Assembly: GCA_001769505.1 (NCBI GenBank)
Contig: MEOF01000019.1
Coordinates: forward strand, 132,159 to 172,710
Length of the DNA: 40,552 nucleotides
Reading direction: 5' to 3'
From: Bacteroidetes bacterium GWF2_33_38
GTDB taxonomy: Bacteria; Bacteroidota; Bacteroidia; Bacteroidales; GWF2-33-38
The notes under the pieces are model-generated. The model had not been told where the DNA came from and did not search any database. It saw only the letters and a list, made by a program, of their open reading frames with translations. The number at the start of each line of letters is the position of its first letter. The first letter of the stretch is position 1. The position numbers and the translations under genes are program-made. Positions 1-40,552 of this stretch are shown in pieces.

Positions 1-296
1 TTAAGTCGGTAATAAAGTGGTAATAAGACAGTTGAAATAATAAAATATCCAAATAAATATCCAAAAACAACCATCAAGTATGAGAACTGAGTATCTTTAA
101 CCCAACCAGGAACTGACATAAAGGTTACTCCAGAAAGCGAAGCCCCAATCATTCCATAAGCAATCACGTACCATGGAGATGCATTGTTTCCTCTAAAAAA
201 TGATTCGTTGGTCGACTTTCGAGATGTTAACCAAGTAATTATGAACAGTAAAACGGTGTAGGCAATAAATGCTGAAAGTATTAAATAAGGGGTCAT
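1..296 (-). CDS. Sodium:solute symporter family protein, N-terminal part (runs off left edge)
   Basis: Reading the minus strand from an ATG at 296-294 gives about 98 codons open to the window edge. The peptide starts MTPYLILSAFIAYTVLLF, a first membrane helix, followed by a short basic loop (TSRKSTNESFFRGNNASPWY) and a second helix (IAYGMIGASLSGVTFMSVPG). The pattern of loop, FFRGN..SPWY and GASLSGVTF is what I know from the first two helices of SSS-family sodium/solute symporters, inner-membrane carriers that use the sodium gradient. The substrate cannot be told from this fragment. The rest of the gene lies outside the window. The gap to plsY is about 230 bp, so it may have its own promoter. 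Confidence 0.75.
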   Translation of the reverse strand, partial: MTPYLILSAFIAYTVLLFIITWLTSRKSTNESFFRGNNASPWYVIAYGMIGASLSGVTFMSVPGWVKDTQFSYLMVVFGYLFGYFIISTVLLPLYYRL

Positions 297-524
297 AATG
301 CTTAAAGTTTAAAGTTCATCATTAAAGTTGATTGACAGGTTTATAAGTCGATTAGTTTATTGTTTTAATTTTTAGCTTTTATCCTCCAATTTCATTTTCG
401 AATTGGCACATTTTCAAATTATCTCACTATTTTACCTACAAGATTAGTGAAAAACATTAACATGGAAAAATGTTTTATAGACGGATTAAGGGATATTGGT
501 GACTGAATAATATGAGAAACCGTC

Positions 525-1175
525 TTAACGATTACTTTCTTTCTTTAAATTTTTGAACAGATTTGCTTTATTTTCTTCTCTTTTAATAAGTCGTTCTATA
601 TTTTTTTGATGTGTAAAAAGAAGCAAAATAGCAATGATTAAGGAAAAAATACACAAAGAAACGGTTGTCGTTTTAAAAATAATAATAACAAGAATCGGGA
701 ACGAAAATCCGGCAATCATTGAACTTAGCGAAACATATTTTGTAAAGATAAGCGATACCACAAAAATAGCCATTGATATCAGAGCCGAGTATGGATGGAT
801 AGCAAGAACCACTCCCAACAATGTTGCAACCCCTTTTCCACCTTTAAACTTAACAAATACAGGGAATATATGACCTAAAACGGCAGCAATGCCAAGCAGA
901 AGTTGAAAATTCACAAAATCGCCTTCTGAAGGAATATAATAAGGAGTAAGATAAATTAATTTTACAGCTCCGAAGCCTTTAAAAATGTCCATCAATAAAA
1001 CAGGAATTCCGGCTTTAACACCAAGAACCCGAAAAGTATTGGTAGCTCCGGCATTTCCACTTCCGTGTTCGCGGACGTCAACACCGTAAAAAAAACGTCC
1101 AACCCAAACCGATGAAGGTATTGAACCAGCAATATAAGCAACTAAAACCAAGAAAATGCGAAACAATACTTCCAT
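525..1175 (-). CDS. plsY: Acyl-phosphate:glycerol-3-phosphate acyltransferase PlsY
   Basis: This 216-residue polytopic membrane protein transfers the acyl group from acyl-phosphate to glycerol-3-phosphate, the first acylation in phospholipid synthesis by the PlsX/PlsY route. The diagnostic segments are present: GSIPSS at 17-22, the HGSGNAGATN block at about 37-46, and KGGKGVATLLG at about 111-121, which are the conserved PlsY loop motifs for glycerol-3-phosphate and phosphate binding. About five to six hydrophobic helices are visible, and the length is normal for the family (about 200-220). The basic C-terminus (KREENKANLFKNLKKESNR) is a cytosolic tail. It stands alone between a symporter gene and an MFS gene on the same strand. 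A candidate promoter core lies at 1295-1302. Confidence 0.95.
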   Translation of the reverse strand: MEVLFRIFLVLVAYIAGSIPSSVWVGRFFYGVDVREHGSGNAGATNTFRVLGVKAGIPVLLMDIFKGFGAVKLIYLTPYYIPSEGDFVNFQLLLGIAAVLGHIFPVFVKFKGGKGVATLLGVVLAIHPYSALISMAIFVVSLIFTKYVSLSSMIAGFSFPILVIIIFKTTTVSLCIFSLIIAILLLFTHQKNIERLIKREENKANLFKNLKKESNR

Positions 1176-1245
1176 TAATTTTTCTTAAAAAAAGAATGCA
1201 AATTAAGTCAAATAAAAAGTTTATTCAAAATAAAGTTATTAAGAG

Positions 1246-1271
1246 CAATGTAAACGCTTTGATTTACATTG
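1246..1271. repeat. Inverted repeat between MFS transporter and plsY
   Basis: A perfect 9-bp inverted repeat (CAATGTAAA at 1246-1254, TTTACATTG at 1263-1271) with an 8-nt spacer lies in the gap between the end of the MFS gene and plsY. No run of T follows on either strand, so it is not a standard intrinsic terminator. It could be an operator for a dimeric regulator or a weak processing hairpin. Confidence 0.4.
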
Positions 1272-1294
1272 TACTACAATTATTTTATCAACTG

Positions 1295-1302
1295 CAAAAC
1301 TA
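1295..1302 (-). promoter_or_regulatory. Candidate promoter -7 element for plsY (TAGTTTTG)
   Basis: On the minus strand the sequence matches the Bacteroidota -7 consensus TAnnTTTG exactly. It lies about 120 nt upstream of the plsY start, beyond the MFS stop, so it would give a leader carrying the inverted repeat at 1246-1271. No clear -33 partner was identified. Confidence 0.3.
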
Positions 1303-1310
1303 AAGAAATG

Positions 1311-2501
1311 CTATTTTGTCGAAGTTTTTAAGCCTTTTAACGATAAATTTATATAAGCTTTTTGATAAAATATAATTGAAAATAGCCCAAATACTAAAAA
1401 CATAATTCCAGAACAAAGCAGAGCAATTGAAATGCTGTATAAGTCGTTTATATATCCAATAAACGGGGCAGTAACAGAGAAGATTATACGGATTGAGAAA
1501 TTTCTGATTGATAGAACTGTTGCCCTTATTTCTGACTCGGTAATTTGATTTATGTACCCTTTCAACACAGGCGTTGCAACTCCGCGAACGAAATAAAAAA
1601 CAAAAAGAAAAGGGATGCTCCATAAAAAAATAAATTGACTTAAAGCAATGTAAAGTGATGAAATCAATATGACAATGGCTGTAATTGTCTGAATTTGATT
1701 TATTTTAAGTATGATTTTGTGTGCAACAAGCGACGAAATTCCTACTAGCAGATTTAATCCTGTCCATAAAATCCCATACCAAAATATCGGCAAGTTTAGA
1801 GCTTTAAAATAGGGCTGAACAAACCAAGCCATTGTTAAGGTTGCACTTCCTATTATTGATGAAAAAATGATGTTCCATTTCAACTTTTTATCATCATGCA
1901 ATGATAATTTTACAATTCCTATAATATTTCTAAAACTAGGTATCGCTTTTTTCGTAACCTTAGGTTCGGAAAGTAAAAAAGAAGCTGGAACAGCTAAAGC
2001 TGCAACTCCAATTTGAAAATAAAAAGGAGTTCTCAAACTATAGGTAGCCAAAAAGCCACCAATTATTCCAGCTACAGCTTCAGCGAAATTTCCAATGGAA
2101 ATAATCTTCCCTTCATATTTTACGTACTTATCGGTTTTATTATGGTCGTGAAGCGTATCGTAAAGCAATGCAGAATCGGCTCCTGAAATAAAACTTTGTC
2201 CAAACCCCAACAAGATTTCTGCTATCAAAAAGCCCCAGAAATCGAATGAAATAGCATAGATGCAAAATCCAAATACCCCCATGAAGCTACCAATAATTAT
2301 TGTGTTTTTTCGTCCCCACACATCAGCAAAATATCCAGAGGGAATTTCCAACGCTACAATTGCAAGTGAGTATATTGATTGAAGTAAAAGAACATCTTTC
2401 ATCTCAAGTCCATTTTCGTGATAAAAAAGCACGATTATGGGCATGGTCAACATAAACCATTTTGCAATTTTTATAACATATAGCTTGTATATATTGTTCA
2501 T
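1311..2501 (-). CDS. MFS transporter
   Basis: A 396-residue inner-membrane protein with about twelve hydrophobic segments. The cytosolic loop after helix 2 reads GYFADVWGRKN at residues 56-66, a clear MFS motif A (G-x3-D-x2-G-R-R/K). The first helix (about 10-28) is followed by HENGLEMKDVLLLQSIYSLAIVALEIPSG, typical of uncharacterised drug/metabolite carriers in which helix 2 starts with an aromatic/aliphatic run and ends in EIPSG. A central basic loop (SEPKVTKKAIPSFRN, about 178-192) separates the two six-helix halves. I cannot assign a substrate. The gene is monocistronic in appearance. A promoter core matching TAnnTTTG on the minus strand lies just upstream (2515-2522), which would leave a very short leader. 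Confidence 0.85.
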   Translation of the reverse strand: MNNIYKLYVIKIAKWFMLTMPIIVLFYHENGLEMKDVLLLQSIYSLAIVALEIPSGYFADVWGRKNTIIIGSFMGVFGFCIYAISFDFWGFLIAEILLGFGQSFISGADSALLYDTLHDHNKTDKYVKYEGKIISIGNFAEAVAGIIGGFLATYSLRTPFYFQIGVAALAVPASFLLSEPKVTKKAIPSFRNIIGIVKLSLHDDKKLKWNIIFSSIIGSATLTMAWFVQPYFKALNLPIFWYGILWTGLNLLVGISSLVAHKIILKINQIQTITAIVILISSLYIALSQFIFLWSIPFLFVFYFVRGVATPVLKGYINQITESEIRATVLSIRNFSIRIIFSVTAPFIGYINDLYSISIALLCSGIMFLVFGLFSIIFYQKAYINLSLKGLKTSTK

Positions 2502-2514
2502 AATTATTCGTGAA

Positions 2515-2522
2515 CAAAAGTA
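2515..2522 (-). promoter_or_regulatory. Candidate promoter -7 element for MFS gene (TACTTTTG)
   Basis: Minus-strand match to TAnnTTTG some 14-21 nt upstream of the ATG. No -33 TTTG at the usual 19-23 nt spacing was found, so this is a weak call. Confidence 0.3.
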
Positions 2523-2584
2523 CGATGGTTATGGTATTTTTAAAGCCTTTTGTGGAAAAAAAAATACATCTTGAAAAAATTTAT

Positions 2585-2592
2585 TAAATTTG
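2585..2592 (+). promoter_or_regulatory. Candidate promoter -7 element for the giant adhesin operon (TAAATTTG)
   Basis: Exact match to TAnnTTTG, 30 nt upstream of the ATG at 2623. It would drive both the small secreted protein and the giant SprB-repeat gene, which are only 10 bp apart. A -33 element is not evident at the usual spacing. Confidence 0.4.
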
Positions 2593-2622
2593 TATCATGC
2601 CTAAGAATCCAAATTTACGAAA

Positions 2623-3006
2623 ATGAGAAAAATTATTATTCTAGCGTTATTTAACGCATTATTTTTGAGTGTTTTTGCTCAAGAATCGACTAAAGTCGAT
2701 CCACGAGCGTTGAAACATTACGAAGTCTCGAAAATTGACGAAATGCCAGAGTCAAAAATCAAAAAAATCAATTTTCTTTTTCAAGAATCATTTATTGTCG
2801 AAGAATCGTCAAAAGCATTTATAGATAAAAATACTTTCGATGTTTATCCCTACACAATGTTTCGAAAAGAAAGGGAAAGAGTTCGTGTTAATATTGCTTT
2901 TCTTGATGAACGAAGAATCGAAGGGCAGGTCGATGCATTTATTATTCTATTATCGCATCAGGAAACCGATGCTGCTTATAAATCAATTTTAAACGAAAAT
3001 AATTAA
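2623..3006 (+). CDS. Small secreted protein of unknown function, upstream partner of the SprB-repeat protein
   Basis: A 127-residue protein. Residues 1-19 (MRKIIILALFNALFLSVFA) are a clear Sec signal peptide with an A-x-A-like cleavage site before QESTKVD, so the mature protein should be periplasmic or secreted. The rest is charged, rich in E/K/R, without cysteines or repeats, and contains a possible mixed alpha/beta stretch (RERERVRVNIAFLDERRIEGQVDAFIILLS, about 87-116). I do not recognise a family. It ends 10 bp before the 2208-residue adhesin-like protein and probably shares its transcript, so a role with that protein (chaperone, regulator or anchor) is possible but unproven. Confidence 0.7.
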   Translation: MRKIIILALFNALFLSVFAQESTKVDPRALKHYEVSKIDEMPESKIKKINFLFQESFIVEESSKAFIDKNTFDVYPYTMFRKERERVRVNIAFLDERRIEGQVDAFIILLSHQETDAAYKSILNENN

Positions 3007-3016
3007 TTTCCCATAT

Positions 3017-6000
3017 ATGAAGAAGTTATACTTTTTACTCATTTTTTCATGTTTTCTCCTTTTACATGGATTCACATTTGCTCAGACAACTATTTTTCAG
3101 GAAGATTTTGAAGACGGCGGTTCAATGCCATCAGGTTGGACAAATGTTTATGTAAATTCAACGGTTGATTGGAGTGTTTTTTCAGGAGGATATAGTTCAT
3201 ATCCAGCATCTGCTTACGCAGGAAGTTATAATGCACTTTTTTATTCAGGTAATTACGATGGAGACAAAACCAAATTAGTTACGTCTGCAATAAATTTATC
3301 AGGATTTTCCAATATAGAATTATCGTTTTATCATGCTCAGGTTGTTTGGGCTGGCGATTTAGATACTTTAAGAGTATATTACAAAACTTCATTAGGGGGA
3401 ACGTGGAATCATTTAGCCTCATATACTTCAGAGGCATCCGCTTGGACATTAAGAACCTTGGTATTGCCAAGTAATTTGCCAACTTGCTATATTGGCTTTG
3501 AAGGACATTCTGGTTACGGCTATGGTGTTTGTATCGACAATGTTGAAATTACTGGTATCCCGATTGATGTTGCCGACGAAATTTCGATTAATTTGGCAAA
3601 CAATGCTCAAACATTTAATACTTGTAACGCAATTATTACCGATGATGGTGGTGCTTCTGGAATATATAGCAATAATCAGGATTACAGCATTACCATTTCC
3701 TCTACCAACGGAGGCTGTGTACGAGCTGTGTTAGATTATTATCATACTGAAAAAGATTGGGATTTTATTTATTTTTATGACGGTCCGAATACTTCTTCAA
3801 CTCAAATAGGAGAGAGAGTTCATGCTCAACCCGGTCAGCCATTTTCTACGATGGACAAAACCGGAAACGCATACTATGCTCTATCAGGATATTTAACAAT
3901 TCGTTTTACATCAGATGTTTCAAATGGTTCTGACCCTGCGGCCGATGGATTTATAATTAGCGTCAGTTGTCCCGAAAATTGCGTAGCTCCAACTTGTGAG
4001 GGAGCCGACCCTGCTGGTGGTGTTTGTGAAGAAGCAACTCCAATTTGTAATTTAGATGGATATTGCGGAAACACAAGTGCAACTTATCCTACCGATCATG
4101 AAGAGATTGATGCTTATAATTTAGGAATATTCTGTGGAGGAATTAATAATAACTCATGGCTTTCGTTTGTTGCCGATTCTACAACTGCAATACTCGATGT
4201 TTGGGTTAAAAATTGTAATGGACAAACAATATATGGCGATGGTATAATCAGAGGCATTCAGCTTCAAGTTTACGAAACAGAATGTGCTTATGGAGCATTT
4301 GAGGCAAAGTCAAACTGTTGGAGCCCAAATGAACAGATGAATGGTCAAATTATAGCAACAAATTTAACAGTTGGGAATCCTTATTTAATAATGATTGATG
4401 GGTATGCAAGTGATGTATGTGAATACACATTCGCAGCAAGTTCGGGTATTGTGGTAGCCTCAGCCGGAAATAATAAAACCATTTGTGAAGGCGAATATAC
4501 CACTTTAACTGCAAGTGGAGGTACTAATGTACTGTGGACTGCAAGTCCTAGCGACCCAAGTTTAAACGGACAAGAGTCAAATTTAACAATTTCCGTTACT
4601 CCGTCACAAACTACAACTTATACCGCCGAAGTTTGGGGGAGTAATTCATTGTGCTCAGCTCCTGCCGATGCAGTTGTTTTTGTTAATTCGGCCGATGCAA
4701 ATTTTACAGGATTAGATAATTTATATTGCGAAAATGCAAATGATGTTTCCTTAGCAGGAAATTTTGCGACTGGCGTATTTTCAGGAAGCGGAATTAGTGG
4801 TTCTACTTTTTCTCCATCGTCTGTATCGCCTGGATTTACAAATATTTTCTACACATACAACTATTCGGTAGTAACTGTATTTGAAGATGATTTTGACTCA
4901 TCACCTCTAGCTGGATGGACTCACGGATATTCTGACAACAATCCGTCAGGAACCCATACTAGGGGAGATTCTTGGGCATATGGAGACCCAAAAGAAGGAT
5001 TTGGACAAAACTCAAGTACCGAAAATCCGGATCCAAAAATTGATCATACATCAAATGTTGAAAACAATGTATATGGGCAAGGATTAGGAGTTGGTGTACA
5101 TGCAACTTATACCGATATTTATCTCGGAGGACATTATCACAATTCATTTGAATGGTTGGTCTCTCCTACAATAAATTGTTCTGGTTTAACCAATACTACA
5201 TTAAGCTTTTGGCGATACGCCAACTTCGAACCAAGTTGGGATGAAGCGTATTTGGAAATATCCAATACCAATGGTGCATCTTGGGTTGATTTGGGAGAAG
5301 AATTATACCCAGCCGATGATCATTGGATTCAACGAGTGATTGATATTTCAGCTTATGCTGATAATAAATCTCAAGTAAAAATACGATGGAGTTCAAAAAG
5401 TGATAATTATACAACTTATTCGGGCTGGAATATTGACGATGTTGTAATAACAGGAGTTCAATCTGGAGGAAGTTGTGTTAGTTCTGATATACAAACTACT
5501 TACGTAAATTCGGAGATGACTGCAACAGCAAGCAAAACAAATATTACGTGTAATGGTTTAAATAATGGAACAGCTTCAGTTAGCGTTAGTGGCGGAACTG
5601 TGCCATATATTTACACTTGGAGTAATGGAGCTTCAAGTTCTTCTTTATCAGGATTATCGGCGGGGACTTACTATGTTACAATTTCCGATTTTTATGGTAT
5701 TTGCCAAGATGTTGTAAAATCGGTTTTAATTACTGAACCTTCTGCGATAGCAGTCAGCCCAGCAATTATTCAACCAATTTGCGGACAATCTAATGGTTCG
5801 ATTAGTCTTATTGTTAGTAATGGACAAACACCTTATAGTTATGTTTGGTCTTCGGGGGAGTCAAGTTCATCTATTTCGTCAAAATCGGCAGGAAGCTATA
5901 CGGTAACAGTTTCCGATGCAAATACTTGTCAAGTAATAGAAGAAATCGACTTAAATGATTCCGATGCTCCTACCGCAACAGCCTCTATAACAGCTACTCC

Positions 6001-9000
6001 TCAATGCAATGGAGATGCAACAGGTGCTGCTACGGTGAGTGTTTCGGGAGGAACAGCTCCATATTTCTATTCTTGGTCGGGAGGCTCGGGAACAACACAA
6101 AGCGTCAGTGGTTTAGCTGCAGGTAACTACACTGTAACGGTATCTGATACTCCAGGTTGTCAAGCAACATCATCGATTAGTATTACAGAGCCAACAACGA
6201 TATTGTTAACCACATCAAAGGTTGATGTTTTATGTTATGATAATTCAACAGGAAGCATTAATTTATCTGTATCAGGAGGAACTTCGCCATACACATATTT
6301 ATGGTCGAATGGAGCAACATCGCAGGACATTTCTACCTTAGCTTACGGAACATATTCTGTAACCGTTTCAGATGCTCATTCATGCACAAAATCTACTTCA
6401 CTTAGCATTAGTCAACCTTCGGCTATATCCATTATTTTAACCCCCGACCATGTCGAGTGTAATGGGGGGACAACAGGAGGAATTACTGCTACGATTTCTG
6501 GAGGAACTACCATATACTCGTATGCGTGGAGTTCGGGGCAGAGTTCTCAAAATTTATCAAATATTCAAGCAGGATTGTATATTTTAACAGTAACCGATTT
6601 TAATTTGTGTACAAAAACGTCGCAGATTAATATAACAGAACCCGACGAAATTGTTGCAACCTCAAGCATTTCAAGTCTTTTATGCTATGACGATGCTGAT
6701 GGGAGTATCTCTGTAGATGTTACTGGAGGAGTTCTTCCGTACACTTATGCTTGGTCATCAGGACAAACAATAGAAGATTTATCTAGCTTAACCGGAGGAA
6801 GTTACACGTTAACTATAACCGATGCTAATTTATGTAAAGAGTATTTAGGTGCTACGATTGTTGAGCCAAATATTCTATCTAGTAGTATTAATGTAAGCGA
6901 TGTGTTATGTAATGGACAAAGTTCCGGAGATATTGATTTAACTGTGTCTGGAGGTACAGTTCCATATAATTACGAATGGAATACAGGTGCTTTTAGCCAA
7001 GATTTATTAAATGTTCTTGCGGGAAATTATCAAGTTACAATTACCGATGCAAATAACTGTACGAGCGAAAATACAGGAGTTATAAATCAACCAATTGCCT
7101 TGACTGCAAGTACATCATCATTAAGTTCAACTTGCGGTGCTGCAAATGGGAGTGCAACAGTTAGTCCAGTTGGAGGAACATCTCCATATACATATTTGTG
7201 GTCGAGCGGTCAAACGAGTTATGATATTTCAGGTTTATCACAAGGCGGGTATCAAGTTACGGTAACCGATGCAAATACTTGTATAGTTATTACTTCAGCA
7301 AGTGTTAACGACGATAATGCAGCTGTATTAGATACTTCGTTTACAAACATAAATTGTTACGGCGATGCTAATGGAGCTGCTTCGGTACAAGTAATTTCAG
7401 GAGGCACTTCTCCCTTTACGTATATTTGGTCAACAGGTGCAACTACAAATTCAATCAATGGACTAAATGGAGGCTCATATAGCGTTACTGTTACTGATGA
7501 GAACACTTGTTCATCATCTGCATCAATAACTGTTTTTGAACCAACTCAAATTACAATTAATCCTGAAATTCAGGATGTTAAATGTTTTGACGGCAACGAT
7601 GGACGAATAAATTTATCTGTATCGGGAGGCACAGGTACGGTTTATTCGTATTCTTGGTCAAATTCTGCATCTACACAGAATTTAATCAATCTCACTGAGG
7701 GAGTTTACGATGTTACTGTTCAAGATGCAAATTCTTGTACAGCTTCAACATCAATTACGATAGATCAACCGGATAGCACTATTATTATTGCTGTAGTTAC
7801 GGATGTTACTTGTGATGAAAAAACTGATGGAGAAATAAATCAGATAGTTTCAGGAGGAACAGCTCCATATACCTACAATTGGTCAAATTCATCTACAAGC
7901 GAGAATATTAGCAATATAGCTGCAGGTACTTATTCGGTTGTTATTACCGATTTTAATTCTTGCCAAGAAACAGCTAGTTATACTGTTAATCAACCCGATG
8001 CTTTAGTTATTTCTGAAAATCACACCAATATTTTATGTTATGGCAGCTCAAATGGGACAGCGTCAATAAACGTTTCAGGAGGAACAACTCCGTACACTTA
8101 TTTATGGTCGAACGGACAAACATCAACTTCAATATCAAGTTTGTCAGCAGGGCAATACTATGTTACAATTTTTGATGATAATAATTGTCAAACTACGCAG
8201 TCGTATGAAATCACTGCTCCGTCGCAGTTGATTGTGAATCAAATAAATGGAGTTGATGTTGCATGTAATGGAACCGCTACAGGTTCTATTAATTTGACGA
8301 TTTCTGGTGGTGTAACACCATATACTTACTTTTGGAATAATGGAGATACTACCAAGAATTTGAGCAATATTGTTGCAGGAACTTATATTGTTACTATTAC
8401 CGATGCAAATGGTTGTTTCAAATATTCTTCCCAAGTAATTTCGGAACCTGGGATTTTATCAATACTATCTTCAAATGTTAGTAATATAACATGTAAAGGA
8501 GACGATAATGGAACAATAACCGTGAGTGCTACAGGAGGAAGCTCGCCGTATGTTTATGCGTGGTCGAATGGCGATTTGGGTACAATTGCCGACAGCTTAG
8601 GAGGCGGAATTTACTCTGTTACTATAACCGACAGTGAGAATTGTGAGATTTATTTTAACGATACGATTACTGAACCTTCGGGATTATCTAGCGTAATAGT
8701 TCCTACACATATAACTTGTAACGGAGAAGACAATGGTGTCGCAAATTTATTTGTATCAGGAGGAACTGCTCCGTACGATTTCCATTGGTCAACAGGTTAT
8801 ATTATTGAGGATGTGTCAAATTTAGATCCCGGCACATATACAGTTACTGTATCAGATGCAAACAATTGCCTTAGAATAGACAGTGTTACTATTCAAGAAC
8901 CAGATGTATTAAAAACTGAAATCAGTTATTTTACCGAATTTGTTTGTTTCAATTTAGCCAACGGATATGCTCAAGTTGATGTATCGGGTGGAACTGAACC

Positions 9001-9643
9001 TTATTCTTTCATTTGGTCAGATCCGGAAAATCAATCAGATACCTTAGCTGAGAATCTTACAGAAGGGCTTTATTATGTAACAATAATCGATAATCATTCA
9101 TGTTCAACGGTTGATTCGGCTCTGATAATAAAGACCGACAAATTTGAATTTGAATCAGTTGTTTACGATGCATCGTGTTACTTAGATAACGACGGAGCAA
9201 TTGCACTTTCAGTTTCTGGAACTACAAGTCCGTACACGTATTTATGGAATACTGAGCCAGTTCAAGCCGATTCTATTGCATCAGGATTAGTTGTTGACGA
9301 ATATATTGTTATCATTACCGATAAATATGGCTGTGAACTTTTCGATACAATTTCAGTTGCGAGTTTGAGCGATGTATGTTTAGAAATTCCAAACTGTTTT
9401 ACTCCGAACGAAGACAATATAAACGATACTTGGGAAATAAAAGGAGTTAAATTTTATCCGGAAATTTATGTAGAAATATACACTCGTTGGGGCGAATTAA
9501 TATACACATCTGACGGATATGATGAAGAGTGGGACGCAACTTATAAAAGTGGAAAAGAAGTTCCAATGGGCTCGTTTGTGTATATTATCGATTTAGGAGA
9601 TGGAAGCGATGCATTAACTGGAACAGTTACGGTAATTCGATAG
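3017..9643 (+). CDS. Giant T9SS-exported adhesin-like protein with 17 SprB repeats and type B C-terminal signal
   Basis: 2208 residues. Order of parts: signal peptide 1-22 ending in FAQ; a MAM/cleaved-adhesin type jellyroll (choice-of-anchor) at about 24-178 (starts FQEDFEDG, ends CIDNVEITG); a CUB-like domain at about 185-318 (DWDFIYFYDGPNTSS); a Cys-rich lectin-like region 319-475; an Ig/PKD-like domain 475-560; a second jellyroll 618-814 (FEDDFDSS, WNIDDVVITG); then 17 SprB repeats of 74-77 residues at about 843-2120. Each repeat has the pattern C-x-G..NG..VSGGT-PY-Y-WS-G ... GxYxVTVxDxNxC. The last about 82 residues (FTPNEDNINDTW, RWGELIY, IIDLGDG, VTVIR) are the type B gliding-motility-associated sorting signal. 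By family knowledge, such proteins are exported by the type IX system and work as surface adhesins, as SprB does in gliding. Nearby genes do not include T9SS machinery. Ends in a terminator at 9673-9704. Confidence 0.93.
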   Translation: MKKLYFLLIFSCFLLLHGFTFAQTTIFQEDFEDGGSMPSGWTNVYVNSTVDWSVFSGGYSSYPASAYAGSYNALFYSGNYDGDKTKLVTSAINLSGFSNIELSFYHAQVVWAGDLDTLRVYYKTSLGGTWNHLASYTSEASAWTLRTLVLPSNLPTCYIGFEGHSGYGYGVCIDNVEITGIPIDVADEISINLANNAQTFNTCNAIITDDGGASGIYSNNQDYSITISSTNGGCVRAVLDYYHTEKDWDFIYFYDGPNTSSTQIGERVHAQPGQPFSTMDKTGNAYYALSGYLTIRFTSDVSNGSDPAADGFIISVSCPENCVAPTCEGADPAGGVCEEATPICNLDGYCGNTSATYPTDHEEIDAYNLGIFCGGINNNSWLSFVADSTTAILDVWVKNCNGQTIYGDGIIRGIQLQVYETECAYGAFEAKSNCWSPNEQMNGQIIATNLTVGNPYLIMIDGYASDVCEYTFAASSGIVVASAGNNKTICEGEYTTLTASGGTNVLWTASPSDPSLNGQESNLTISVTPSQTTTYTAEVWGSNSLCSAPADAVVFVNSADANFTGLDNLYCENANDVSLAGNFATGVFSGSGISGSTFSPSSVSPGFTNIFYTYNYSVVTVFEDDFDSSPLAGWTHGYSDNNPSGTHTRGDSWAYGDPKEGFGQNSSTENPDPKIDHTSNVENNVYGQGLGVGVHATYTDIYLGGHYHNSFEWLVSPTINCSGLTNTTLSFWRYANFEPSWDEAYLEISNTNGASWVDLGEELYPADDHWIQRVIDISAYADNKSQVKIRWSSKSDNYTTYSGWNIDDVVITGVQSGGSCVSSDIQTTYVNSEMTATASKTNITCNGLNNGTASVSVSGGTVPYIYTWSNGASSSSLSGLSAGTYYVTISDFYGICQDVVKSVLITEPSAIAVSPAIIQPICGQSNGSISLIVSNGQTPYSYVWSSGESSSSISSKSAGSYTVTVSDANTCQVIEEIDLNDSDAPTATASITATPQCNGDATGAATVSVSGGTAPYFYSWSGGSGTTQSVSGLAAGNYTVTVSDTPGCQATSSISITEPTTILLTTSKVDVLCYDNSTGSINLSVSGGTSPYTYLWSNGATSQDISTLAYGTYSVTVSDAHSCTKSTSLSISQPSAISIILTPDHVECNGGTTGGITATISGGTTIYSYAWSSGQSSQNLSNIQAGLYILTVTDFNLCTKTSQINITEPDEIVATSSISSLLCYDDADGSISVDVTGGVLPYTYAWSSGQTIEDLSSLTGGSYTLTITDANLCKEYLGATIVEPNILSSSINVSDVLCNGQSSGDIDLTVSGGTVPYNYEWNTGAFSQDLLNVLAGNYQVTITDANNCTSENTGVINQPIALTASTSSLSSTCGAANGSATVSPVGGTSPYTYLWSSGQTSYDISGLSQGGYQVTVTDANTCIVITSASVNDDNAAVLDTSFTNINCYGDANGAASVQVISGGTSPFTYIWSTGATTNSINGLNGGSYSVTVTDENTCSSSASITVFEPTQITINPEIQDVKCFDGNDGRINLSVSGGTGTVYSYSWSNSASTQNLINLTEGVYDVTVQDANSCTASTSITIDQPDSTIIIAVVTDVTCDEKTDGEINQIVSGGTAPYTYNWSNSSTSENISNIAAGTYSVVITDFNSCQETASYTVNQPDALVISENHTNILCYGSSNGTASINVSGGTTPYTYLWSNGQTSTSISSLSAGQYYVTIFDDNNCQTTQSYEITAPSQLIVNQINGVDVACNGTATGSINLTISGGVTPYTYFWNNGDTTKNLSNIVAGTYIVTITDANGCFKYSSQVISEPGILSILSSNVSNITCKGDDNGTITVSATGGSSPYVYAWSNGDLGTIADSLGGGIYSVTITDSENCEIYFNDTITEPSGLSSVIVPTHITCNGEDNGVANLFVSGGTAPYDFHWSTGYIIEDVSNLDPGTYTVTVSDANNCLRIDSVTIQEPDVLKTEISYFTEFVCFNLANGYAQVDVSGGTEPYSFIWSDPENQSDTLAENLTEGLYYVTIIDNHSCSTVDSALIIKTDKFEFESVVYDASCYLDNDGAIALSVSGTTSPYTYLWNTEPVQADSIASGLVVDEYIVIITDKYGCELFDTISVASLSDVCLEIPNCFTPNEDNINDTWEIKGVKFYPEIYVEIYTRWGELIYTSDGYDEEWDATYKSGKEVPMGSFVYIIDLGDGSDALTGTVTVIR
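5543..9376 (+). repeat. 17 tandem SprB repeats within the giant protein
   Basis: Seventeen consecutive coding repeats of about 225 nt (74-77 codons). All 17 keep two cysteines, one near the start (for example TCNG, LCYD) and one in the D-x-N-x-C segment near the end, 34 in total, which suggests one disulfide per module. Repeats 2 and 8 form a variant class that starts CG-x-x-NGS and ends in a (L/V)ND(S/D)(D/N)A segment in place of the usual I-x-E/Q-P. At DNA level the copies are clearly diverged, so the array is old rather than freshly amplified. Confidence 0.85.
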
Positions 9644-9672
9644 CAAATTTTAGAACTTTGTCTGATTTTAAT

Positions 9673-9704
9673 AGATGCCGCCTTTCGAGACAGCATCTCT
9701 TTTT
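9673..9704 (+). terminator. Rho-independent terminator after the giant gene
   Basis: Stem AGATGC (9673-9678) with GCATCT (9693-9698), a 14-nt loop and then CTTTTT on the plus strand, 30 nt after the stop codon. The converging HMA gene ends at 9719; there is no T run on the minus side, so the terminator mainly serves the plus strand. Confidence 0.55.
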
Positions 9705-9718
9705 GTTACAAATAAAGT

Positions 9719-10090
9719 CTATTGTTTTGGTTCATCACATTTTTTGTCTCCTACTCCATGTGAGCCACAATCGCTTTTAATTACAGCATCTTTTTTCGAG
9801 AATTCAGTCTTATGACCAGTTTTTTCAATAGCATCAACTAATTTTTCTTTATCGAGTTTAGCTGAATCATATTTAATGGTTACAATTTTAGATTCTAAAT
9901 CTGCAACGATTGATTTTACACCGTCAACTTGAGAAACATCTTTTTCAATTTTAGATTTTCCACCATTGCAATGAAATTCAACTTTGATTTTTAACTCCGA
10001 TTCAGCTACTTGAGAAATAGCCGACTTGTTAATGCTTAGCAAGAAAAGAATCGGCAAAATAACGACAAGAAAAGTTTTTAAAGATTTCAT
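9719..10090 (-). CDS. Secreted heavy-metal-associated (HMA) domain protein lacking the CxxC pair
   Basis: A 123-residue protein with a signal peptide (about 1-27, ending AISQ) and a ferredoxin-like HMA fold at about 32-98: beta strand IKVEFHCNGG, helix KSKIEKDVSQVDGV, strand IVADLESKIVTIKYD, helix KLDKEKLVDAIEKTG. HMA domains normally bind Cu(I), Zn(II) or other soft metals through a CxxC loop. Here the loop reads HCNGGKS, with only the first cysteine kept. A C-terminal tail (DCGSHGVGDKKCDEPKQ) has two further cysteines and a histidine that could supply ligands. Export to the periplasm fits a metal-sensing or scavenging role, but the altered site makes metal binding uncertain. Convergent with the giant gene and divergent from pckA. 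Confidence 0.85.
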   Translation of the reverse strand: MKSLKTFLVVILPILFLLSINKSAISQVAESELKIKVEFHCNGGKSKIEKDVSQVDGVKSIVADLESKIVTIKYDSAKLDKEKLVDAIEKTGHKTEFSKKDAVIKSDCGSHGVGDKKCDEPKQ

Positions 10091-10117
10091 AATTAATATT
10101 TTTATAGATTAGTCTTG

Positions 10118-10125
10118 CAAATTTA
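10118..10125 (-). promoter_or_regulatory. Candidate promoter -7 element for the HMA gene (TAAATTTG)
   Basis: Minus-strand exact match to TAnnTTTG, 28 nt upstream of the HMA start codon, a normal leader length. Confidence 0.4.
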
Positions 10126-10318
10126 ATTTAAAAGAAACGTCTTTAGCAATTTAAATTGTTAATAGAATGTTAAAAAAATAATTGAACAATTGCGTTTTTC
10201 CATTCTGCTAATTTCCACCAAAACAACAAAAATAACTCATTCGAAAATTACACATTAATATTTTCATGAACATTCTTTATAACAGTTTTTCAAAAAAAAT
10301 TAAGCGATAAAATAATAA

Positions 10319-10326
10319 TATCTTTG
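10319..10326 (+). promoter_or_regulatory. Candidate promoter -7 element for pckA (TATCTTTG)
   Basis: Exact TAnnTTTG match 24-31 nt upstream of the pckA ATG. No good -33 TTTG is visible in the AT-rich stretch before it. Confidence 0.45.
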
Positions 10327-10349
10327 CATCAAATTTAAAATTCAATCTT

Positions 10350-11951
10350 ATGAAAATTGATTTGAGCAAATACGGAATTCAACAGGCTAGTGAAATTATT
10401 TACAATCCATCGTTTGAACAACTATATAGCGACGAATTGAAACCGGAGCTTCAAGGTTACGAAAAAGGACAATTAACCGAAAATGGAGCCGTAAATGTAA
10501 TGACGGGTATTTTTACCGGACGCTCGCCAAAAGATAAATACGTAGTATTGGACGAAACAACCAAAAATAATGTTTGGTGGAAAACCGATAAAAATAAATC
10601 AGACAACAAGCCAATCACGCAAGAAGTTTGGCAACATGGTTGGAACTTAGGCTCAAAACAATTGTCAGGAAAGAAACTTTATGTAGTTGATTCTTTTTGC
10701 GGAGCAGAACCTAAATCAAGACTCAAAGTACGATTTGTAATGGAAGTTGCTTGGCAAGCTCATTTCATTAAAAACATGTTTATCCGTCCAAGCGAGGAGG
10801 AACTTGCAAATTTTGGAGAACCTGATTTTGTTGTCCTAAATGCTGCAAAAACAACTAATCCAAAATGGAAAGAGCAAAATTTAAATTCCGAAGTATTCGT
10901 TTTCTTTAATTTAAAAGAAGGCAAAGCCGTAATAGGAGGTTCTTGGTACGGTGGTGAAATGAAAAAAGGCATTTTTTCGGGTATGAATTATTATCTTCCT
11001 TTGAAAGGAATAGCTGCTATGCATTGCTCTGCAAACATGGCAAAAAACGGTGAAACTGCCATTTTCTTCGGACTATCAGGAACTGGAAAAACGACCTTGT
11101 CAACCGACCCAAAACGAATGTTAATTGGCGACGACGAACATGGTTGGGACGATAACGGAATTTTTAATTTTGAAGGAGGTTGCTACGCCAAGTGTATAAA
11201 CCTTGATCCAGCTAGCGAACCTGATATTTTCAATGCAATTAAAAAAGATGCATTGCTCGAAAACTTAACCGTTGATGCAAATGGGAAAATAAATTTCGCC
11301 GACAAATCGCTTACCGAAAACACAAGAGTCTCGTACCCAATAAATCACATCGATAATATTGTTAAACCTATTTCAAAAGGGGGGCATGCCAATAAAGTTA
11401 TTTTCTTAACTGCCGACGCTTTTGGTGTTTTTCCTCCGGTATCGAAATTAACAGCTGAGCAAACCAAATATCATTTCTTATCGGGATTTACGGCAAAACT
11501 TGCAGGAACCGAAAGAGGAATTACCGAGCCAACTCCTACATTTTCATCATGTTTTGGAGCTGCATTCTTGACCTTACACCCAACCAAATATGGAGCAGAA
11601 TTGGTTAAACGCATGGAAAAAGTTGGAGCCGAAGCATATATAGTAAATACAGGCTGGAATGGCACTGGAAAACGAATTTCGATTAAAGATACTCGTGCAA
11701 TAATTGATGCCATATTAGACGGTTCAATCGAAAAAGCACAAACAAAACAAATTCCTATTTTCAACCTCGAAGTTCCTACTGCTTTGCCAAATGTAAATCC
11801 CGAAATTCTTGACCCTCGTGATACCTATAAAAATGCAGATGAATGGAACGTGAAAGCAACAAAACTAGCTCAAATGTTTATCAAAAACTTTGAGCAATTT
11901 ACCGATAACGACGAAGGGAAAAGACTTGTAGTAGCAGGACCACAATTATAA
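10350..11951 (+). CDS. pckA: Phosphoenolpyruvate carboxykinase (ATP)
   Basis: 533 residues, the normal length of the ATP-dependent class. The enzyme interconverts oxaloacetate + ATP and PEP + CO2 + ADP, in the cytosol, and serves gluconeogenesis or, in fermenting Bacteroidota, CO2-fixing succinate formation. Visible landmarks: [10 protein letters not shown] (about 55-64) with the oxaloacetate-binding arginine; the kinase-1a P-loop GLSGTGKTT at 241-249; the kinase-2 metal site LIGDDEHGW at 258-266; the ATP-PEPCK segment [12 protein letters not shown]; and [10 protein letters not shown]. The enzyme is complete with no missing key residue. It is monocistronic: upstream is a 259-bp intergenic region with divergent promoter cores, downstream a 530-bp gene-free stretch with a large hairpin. 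Confidence 0.97.
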
Positions 11952-12481
11952 ATATATAAGCATAATATTTATTTTTACGAGCAAAATTTTTTCAGAAGTT
12001 GTTAAAATTAAATATTGAAAAGAAAGAACGACAATAAAATATAGTATAATAATATTTTGTATCGTTCTTTCAAAAAAAATAATGTTAAGTTGAAGTATAA
12101 TAAAGAAGAGATTTGTCTATATTTAGGCTTTTGAAATTGGATGCAAAATACAAAAGTTGATAAAAATCAAGTAGTTGAAGCCATTTTATATTGCTAAAAA
12201 CAGGATGTTAATGGCGATATTTGTCAATGAACCATTTTTTATAAAATTTATCAACGGCAAAATATTTATTTTCATTTTCAGAAATGGAGATATGTAGGAA
12301 TATTTGTTTGATGAAAACTTTATGAGTGTGGGGCTGTTATTGAGAGAACAAATGTCTAGCTCGATGTTTAAGGCTATTTCGCTTCGTTTTGGAACAAATA
12401 AAATCATTAGATAGTACTTATTTTAAATAACTTCCTTATATATTTATTTGAAGAAAAAGCAATAAGCAAATTATATTATTT
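11952..12481. other. 530-bp stretch without a convincing gene
   Basis: Contains the hairpin at 12022-12071 close to the pckA end and very AT-rich sequence after it. Only short open frames are visible on the plus strand: 18 codons from 12141, and 30 codons at 12322-12414 (starting MSVGLLLREQ). A minus-strand frame at 12186-12407 has low-complexity composition and no family I know. I call none of them genes; the region may hold decayed coding sequence. Confidence 0.6.
12022..12071. repeat. Long interrupted hairpin downstream of pckA
   Basis: GAAAGAACGA (12022-12031) pairs perfectly with TCGTTCTTTC (12062-12071). Inside, after a small internal loop, AAAATAT pairs with ATATTTT, leaving a 9-nt terminal loop. 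The right arm is followed by a run of A rather than T on the plus strand, so it is not a typical intrinsic terminator for pckA, though it could protect the transcript's 3' end. Confidence 0.45.
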
Positions 12482-13663
12482 ATGTACGCAAAAGTAATTT
12501 TAAAATCAGGCAAAGACCAATCGGCAAGAAGATTTCATCCATGGATATTTTCAGGAGCCATAAAAAAAATAAAAGGCGAAGTTAGCGAAGGCGATATTGT
12601 TGAAGTTTACGACAATAAAGAAGAATTGTTGGGAATTGGGCACTTTCAAATAGGCTCAATCGCAGTTCGAATTATTTCGTTTACTGATTCGGAAATAAAT
12701 GAAAATTTTTGGTTCGAAAAAATTCAGAAAGCGTATGAATACCGCAAAAAATTAGGAATAACCGACAATGATAATACAAATGTTTATCGTTTGCTCCATG
12801 CCGAAGGCGACGGAATGCCAGGGGTTATCATCGATTTTTACAACGGAACAGCCGTAATTCAAATGCATTCAATCGGAATGGCAATGGAAGTTAATAAAAT
12901 TGTCGATGCATTGAAAGCTGTGTTGGGAGATAAGCTCAAAGCAGTATACAACAAAAGCGAGGCAACCTTACCATTCAAAGCAGAATTTAAACTTCCCGAC
13001 GGTTTATTGTTCGGAGAATCAGTAACCAATATTGTTGAAGAATACGGAAATAAGTTTAAAATAAGTTGGGTTGATGGACAAAAAACAGGCTTTTTTATCG
13101 ACCAGCGAGAAAATCGCAAACTGCTGCAATCGTATTCAAAAGGGAAAAAAGTACTGAATGTTTTTGGATATACCGGTGGCTTTTCGGTTTATGCAATGCA
13201 AGGTGAAGCGGAATTGGTACATTCGGTTGATAGCTCGAAAAAAGCAATTGAATTGACAGACGAAAATATTAAACTCAATTTTGGAGACGATGCTCGACAC
13301 AAATCCTTTGCCGTTGATGCATTTGGATTTTTAGAGGATATCGACGATAAATACGATGTAATTATTCTCGACCCTCCAGCTTTTGCCAAACATCACAATG
13401 TATTGAACAATGCCTTGCAAGGCTACAAACGAATAAATGCAAAAGCAATTGAAAGCATTAAAAAAGGCGGTATTTTATTTACCTTTTCATGTTCGCAAGT
13501 GGTTACAAAAGAAAATTTCAGAAAGGCTGTTTTTTCGGCTGCAGCAAGTACCGGACGTAATGTAAAAATATTGCACCAACTTACTCAACCCGTCGACCAC
13601 CCCGTAAATATTTATCACCCAGAAGGCGAATACTTAAAAGGTTTAGTTGTTTATGTGGAGTGA
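12482..13663 (+). CDS. rlmI: Class I SAM-dependent rRNA methyltransferase, RlmI family
   Basis: 393 residues. Order: an N-terminal PUA RNA-binding domain (about 1-75; HPWIFSGAIKKIKGE is the typical start), a middle RlmI/RlmK EEHEA-like region (YNKSEATLPF, GLLFGES), the FIDQRENR loop at about 203-212, and a Rossmann methyltransferase with motif I VFGYTGGFSVYA (about 225-236), motif IV LDPPAFAK (about 296-303) and the cysteine of FSCSQ (C337). E. coli RlmI makes 5-methylcytosine at position 1962 of 23S rRNA, and the two catalytic signatures fit that chemistry. The exact target base here is inferred. No Shine-Dalgarno sequence is evident, as is usual in this phylum. The downstream neighbour is the GIY-YIG/repeat locus, which begins 12 bp after the stop. 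Confidence 0.88.
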   Translation: MYAKVILKSGKDQSARRFHPWIFSGAIKKIKGEVSEGDIVEVYDNKEELLGIGHFQIGSIAVRIISFTDSEINENFWFEKIQKAYEYRKKLGITDNDNTNVYRLLHAEGDGMPGVIIDFYNGTAVIQMHSIGMAMEVNKIVDALKAVLGDKLKAVYNKSEATLPFKAEFKLPDGLLFGESVTNIVEEYGNKFKISWVDGQKTGFFIDQRENRKLLQSYSKGKKVLNVFGYTGGFSVYAMQGEAELVHSVDSSKKAIELTDENIKLNFGDDARHKSFAVDAFGFLEDIDDKYDVIILDPPAFAKHHNVLNNALQGYKRINAKAIESIKKGGILFTFSCSQVVTKENFRKAVFSAAASTGRNVKILHQLTQPVDHPVNIYHPEGEYLKGLVVYVE

Positions 13664-13674
13664 GGCTTTCAATT

Positions 13675-13701
13675 TGTCATGTTGAGCTTGTCGAAACATC
13701 T
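13675..13701 (+). repeat. Covarying hairpin unit R1 (TGTC-stem-loop-CT)
   Basis: TGTC, then stem ATGTT/AACAT around an 11-nt loop GAGCTTGTCGA, then CT. It lies 16 nt upstream of the GIY-YIG start codon and just after rlmI. It is one of five units of the same design in the window. Confidence 0.8.
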
Positions 13702-13717
13702 AAAAAAGACATAAAAA

Positions 13718-14014
13718 ATGAATCATAACTTTTTCATATACATTGTTACAAATTTTAACAAAATGGTTTTATATATAGGTGTAACCAATGATTTGAAAAG
13801 AAGACTATATGAACATGAGAATGGTTTATCTGAGGGTTTTACAAAAAAATATAAATGTTTTTATCTTGTTTATTATGAATGTTTTACGAATATTAATCAA
13901 GCAATCGAAAGAGAAAAGCAATTAAAAGGCTGGAAAAGAGAGAAAAAAGTAAATTTAATAAATGAATTGAATCCAAATTGGAATTTTTTAAATAAGGAAA
14001 TAAAAGAGGAATAG
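13718..14014 (+). CDS. GIY-YIG nuclease domain protein (stand-alone)
   Basis: A 98-residue protein that is almost entirely a GIY-YIG fold. FIYIVTN (6-12) and LYIGVTND (18-25) give the two signature segments with Tyr8 and Tyr19. LKRRLYEH (26-33) carries the conserved Arg and His, and AIEREKQLKGWKREKK (62-77) has the catalytic Glu64 and the basic segment typical of the short bacterial GIY-YIG family related to YhbQ/UPF0213. Such enzymes cut one DNA strand per active site with a divalent metal. This one has no separate DNA-binding domain, so targeting is unknown. It is bracketed by hairpin units R1 (16 nt before its ATG) and R2 (30 nt after its stop), which suggests it moves with, or acts on, those repeats. 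That link is inference. Confidence 0.9.
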   Translation: MNHNFFIYIVTNFNKMVLYIGVTNDLKRRLYEHENGLSEGFTKKYKCFYLVYYECFTNINQAIEREKQLKGWKREKKVNLINELNPNWNFLNKEIKEE

Positions 14015-14043
14015 ATTCTTTGTTATGCTTAAACAGTTTTTTT

Positions 14044-14069
14044 TGTCATATTGAGTTGTCGAAATATCT
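14044..14069 (+). repeat. Covarying hairpin unit R2, left half
   Basis: TGTC, stem ATATT/AATAT, 10-nt loop GAGTTGTCGA, then CT. It forms an inverted pair with the unit at 14081-14107, so the whole 64-nt element begins TGTCAT and ends ATGACA. Confidence 0.8.
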
Positions 14070-14080
14070 AAAAAAATGTT

Positions 14081-14107
14081 AGATCCTTCACTACGTTCAG
14101 GATGACA
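14081..14107 (-). repeat. Covarying hairpin unit R2, right half (inverted)
   Basis: Read on the minus strand: TGTC, stem ATCCT/AGGAT, 11-nt loop GAACGTAGTGA, then CT. The stem differs from the left half at up to three positions per arm, yet every pair is kept. Confidence 0.8.
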
Positions 14108-14145
14108 GAAAAAAAAATAGGATGATTAGAAAAAATAGGATGACA
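14099..14145. repeat. Three tandem copies of the R2 right terminus
   Basis: AGGATGA starts at 14099, 14119 and 14137, each followed by an A-rich run, an 18-20 nt period. This looks like iterated ends of the repeat element. Confidence 0.5.
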
Positions 14146-14200
14146 AAAACAAAGGATTATATGAAAAACACAAGATGTGAAAAATACAATGTTTCTTTCT

Positions 14201-14227
14201 TGTCATGTTGAGCAAAGCGAAACATCT
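14201..14227 (+). repeat. Covarying hairpin unit R3, in the leader of the OmpA gene
   Basis: TGTC, stem ATGTT/AACAT, 11-nt loop GAGCAAAGCGA, then CT. An ATG at 14205 inside the unit is in frame with the OmpA gene and would add the peptide MLSKAKHLFKKIEQ, which is repeat-derived and not a real N-terminus. Confidence 0.8.
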
Positions 14228-14246
14228 ATTCAAAAAAATAGAACAA

Positions 14247-16154
14247 ATGAATAAATTTATAATCATATTAATATTTACAATTGCAGTATTATCAGCCAAT
14301 GCCCAGCACAGCCGAGAAATAGCCGAAGGCTTAGCTCGCGAAGCAAAAAAAGCATACCAACAAGGCGATAATAAAACCACCGAGAGGTTGTGTTTAGAAG
14401 CGATTGATGTTGATAGCACTTTTGTAAATCCGTATTTGATGCTTATGAATATTTATTACAGTTACGGATATTACAAAGAGACAGAGTTTTATGTCAAGAA
14501 ACTAATACGCAACAATCCCGATGACTACGTGGAAATATATTACGTGTTGGCAAATATTGTGATTCAAGATAAGCGATATGAAGAAGCTATCGCTAATCTC
14601 GAAAAATATTTTAGTTATCCTACCGACCAACTTAAATCGGCTCAATTAGCCAAAAAATTATTGCTCGATGCCGAGTTTGCCAAAGAGGCAATTAAAAATC
14701 CCGTTCCTTTTGCTCCCGAAAATTTGGGCGATGCTGTTAATTCTGAATATGACGAATATTTACCCTCGCTATCGGTAGATGGACAAATGTTAGTAACAAC
14801 CGTTCAAGTTCCAAAAACATACGAAGCTTGGGGCGAAAAACCTTATCAAGAAGATTTTTTTATTTCGTATTTAAACAATGGAATATGGTCAACAGCACAA
14901 GGAATGGCTGAAATAAATACGCTTCAAAACGAAGGAGCACAAGCAATATCACCAGATGGGAAATTTTTGTATTTTACCGCATGTAATCGTCAAGATGGAC
15001 TTGGAGAATGCGATTTGTATTATTCTGAGTGGACTGGAGTTAAATGGTCAACGCCACAAAATTTGGGAGCTCCTGTAAATTCTCCTTATTGGGATTCACA
15101 ACCTTCGATTTCATCAGATGGTAAAAGCCTTTATTTTGCTAGTACTCGCGACCCGCAATCTGATAAACCCAATTTATATGTATCTACAAAAACGAGTAGT
15201 GGTCGGTGGGGAATTCCCGAAAAATTACCAATTGGAATAAATACCGATTTTGCCGAGCAATTTCCGTTTATTCATTCCGACAATAAAACCCTGTATTTTG
15301 GGTCAAACGGGTTGCCTTCTTTTGGTGGTTTCGATTTGTATATGGTTCAAAAACAAGAAAATGGCGAATGGGGAGAAGTTAAGAATCTAGGCTATCCTAT
15401 CAATACTGAAAACAATGAATTAAGTTTGATTGTCAATTCATTTGGCGACCAAGCCTACTTTGCATCAAATCGAGATGGAGGATATGGCAAACAAGATATT
15501 TATAAGTTCGAACTTTACGAAAATGCCCGTCCTGATATGGTTTCGTATCTAAAGGGGATTGTTTACGATGCCGAAACAAACGAGCCTTTAATTGCTGATT
15601 TTGAACTAATCGACATCGCAAAAGATGAAAAAATAATTGTAGCAAAATCTGATTCAAAAGGTAAATTTTTAGTTGCCTTACCTTCGGGAATTGATTATGC
15701 GTTGAATGTTGCCAAAAATGGTTATCTATTTTATTCCGAAAGTTTTTTAATGAAAGACAATGAAAACAAAGAGCCATTTTTATTAGATGTTCCGCTCAAA
15801 AAAGTAAAAGTTGGTGAGACAGTCGTTTTGAAAAACATATTCTTTGAAACCGATTCTTACGTTTTGAAAGAAGGCTCGATTTCAGAATTAAAAACCTTGC
15901 TTGGTTTTATGAACACAAATCCAAAACTTAACATCGAAATATCGGGACATACCGATAATGTTGGAAGCAAAACTCATAATCAAGAACTATCGTTGAATCG
16001 AGCAAAATCAGTTTTCGATTATCTAGTTAAAAATAATATTTCTGAAAATAGATTAAGTTTTGTAGGTTATGCCGATGACCAGCCAATTGACTCCAACGAA
16101 ACCGAAAAAGGACGTGCAAACAATCGGCGAACAGAATTTAAAATCGTTGAATAA
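14247..16154 (+). CDS. TPR - PD40 - OmpA family outer-membrane protein
   Basis: The start is placed at ATG 14247 because it opens a clean signal peptide (MNKFIIILIFTIAVLSANAQ); an in-frame ATG at 14205 lies inside a mobile hairpin repeat. 635 residues. Order: TPR-like helices (about 22-130; AREAKKAYQQGDNKTTERLCLEA), WD40-like PD40 beta-propeller repeats (about 150-430; SLSVDGQMLV, AISPDGKFLYF, SISSDGKSLYFAS, FASNRDGGYGKQDIY), a carboxypeptidase-regulatory-like domain (about 435-520), and a C-terminal OmpA peptidoglycan-binding domain (about 524-634; IFFETDSYVL, ISGHTDNVGS, NRAKSVFDYL, ANNRRTEF). Proteins of this layout sit in the periplasm or outer membrane and tie it to peptidoglycan; in Bacteroidota, relatives occur next to T9SS-associated proteins (PorE-like). 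No operon partner is seen here. Confidence 0.88.
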   Translation: MNKFIIILIFTIAVLSANAQHSREIAEGLAREAKKAYQQGDNKTTERLCLEAIDVDSTFVNPYLMLMNIYYSYGYYKETEFYVKKLIRNNPDDYVEIYYVLANIVIQDKRYEEAIANLEKYFSYPTDQLKSAQLAKKLLLDAEFAKEAIKNPVPFAPENLGDAVNSEYDEYLPSLSVDGQMLVTTVQVPKTYEAWGEKPYQEDFFISYLNNGIWSTAQGMAEINTLQNEGAQAISPDGKFLYFTACNRQDGLGECDLYYSEWTGVKWSTPQNLGAPVNSPYWDSQPSISSDGKSLYFASTRDPQSDKPNLYVSTKTSSGRWGIPEKLPIGINTDFAEQFPFIHSDNKTLYFGSNGLPSFGGFDLYMVQKQENGEWGEVKNLGYPINTENNELSLIVNSFGDQAYFASNRDGGYGKQDIYKFELYENARPDMVSYLKGIVYDAETNEPLIADFELIDIAKDEKIIVAKSDSKGKFLVALPSGIDYALNVAKNGYLFYSESFLMKDNENKEPFLLDVPLKKVKVGETVVLKNIFFETDSYVLKEGSISELKTLLGFMNTNPKLNIEISGHTDNVGSKTHNQELSLNRAKSVFDYLVKNNISENRLSFVGYADDQPIDSNETEKGRANNRRTEFKIVE

Positions 16155-16174
16155 ATATTACTGATGTGCTTAAT

Positions 16175-17389
16175 TCAACCTAATTTACCAGCGATAAACC
16201 CTGTTGTCCATGCTGCTTGAAGGTTGAATCCTCCGGTAATTCCGTCAATATCCAATATTTCTCCAGCAAAATAAAGATTTTTACAATTTTTGCTTTGCAT
16301 AGTGTTAACATCAATATTTTCGAGGCTAACTCCTCCACATGTTACAAATTCTTCTCTAAAAGTCGTCTTCCCTTTTACGCTGTAAACGTCGTTTGTTAAG
16401 ATATTTGTCAATTTATTGATGCCCTTTTTTCCAATTTCGCCCCACTTTTTACTTGAAGATAAATTACATTTTTCTAATAAAAATAGCCATAGACGTTCGG
16501 GCAACATAAATGCTCTGAAATTAGCCAATTGTTTATGTTGATTGCTTTGCGAAATTTCAGTTAATTTCTCAAAAACAATGTTGTTGTTTACAATATTTAT
16601 CCAATTTACTTGTATGTTGAAATCGTATTTTAAATCATTTAAAATTCTTGCTCCGAACGACGATAATTTTAAAATTGCAGGACCGCTCATTCCCCAATGT
16701 GTTATCAATAATGGTCCGTTGGCTTTTAGTTTTGAATTTTCGAAACTAACCAATGCATTTTCAATTACAATTCCCATTAATTGTGTAATGTTTTCCGAGG
16801 GCATGTTGAATGTAAATAGAGATGGCACGGGAGGTATAATTTTATGATTCATTTTTTCTATCCATGCTAGATTTTCTCCATTTGGAGAGCCCCCAGTTGT
16901 AACAATAACTTTATCGAAAACAATTGCTTCAATTTCGTGGTCTTTAAAATATAATTCGAATTGATTTGGTATTTGTTTAATTTCTTTGATTTCTATATTC
17001 GTTTGGATTAAAACTCCAAGTCGTTTAGTCTCTCTTAAAAAGCAATCAATTATACTTTGAGAATTTTGTGATGCAGGAAAAACGCAATTATCATCTTGAG
17101 TAATCAATGGAACATAGTGAGATTGAAACCAATCAATGGAATGTTTATTATTGAATATTCGGAACGCATTTTTTAAAAACTTTTCGCCTCTCGGGTAAGC
17201 ACTTGCAAATTCATTAATAGAGTCAATAGCATTGGTTAAGTTACATCGTCCGCCACCGGAAATTTTGACTTTAGATAAAACCGTATTTGATTTTTCGAAA
17301 ATAACAACCTCATAATCTTTATAATTAGATTTTACTGCAATAGCTGCAAAAAATCCAGCTGCTCCACCTCCAATGATTGCAATTTTCAT
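16175..17389 (-). CDS. HI0933-family FAD-dependent oxidoreductase (YhiN-like flavoprotein)
   Basis: 404 residues. An N-terminal dinucleotide-binding motif (AIIGGGAAGFFAA, 4-16) for FAD is followed by the family signature SGGGRCNLTN (44-53), and the C-terminus carries a second FAD-contact block (NLYFAGEILDIDGITGGFNLQAAWTTG, about 370-397). These, and the length of about 400, identify the HI0933/BaiN-like flavoprotein family. The reaction is not settled for most members; some are proposed to reduce bile acid or related double bonds, so I give only the family. Cytosolic, no signal peptide. It converges with the OmpA gene with a 20-bp gap and stands upstream of no obvious partner; a 290-bp spacer separates it from dnaA. 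Confidence 0.9.
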   Translation of the reverse strand: MKIAIIGGGAAGFFAAIAVKSNYKDYEVVIFEKSNTVLSKVKISGGGRCNLTNAIDSINEFASAYPRGEKFLKNAFRIFNNKHSIDWFQSHYVPLITQDDNCVFPASQNSQSIIDCFLRETKRLGVLIQTNIEIKEIKQIPNQFELYFKDHEIEAIVFDKVIVTTGGSPNGENLAWIEKMNHKIIPPVPSLFTFNMPSENITQLMGIVIENALVSFENSKLKANGPLLITHWGMSGPAILKLSSFGARILNDLKYDFNIQVNWINIVNNNIVFEKLTEISQSNQHKQLANFRAFMLPERLWLFLLEKCNLSSSKKWGEIGKKGINKLTNILTNDVYSVKGKTTFREEFVTCGGVSLENIDVNTMQSKNCKNLYFAGEILDIDGITGGFNLQAAWTTGFIAGKLG

Positions 17390-17657
17390 GATAAAGTATT
17401 ACTTAAACTGTAAATGTACGTATGTTTTTTTGAAAAAAATGTGTTTTCCTGCTAGTTCGATTAATCGATTTAATAGAGAGGTCTGAATAGTCCTAAAAAG
17501 CGATAGCAATTGAAAACAAAAAATTAAAATTACTACAATTAGTAGAAAATTTCCAAAATTGTATGGGAGTAAAAATTCTAATATTATTGTACAAAAGAAG
17601 CAATTGGTTCATTTTTTTTATTGCAACAACGGCGATAATTTCTCAGTTCACCACAAC

Positions 17658-17680
17658 AAAAAAGCCATCAATCGATGGCT
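17658..17680 (-). terminator. Rho-independent terminator of dnaA
   Basis: A 7-bp perfect stem (AGCCATC/GATGGCT, 17663-17680) with a 4-nt loop starts directly after the dnaA stop codon at 17681 and on the minus strand is followed by six T. This is a textbook intrinsic terminator. Confidence 0.85.
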
Positions 17681-19111
17681 TTACATTTTTAATTTTTTAT
17701 CTATTTCCTCAATAAAAACTCTGAATCGTTTATCGGTTTCGATTAGATTATTTACGGTTTTGCAAGCATGAAGTACGGTTGCATGGTCTTTTCCTCCAAT
17801 AACAGAACCAATTGTAGCTAATGAAGACTTTGTCATGCCTTTAGCAAAATACATTGCAATTTGACGAGCTTGAACAATTTCTCGTTTTCGTGTTTTTGAA
17901 CGAATTGATTCAATCGGCATATTAAAATAGTCGCAAACAATTTTTTGAATATAATCAATAGAGATTTCTCGCTTAGTATTTTTAACAAACTTATCAATCA
18001 TTTGTCTAGCTAAGTCGATAGTGATTTCTTTTTTGTTCAATGTTGCTTGTGCCAATAAAGAAATCAACGCTCCTTCGAGTTCTCTGACGTTGTTGGTAAT
18101 GTGCGAAGCAATATACTCAACAACTTCACTTGGCATTTCGATACCATCTTTATAGAGCTTCTTATTTAAAATCGAAATTCTTGTTTCAAAATCAGGAACT
18201 TGCAAATCGGCAGTTAATCCCCATTTGAATCTCGACAACAAGCGTTGCTCAAGTCCTTGCAAATCGATTGGAGCTTTATCCGAAGTCAAAATAAGTTGTT
18301 TATTATTTTGATGTAAATGGTTGAAAAGATGAAAGAAAACATCTTGTGTTTTTTCTTTGCCTTCAAATTCATGCACATCATCAATAAGCAATACATCTAT
18401 CATTTGATAGAAGTGAATAAAATCATTATAGCTATTATTTCTAACAGCTTCCGTATACTGCGTTTTAAATCTTTCGGCAGTAACATATAAAACGATTTTT
18501 TCAGGAAACAATTCTTTAACCGAAATACCTATTGCATGAGCTAAGTGTGTTTTTCCCAAGCCCGAACCTCCAAATATCATCAAAGGATTAAAAGCTGTTC
18601 CTCCAGGATTTTTAGCAACTGCAAAACCAGCAGATCTTGCTAATCGATTGCATTCCCCTTCAACAAAATTATCAAATGTATATTCGCTATTTAATTGTGG
18701 GTCAATATCCAATTGTCTAATACCAGGGATAATAAATGGATTTTTTATTGAACTTTCTCTAACATTTTCAGCTGAAATAGAAACGGATTTATTTTTAATG
18801 TCTGATTTTCCAGTCGCAGGCATTTTAACGGTATAAGGTTTTGCTCCGCCAAAAATATTGTTTTCCATAACGACATTATACTCTAACTTTGCATCAGGAC
18901 CAAGCTCTTTTCTTAATGTCTTTCGCAAAATATCAAGAAATTGTTCTTCAAGGTATTCGTAAAAGAATTGTGATGGAACTTGTATTGTTAAAGTACTTCC
19001 ATCAATCTTCGATGCGGAAATTGGCTCAAACCACGTTTTGAAGGCAATCAGCGACACATTATCCTTTATTACTTTAAGGCAATTATTCCAAACTTCTTCG
19101 TGAGTCTTCAT
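17681..19111 (-). CDS. dnaA: Chromosomal replication initiator protein DnaA
   Basis: 476 residues with all four domains. Domain I (about 1-80; VWNNCLKVIKDNVSLIAFKTWFEPI) mediates self and helicase contacts. A variable linker follows (about 81-140). The AAA+ domain (about 141-345) has Walker A GGSGLGKTH at 181-189, Walker B VLLIDDVHEF, and the box VII arginine region (GLEQRLLSRFKWGL). Domain IV at the C-terminus carries the DnaA signature GGKDHATVLHA (about 439-449), which binds the DNA box. In its ATP form it opens the origin. The gene is alone on the minus strand. No TTATCCACA-type boxes are visible in the 293 bp upstream or elsewhere near it, so the origin is probably not here. Strong terminator directly downstream. 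Confidence 0.98.
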   Translation of the reverse strand: MKTHEEVWNNCLKVIKDNVSLIAFKTWFEPISASKIDGSTLTIQVPSQFFYEYLEEQFLDILRKTLRKELGPDAKLEYNVVMENNIFGGAKPYTVKMPATGKSDIKNKSVSISAENVRESSIKNPFIIPGIRQLDIDPQLNSEYTFDNFVEGECNRLARSAGFAVAKNPGGTAFNPLMIFGGSGLGKTHLAHAIGISVKELFPEKIVLYVTAERFKTQYTEAVRNNSYNDFIHFYQMIDVLLIDDVHEFEGKEKTQDVFFHLFNHLHQNNKQLILTSDKAPIDLQGLEQRLLSRFKWGLTADLQVPDFETRISILNKKLYKDGIEMPSEVVEYIASHITNNVRELEGALISLLAQATLNKKEITIDLARQMIDKFVKNTKREISIDYIQKIVCDYFNMPIESIRSKTRKREIVQARQIAMYFAKGMTKSSLATIGSVIGGKDHATVLHACKTVNNLIETDKRFRVFIEEIDKKLKM

Positions 19112-19404
19112 TATCTATCAATTCTTTTTATATATAAAATATTTCTCTGTGTTTTTCCTCAGCAATTTTGTAAAAAAAAAATGTATAAAAAAATTATTTT
19201 TCTATTGTTTTTTTGAAAAATTCCGTATGCGTTTTAATATCAGGCAAATAAAAATTAAAAAAAATTAAGCATTTTTAAACACTTGACAATCAATGCTTTA
19301 AGCATAACATTCAGTCTTTCAACACTTAACTAAACGTACTTAAAGAAGTGAATCACTTCGGAGGTATAAAGTTAACAAAAAAGAATAAGGAAACGAAAAA
19401 TCTA
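19112..19404. other. 293-bp AT-rich region upstream of dnaA with palindromes
   Basis: Holds long A/T tracts, an odd palindrome ATGCTTTAAGCAT (19293-19305), a second GAAGTGAATCACTTC (19345-19359) followed by GGAGG, and a direct repeat AACACTT(G/A)AC at about 19278-19287 and 19321-19330. These could be regulatory sites for dnaA. I see no tRNA, no small gene and no consensus DnaA boxes. Confidence 0.5.
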
Positions 19405-20418
19405 TTAATTTTTTTCTTGAATTTTTTCTTGTTTTTTGCTAGTTTCAACGACTTCGATTGTTCTTCCAAAATCGAAAAGTGAAAAATGAACGTATTTTTT
19501 AGGATTTTTCTGCATATCCTCTAGCAATCTATCTAAATGAAAGGTTGCGTTCTCTAAATTGTTATAAAGGGTATCGTTATTTACCAACATACCAATGGAG
19601 CCTTGTCCTGAATTGACTTTAGCAAGAATATTATCAATATCTGAAATTACTTTATTTGCATTTGTTATGGTTGATGCAATATCCGCTCGAGCCAACGAAT
19701 CGCTTATGCTCGAAAAATTGTTAATTATATTGGTTAACTGTTCGTTATTGTTTTTCAAATTAAGAGTAATGTGCTCAACGTTTGTGAAAATTCTTGCTAG
19801 TTTCCCTTTTTCGTTTCTCAATAATGTATCTAATGAAACCGAGGCGTGTTCGAGGTTTTCTAGCGTCATCTTTACACTTACGAATGCTTTTGAAATATTA
19901 TCGCGTGTACCTTCGTTAAAAATGTACTGTACAACCGCTAAAACAGAATCAATTGAAGACATTAAACCTTCAGCTTTAACTTTCAAGGGTAACATTTGCA
20001 AACTTACTTGGTCTTTCAAACTTTCTTCAATCACAGCAAAAAGAGTATCTCCTGGCAAATGATTTTTACTCGACTTTCCATAAATTATTTCTATTGACTT
20101 AGTCCCCATCAGGTCAGAACTAAAGATGCGAGCAACGGTTGAATCAGGCAAAATAAACTCGTCGCCTATAGCAAAACTAACAATAATACTTTTTTGGTTA
20201 GGCATAAAAGAAATATCTCGAACCTGACCTATTTTAAAGCCATTCAACATAATTGAACTAGACTCGCTAAGTCCATCGATTCGGTTGTAGATTACATAAT
20301 AATGATTCTCTTTTTTGAAGAAATTCTTTCCTTTCAAAAAAGTTACACCCCATACTAGCATTGCAAATGCTACAAACACCAATACTCCGACTTTCGTTGC
20401 TTTCGAAATTTTAATCAT
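19405..20418 (-). CDS. MlaD family (MCE domain) protein
   Basis: 337 residues. One N-terminal transmembrane anchor (about 9-27, GVLVFVAFAMLVWGVTFLKG) is followed by a single MCE domain (about 38-115; YYVIYNRIDGLSESSSIMLNGFKIGQVRDISFMP), then a long helical region (about 130-300), probably coiled coil, with polar heptads. MlaD is the inner-membrane substrate-binding component of the Mla phospholipid transporter, which keeps the outer membrane asymmetric; MCE proteins form hexameric rings. Bacteroidota members often stand apart from the ATPase and permease, as here, where mlaE and mlaF are not adjacent. It lies 23 bp downstream of the amidase gene, same strand, so the two are likely co-transcribed. 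Confidence 0.9.
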   Translation of the reverse strand: MIKISKATKVGVLVFVAFAMLVWGVTFLKGKNFFKKENHYYVIYNRIDGLSESSSIMLNGFKIGQVRDISFMPNQKSIIVSFAIGDEFILPDSTVARIFSSDLMGTKSIEIIYGKSSKNHLPGDTLFAVIEESLKDQVSLQMLPLKVKAEGLMSSIDSVLAVVQYIFNEGTRDNISKAFVSVKMTLENLEHASVSLDTLLRNEKGKLARIFTNVEHITLNLKNNNEQLTNIINNFSSISDSLARADIASTITNANKVISDIDNILAKVNSGQGSIGMLVNNDTLYNNLENATFHLDRLLEDMQKNPKKYVHFSLFDFGRTIEVVETSKKQEKIQEKN

Positions 20419-20441
20419 TACAACTCAATAATTTCCCAAAT

Positions 20442-21608
20442 TTAATGGTTTATTTCTTTTAATGCTTCTTTTAAATTGATTTTTTTACCATTTTTAAATG
20501 CTACAATAAACGCATCAGGAATTTTCTGCCTCACTTTTCGTTGAATATCAATACTTTTATTGTAATCAGTTGTATTTCCTACGAAATATTTATAAATATT
20601 ATCCAAGTAAATCTCTTCAACATCTGCAAGCCCATTAAAGTTTTCTGGTTTTAATGTTTTCTTTTCGTTAGAAATGGCAACCTGAACTTTAAAAAAAATA
20701 CTGTCGCTATTTATAGTTTTTTTATCGTCTAGCGAATCTTTAGCCTCGTTTTTAATTTCAGGATTTACACTGATCTTATTTTCTATATTATTTACATCTT
20801 CCTTTGATTTGATAGTAGCATCAACAAGTCCTTCATACATGTCTTTGTATTCTCTAATTGCTCTGTAAATAGCAGAAGCAATGTGGTCTTTTCCTTCTTC
20901 TGTGAACAAATAGGCAGCTTCATCGGGATTTGAAATAAAACCTACTTCAATCAGGATGCTTGGCATTGAAGCACGGGCTAATACAAGTAGTCCCAATTGT
21001 TTAACTCCTCTATCTGTTCTTTTGGCTCGCTCGCGAAACTGGTCTTGAACCCTTGATGCCATTAACAAACTATGGTCAAAATATACATTTTGCAAAAGCG
21101 AAAAAATAATATACGATTCGGGGGAATTGGGATCAAATCCTTCGTATTTTTGAGCATAATTGTCCTCGATTAAAATAACTGAGTTTTCACGCATTGCCAA
21201 CTCAAAATTTTCCTTAGTTCGATGTAATCCAAGCACATAAGTCTCTGTTCCAGATGGAGTTGAACTTTTATTTGCATTTGCATGTATGGAAATTAGCAAA
21301 TCGGCTTTTGCTTCGTTTGCAATTTCAGCTCTTTTTGCAAGTTCAATAAATACATCTGTTTTACGAGTATAAACTACTTTTACATCGGGCAAAAGTTTAT
21401 TAATGTAGTCGCCAACCCTCAAACCAATGTCTAGAACCAAATCTTTTTCGTAACCTTTTTTTGAAACAGCACCAGGGTCTTTTCCTCCGTGTCCAGGGTC
21501 TATTGCAATCGTTTTCAACTTCAACCCATCAAGTTCGTTTTGCGAAAAAGAAGAAATTGAAGAGATGAAAAACAAGGCAAGAATCAATATGTTAATAAAA
21601 GTTTTCAT
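20442..21608 (-). CDS. N-acetylmuramoyl-L-alanine amidase (Amidase_3) with C-terminal SPOR-like domain
   Basis: The start is set at ATG 21608, which opens a signal peptide (MKTFINILILALFFISSISSFSQ); an upstream in-frame ATG at 21644 would add 12 residues before it. 388 residues. The Amidase_3 catalytic domain (about 30-255) shows the zinc site: His40 in AIDPGHGG, Glu54 in GYEKD, His109 in SIHANA, and the catalytic Glu221 in LIEVGFISN. The enzyme cuts the amide between MurNAc and L-alanine in peptidoglycan, in the periplasm, during cell separation. A linker rich in K/E/D leads to a C-terminal segment (about 305-388; FFKVQVAIS, YKYFVGNT, DAFIVAFKNG) that resembles a SPOR domain, which targets septal glycan. 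Divergent from lptD, co-directional with mlaD. Confidence 0.93.
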   Translation of the reverse strand: MKTFINILILALFFISSISSFSQNELDGLKLKTIAIDPGHGGKDPGAVSKKGYEKDLVLDIGLRVGDYINKLLPDVKVVYTRKTDVFIELAKRAEIANEAKADLLISIHANANKSSTPSGTETYVLGLHRTKENFELAMRENSVILIEDNYAQKYEGFDPNSPESYIIFSLLQNVYFDHSLLMASRVQDQFRERAKRTDRGVKQLGLLVLARASMPSILIEVGFISNPDEAAYLFTEEGKDHIASAIYRAIREYKDMYEGLVDATIKSKEDVNNIENKISVNPEIKNEAKDSLDDKKTINSDSIFFKVQVAISNEKKTLKPENFNGLADVEEIYLDNIYKYFVGNTTDYNKSIDIQRKVRQKIPDAFIVAFKNGKKINLKEALKEINH

Positions 21609-21660
21609 AAAAATTGTTTGGATATACTTAATGTACACTAACAAACGTTTATTTTTTTAC

Positions 21661-21668
21661 TAGTTTTG
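21661..21668 (+). promoter_or_regulatory. Candidate promoter -7 element for lptD (TAGTTTTG)
   Basis: Exact TAnnTTTG match in the divergent amidase-lptD gap. Transcription from it would begin near 21675, too close to the TTG at 21680 for a normal leader but about 50 nt before the TTG at 21728. Confidence 0.4.
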
Positions 21669-21679
21669 TTGCAATTTTT

Positions 21680-24289
21680 TTGCCTAAATTATATTGTATC
21701 AATTTTTTCACAAATAAAACAATAAAATTGCTTTTAAAGATACTACAAATAATTTTCTTATTAACATTCGTGTTAACTACTTACTCCCAAGTTTCGACGC
21801 ATGGAGATTCATTAATTACGACTATTGATTCGTTGAAAAAAGACAGCCTTAAAACAAATATTCCAACACCCTCTGCTCCAAATGAAAATTCAATCGATGC
21901 CCCTATCGATTACAATGCAAGAGATAGTATTTTATTCGATGCTGTTGAAAAAAAAATGTATTTGCACGGAGATGCAAAAATTGTGTACAAAGACATTGAA
22001 TTAAAAGCCGAATATATTGAGCTCGATTTGTCGAACAGTACGGTTTACGCAATTGGCGTACCCGACAGCACCGGAAAAAAAATCGGAAGTCCAAGTTTCA
22101 AAGAAGGAAAAGAAGAATTCAAGTCCGATAATATGAAATATAATTATCGAACCAAAAGAGGGCTTATTAATGGTGTAATAACCGAACAAAGTGGAGGCTA
22201 TTTGCACAGCGAAAGAACAAAAAAGCAAGCTAATGAAGAAATTCATATCAAAAGAGGAAAATACACAACCTGCAATCTCGACCATCCTCACTTTTATATT
22301 GGTTTAACAAAAGCAAAAGTTATTCCTGATGATAAAATTGTATCTGGACCTGCATATTTAGTTATCGAAGATGTTACCTTGCCTTTTGGAATTCCATTTG
22401 GTTTTTTTCCAAATAAATCAGGAAACTCATCGGGAGTGATCATTCCTGAGTATGGGGAAGAAGCAAACCGAGGATTCTTTCTTCGAAACGGAGGATATTA
22501 TTTTGCCATTAACGATTATGCTGATTTATCACTCACTGCCGACATTTATTCAAAAGGAAGTTGGGGAGCTGGTATGCATACAAATTATAAAAAGCGATAC
22601 AAATTTGACGGAAATATCGATTTTCAATACGAGCGAGTGCGAATTGGATTACCCGAATCGTCGAATTTTCAACAAAAAAACATTTATTGGTTAAAGTGGA
22701 AACACAATCAAGACAAAAAAGCAAGACCTTACAGCAATTTTTCGGCAAGCGTTGATTTTGGAAAAAGTAATTATGGAAAATATAGTACATTTACAAGCCC
22801 TGCTGCATATCTTAAAAATACTGCACAATCAAGTATATCATATTCGAAAAGTTTTGCTCGTTTACCCATAAATTTTTCGGCAAACTTAAGGCATACCCAA
22901 AGTACGATTAACGATACTACAACCATGATGAATTTGAGTCTGCCTGAATTTGCAATGAATGTTTCACGACAATTTCCTTTCAAAAGAAAACACAAGGTAG
23001 GAAAAACGAGATTTTATGAAAAAATTGGAGTTTCGTACTCAGCAAATATGAAAAACACAGTTAAAGTAGAAGAAAAAGAACTTTTTCAACCTGATATATT
23101 CGAAAAATTTGACAATGGGATAAAACACTATGTTTCGTCGAGTACACAAATGAAAATGCTAAAGTATTTAACGCTTTCGCCAACAGCAAACTACACCGAG
23201 CGTTGGTATTTTAATTATCTCGATAAATATTGGGATTATACATATTTAAACGCAGATTCTGTTACATACGGAAAGCTAATTACCGATACTATTAAAGGGT
23301 TTAACAGGGTTTACGATTACACATTTTCTGCTTCGCTTAACACAAAAATATATGGAATGTTTACATTTAAAAGTAAACGATTGCAAGCAATTCGACACGT
23401 GTTAACTCCAAATATCAGTTATAATATTAGACCTGATTTTGGTGAAGACAAATATGATTATTATCGAAAATATTACAACGGAAACAATGCTTTTGTTACC
23501 TATTCACCTTACGAAAATGGAATGTATGGACAACCGCCAAGCGGGAAAATGGGTTCGCTTAGGCTTTCGCTAGGCAATAATTTAGAAATGAAAGTATTAA
23601 GCCCAAAAGATACAACGAATACACCAAAAAAAGTTCAAATTTTTGAAAGTTTAAATTTTTCTACATCTTATAATATTGTTGCCGATTCGTTAAATTGGTC
23701 TCCGGTAAATATTACGGGCGGAACAACTTTGTTCAAAACTCTGCGATTAAGATATGGCGGGACAGTTGACCCATACGCATTAGACTCTTTAGGCAACATG
23801 ACAAATAAATTTACTTGGCAAGTTGATTCAAGTCGATTTGGTCGTTTAACCTCGGCAAATGCTTCACTTTCGTTTAGTTTACGTTCAAAATCCACAGGAA
23901 CAAAAGATAAAGAAAAAACCGATATGCTTTTCGATTATCCCAATGGATATGTTGATTTTGATATTCCTTGGAATGTATCGTTCGATTATAATTTTAGATA
24001 TAATAAGTCGAAGTTTGAACCTACAATAAATCAAACAATTAGCGTACGAGGAGAATTGAAACTTACACCAAAATGGAAAATTGAAGTTTCAACCGGATAC
24101 GATATTAAGAATAAAGATTTTTCGTACACCAAAGTTGATATTTATCGCGATTTACATTGTTGGGAAATGCGATTTACATGGATTCCTTTTGGATTTAGAC
24201 AAAGTTATAATTTTCAAATTAACGTAAAATCGTCGATTCTACAAGATTTAAAACTAAATAAGCGAAGCGATTGGAGCGATAATTTTTAA
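21680..24289 (+). CDS. lptD: LPS-assembly protein LptD (OstA/LptD family), non-ATG start
   Basis: Up to 869 residues. No ATG is available in the N-terminal region: the frame opens with TTG at 21680, or more likely TTG at 21728, which directly begins the hydrophobic signal (LLKILQIIFLLTFVLTTYSQ) and leaves room for the promoter core at 21661. An OstA/LptA-like beta-taco domain (about 65-200; FDAVEKKMYLHGDAKIVYKDIELKAEYIELD) is followed by the conserved YTTCNLDHPHFYIG motif and VTLPFGIPFGFFPN, then a large C-terminal beta barrel with many alternating aromatic strands. LptD, with LptE, inserts lipopolysaccharide into the outer leaflet. No lptE is recognisable nearby. Divergent from the amidase-mlaD pair. 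Confidence 0.88.
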   Translation: MPKLYCINFFTNKTIKLLLKILQIIFLLTFVLTTYSQVSTHGDSLITTIDSLKKDSLKTNIPTPSAPNENSIDAPIDYNARDSILFDAVEKKMYLHGDAKIVYKDIELKAEYIELDLSNSTVYAIGVPDSTGKKIGSPSFKEGKEEFKSDNMKYNYRTKRGLINGVITEQSGGYLHSERTKKQANEEIHIKRGKYTTCNLDHPHFYIGLTKAKVIPDDKIVSGPAYLVIEDVTLPFGIPFGFFPNKSGNSSGVIIPEYGEEANRGFFLRNGGYYFAINDYADLSLTADIYSKGSWGAGMHTNYKKRYKFDGNIDFQYERVRIGLPESSNFQQKNIYWLKWKHNQDKKARPYSNFSASVDFGKSNYGKYSTFTSPAAYLKNTAQSSISYSKSFARLPINFSANLRHTQSTINDTTTMMNLSLPEFAMNVSRQFPFKRKHKVGKTRFYEKIGVSYSANMKNTVKVEEKELFQPDIFEKFDNGIKHYVSSSTQMKMLKYLTLSPTANYTERWYFNYLDKYWDYTYLNADSVTYGKLITDTIKGFNRVYDYTFSASLNTKIYGMFTFKSKRLQAIRHVLTPNISYNIRPDFGEDKYDYYRKYYNGNNAFVTYSPYENGMYGQPPSGKMGSLRLSLGNNLEMKVLSPKDTTNTPKKVQIFESLNFSTSYNIVADSLNWSPVNITGGTTLFKTLRLRYGGTVDPYALDSLGNMTNKFTWQVDSSRFGRLTSANASLSFSLRSKSTGTKDKEKTDMLFDYPNGYVDFDIPWNVSFDYNFRYNKSKFEPTINQTISVRGELKLTPKWKIEVSTGYDIKNKDFSYTKVDIYRDLHCWEMRFTWIPFGFRQSYNFQINVKSSILQDLKLNKRSDWSDNF

Positions 24290-24310
24290 TTTGCTATATA
24301 AAAATTTTCA

Positions 24311-24338
24311 CCCTTATTGGAAAGGATTCCAACAAGGG
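24311..24338. terminator. Hairpin between lptD and the converging ATPase gene
   Basis: CCCTT-A-TTGGAA (24311-24322) pairs with TTCCAA-C-AAGGG (24327-24338) with a single mismatch and a 4-nt loop. It sits between two converging genes, so it may stop both, although neither side has a strong T run. Its core TTGGAAAGGATTCC recurs on the far side of the ATPase gene. Confidence 0.45.
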
Positions 24339-24380
24339 CGATATAAATTTATCATTTCATCATCAACACCTTGTCTATCG

Positions 24381-25523
24381 TTATGTAATGAAATCAAAAT
24401 AGTTTTCAGGAGTGATAACTAAAAATTGGCTTTGAGAATAAGTATCTTTCCATTCTTTTGGAATTTTTACTTTTTTGTTAATTCTCCATTTTATTTCATA
24501 CGCAAATAGGTTTCCTTCACGTTCCTCAATCCAATCAATCTCCTGCTGTGAGTAGGTTCTCCAGAAATAATTATTTACAATCATTCCTGTATAGTTTTGA
24601 TATTTTATTCTTTCTGACAGTATGTAGTTTTCCCATAATTCTCCTACATCATTTCTTAAAATTATCGGGTTAAAATTGGCTATCAACGTATTTCTAATTC
24701 CATTATCGAAAAAGTACCACCGACTAGTTTTTGTAATCTCTTTTCTTAAGTTTCTACTAAATCCCGATACTTTATAAATTACAAAGACTTTCTCTAATAA
24801 ATCCAAATACTTCTCTACAGTATTTCTACTCAGTCCAAGTTGTTTTCCAAGTTCTTCCAATGAAACTTCTTTGCCAATTTGAAATGCGACAAGACGAAGC
24901 AGATTTATCATTTTTGACGAACTTTTAATTCCATCATATTCTAGAATGTCTTTTAATAAATACGAATTCACTAGATCTTTTAAATATGCTGATTTCTCTT
25001 CATTACTATCATAATGAATTAGTTCCGGATAGCTTCCATAAATCAACCGTTCTTCTAGTTTAGATTTGGTTTGAATCAGATTTTCTTCTTCTGAATATTC
25101 CATCTGGGCTAATGGATACAGATTAAAGGTTACTTTTCTTCCTGTTAAAGGTTCTCCTAATTGATTTGATAAATCAAACATTGAAGATCCTGTTGCTATA
25201 ATTTTTATTCCATCTATGTTGTCAACCATTAACTTTAATATTTGACCTATATTCGGAATTTTCTGTGCTTCGTCTATAATTAATATGTTTTTCTTGCCTA
25301 ATAATCGTTTGTAGTTTTCTACTGATCGTTGTGAAAGCACTTCTGATGTTGATATATCTTCTCCATTAAGCTCAAGCACTGGCTCTGAAATATTGTCCTT
25401 AATAAAGTTTTCTAAAAATGATGTCTTGCCAACTCTTCTTGCTCCCAATAGCACCATTACTTTATTTGGTAACATTTTTGACAAAAATTTCTCTCTAATA
25501 GCCCTTTTTATGTATTTTTCCAT
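24381..25523 (-). CDS. AAA_14 / DUF4143 family ATPase
   Basis: The start is placed at ATG 25523 (MEKYIKRAIREKFLSKMLPN); an upstream in-frame ATG at 25571 lies before the promoter core at 25547-25554 and is less likely. 380 residues. The N-terminal AAA_14 ATPase has Walker A GARRVGKT (27-34) and Walker B ILIIDEAQK (about 80-88), then GSSMFDLS as sensor 1 and the GEPLTGRK arginine segment. The C-terminal DUF4143 part has a winged-helix-like block (LGKQLGLSRNTVEKYLDLLEKVFVIYK) and a restriction-nuclease-like end (QQEIDWIEEREGNLFAYEIKWR), where E, D and EIK match a PD-(D/E)xK pattern. Family members are common in accessory DNA; the cellular role is unknown. It is flanked by copies of a 14-nt repeat. 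Confidence 0.9.
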   Translation of the reverse strand: MEKYIKRAIREKFLSKMLPNKVMVLLGARRVGKTSFLENFIKDNISEPVLELNGEDISTSEVLSQRSVENYKRLLGKKNILIIDEAQKIPNIGQILKLMVDNIDGIKIIATGSSMFDLSNQLGEPLTGRKVTFNLYPLAQMEYSEEENLIQTKSKLEERLIYGSYPELIHYDSNEEKSAYLKDLVNSYLLKDILEYDGIKSSSKMINLLRLVAFQIGKEVSLEELGKQLGLSRNTVEKYLDLLEKVFVIYKVSGFSRNLRKEITKTSRWYFFDNGIRNTLIANFNPIILRNDVGELWENYILSERIKYQNYTGMIVNNYFWRTYSQQEIDWIEEREGNLFAYEIKWRINKKVKIPKEWKDTYSQSQFLVITPENYFDFIT

Positions 25524-25546
25524 ATTGATGATATTATTTCTCAATC

Positions 25547-25554
25547 CAAAATTA
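25547..25554 (-). promoter_or_regulatory. Candidate promoter -7 element for the ATPase gene (TAATTTTG)
   Basis: Minus-strand exact match to TAnnTTTG, 24 nt before the ATG at 25523. A TTTG lies 14 nt further upstream (25569-25572), shorter than the usual 19-23 nt spacing. Confidence 0.4.
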
Positions 25555-25574
25555 ACTAATATTTTTGACAAAAT

Positions 25575-25616
25575 GAAGGAATTCGCACAAATTCCTTCAA
25601 TGCAGTGAAGGAATTT
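25575..25616. promoter_or_regulatory. Three alternating arms able to form two exclusive hairpins (possible operator)
   Basis: GAAGGAATT (25575-25583), AATTCCTTC (25590-25598) and GAAGGAATT (25607-25615). The middle arm can pair with either neighbour (loops of about 6 nt). The arms sit directly upstream of the candidate ATPase promoter, so paired binding sites for a repressor are the simplest reading. Confidence 0.4.
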
Positions 25617-25660
25617 ATCTTAATTTATTCATAATATTTGCCTCTGTCAGGTGTTTTTAC

Positions 25661-25818
25661 CTATCTGTAAGTAGAATCAATTCTTCCGCTAGCAGTCAAA
25701 AGAACTTTGTCTTTTTCGTTGAAATTTGTTATTGGGCGATATGTTGTTTTAATTTCTCAATCATTTTTATGTTGTTAAACTCGATATCTTCAAATGATGT
25801 CGGCAAAATCGTATTCAT
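25661..25818 (-). pseudogene. Possible decayed small gene (frameshifted)
   Basis: On the minus strand, ATG 25818 opens a 29-codon peptide (MNTILPTSFEDIEFNNIKMI, then EKLKQHIAQ) that stops at 25729. Directly after it another frame reads NFNEKDKVLLTASGRIDSTYR to a stop at 25661. The two pieces are protein-like in composition and are separated by a frame change, which suggests a broken gene. No family is recognised. Low confidence. Confidence 0.25.
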
Positions 25819-25886
25819 ATTCTAATGTTTTTACTCCTTACTGTACCATGTTTGCCTTCTTTGGAAAGGATTGTAACGAGAATTTG

Positions 25887-25900
25887 TTGGAAAGGATTCC
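25887..25900. repeat. Direct repeat TTGGAAAGGATTCC, distal copy
   Basis: Identical over 14 nt to 24317-24330 on the other side of the ATPase gene, with similar sequence continuing for 5 nt. A partial copy (TTGGAAAGGATT) lies 26 nt upstream at 25861-25872. Confidence 0.6.
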
Positions 25901-25930
25901 TGCAATTGTTTAAAGTCCTTTTTCCGCATT

Positions 25931-25961
25931 ATCTCGGCAGTAACGCTACGTAACGAATGCA
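25931..25961. repeat. 31-nt direct repeat, copy A, left of the lipoprotein gene
   Basis: Matches 26518-26548 at 28 of 31 positions; the shared core is GCAGTAACGCT. The copies bracket the 155-residue lipoprotein gene. Copy B can form a CGCAG/CTGCG stem; copy A has lost it partly. Confidence 0.65.
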
Positions 25962-25979
25962 CACTGCTTGAAAATATTA

Positions 25980-26011
25980 TTTGGCTTTAATTAATTTATA
26001 AATTAACTTTG
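25980..26011 (+). promoter_or_regulatory. Bacteroidota-type promoter of the lipoprotein gene
   Basis: TTTG at 25980-25983, 20-nt spacer, TAACTTTG at 26004-26011: the best -33/-7 match in the window. The ATG at 26025 follows 13 nt later, so the leader is short. Confidence 0.65.
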
Positions 26012-26024
26012 ATAAAAAATCGAT

Positions 26025-26492
26025 ATGAAATTTAATAATTTAATCATTTTCATACTTATTGTATTATTTTTTTCATGCACAAAGGATGATGGAGAACACT
26101 ATGGGTTTATGGCTGATTCAACTGAGTTTGAAGAAAAAAAACATTGTACCTATGAAGGCGTTTTATATGGCGGTTGTTTTGTTGAAGAAGGCTATACAAA
26201 TTCCGAAAATGATACAAATTATATTTCATATCAAATTTCAAATGACACTCTCATTTTTAAATTAAATGTATTTGTAAATTGTGCGTATGAATTAATGGAT
26301 TCAGTCTCTATTAATAAGGATACGATAAATATATATTTAAAAAATACTAGTGGAGCTATTGCTTATTGCAATTGTGATTATAAATATTCTTTCTTTTTTA
26401 CAAATTATTACGACTCTCATTTATTTCAAGTTTATTATAAACCTTATAATGCTTCAAATTATTCTTTTTGGACGGAATTAAGTTATCCTTAA
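26025..26492 (+). CDS. Hypothetical lipoprotein, likely surface-exposed
   Basis: 155 residues. The signal peptide ends in a lipobox (VLFFSC, Cys18). The mature N-terminus reads CTKDDGE: a lysine followed by two acidic residues close to the lipidated cysteine, which is the pattern reported as a lipoprotein export signal in Bacteroidota, so exposure on the cell surface is plausible. The body has six further cysteines or so (HCTYEG, GGCFVEE, NCAYEL, YCNCDYKY), many aromatic residues and beta-strand character. I do not recognise a family. It has its own promoter, is bracketed by 31-nt direct repeats and lies next to accessory sequence, which suggests acquisition. Confidence 0.75.
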   Translation: MKFNNLIIFILIVLFFSCTKDDGEHYGFMADSTEFEEKKHCTYEGVLYGGCFVEEGYTNSENDTNYISYQISNDTLIFKLNVFVNCAYELMDSVSINKDTINIYLKNTSGAIAYCNCDYKYSFFFTNYYDSHLFQVYYKPYNASNYSFWTELSYP

Positions 26493-26517
26493 ATACGATA
26501 AGAGTTTTTCATTACCA

Positions 26518-26548
26518 ATCTCCGCAGTAACGCTGCGTAATGAATGCA
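26518..26548. repeat. 31-nt direct repeat, copy B, right of the lipoprotein gene
   Basis: Partner of 25931-25961, in the same orientation, 26 nt after the lipoprotein stop codon. The stem CGCAG/CTGCG is intact. Confidence 0.65.
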
Positions 26549-26575
26549 GAGTTCAAAGGAATTGAAAACGGCTTG

Positions 26576-26613
26576 AAAAAAAGAAGCCAAGCTTTTTGCG
26601 AAAACTTGGCTTC
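26576..26613 (-). terminator. Rho-independent terminator of the DUF2807/barrel operon
   Basis: GAAGCCAAG (26583-26591) and CTTGGCTTC (26605-26613) form a 9-bp stem, extended by TTTT/AAAA inside. On the minus strand the stem is followed by seven T. It lies 25 nt after the stop codon of the last gene in the operon and may also act on the plus strand. Confidence 0.85.
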
Positions 26614-26637
26614 TTTGTCAAAAATATCAGACAGTTT

Positions 26638-27282
26638 CTAAAATTTCCCGAATTTCAATGTAATACCAGCCGATAATCCGTTTAATGCTTCTTTATCAAT
26701 ATTTGGCATATACAATTCCGATGTAAATCGATATTTGGCACCAAATGCAATTTTGAAAAATTTAAGCATATTCAATTCGATATTTACACCGGGCTCTGCA
26801 ACTAAAAAAGCATCGGAATCGTCGGCATAATATGACCAATCGTCGTTTGTAAAACTAGAATACGAAGTAGCTCCTCCTACTCCCAGCAATACAGGAAAAG
26901 AAACATGAACCGGAAATTTAGGGAACACAATGCTTTCGAAATATAAACCTCCGTATCCGCCCGAAATTTGAGGATAGTTGTCAACCGAATAATCGACGTA
27001 ATCTGACATAAATCCATAACCCGCAACTCCAATTACAAAACTATGGTTGATAATCCAACCTAGTTGCCCGCCCATCATTATTCCATCGTTGTTGTTTAAT
27101 TGTGTGTAATCGCACGACAAACCTAAATATCCGCCATGCGACTTTGTTTTTCCAAAAATTGTTTTGATTCCGTCATCTTTTTTATCTTGTTTCACGCTCA
27201 AAGAGTCTTGTGAATAAGAGTTGTTTACTGATAAAACGATTATACTAAATAATGCGTTTTTCAAAATTGTTTTTACGTTCAT
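26638..27282 (-). CDS. Outer-membrane beta-barrel protein (214 aa)
   Basis: Residues 1-25 (MNVKTILKNALFSIIVLSV, cleaved after NNSYSQ) form a signal peptide. The mature part has repeated amphipathic strands rich in G, Y and F (GGYLGLSCDYTQL, MMGGQLGWIINHSFVIGVAGYGF, SGGYGGLYFESIVFP, VSFPVLLGVGGATSY) and ends LSAGITLKFGKF, with a terminal phenylalanine as expected for a barrel inserted by BamA. About eight strands are likely. No specific substrate or family name can be supported. It is the third gene of a minus-strand operon behind the DUF2807 lipoprotein and another small barrel, with 22 bp to its predecessor and a strong terminator after it. Confidence 0.8.
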   Translation of the reverse strand: MNVKTILKNALFSIIVLSVNNSYSQDSLSVKQDKKDDGIKTIFGKTKSHGGYLGLSCDYTQLNNNDGIMMGGQLGWIINHSFVIGVAGYGFMSDYVDYSVDNYPQISGGYGGLYFESIVFPKFPVHVSFPVLLGVGGATSYSSFTNDDWSYYADDSDAFLVAEPGVNIELNMLKFFKIAFGAKYRFTSELYMPNIDKEALNGLSAGITLKFGKF

Positions 27283-27304
27283 AATATATTGTTTTTAAAG
27301 TTTA

Positions 27305-27835
27305 TTAATTCCAAAGTTGAATTCCGAAATATGTGAATGATGCGGGAAATCCACTATGCTGTTCGATAAAAAAAGCCATATCTTCTTTAAAAAAATAATT
27401 AGCTCCTATCATTATGTTTAAATATGGCGAAGTGTAAGGACGACGCGAAGTAAAATCGTATCGAATAGTATTTGTGTAATGACTCAAGCCCAAACTACCT
27501 CCTGCATAAACATTAAATTTATCGGATTCGTGAAAATTCAGCATTCCGGTATTTAAGTACCACGCACTTCGCAAACCAATCATTGTATGAAGATTGGTCG
27601 AAAAATTAAAACCCGAACTTATTTCACCACCGAATGTAACAGTTCCTGAACCTATGTCGGCAACGCCACTTTCGTAAGTTGCTCTAAGTGAAGCTCCGCC
27701 ACCTAATCCGATAGATGATTCAAGTCCTAGTCCAAGTCCCATATAGCTTTTCGAAACTCCCATTTCGGTTTGAGCTTTTGCTGTGTTTTGAGTTAACATG
27801 CTCAAAAAAATTAAAAATGCTACAACTCTGTACAT
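27305..27835 (-). CDS. Small outer-membrane beta-barrel-like protein (176 aa)
   Basis: A signal peptide (1-21, ending TAKAQ) is followed by a glycine-rich beta protein: SYMGLGLGLESSIGLGGGASLRATYE, VTFGGEISSGFNFSTNLHTMIGLRSAWYL, VYAGGSLGLSHYTN, LNIMIGANYFFKEDMAFFIEQ, ending TYFGIQLWN. The alternating pattern and aromatic girdle fit an eight-strand barrel of the OmpW/OmpX size class, though the family is not identified. It starts 5 bp after the DUF2807 gene stop, and 22 bp separate it from the 214-residue barrel, so the three genes are almost surely one transcript. Confidence 0.75.
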   Translation of the reverse strand: MYRVVAFLIFLSMLTQNTAKAQTEMGVSKSYMGLGLGLESSIGLGGGASLRATYESGVADIGSGTVTFGGEISSGFNFSTNLHTMIGLRSAWYLNTGMLNFHESDKFNVYAGGSLGLSHYTNTIRYDFTSRRPYTSPYLNIMIGANYFFKEDMAFFIEQHSGFPASFTYFGIQLWN

Positions 27836-27840
27836 ATTAT

Positions 27841-28629
27841 TTAATTTAAATTATTGATTTGTCCCGAACCTGAAATATTTGTACTAAGTGTTGGGGTTCC
27901 AATATAATTTACATTCCCACTGCCCGATATTTTAACATCTAATTGTTGCTCTACATCTACATAAACATCGCCTGAACCTGAAATATTTACATCACAATTA
28001 TGTTGTTCTAGCCCATAACTTCTTATGCTTCCAGAACCTGAGATATTCATTTCAGTTGTATTGGCATTTCCACTTAAAATTATATCGCCCGAACCTGAAA
28101 TATCCACATCGGCAGTCAAGGTTACGGCTTTTACATCTATCTTTCCCGAGCCAGAAATGGTTAAATCAATGTTGCTTGCATTTACTATCGAATAAATTTC
28201 GCCTGAACCTGAAATTGTAATTTTAACATTTTCTTCGCTTATGGTATCAGTTTCAATTCTGCCCGACCCCGACAAGGTGATATTTTCAACAGAAGGCGTT
28301 TCGATGTAAATAATAATTCCTTGCGAGCCTTTCAACGAATATCCTCTCGTGGTTGATAAAACCAATTTCCCGTTTTTAATTTTGGTTTGCACAAAATCAT
28401 GCAGATTTTCGTCGGTTTCGATAGTTATTACATTGTTCGCACCTTCTTTTATGTAAACTTCGTAATCGTCTTCCAATTCAATACTATAATACGATTCATC
28501 GATTATTCGTTCTTGCGAAACAATATTTCCATTTCCATTAATTCTATAATTAAATGGGCTTATGCAAGAGGCTAAAAACAATATAATTGCTAATAGCGAT
28601 GTAAGATTTCTGATTTTTTTTGTTTTCAT
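27841..28629 (-). CDS. DUF2807 (GIN-domain) lipoprotein with eight SGSG repeats
   Basis: 262 residues. The lipobox LASC puts the lipidated cysteine at 22, so it is anchored in the envelope. The body begins with the family segment NGNGNIVSQERIIDESYYSIELEDDYEVYIKEG, followed by ETDENL..VQTKIKNGKLVLST, then eight evenly spaced ISGSG-type turns about 20 residues apart (LSGSGRIE, ISGSGEIY, ISGSGKID, ISGSGDII, ISGSGSIR, ISGSGDVY, ISGSGNVN, ISGSGQIN). Such regular turns predict a right-handed beta helix. The family is often annotated as putative auto-transporter adhesin, but this name rests on little evidence; a lipoprotein without a translocator barrel is what the sequence shows. First gene of a three-gene operon. 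Confidence 0.9.
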   Translation of the reverse strand: MKTKKIRNLTSLLAIILFLASCISPFNYRINGNGNIVSQERIIDESYYSIELEDDYEVYIKEGANNVITIETDENLHDFVQTKIKNGKLVLSTTRGYSLKGSQGIIIYIETPSVENITLSGSGRIETDTISEENVKITISGSGEIYSIVNASNIDLTISGSGKIDVKAVTLTADVDISGSGDIILSGNANTTEMNISGSGSIRSYGLEQHNCDVNISGSGDVYVDVEQQLDVKISGSGNVNYIGTPTLSTNISGSGQINNLN

Positions 28630-28722
28630 AATTTTTTAGATTTTATATGATTAGTATTAATTTTTTAACCGATAATGACAAGTTTGATTTTGAATAGTTG
28701 CATTATGGAATTATATTTTTTT

Positions 28723-28730
28723 TATCTTTG
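28723..28730 (+). promoter_or_regulatory. Candidate promoter -7 element of the surface-repeat gene (TATCTTTG)
   Basis: Exact TAnnTTTG match, with TTG at 28698-28700 upstream (22-nt spacing). It argues that translation starts at ATG 28770 and not at an in-frame ATG at 28698, which would precede the transcript. Confidence 0.5.
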
Positions 28731-28769
28731 TTCAAAAGGCTTAAAATATTCATAATTAAAAAAAATAAA

Positions 28770-29504
28770 ATGTTTAAAAAGAGCTATATACACATTCTGA
28801 TTTTGTTGATTTCGCTAGTATTATTTTCCGATACAAATGCATGTGCTCAGCGAAAAAAAAATTATGTCAAAAATCAGGATACACATCAATATAGAAATAC
28901 TGGACGAACCAGATATGTTTTGTGGTTAATTCCTTCACGAGCAAGAAGAATTCACGGTGTTGCAATCGGACTTGTAAACCCTTGTTCGAATCACGATTTT
29001 CAATCGGAACTTACTATAAATGGAATCAGTATTGAAATAATGGGACAACTGCCGATAATTATTAAACAACTAATATATCCGCAAAACAGTCCGATTTGCC
29101 ACAGCAATTATTGTAAAACAAATGGAATTGCTTTAGGGCTTTCGCTAGGCACCGGAGAAATGACCGGAATTGGAGTTGGAGCAACGTTGGGACACAGTTA
29201 CGATGTGAATGGTATTTTCATGAGTCCTATCTTGCATGTTGCACAAGATGCAAATGGTTTGATAGCTGGATTAATGACAAGAGTTACAAATATGACAGGG
29301 TTTCAGGTTGGTGTTTTTACTAAGAATAAAATTTTAAAAGGTTTGCAAGTTGGGTTTTTTAATCGAAATAGAGACTATGCATATGGTTCACAAGTTGGTG
29401 TCATAAATAATTCGGAAGATTTAAAAGGAGTCCAACTAGGATTAATTAACATTAACAAAACTGCAAAAATCAAAGTTTTTCCATTCTTTAGCTTTTCTTT
29501 GTAA
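28770..29504 (+). CDS. Secreted protein with GxQxGxxN surface repeats (LA_2272-like)
   Basis: The start is set at ATG 28770, which opens a signal peptide (MFKKSYIHILILLISLVLFS, cleaved near NACAQ). 244 residues. The second half has repeated G-(L/V)-Q-(V/L)-G-(F/V/L)-x-N units: GFQVGVFTKN, GLQVGFFNRNRDYAYG, SQVGVINNSEDLKG, VQLGLININ. The first half has related VAIGLVNP, GIALGLSLG and IGVGATLG. These resemble the LA_2272-type surface repeat found in Leptospira and Bacteroidota. The function is unknown; an envelope location is likely. A basic patch (QRKKNYVKN) follows the cleavage site. It lies 28 nt before the TonB receptor's promoter, same strand, and diverges from the DUF2807 operon. Confidence 0.7.
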   Translation: MFKKSYIHILILLISLVLFSDTNACAQRKKNYVKNQDTHQYRNTGRTRYVLWLIPSRARRIHGVAIGLVNPCSNHDFQSELTINGISIEIMGQLPIIIKQLIYPQNSPICHSNYCKTNGIALGLSLGTGEMTGIGVGATLGHSYDVNGIFMSPILHVAQDANGLIAGLMTRVTNMTGFQVGVFTKNKILKGLQVGFFNRNRDYAYGSQVGVINNSEDLKGVQLGLININKTAKIKVFPFFSFSL

Positions 29505-29532
29505 CGCAACACAATATTTCAAACTATCTTTG
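29498..29532 (+). promoter_or_regulatory. Candidate promoter of the TonB-dependent receptor
   Basis: TTTG at 29498-29501 and TATCTTTG at 29525-29532 (23-nt spacing). The -33 part overlaps the stop codon of the upstream gene. It supports ATG 29568 as the receptor start. Confidence 0.45.
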
Positions 29533-29567
29533 TGTTTATAAAAATATTTTACCCAATTTCACTTTTT

Positions 29568-32021
29568 ATGCGGTATTCGTTTTTGAAATTATTTTTTATA
29601 TTTGTTTTAATAGCTCCACGTATTGTATTTGCACAAGGTACAGCTACTATTTACGGTAAAATTTCTGATGAGCAAAACAAAGCAATTGAATTGGCTAATG
29701 TATATGTTGCAAATGCTCAAATTGGAACAATAACCGATAAAAATGGTGTTTTTAGTATAAAAGTTCCCGCAAATCAAGAGCTAAATATTATAATTTCTTT
29801 CATTGGCTATAAAACAAAAGGACGAGTTGCGACACTTATTGAAAACGAGCAGTTTTTACTAAACGAAACTCTCGAAAAGAGCGAAAATGTGTTGCCTCCA
29901 GTCGAAATTATAGACAATAAAACCGAGCGACTTACAAATATTGTAAAAATCGATCCCAAGTTAATAGACCTTATCCCAGGAGCAATGACAGGGGTGGAAG
30001 CCCTTTTAAAAACGCTTCCCGGAGTTTCGTCTAATAACGAACTCAGTTCACAATATTCGGTTCGTGGCGGTAATTACGACGAAAACCTTGTTTACGTTAA
30101 CGATATTGAAATTTATCGTCCATTTTTGATTCGCTCAGGACAACAAGAAGGTCTGAGTTTTGCAAATCCAGATTTAGTATCGTCCATACAATTTTCCTCG
30201 GGAGGTTTTGATGCAAAATATGGCGATAAAATGTCATCGGTGCTGGATATAAAATATAAAAAACCGACCGAACTTGCAGGCTCTGCATCAGTAAGTTTGC
30301 TTGGAGGTTCGGCACATGTTGAAGGTTGCAGCGACAATCATCGCTTTACATATATTTCAGGAATTCGATACAAATCGACTCAATATTTGTTGAACAGTTT
30401 ACAAACAAAAGGAGATTACAAACCTTCGTTTATCGATTTTCAAGCTTTCTTTACATACGATTTAAACGAAAAATTAGAACTAAACATTCTTGGCAATTTT
30501 GCTCAAAATCATTTTTTGTTTGTACCCGACGAATTGAAAACAGCATTTGGAAACATTAACGAAGCTCTCGGGTTAAGCGTTTATTTCGAGGGACAAGAAC
30601 TCGACCGATTTACAACCATGAATTCGGCTGTATCGTTAAATTACAGAGTGAAAGAAAACACAATGTTGAAATTTATCGCATCAGGTTATCAGTCGATAGA
30701 AGAAGAAGCCTACGATATTTTAGGTCAATATTATTTGAATGAACTTGACAAAGAACTTGGTTCAGATAATTTGGGAGATAGTTTAATGAATATTGGCTTG
30801 GGGTCGTATATCGATCACGCTAGAAACAATTTACAAGCATCGGTTTTAAGCTTTTCACATATCGGAACAATAGAAAAAAACAATCATAACATTCAATGGG
30901 GAGCAAAATATCAATATGAAAGCATAATCGATGAAATTAAGGAATGGAAAATGCTTGATTCTGCTGGATATTCAATTCCATACACCGATTCAATTGTAAG
31001 CGTTAGCGATTATCTTAAATCGTCGATAGATTTGCAAAGCTCTCGAATTTCCTCCTTTTTACAAAACACGTATTCAGTAACCAACGACAGTATTAAATAT
31101 TTTTTCACGGGAGGAATTCGTGCAAATTACTGGACTTATTCCAACCAATTATTAATCAGTCCACGAGTTTCGTGCTCGATAAAACCAAATTGGAAAAGAG
31201 ACTACGTATTTCGATTTGCGTGGGGATATTATTATCAACCACCATTTTACCGCGAACTCAGAGACAAAAACGGAGAATTAAATCCCGATATCAAAGCACA
31301 AACCTCTATTCATTACGTGGTTGGAAGCGATTATGCATTCAATGCGTGGAATCGCCCCTTTAAATTTATTACCGAACTATATTTTAAGAAACTTAAAAAT
31401 TTAATTCCGTACGATGTTGATAATGTTCGAATTCGATATTATGCAACCAACAATTCGAAAGGTTATGTCGCTGGAATTGATTTGAAAGTTAATGGTGAGT
31501 TTGTACGAGGAGTCGATTCGTGGGCAAGTCTTTCGATAATGCAAACTGAAGAAAATATTGAAGGGGATTATGCTACCATCACACAAGACTCCATAAGCTA
31601 TTCCTATGAAAGAGGCTATATTGCTCGTCCAACCGACCAACGAGTTAATTTTAGTATGTTTTTCCAAGATTATTTACCAGGAAATCCATCATATAAAATG
31701 CAGTTAAGTTTATTTTTTGGTTCACGATTGCCTTTTGGACCTCCCAATTCTGAAGAATACCGCTCAGCTTTCAGAATGCCAGCGTATAGACGTGTTGATA
31801 TAGGTTTTTCGAAAGTTATTAAAAGTGATGAGTTCAAAAGCAAAAGCAAATTCTTAAATCATTTTGAAAGCCTTTGGTTAACTGCTGAAATTTTCAATTT
31901 GCTTGGAACCAACAATACCATTTCGTATATGTGGATTTCGGATATTTACAATCGGCAATATGCTGTTCCAAACTATCTAACTGCTCGCCGAATAAATGTT
32001 AAATTAATTGCTAAGTTTTAA
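29568..32021 (+). CDS. TonB-dependent receptor with carboxypeptidase-regulatory-like N-domain
   Basis: The start at ATG 29568 gives a clean signal peptide (MRYSFLKLFFIFVLIAP, cleaved after VFAQ). 817 residues. A CarboxypepD_reg-like domain (about 24-105; TIYGKISDEQNKAIELANVYVANAQIGTITDKNGVF) leads to the plug (about 125-235; GVEALLKTLPGVSSNNELSSQYSVRGGNYDENLVYVNDIEIYRP) and a 22-strand type barrel, ending VKLIAKF with a terminal Phe. Such receptors take up siderophores, vitamins or oligomers at the outer membrane, powered by TonB-ExbBD. There is no SusD-like gene next to it, so it is not a Sus-type glycan system, and the substrate cannot be told. Confidence 0.92.
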   Translation: MRYSFLKLFFIFVLIAPRIVFAQGTATIYGKISDEQNKAIELANVYVANAQIGTITDKNGVFSIKVPANQELNIIISFIGYKTKGRVATLIENEQFLLNETLEKSENVLPPVEIIDNKTERLTNIVKIDPKLIDLIPGAMTGVEALLKTLPGVSSNNELSSQYSVRGGNYDENLVYVNDIEIYRPFLIRSGQQEGLSFANPDLVSSIQFSSGGFDAKYGDKMSSVLDIKYKKPTELAGSASVSLLGGSAHVEGCSDNHRFTYISGIRYKSTQYLLNSLQTKGDYKPSFIDFQAFFTYDLNEKLELNILGNFAQNHFLFVPDELKTAFGNINEALGLSVYFEGQELDRFTTMNSAVSLNYRVKENTMLKFIASGYQSIEEEAYDILGQYYLNELDKELGSDNLGDSLMNIGLGSYIDHARNNLQASVLSFSHIGTIEKNNHNIQWGAKYQYESIIDEIKEWKMLDSAGYSIPYTDSIVSVSDYLKSSIDLQSSRISSFLQNTYSVTNDSIKYFFTGGIRANYWTYSNQLLISPRVSCSIKPNWKRDYVFRFAWGYYYQPPFYRELRDKNGELNPDIKAQTSIHYVVGSDYAFNAWNRPFKFITELYFKKLKNLIPYDVDNVRIRYYATNNSKGYVAGIDLKVNGEFVRGVDSWASLSIMQTEENIEGDYATITQDSISYSYERGYIARPTDQRVNFSMFFQDYLPGNPSYKMQLSLFFGSRLPFGPPNSEEYRSAFRMPAYRRVDIGFSKVIKSDEFKSKSKFLNHFESLWLTAEIFNLLGTNNTISYMWISDIYNRQYAVPNYLTARRINVKLIAKF

Positions 32022-32163
32022 TATATTACCCGAATAAAATTACCTAAGTGAACTGTAGAAAAACCTCTGAAATCTTTATGGAATAGTATATTTTGTGATT
32101 AATTTGCTGATTGTGATTTTGATTTAAGTCCTTTACGAAATGAATTAGAATAAAAAAGATATG

Positions 32164-33045
32164 TCATTCCATCGTTGCTGTTTTTGCTTGCTTAATTGTG
32201 TAATAAACTGTCACACCTTGACTATTGCTATTCGAGTATGGTACAATATTCAAATTCCAATTGTTTTGATGGTAGATAAACTTACCAATTGCCCAACCAA
32301 ATGCGGCACCACCCAATACATCGCTCGCCCAATGTTTATTGTCGTAAATTCGTGAAATTCCAGTTAAACTTGCAATCGAATAGCACAAAATAGGAACAAT
32401 CGGTTTGTCTCTATATTCGGTGGCAATAATCGAAGCAACCGAAAAAATGGAAGTTGTGTGTCCCGAAAAAAATGATTTTTTGTAAAATCGTTTCAGGGTT
32501 TCTGGTTCAAAATCGGGGGGGATAGGGCCATTCCAAACCATAGGGTCAGGACTGTCGCCATGATATGGACGATTGCGATTGAATAAATGTTTGGGAATTT
32601 GAACGAGCATTGCTGAAACTAGAAAGGATTTTAGTCCTAACATTGAAACTCGTTTGCTTCTATCATTTTTAAAAATTGTGCCGTGCAAATAAAACAAGGC
32701 CATAGATGACATTGAGTAAATTCCGCCCCAAGGTTCAAATCCATATTTTGAAATCGAATCCAATTTGGGAGTTCGTAAACCTTGTGAAAATTCTTGAATC
32801 TTGGCATCTTGCGTAAAAAGTCCGCCAATGACAAGGCAGGTTGACGAAAACGTGATGATGTCTTTTTTATCCCATTTTACAGGGAAAATAAGCAAATCGC
32901 GGGTGTCGGTTAGGTACGATTTGAAATACGGTTTATTAAACGAAACTCGTGAATAAACAGTATCTGAATCTTGTGCAAAAATGGAAAGATTAACACAACA
33001 TAAAATTAAGGAAATGAAAAGGTATTTATATGCTTTTTTAATCAT
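32164..33045 (-). CDS. PAP2 superfamily phosphatase
   Basis: 293 residues. A signal peptide or first helix (about 6-24, ending FAQ) is followed by an extracytoplasmic domain and the PAP2 core. The three motifs are complete: K152-x6-RP160 (KHLFNRNRP), SGHT at 194-197, and S231-R-x5-H238-x3-D242 (SRIYDNKHWASD), which together form the vanadium-haloperoxidase-like active site. Members remove phosphate from lipid phosphates such as undecaprenyl pyrophosphate, phosphatidate or lipid A. Here the substrate is not known. Its start overlaps the end of mazG by 8 bp, so it is the last gene of the four-gene minus operon. Confidence 0.9.
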   Translation of the reverse strand: MIKKAYKYLFISLILCCVNLSIFAQDSDTVYSRVSFNKPYFKSYLTDTRDLLIFPVKWDKKDIITFSSTCLVIGGLFTQDAKIQEFSQGLRTPKLDSISKYGFEPWGGIYSMSSMALFYLHGTIFKNDRSKRVSMLGLKSFLVSAMLVQIPKHLFNRNRPYHGDSPDPMVWNGPIPPDFEPETLKRFYKKSFFSGHTTSIFSVASIIATEYRDKPIVPILCYSIASLTGISRIYDNKHWASDVLGGAAFGWAIGKFIYHQNNWNLNIVPYSNSNSQGVTVYYTIKQAKTATME

Positions 33046-33805
33046 GTTTTTTTGCTTCTTCCCAAATTTTATTCATTTCGTCAAGATTCATATCGTGCAG
33101 TGAGCGACCAATTTTTATGGTTTTTTCTTCGAGGAAGTTAAATCGTTTGATAAACTTTCGATTTGTTTTTTCCAATGCGTTTTCAGGCTCAACTTGGTAC
33201 AATCTTGCTGCATTAATTATTGAAAATAATACATCACCAAATTCAGCTTCAATTTTTTTAATATCGCCTTTTTTGATTTCGATTTTAAGTTCATTCAATT
33301 CTTCTTCAACTTTATCCCAAATTTGCTCTTTTTCGTCCCAATCGAATCCTACGCCACGAACTTTTTCTTGTATCCTATTTGCTTTTATCAACGCTGGAAG
33401 AGATGTTGGAACGCCGCTTAATACAGTTTTCTTTCCTTCTTTAAGTTTTAATGCTTCCCAGTTTCGTTTAACATCTTCGTCGTTGTTGACTTTTACGTCG
33501 CCAAATATATGAGGATGGCGATGAATCAATTTTTCGTTTATCGAACTCAACACATCGGAAATATTGAACGCTTCTTTTTCTTCACCAATTTTAGAATAAA
33601 AAACAATGTGTAGCATTAAATCGCCCAATTCTTTTTTAATTTCTTGCAAATCGTTATTCATTATGGCATCAGCCAATTCATAGGTTTCTTCAATGGTTAA
33701 TTTGCGTAATGTTTCAATGGTTTGCTTTTTGTCCCATGGACATTTATCTCGCAATTCGTCCATAATTTGTAGCAACCGCTCAAATTCTTTTAAGGCTTTT
33801 TTCAT
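33038..33805 (-). CDS. mazG: Nucleoside triphosphate pyrophosphohydrolase MazG
   Basis: 255 residues, the full two-domain form as in E. coli. Both domains hydrolyse NTPs to NMP and pyrophosphate, a house-cleaning activity that also lowers the pool feeding ppGpp. Domain 1 begins LRDKCPWDKKQT and has the metal site IEETYELADAI (Glu39, Glu40, Glu43) plus KELGDLMLHIVFYS (Glu59, Asp62). Domain 2 repeats it as VEEELNELKIEI and EAEFGDVLFSIINAARL. All acidic ligands are present. It overlaps PAP2 by 8 bp and follows the ABM gene by 20 bp. Confidence 0.96.
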   Translation of the reverse strand: MKKALKEFERLLQIMDELRDKCPWDKKQTIETLRKLTIEETYELADAIMNNDLQEIKKELGDLMLHIVFYSKIGEEKEAFNISDVLSSINEKLIHRHPHIFGDVKVNNDEDVKRNWEALKLKEGKKTVLSGVPTSLPALIKANRIQEKVRGVGFDWDEKEQIWDKVEEELNELKIEIKKGDIKKIEAEFGDVLFSIINAARLYQVEPENALEKTNRKFIKRFNFLEEKTIKIGRSLHDMNLDEMNKIWEEAKKHD

Positions 33806-33825
33806 TCTATAATAATAAGGTTCTT

Positions 33826-34119
33826 TTATTTTTCAAAAACTTCGTCAACAGTCCATGCAATTGGTTCTTTGGTACATTTTGGCATGACAGCTTCTGAAAT
33901 ATGTTTAATAAGGTCAGAATTTCTATATTTTTTTACTTTCGATTCCGATTTCCAAATGGTGTAACTATAGAATATATCATCATTTTCTTTATCAGGAAAA
34001 ATATCGTGATGAATACAGCCATCGAAGTTCCTAATTTTCTGTTGAAATGGTTTCATAAAAGTAGCAAACGATTTATTCTCTCCACTTTTTAAGTACATTT
34101 TTACTATTCTAATGATCAT
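33826..34119 (-). CDS. ABM-superfamily (antibiotic biosynthesis monooxygenase-like) small protein
   Basis: 97 residues. The pattern IIRIVKMYLKSGENKSFATFMKPFQQKIRNFDGC, then HHDIFPDKENDDIFYSYTIWKSESKVKKYRNSDLI, is the dimeric alpha/beta ABM (EthD/YgiN-like) fold, in which a beta strand and helix are followed by EW-like aromatic strand residues. Members include quinol monooxygenases, heme-degrading enzymes and many of unknown role. No catalytic residues can be named here. Its start overlaps the end of the SAM hydrolase gene by 11 bp, which points to translational coupling. Confidence 0.8.
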   Translation of the reverse strand: MIIRIVKMYLKSGENKSFATFMKPFQQKIRNFDGCIHHDIFPDKENDDIFYSYTIWKSESKVKKYRNSDLIKHISEAVMPKCTKEPIAWTVDEVFEK

Positions 34120-34897
34120 AAAACTTTATTCTAATATTTGACTTTATTTCAAGATTAAGAAGGTCGGAAGCAGAACCATTTTTTATACCAATTTCAAGAT
34201 GTCCGATAGTATTAAAAATCGCTAAAATATCACCGTTTGATGTTTCAAAATATGAATTATTAATCTTACTTACTTTATGTTGATTGCTTTGAACCAAAAT
34301 ATCGAAATCTCTTCCTTTTCTAATTTTTTCGAAAAAGTCCTTTTTGATATTTGTAATGGCGTTGTTGTACGAATCAATATAAATAACGTGTCCGGTAAGC
34401 GAATCGTTATTGTAAACAGGCATCAAATTCGATTGTTCTTTGTAAGCTTCAACTATAATTCCAATTTCTTCAATCGGTTTACCTTCGATTATGCTTTGGA
34501 CAATATTGGGAAAAATTTCTAGTTCCGGAAAAATTGAAAACTTATCAGATTCAGGCATAAGTCTAACAATTATTTCGGATTTTTCGTCAAAAAGCAAACT
34601 GAAAACACCATTGTCAGCTCCCAAAAAATATTGATTCTCGTGCTTGATTAACAATAATTTATTCTCAGTAGTTTCTTCTGAATTTACTCCGATTATGTGA
34701 ATTGTATTTTCGGGATAATGTTTGTAACTGCTTTTAAGAATAAATGCTGTTTGCATAATATTAAAAGGCACAATATTATGCGAGATATCAACAATTGTAA
34801 TATCCGAACAAATTTTTAGCAACCCACCTTTTACGGCTCCTGCGTAGTACGCTTTGTGGTTCCAGTCAGTTGTAAGTGTTACTATTTGCCGACTCAT
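34109..34897 (-). CDS. SAM hydrolase / SAM hydroxide adenosyltransferase family protein (DUF62)
   Basis: 262 residues. The N-terminal LTTDWNHKAYYAGAVKGGLLKICSDITIVDISHNI matches the conserved start of the DUF62 family (usual form LTTDFG..D.YVGAMKG...I-D-SH), and FLGADNGVFSLLF matches the GPDNGLLS-type SAM loop. The C-terminal beta domain contains DSYNNAITNI, the usual DxFGNxxTN segment. Most members hydrolyse S-adenosylmethionine to adenosine and methionine using a water molecule; a few add halide instead. Asp at DW and DN are present; the usual Gly after D-F is replaced. First gene of a minus operon with ABM, mazG and PAP2, and divergent from phoH, with an 84-bp gap. Confidence 0.88.
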   Translation of the reverse strand: MSRQIVTLTTDWNHKAYYAGAVKGGLLKICSDITIVDISHNIVPFNIMQTAFILKSSYKHYPENTIHIIGVNSEETTENKLLLIKHENQYFLGADNGVFSLLFDEKSEIIVRLMPESDKFSIFPELEIFPNIVQSIIEGKPIEEIGIIVEAYKEQSNLMPVYNNDSLTGHVIYIDSYNNAITNIKKDFFEKIRKGRDFDILVQSNQHKVSKINNSYFETSNGDILAIFNTIGHLEIGIKNGSASDLLNLEIKSNIRIKFYDH

Positions 34898-34981
34898 TTG
34901 ATAGTGGAAAAAATCCTTCTTTAAAGTAAAAAAATGTTCTTATTTTTAGACTTTAAAAATACATATAATTATGCAATTTTC

Positions 34982-35944
34982 ATGTTAGAAAAAATTTTAT
35001 ATTTAGATAGCATCAATCCTATTGAATTTTACGGAGTTAACGACTCAAAATTGAATATTATCAATCGACATTTTCCCAAACTTAAAATCATAGCACGAGG
35101 AAACGAAATAAAGGTTTTGGGCGACGATGCCGAAATACTTAGTTTTGAAAATAAATTCGACCAATTAAAAGAGTTTTTAAATAAATTTAACTCTTTTTCG
35201 GAAAATAAATTAGAAAAATTACTTTCAAATTATAGCCAAGAACTTAAATCGAGCGAAAATCAAAATATCATTACCCATAATACTTCGGGACGAGCAATTA
35301 TGCCGAAAACTGTTACTCAGCAAAAAATGGTAGAAGCGTATACGAAAAATGATTTAATTGTTGCTGTTGGTCCCGCAGGCTCAGGAAAAACATATATTTC
35401 AATTGCATTAGCCGTAAGAGCATTAAAAAATAAGGAAGTTCGTAAAATAATTATTTCTCGCCCTGCTGTTGAAGCTGAAGAGCACCTTGGTTTTTTGCCT
35501 GGCGACTTAAAAGAAAAACTCGACCCTTATTTGCAACCAATTTATGATGCGTTGAACGACATGCTTCCTTCCAAAAAATTAGCAGACTTAATTGAAGATG
35601 GAGTCATTCAAATTGCACCACTAGCTTTTATGAGAGGTCGTACGTTAGACAATGCATTTGTAATTCTCGACGAAGCACAAAATGCTACTTCAAATCAAAT
35701 GAAAATGTTTTTGACCCGAATGGGAGAGAATGCAAAATTCATTGTTACGGGAGATTTAACACAAATCGACTTGCCAAATAAACAAAATTCGGGATTGTAT
35801 CGTGCAATCAAAATATTGAGAGATGTCGAAGGGATTTCGATAGTAGAATATAACAAAGATGATATTTCGCGACACAAATTGGTCAAACAAATTGTTGAAG
35901 CATACGAAAAAGAAAATCAAGAAAAGGAAAATAAAATTCTTTAA
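34982..35944 (+). CDS. phoH: PhoH family ATPase
   Basis: The start is placed at ATG 34982 (MLEKILYLDSINPIEFYGVN), giving 320 residues, the usual length; ATG 34934 would add 16 residues without conservation. The N-terminal part (about 1-100) is the KH-like domain common in PhoH-like proteins. The ATPase has Walker A GPAGSGKT (130-137), the family signature SRPAVEAEEHLGFLPGD (159-175), Walker B FVILDEAQNA (226-235) and the GDLTQIDLP sensor. PhoH-like ATPases are thought to work in RNA metabolism and ribosome-related processes, together with YbeY in other bacteria; the exact function is not settled. It leads a four-gene plus operon. Confidence 0.93.
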   Translation: MLEKILYLDSINPIEFYGVNDSKLNIINRHFPKLKIIARGNEIKVLGDDAEILSFENKFDQLKEFLNKFNSFSENKLEKLLSNYSQELKSSENQNIITHNTSGRAIMPKTVTQQKMVEAYTKNDLIVAVGPAGSGKTYISIALAVRALKNKEVRKIIISRPAVEAEEHLGFLPGDLKEKLDPYLQPIYDALNDMLPSKKLADLIEDGVIQIAPLAFMRGRTLDNAFVILDEAQNATSNQMKMFLTRMGENAKFIVTGDLTQIDLPNKQNSGLYRAIKILRDVEGISIVEYNKDDISRHKLVKQIVEAYEKENQEKENKIL

Positions 35945-35965
35945 AACATAAATATAACAAGCAAC

Positions 35966-36922
35966 ATGACAAAAGCAATCGTTAAGACAGACTTTAATTT
36001 TCCAAACCAAAAAAGTGTTTATAAAGGAAAGGTAAGAGATGTATATAATATTGACGACAAATTTCTTGTAATGGTAGTTTCTGACCGAATTTCGGCATTC
36101 GATGTCGTACTTCCAAAAGGAATTCCTTACAAAGGACAAGTGTTGAACCAAATTGCAGCTAAATTTTTAGATGCAACTTCTGACATCGTTCCTAATTGGA
36201 AGATAGCAACTCCAGACCCTACTGTAACCGTTGGACATGTTTGCAAACCTTATGCAATTGAGATGATTGTCAGAGGATATTTAACCGGAAGTTCGTGGAG
36301 AGAATACAAAAATGGTGTACGTGAAATTTGTGGTATTCCTCTTCCTGATGGCATGAAAGAACATCAACGTTTTGCTGAGCCAATTTTAACTCCCACTACT
36401 AAAGCTGAATTAGGTTTGCACGACGAAAATATTTCTCGTGAAGAAATTATTGCTCAAGGAATTATACCTGAAGAAGAATACAAAAAAATGGAAGAATACA
36501 GTTTGAAACTTTTCAAGCGAGGTTCAGAAATTGCAGCCAAAATGGGATTAATTTTAGTAGATACGAAATACGAATTTGGGAAAAAAGATAACCAAGTGTA
36601 TTTGATCGACGAAATTCATACTCCCGATTCATCGCGTTATTTTTATGCAAATGGTTACGAAGAAAGATTTGCAAAAGGCGAACAACAAAAACAATTATCA
36701 AAAGAATTTGTTCGCGAATGGTTGATGGAAAATAATTTTAAAGGAGAAAAAGGACAAACGGTTCCAGAAATGACCGATGATTTTGTTACCTTGATTTCTG
36801 AACGTTACATTGAACTTTATGAAAATATCATCGGCGAAAAATTCATAAAATCAGATATTTCAGAAGTACATAATCGAATTGAAAAAAATATAAACGAATT
36901 CCTTAAAAATTATAAAAATTAA
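35966..36922 (+). CDS. purC: Phosphoribosylaminoimidazole-succinocarboxamide synthase (SAICAR synthetase)
   Basis: 318 residues, the longer form of the enzyme. It joins CAIR and aspartate with ATP hydrolysis in purine synthesis, in the cytosol. The ATP-grasp-like start [12 protein letters not shown] (19-30), the substrate loop [16 protein letters not shown] (38-53), [30 protein letters not shown] and [15 protein letters not shown] are all in place and complete. The gene is 21 bp behind phoH, and its stop overlaps the trmD start by one base (TAATG), so they are read together. Confidence 0.97.
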
Positions 36923-37599
36923 TGCGAATAGATATCATAACTGTTTTGCCTGAACTTCTTGAAAGTCCGTTAAATCATTCCATTGTTAAACGTGCACAAG
37001 AAAAAGGAATTGTCGAAATTTACGTTCATAATCTTCGCGATTATGCCGTAAATAAATATAAACAAGTTGACGATTATCCTTATGGAGGTGAAGCGGGAAT
37101 GGTTTTAATGATTGAACCAATTGACAAAATAATTACAAAATTAAAATCGGAAAGAACATACAACGAAATTATTTATACCTCTCCCGACGGAGAACAGTTT
37201 AAGCAAAAAATGGCAAATACATTTTCCAGCTTCGAAAACATTATTATTCTTTGTGGACACTACAAAGGTATTGACCACAGAATACGCGAACAACTCATTA
37301 CAAGAGAAATCTCGATAGGCGACTATGTTGTAACCGGCGGAGAACTTGCCGCTGCAATTATTACCGACTCAATCGTTCGATTAATACCGGGAGCTATTTC
37401 TGACGAACAATCGGCTTTGTCTGATTCATTTCAAGACAACTTGCTTTCACCACCTGTTTATACTCGTCCGGCAGAATATAAAGGATGGAAAGTTCCCGAT
37501 ATTTTACTTTCGGGAAATTTTAAAGAAATTGAAAAATGGAAACACAATCAATCGCTTGAACGAACACAAAAACTAAGACCCGATTTGCTTGATGAATAA
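36922..37599 (+). CDS. trmD: tRNA (guanine-N1)-methyltransferase TrmD
   Basis: 225 residues, the normal length. It methylates N1 of G37 in tRNAs that read CNN and GGG codons, which keeps the reading frame. As a SPOUT enzyme it has a trefoil knot, seen here as [13 protein letters not shown] (about 109-121) and [14 protein letters not shown] (131-144). The tRNA-binding site has [12 protein letters not shown] (51-62), and the C-terminal helix-linked block is [26 protein letters not shown]. In many bacteria trmD lies with rimM and rpsP; here it is instead between purC and a phosphatase gene, overlapping the purC stop by 1 bp and the next start by 8 bp. Confidence 0.97.
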
Positions 37600-39970
37600 A
37601 TACTTGATTATATTGTTTATTGCTTTTTCAACATTGACCAATCTAAATGCTCAATTTGCCGATAAAAAAATATATTTGGTTGATTCATTAAATCTGAAAT
37701 TATTATATAAAGAGGATAAAGCCTTAATCGATTCTGTTGTTAATCAATACAAAAAAGCTAAGCACGACACCGTGAGGCTATCGTTAATTTCAACTCTTGT
37801 TGAAGGAATTAGCGACAATCGAGTTTGGCCAAAGTACAATGAGTTTATGTTTGAATTATGTAATACAGGTTTGAGCAAAATCCCTGCTTCGCAAACAGTA
37901 GTTCGACTATTCTATCTTGACTATAAAAACAGAGCCTTGAACAATTTTGGATATTATAATTTAATGCAAGGAAATATCGACTTAGCGTTGGAATATTATG
38001 CAAAAAGTAAAGCAATACTCGAAGAAATAAACGATAAAGCAGGTTTGGCTGCATATTACAATAGTGTTGGATACATTTATACCAATCAAGGCTCCATAAA
38101 AAAAGGGCTTGATTTTATGCACAAAAGTTTGAAATTAAAAGAAGAACTTGGAGATTTACCAAGCCTTGCAACTACCTTAACCAATCTTGGCTTTGTGTAT
38201 AAAAGTCAAAACGAACACGACAAAGCCTTAGAATATTTTCAGAAAAGTTTGAAAATTAGAGAGGATTTGAACGATAAGTCTGGCATTGCAATGTGTTTGG
38301 GGCATTTAGGTTCGTTATATTTTGCAAAAAATGAACTCGAAAAAGCTCTCGAAAATTATAGTAAAGCTTACCGCATAAGTAAGGAAACAAGCGATGAGTT
38401 TGGAACAGCACATCATTTACAAAATTTAGGTGTGTTCTTTCAGCGAAAAAAAAATTATTCACAAGCATTAAAATATTTTGCCAATTGTCTTGAATTACGT
38501 CGAAAAATTAACGATTCGGAAGGAATTGCCGGAATACTGTTTAGAATTGGCGAAATTCAACTCGAAATGGGAAATATTTCTGAAGCATTGACAAGTGCTA
38601 ATGAGTCGATGAAAATGGCGAAAAAGCTCAAATATCCTCTCGAAATATCGAATACAGCATTGTTGCTTCAAAAAATTTACAAAAAGCAAAACAAATGGCA
38701 AGAGGCTCTAGAAATGTACGAACTTCATGTAGAGATGCAAGATAGCATAATGAACGAAGAAACTCAAAAAATTGTTATCAAACAACAAATGCAATACACG
38801 TACGAAAAGGAAAAACTTGCCGATAGTCTCGAATTTGCGAATAAAGAAGCAATTAAAGACCTTGAAATAAAAGAGAATCAAGCCAAAATTCAAAAGCAGA
38901 AAGCCGAGCTCGAAAGAGAGGCTATCCAAAAAAAAGCATTATACGGCGGCATTATTTTATTAGCTCTGTTAGTTAGTGCCATTCTAATTGCGTTTAGAAA
39001 TAAAAAGCGTGACAACGAAATTATTTCAAAACAAAAAGATGAAGTAGAAGCCAAGAAAAAATTACTTGAGGAGAAAAACAAAGAGGTTTTTGATAGTATT
39101 AATTATGCAAAACGAATTCAGCAGGCTCTTTTGCAAGCCGAAGAACATGTTAGCAGTAAATTCCCTCCACATTTTATTCTTTTCAAACCTAAAGATATTG
39201 TGTCGGGAGACTTTTATTGGTCGGCTGAAAAAAATAATCATTTATTTATTGCTGTTGTCGATTGCACTGGACATGGCGTACCAGGAGCTTTTATGAGCAT
39301 GCTTGGAATCAGTTTTTTAAACGATATTGTTTCAACGAATATCTTACTTCATCCGTCCGAAATACTTGATAAGTTAAGAGACCGAGTTATAAAAGAACTG
39401 AACCAAACCGGAAAAGGAGGCGATAGTAAAGATGGGATGGATATTTCATTACTTAGATTCGATACACTTACAAAAAAAATCGAGTGGGCAGGAGCTAATA
39501 ATCCACTATACATAGTTAAAGGTGAAAAGTTAAAAGTGAAAAGTGAAAAGTTAAAAGTGAATAGTGAAGAGTTAAAAGTGAAAAGTTTATCAAGTTATAA
39601 AGTTGATGTTATTCTGGACTCACCCTCTGTCATTCCGAACGAATGTGAGGAATCTAATATTCAACTTTATGAACTAAAAGGAGACAAAATGCCAATCGGT
39701 TTTCACGAAAACATTGTTCCGTTTACCAATCATTCGATTGAAGTAAACGATTCGGATAAACTTTACATTTTTAGCGACGGTTTTGCCGATCAATTTGGTG
39801 GCGAGCATGGGAAAAAATACAAGTATAAAGCCTTAAAAGAATTATTGCTTCAAAATTATCAAATACCAATGCAAGAGCAAAAGGAGATATTTTTGCAAGC
39901 ATTTGAAAACTGGAAAGGCAGCCTCGAACAAGTTGACGATGTGTGTTTAATAGGATTAAGCATAGAATAA
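37592..39970 (+). CDS. Membrane TPR protein with SpoIIE/PP2C phosphatase domain
   Basis: The start at ATG 37592 gives a signal peptide ([21 protein letters not shown]). 792 residues. Order: about six to seven TPR repeats (about 95-400; [36 protein letters not shown] and similar), a coiled coil (about 400-445), one transmembrane helix (about 448-466, [17 protein letters not shown]), a second coiled coil (to 515) and a C-terminal SpoIIE-type serine phosphatase (about 530-792; [23 protein letters not shown] with Asp557, [11 protein letters not shown] with Asp728). The layout suggests a sensor that dephosphorylates an anti-sigma antagonist, with the TPR part in the periplasm. Residues about 644-690 are an in-frame repeat insertion: three 21-nt copies plus a hairpin unit. 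Overlaps trmD by 8 bp. Confidence 0.92.
39524..39586 (+). repeat. Three 21-nt tandem repeats inside the phosphatase gene
   Basis: Three units of the form GAAAAGTTAAAAGTGAAAAGT with one or two changes. In frame they encode [14 protein letters not shown] and EELKVKS. They lie in a loop between the SpoIIE segments NNPLYIVK and GDKMPIGF. Confidence 0.85.
39628..39655 (+). repeat. Covarying hairpin unit R4 inside the phosphatase coding region
   Basis: TGTC, stem ATTCC/GGAAT, 12-nt loop GAACGAATGTGA, then CT. It is translated as part of [11 protein letters not shown]. The frame is kept, so the host protein tolerates it. Confidence 0.8.
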
Positions 39971-40271
39971 CGGCGAAGGTTACAATAATATACTCACGTT
40001 AAAAAGTCCATTGGACAAACTATATATTTTGTAAATTAGTTATTGAAAAATTGCTAAAGCGGTTTTTAATTTTTAAGTTTGTTATTGAAGTGTAAAAATT
40101 TGAAAATCGATAGATATAAAAATGTAACATTTACAAACCATAAAAATCGCAAATATTTGTTTATGTGTTGGTATTCAAATGTATAAACAAATTAGATATA
40201 TTGAAGATACCCGCAATATGCGGGTATAGATATGTTGGGCACAATTTTAAAAAACGACAAAACACTAGATT
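39971..40271. other. 300-bp intergenic region after the phosphatase operon
   Basis: AT-rich and without a gene. It holds a small palindrome GTCCATTGGAC (40016-40026) and a strong hairpin at 40207-40227. No clear TAnnTTTG promoter was found before the AAA gene. Confidence 0.6.
40207..40227. repeat. Perfect hairpin next to the AAA gene
   Basis: ATACCCGCA pairs with TGCGGGTAT around a 3-nt loop (9 bp, five of them G-C), the strongest small stem in the intergenic regions. GTTGGGC follows at 40234-40240 and the AAA start codon at 40272. No T run follows, so it is not a normal terminator. Confidence 0.6.
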
Positions 40272-40478
40272 ATGAAAATAGAGCAAATCAAAATTGAAGG
40301 ACTTTTCGGAGAATTAAATTATGATATCCGAATAGATGATAACAAGCTTATTCTTGTTGCTGAAAATGGTTCAGGTAAAACTACCATTGTGAATATCATT
40401 TATTATTTTCTATCACGCCAATGGACAAAACTTTTGCGTTACCGCTTCGAAAAAATAACAGCCTGGAAAATCCAATGA
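40272..40478 (+). CDS. AAA-type ATP-binding protein, truncated by an insertion
   Basis: 68 residues remain. The start MKIEQIKIEGLFGELNYDIRI followed by LILVAENGSGKTTIVNIIYYFLS has a Walker A motif at 30-37 (AENGSGKT), as in SMC/RecF-like AAA_15/AAA_23 proteins, where KI-x-I-x-G-LFG is the usual opening. Such proteins are normally 400-600 residues, with Walker B near the C-terminus. Here the frame stops at TGA 40476-40478, exactly where repeats of a presumed IS21-family end begin, so the gene looks interrupted. Many relatives are in defence or overcoming-lysogeny-type systems, but this cannot be judged from 68 residues. Confidence 0.7.
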   Translation: MKIEQIKIEGLFGELNYDIRIDDNKLILVAENGSGKTTIVNIIYYFLSRQWTKLLRYRFEKITAWKIQ

Positions 40479-40552
40479 AATAGACCACCACAAAACAGTT
40501 TAAACAGACCACCTATTCCAATTTAAATTGACCACTTCAAGCAGTCGAAGTT
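40476..40552. mobile_element. Probable IS21-family element end (runs off right edge)
   Basis: Three related octamers, AGACCACC at 40482-40489 and 40506-40513 and TGACCACT at 40529-40536, are spaced 23-24 nt apart. Repeated short terminal motifs at this spacing behind a TG end are typical of IS21-family elements (istA/istB). No transposase is seen before the edge. Confidence 0.45.

Follow-up and report, generated by a model that had tools for sequence, protein, structure and literature searches.

The Window Locus

The window analyzed here is a 40,552-nucleotide stretch of Bacteroidetes bacterium GWF2_33_38, whose genome (G000) comprises 3.93 Mb in 70 contigs. An initial annotation described five units built as TGTC, a hairpin, and CT, and all of them lie at the reported positions and on the reported strands (Table 1). 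That annotation made no mention of the small gene that stands between the first unit and the first arm of an inverted unit pair. The gene encodes a GIY-YIG nuclease domain protein (P0001).

Table 1. Coordinates of the units, genes, and proposed element in the window
Feature	Position	Strand	Basis
Proposed element, consisting of the first unit, the GIY-YIG gene, and the inverted unit pair that follows	13675..14107	+	same layout in related loci
TGTC-hairpin-CT unit, 16 nt upstream of GIY-YIG gene start	13675..13701	+	pattern match
GIY-YIG nuclease gene, 98 aa (P0001)	13718..14014	+	PF01541, E 3.1e-17; AlphaFold pLDDT 92.8
Unit, first arm of inverted pair	14044..14069	+	pattern match; pair fold z -2.30
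Unit, second arm of inverted pair	14081..14107	-	pattern match; pair fold z -2.30
Unit, 93 nt past inverted pair	14201..14227	+	pattern match
TPR/SpoIIE gene with fifth unit	37589..39970	+	Pfam
Fifth unit, in frame within TPR/SpoIIE gene	39628..39655	+	position confirmed

The nearest solved fold to the P0001 model is 1zg2, with Slx1 ranking second. The UPF0213 proteins (1zg2 and 1ywl) and Slx1 represent the nearest solved sequences and folds, and 1zg2 shares 27% identity with the window protein across the fold match. NCBIfam models match the protein only below their curated cut-offs. Residues Y8, Y19, G21, R29, E66, and N85 are invariant in 22 of 22 proteins, and we take them to be the catalytic set. 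Phage records give no match at E 1e-10. The best relatives of the window site are ~70% identical and cover the upstream gene only, which makes them too distant to provide an empty site.

Five PF01541 matches are present in the genome, one of which lies within a 602-aa frame that is taken, from its length alone, as a putative UvrC. The L033 gene is flanked on both sides by CGTCATTGC...GGCAATCTC units. Gene L031 has ATTCCCAC-TTTC-GTGGGAAT hairpins on both sides; these have a changed foot, were recognized by eye, and are not counted by the detector described below. Gene L034 (G000:C33) is a GIY-YIG gene of another type and adjoins a tRNA-like sequence, of which an apparent partial second copy can be discerned by eye (1400-1800 of this locus).

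Structure and Genomic Distribution of the Units

The genome was searched with the pattern TGTCATNNNGAN{5,14}NNNATCT, which fixes TGTCAT, GA, and ATCT and leaves three inner stem positions free. This yields 84 matches, versus one for the reversed pattern. The free stem cells are paired in 236 of 252 cases over the 84 units, compared with a mean of 191.6 and a maximum of 206 over 10,000 shuffles of the 3′ arms; the count retains three identical, unpaired copies that apparently represent another repeat. Each of these three matches is 25 nt long (G000:C38:18693-18717, C49:95628-95652, and C64:1380-1404). An alignment (A3) was built from 49 of 51 distinct units, leaving out an ATATGG repeat and a 32-nt match on C6, both of which are counted in the 236 of 252. 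Under a seven-pair structure (five outer and two inner pairs), 94.0% of cells are paired in the 49 units, versus a shuffled mean of 81.6%. Changes on both sides of a pair occur in 49 cells, compared with a shuffled mean of 12.6; none of 500 shuffles scores as high, and structures slid along the alignment reach at most 6. The proposal that the stems covary, made from the five window copies, is thus borne out over the genome, and the refuting outcome named with it, stem changes no more compensatory than chance, does not appear.

The hairpin design itself needs partial revision. The 5-bp stem stands, but the GA...GA segment is not the plain loop described initially. Its two GA ends face each other and are followed by one or two further covarying pairs, giving a unit of 5 bp, a GA/GA step with facing G.A, and 1-2 bp. 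When folded as DNA, single units are no better than shuffles (z -0.53 to +0.80), and only the inverted pair folds better than shuffles (z -2.30). The case for pairing therefore comes from covariation and not from energy. The units are clustered, with 42 of the 84 having another within 150 bp, and among neighbors at most 60 bp apart the order is plus then minus in 9 of 13. Directly after the inverted pair, at 14108-14160 of the window, are short degenerate pieces (GGATGACA and GGATGATT) reminiscent of a unit's foot end.

The fifth unit is carried in frame at the site VIPNE.EES. Comparison of seven TPR/SpoIIE paralogues finds a unit at this place in two and none in the other five, indicating that units also occur within coding sequence; altogether, three paralogues carry the in-frame unit at the same place (the window gene, G000:C50:69900-71200, and G000:C32:39000-40200). 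The arrangement resembles that of the Rickettsia palindromic elements found within genes. For REPs, positions inside coding sequence have been reported in several species (PMC3733652).

Relationship to CGTC-Tagged REPs

The initial annotation knew of no settled name for such units. They fit the CGTC-tagged REPs defined by Di Nocera, De Gregorio and Rocco in 2013, in the TGTC-footed form that the definition allows (PMC3733652). As described there, the family includes Neisseria dRS3 (a CGTC-1 repeat) and Rickettsia RPE-4 and RPE-6. Common to these REPs and the window units are the CGTC/TGTC foot, a stem starting with AT, a short C-rich tail, inverted pairs, and occurrence in Bacteroidetes. The TGTC foot is present in all 84 units because the pattern fixes it, and CGTC and TGTC feet are found freely in related loci. 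The AT start is likewise fixed by the pattern, with the inner pairs covarying. The stem of CGTC REPs has 8-9 bp with a loop of 4-5, whereas the window units have 5 bp, GA/GA, and 1-2 bp; they reach nine positions if GA/GA is counted, and a perfect 8-bp class among their relatives fits directly. The tails also differ: that of CGTC REPs is CCA, whereas the window units end in CT followed by A, with CCA being common in relatives. Both the copy number (84) and the predominance of plus-then-minus order among close neighbors agree with the family description. Finally, CGTC REPs are reported without a dedicated transposase and with their mobilization left open (PMC3733652), whereas a GIY-YIG gene is linked to the units here.

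Known CGTC repeats are also found beside the same gene. Nineteen records in a plasmid collection match the window protein; nine were fetched, and eight of these have units within 300 bp, the ninth (L310) having no unit beside the gene. In five rhizobial loci, including S. meliloti pSymB, CGTCATCC...GGATCCA repeats lie beside a GIY-YIG gene, such that CGTC repeats adjoin this gene in S. meliloti, Rhizobium, Shinella, and Neorhizobium. S. meliloti is named as CGTC-positive in PMC3733652. In a Planktothrix agardhii plasmid (L304), the GIY-YIG gene and its units are located between genes annotated as the type IIL restriction enzyme MmeI and DISARM drmA. No connection between GIY-YIG proteins and REPs is made among the literature matches listed, and the term "GIY" is absent from the text available for RepRanger (PMC12306157) and for a HuH survey (PMC6006769).

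Linkage of Gene and Hairpins Across Genomes

The sample of small GIY-YIG genes came from 118 genomes belonging to the same phylum as the window. Forty loci were picked by hand from the listed matches before their flanks were read, and L074 was removed because it duplicates the location of L063. The detector requires GTCAT, at least three further pairs, and ATC(C/T), and a unit is counted if it lies within 300 bp of the gene. The window's clade, clade A, was delimited at E < 1e-28, a limit set after a gap between 6e-29 and 8e-23 had been seen. Within clade A, 21 of 26 genes have a unit and 19 have units on both sides; for the other GIY-YIG types the figures are 4 of 57 and 0. Reversed-sequence decoys give no unit at any of the 83 GIY-YIG loci. 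Three of the 26 clade A genes were used to build the HMM, and without them 19 of 23 have a unit, 17 on both sides. Units are concentrated close to the clade A genes (62 per 14.2 kb near the gene vs. 4 per 32.4 kb far from it). By eye, the flanks of the five clade A misses hold unit variants that fall outside the detector rules.

A wider contig scan used an alignment of 22 clade A-type proteins, and the best 80 of 579 confirmed stretches were analyzed, the nearest proteins coming from Bacteroidota. They represent 19 named phyla plus four records without a phylum name, and 46 of the 80 belong to Bacteroidota. A unit lies within 300 bp in 66 of these best 80 loci, on both sides in 55, versus 1 of 80 for the reversed-sequence decoy; the remaining 14 have no detected unit. 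Unit density is 5.0 per kb near the gene and 0.18 per kb far from it. For 15 of the 19 named phyla, at least one of these loci contains a unit-flanked gene. The nearest upstream unit is on the plus strand in 49 of 59 loci and the nearest downstream unit on the minus strand in 46 of 60, with median spacings of 29 nt before the start codon and 9 nt beyond the stop. A plus unit, the gene, and a minus unit form the commonest layout (38 of the 53 loci with both). The loci compared show one small GIY-YIG clade bracketed by hairpins of this kind that are mostly inverted, with the GTC foot pointing outward, and lie some tens of bases away from it.

Tandem GIY-YIG copies, which were counted separately, are seen in L073 (1501-2709, three copies with a unit after each), L056 (1498-2352), and L104 (1459-2854). 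Other small GIY-YIG types (L037-L062 and others) are flanked on either side by different repeats and may have repeat families of their own: 17 of 30 loci share at least 14 nt across the gene, compared with 2 of 60 control pairs, the 30 including some clade A loci.

Co-occurrence was also tabulated over the 118 genomes with a model (R1) built from the G000 units, which favors the GA/GA class and gives rough E-values; the clade A genome list excludes G006, G007, and G099, whose matches are below 85 bits. R1-type units and a clade A gene are found together in 35 genomes, units only in 17, the gene only in 15, and neither in 51, corresponding to an odds ratio of 7.0 for genomes that are not independent of one another. 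Ten of the 17 units-only genomes have more than 10 units, and one has 58, indicating that units persist without the gene. The gene-only genomes in turn indicate that the gene occurs with other unit classes or with none. Clade A is multi-copy in some genomes, with a maximum of eight.

Hairpin Class and Nuclease Subclade

Three hairpin classes were distinguished: GA/GA, a perfect stem of at least 8 bp, and ATTGC. Three of the 80 loci (L129, L160, and L170) were dropped from class assignment owing to stops in the matched stretch. The units neighboring any one gene are mostly of a single class; "other" units aside, only L188 is mixed when the first six units per locus are considered. On a tree of 99 proteins, which uses 94 columns, leaves 58 of its 96 inner branches open, and omits four tandem copies dropped beforehand, the three classes need nine changes over 80 labelled rows. 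For the 61 rows with known phylum, hairpin class requires 8 changes and host phylum 15. The part of the tree richest in ATTGC rows contains Chloroflexota, Planctomycetota, Cyanobacteriota, Ignavibacteriota, and Bacteroidota. G000 itself has one gene in each tree part (L032, L033, and L031), each beside hairpins of its own class, the L031 hairpins being assigned by eye. Judged from this tree, hairpin class tracks nuclease subclade more closely than it tracks host phylum.

Presence and Absence of the Cassette

In the genus Winogradskyella, 68 genomes were searched and 30 loci read. A 403-bp cassette consisting of a unit, the gene, and an inverted unit lies between two genes in G140 and G175. The other 28 loci yield neither a GIY-YIG protein match at this site nor a detected unit. 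The gaps at these loci span 2 bp (G143) to 931 bp. Inspection by eye shows a lone hairpin in some (G144 and G158) and in others an inverted pair of a different class (such as G155 and G177), all with a changed foot. In Algoriphagus, seven of 30 loci were read, and for five of these the reading spans the site. Of the five, G145 carries the gene and G220, G223, G284, and G234 lack it at this position; among the gene-less sites, G284 has one detected unit, G223 has four, and G220 and G234 have none. Two gene-less Algoriphagus sites (L273 and L277) display a different hairpin repeat, GCTCTCGCAAAG...CTTTGCGAGAGC. In both genera the gene-bearing cassette is present in some species and missing from the same site in others. 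The sites are too diverged for insertion junctions next to the foot to be placed to the base, and the differences may reflect either gain or loss.

Flavobacterial copies (L203, L204, L207, L212, and L214) were considered as proof of dispersal and rejected, since the flanking DNA is common to several pairs of them. When L088 is aligned to L203, L211, and L212, the match starts with the first base of the upstream unit, which is at most weak evidence for dispersal. Between the close Tenacibaculum loci L142 and L139, about 1 kb is inserted inside a unit (L142 ~2550-3650), and the insert looks like an insertion sequence.

Proposed Explanation and Alternatives

The window units are quite probably TGTC-footed members of the CGTC REP superfamily, with the span from the first unit through the inverted pair being a compact element made of a GIY-YIG nuclease and its cognate REPs. 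The genomic associations suggest that a known repeat family has its missing partner in this tiny nuclease. A more far-reaching reading, with a probability of roughly one half, is that the nuclease drives a minimal mobile element of ~400 bp with covarying hairpin ends, of which CGTC REPs would be gene-less derivatives, and that the system is specific for hairpin class, stands in for the transposase that the repeats are said to lack, and spans at least 15 named phyla. In the explanation favored here, the nuclease would bind its own hairpin class and cut close to the GTC foot of single-stranded DNA, during replication or DNA uptake. Repair or replication after the cut would then copy the cassette. 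Solo units and inverted pairs may be gene-less derivatives of the element, in line with the relation proposed between REPs or REPINs and RAYTs. Least secure in this scheme is movement of the repeats by the nuclease, as opposed to cutting at them alone. Counting against the explanation are the loci and genomes with only the gene or only units, the changed feet and undetected units at the gene-less Winogradskyella sites, the weak folding of single units, and the shared flanks of the flavobacterial copies.

A likely biochemical precedent is provided by the Ssn single-strand nucleases and NTS repeats of Neisseria, reportedly described in Nat Commun in 2025, in which a small GIY-YIG protein has its own cognate repeat in the genome. 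Ssn proteins are said to cut single-stranded DNA site-specifically and to affect transformation, so that proteins of this type could plausibly recognize their repeats as single strands. The two systems have in common a small GIY-YIG domain protein and a cognate repeat; here the latter amounts to 84 genomic copies, with units on both sides of the gene. Our data add the presence and absence of the cassette and the match of hairpin class to clade.

The same precedent supports the most serious rival, which is tenable though less probable than the explanation favored here. The nuclease may cut repeats in single-stranded DNA, mainly in natural transformation, and thereby shape recombination, while ordinary recombination spreads repeats and gene and no transposon is involved. 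The two readings are partly compatible, and it is a role in DNA uptake or recombination alone that competes with ours. The persistence of units without the gene agrees with this rival, as does the assignment of Neisseria dRS3 to the CGTC-1 repeats (PMC3733652). Against it, the gene cassette is variably present at individual sites in two genera, and clade A reaches up to eight copies per genome.

It is rather unlikely, though a serious alternative, that the gene is a homing parasite that targets REP pairs and sits inside them, with the REPs spread by something else. The commonest layout is what insertion of the gene into an inverted pair would give, and relatives have gene-less pairs or arrays at the same site (partly by eye). 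However, the gene-less pairs at the Winogradskyella site differ in hairpin class from the cassette, which means that adding a gene to such a pair would not in itself give the cassette. Nor was another candidate for spreading the REPs found, the Y1 genes not being near units.

Much less probable is that the units are RNA hairpins or terminators that lack mobility and are kept for effects on transcripts. Covariation and the intergenic position of many units in the loci read would suit this, but single units fold weakly, Rfam gives no match within the window, copies occur in frame inside genes, and the gene partner matches the hairpin class.

The least credible alternative concerns the RAYT transposases, to which the initial annotation compared the units. 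REPtrons consist of RAYT genes, which have an HUH/Y1 fold, with GTAG REPs. They share with the window system a small nuclease gene bracketed by REPs and the occurrence, at other genomic sites, of solo units and inverted pairs, whereas the flanked gene here is GIY-YIG and the foot is TGTC in the window, or (C/T)GTC more broadly. That the units are RAYT-type REPs moved by a Y1 transposase is scarcely believable despite the fixed foot, the inverted pairs, and four Y1_Tnp matches in G000, since none of these four loci (~3.2 kb each) holds a detected unit and CGTC repeats are not reported to flank any tyrosine transposase gene (PMC3733652). The likeness to REPs with a fixed foot holds, and RAYT was rejected as the partner.

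Implications

In our assessment, CGTC-type REPs with a dedicated GIY-YIG partner are real and widespread. The data point to one gene family and predict which nuclease pairs with which hairpin. A single genome, G000, carries three such nucleases beside three hairpin classes and is thus suited to direct testing of specificity. The GIY-YIG fold is known from homing and DNA repair. If the proposed explanation is confirmed, short repeats of a very widespread bacterial family would have this nuclease fold as their partner.
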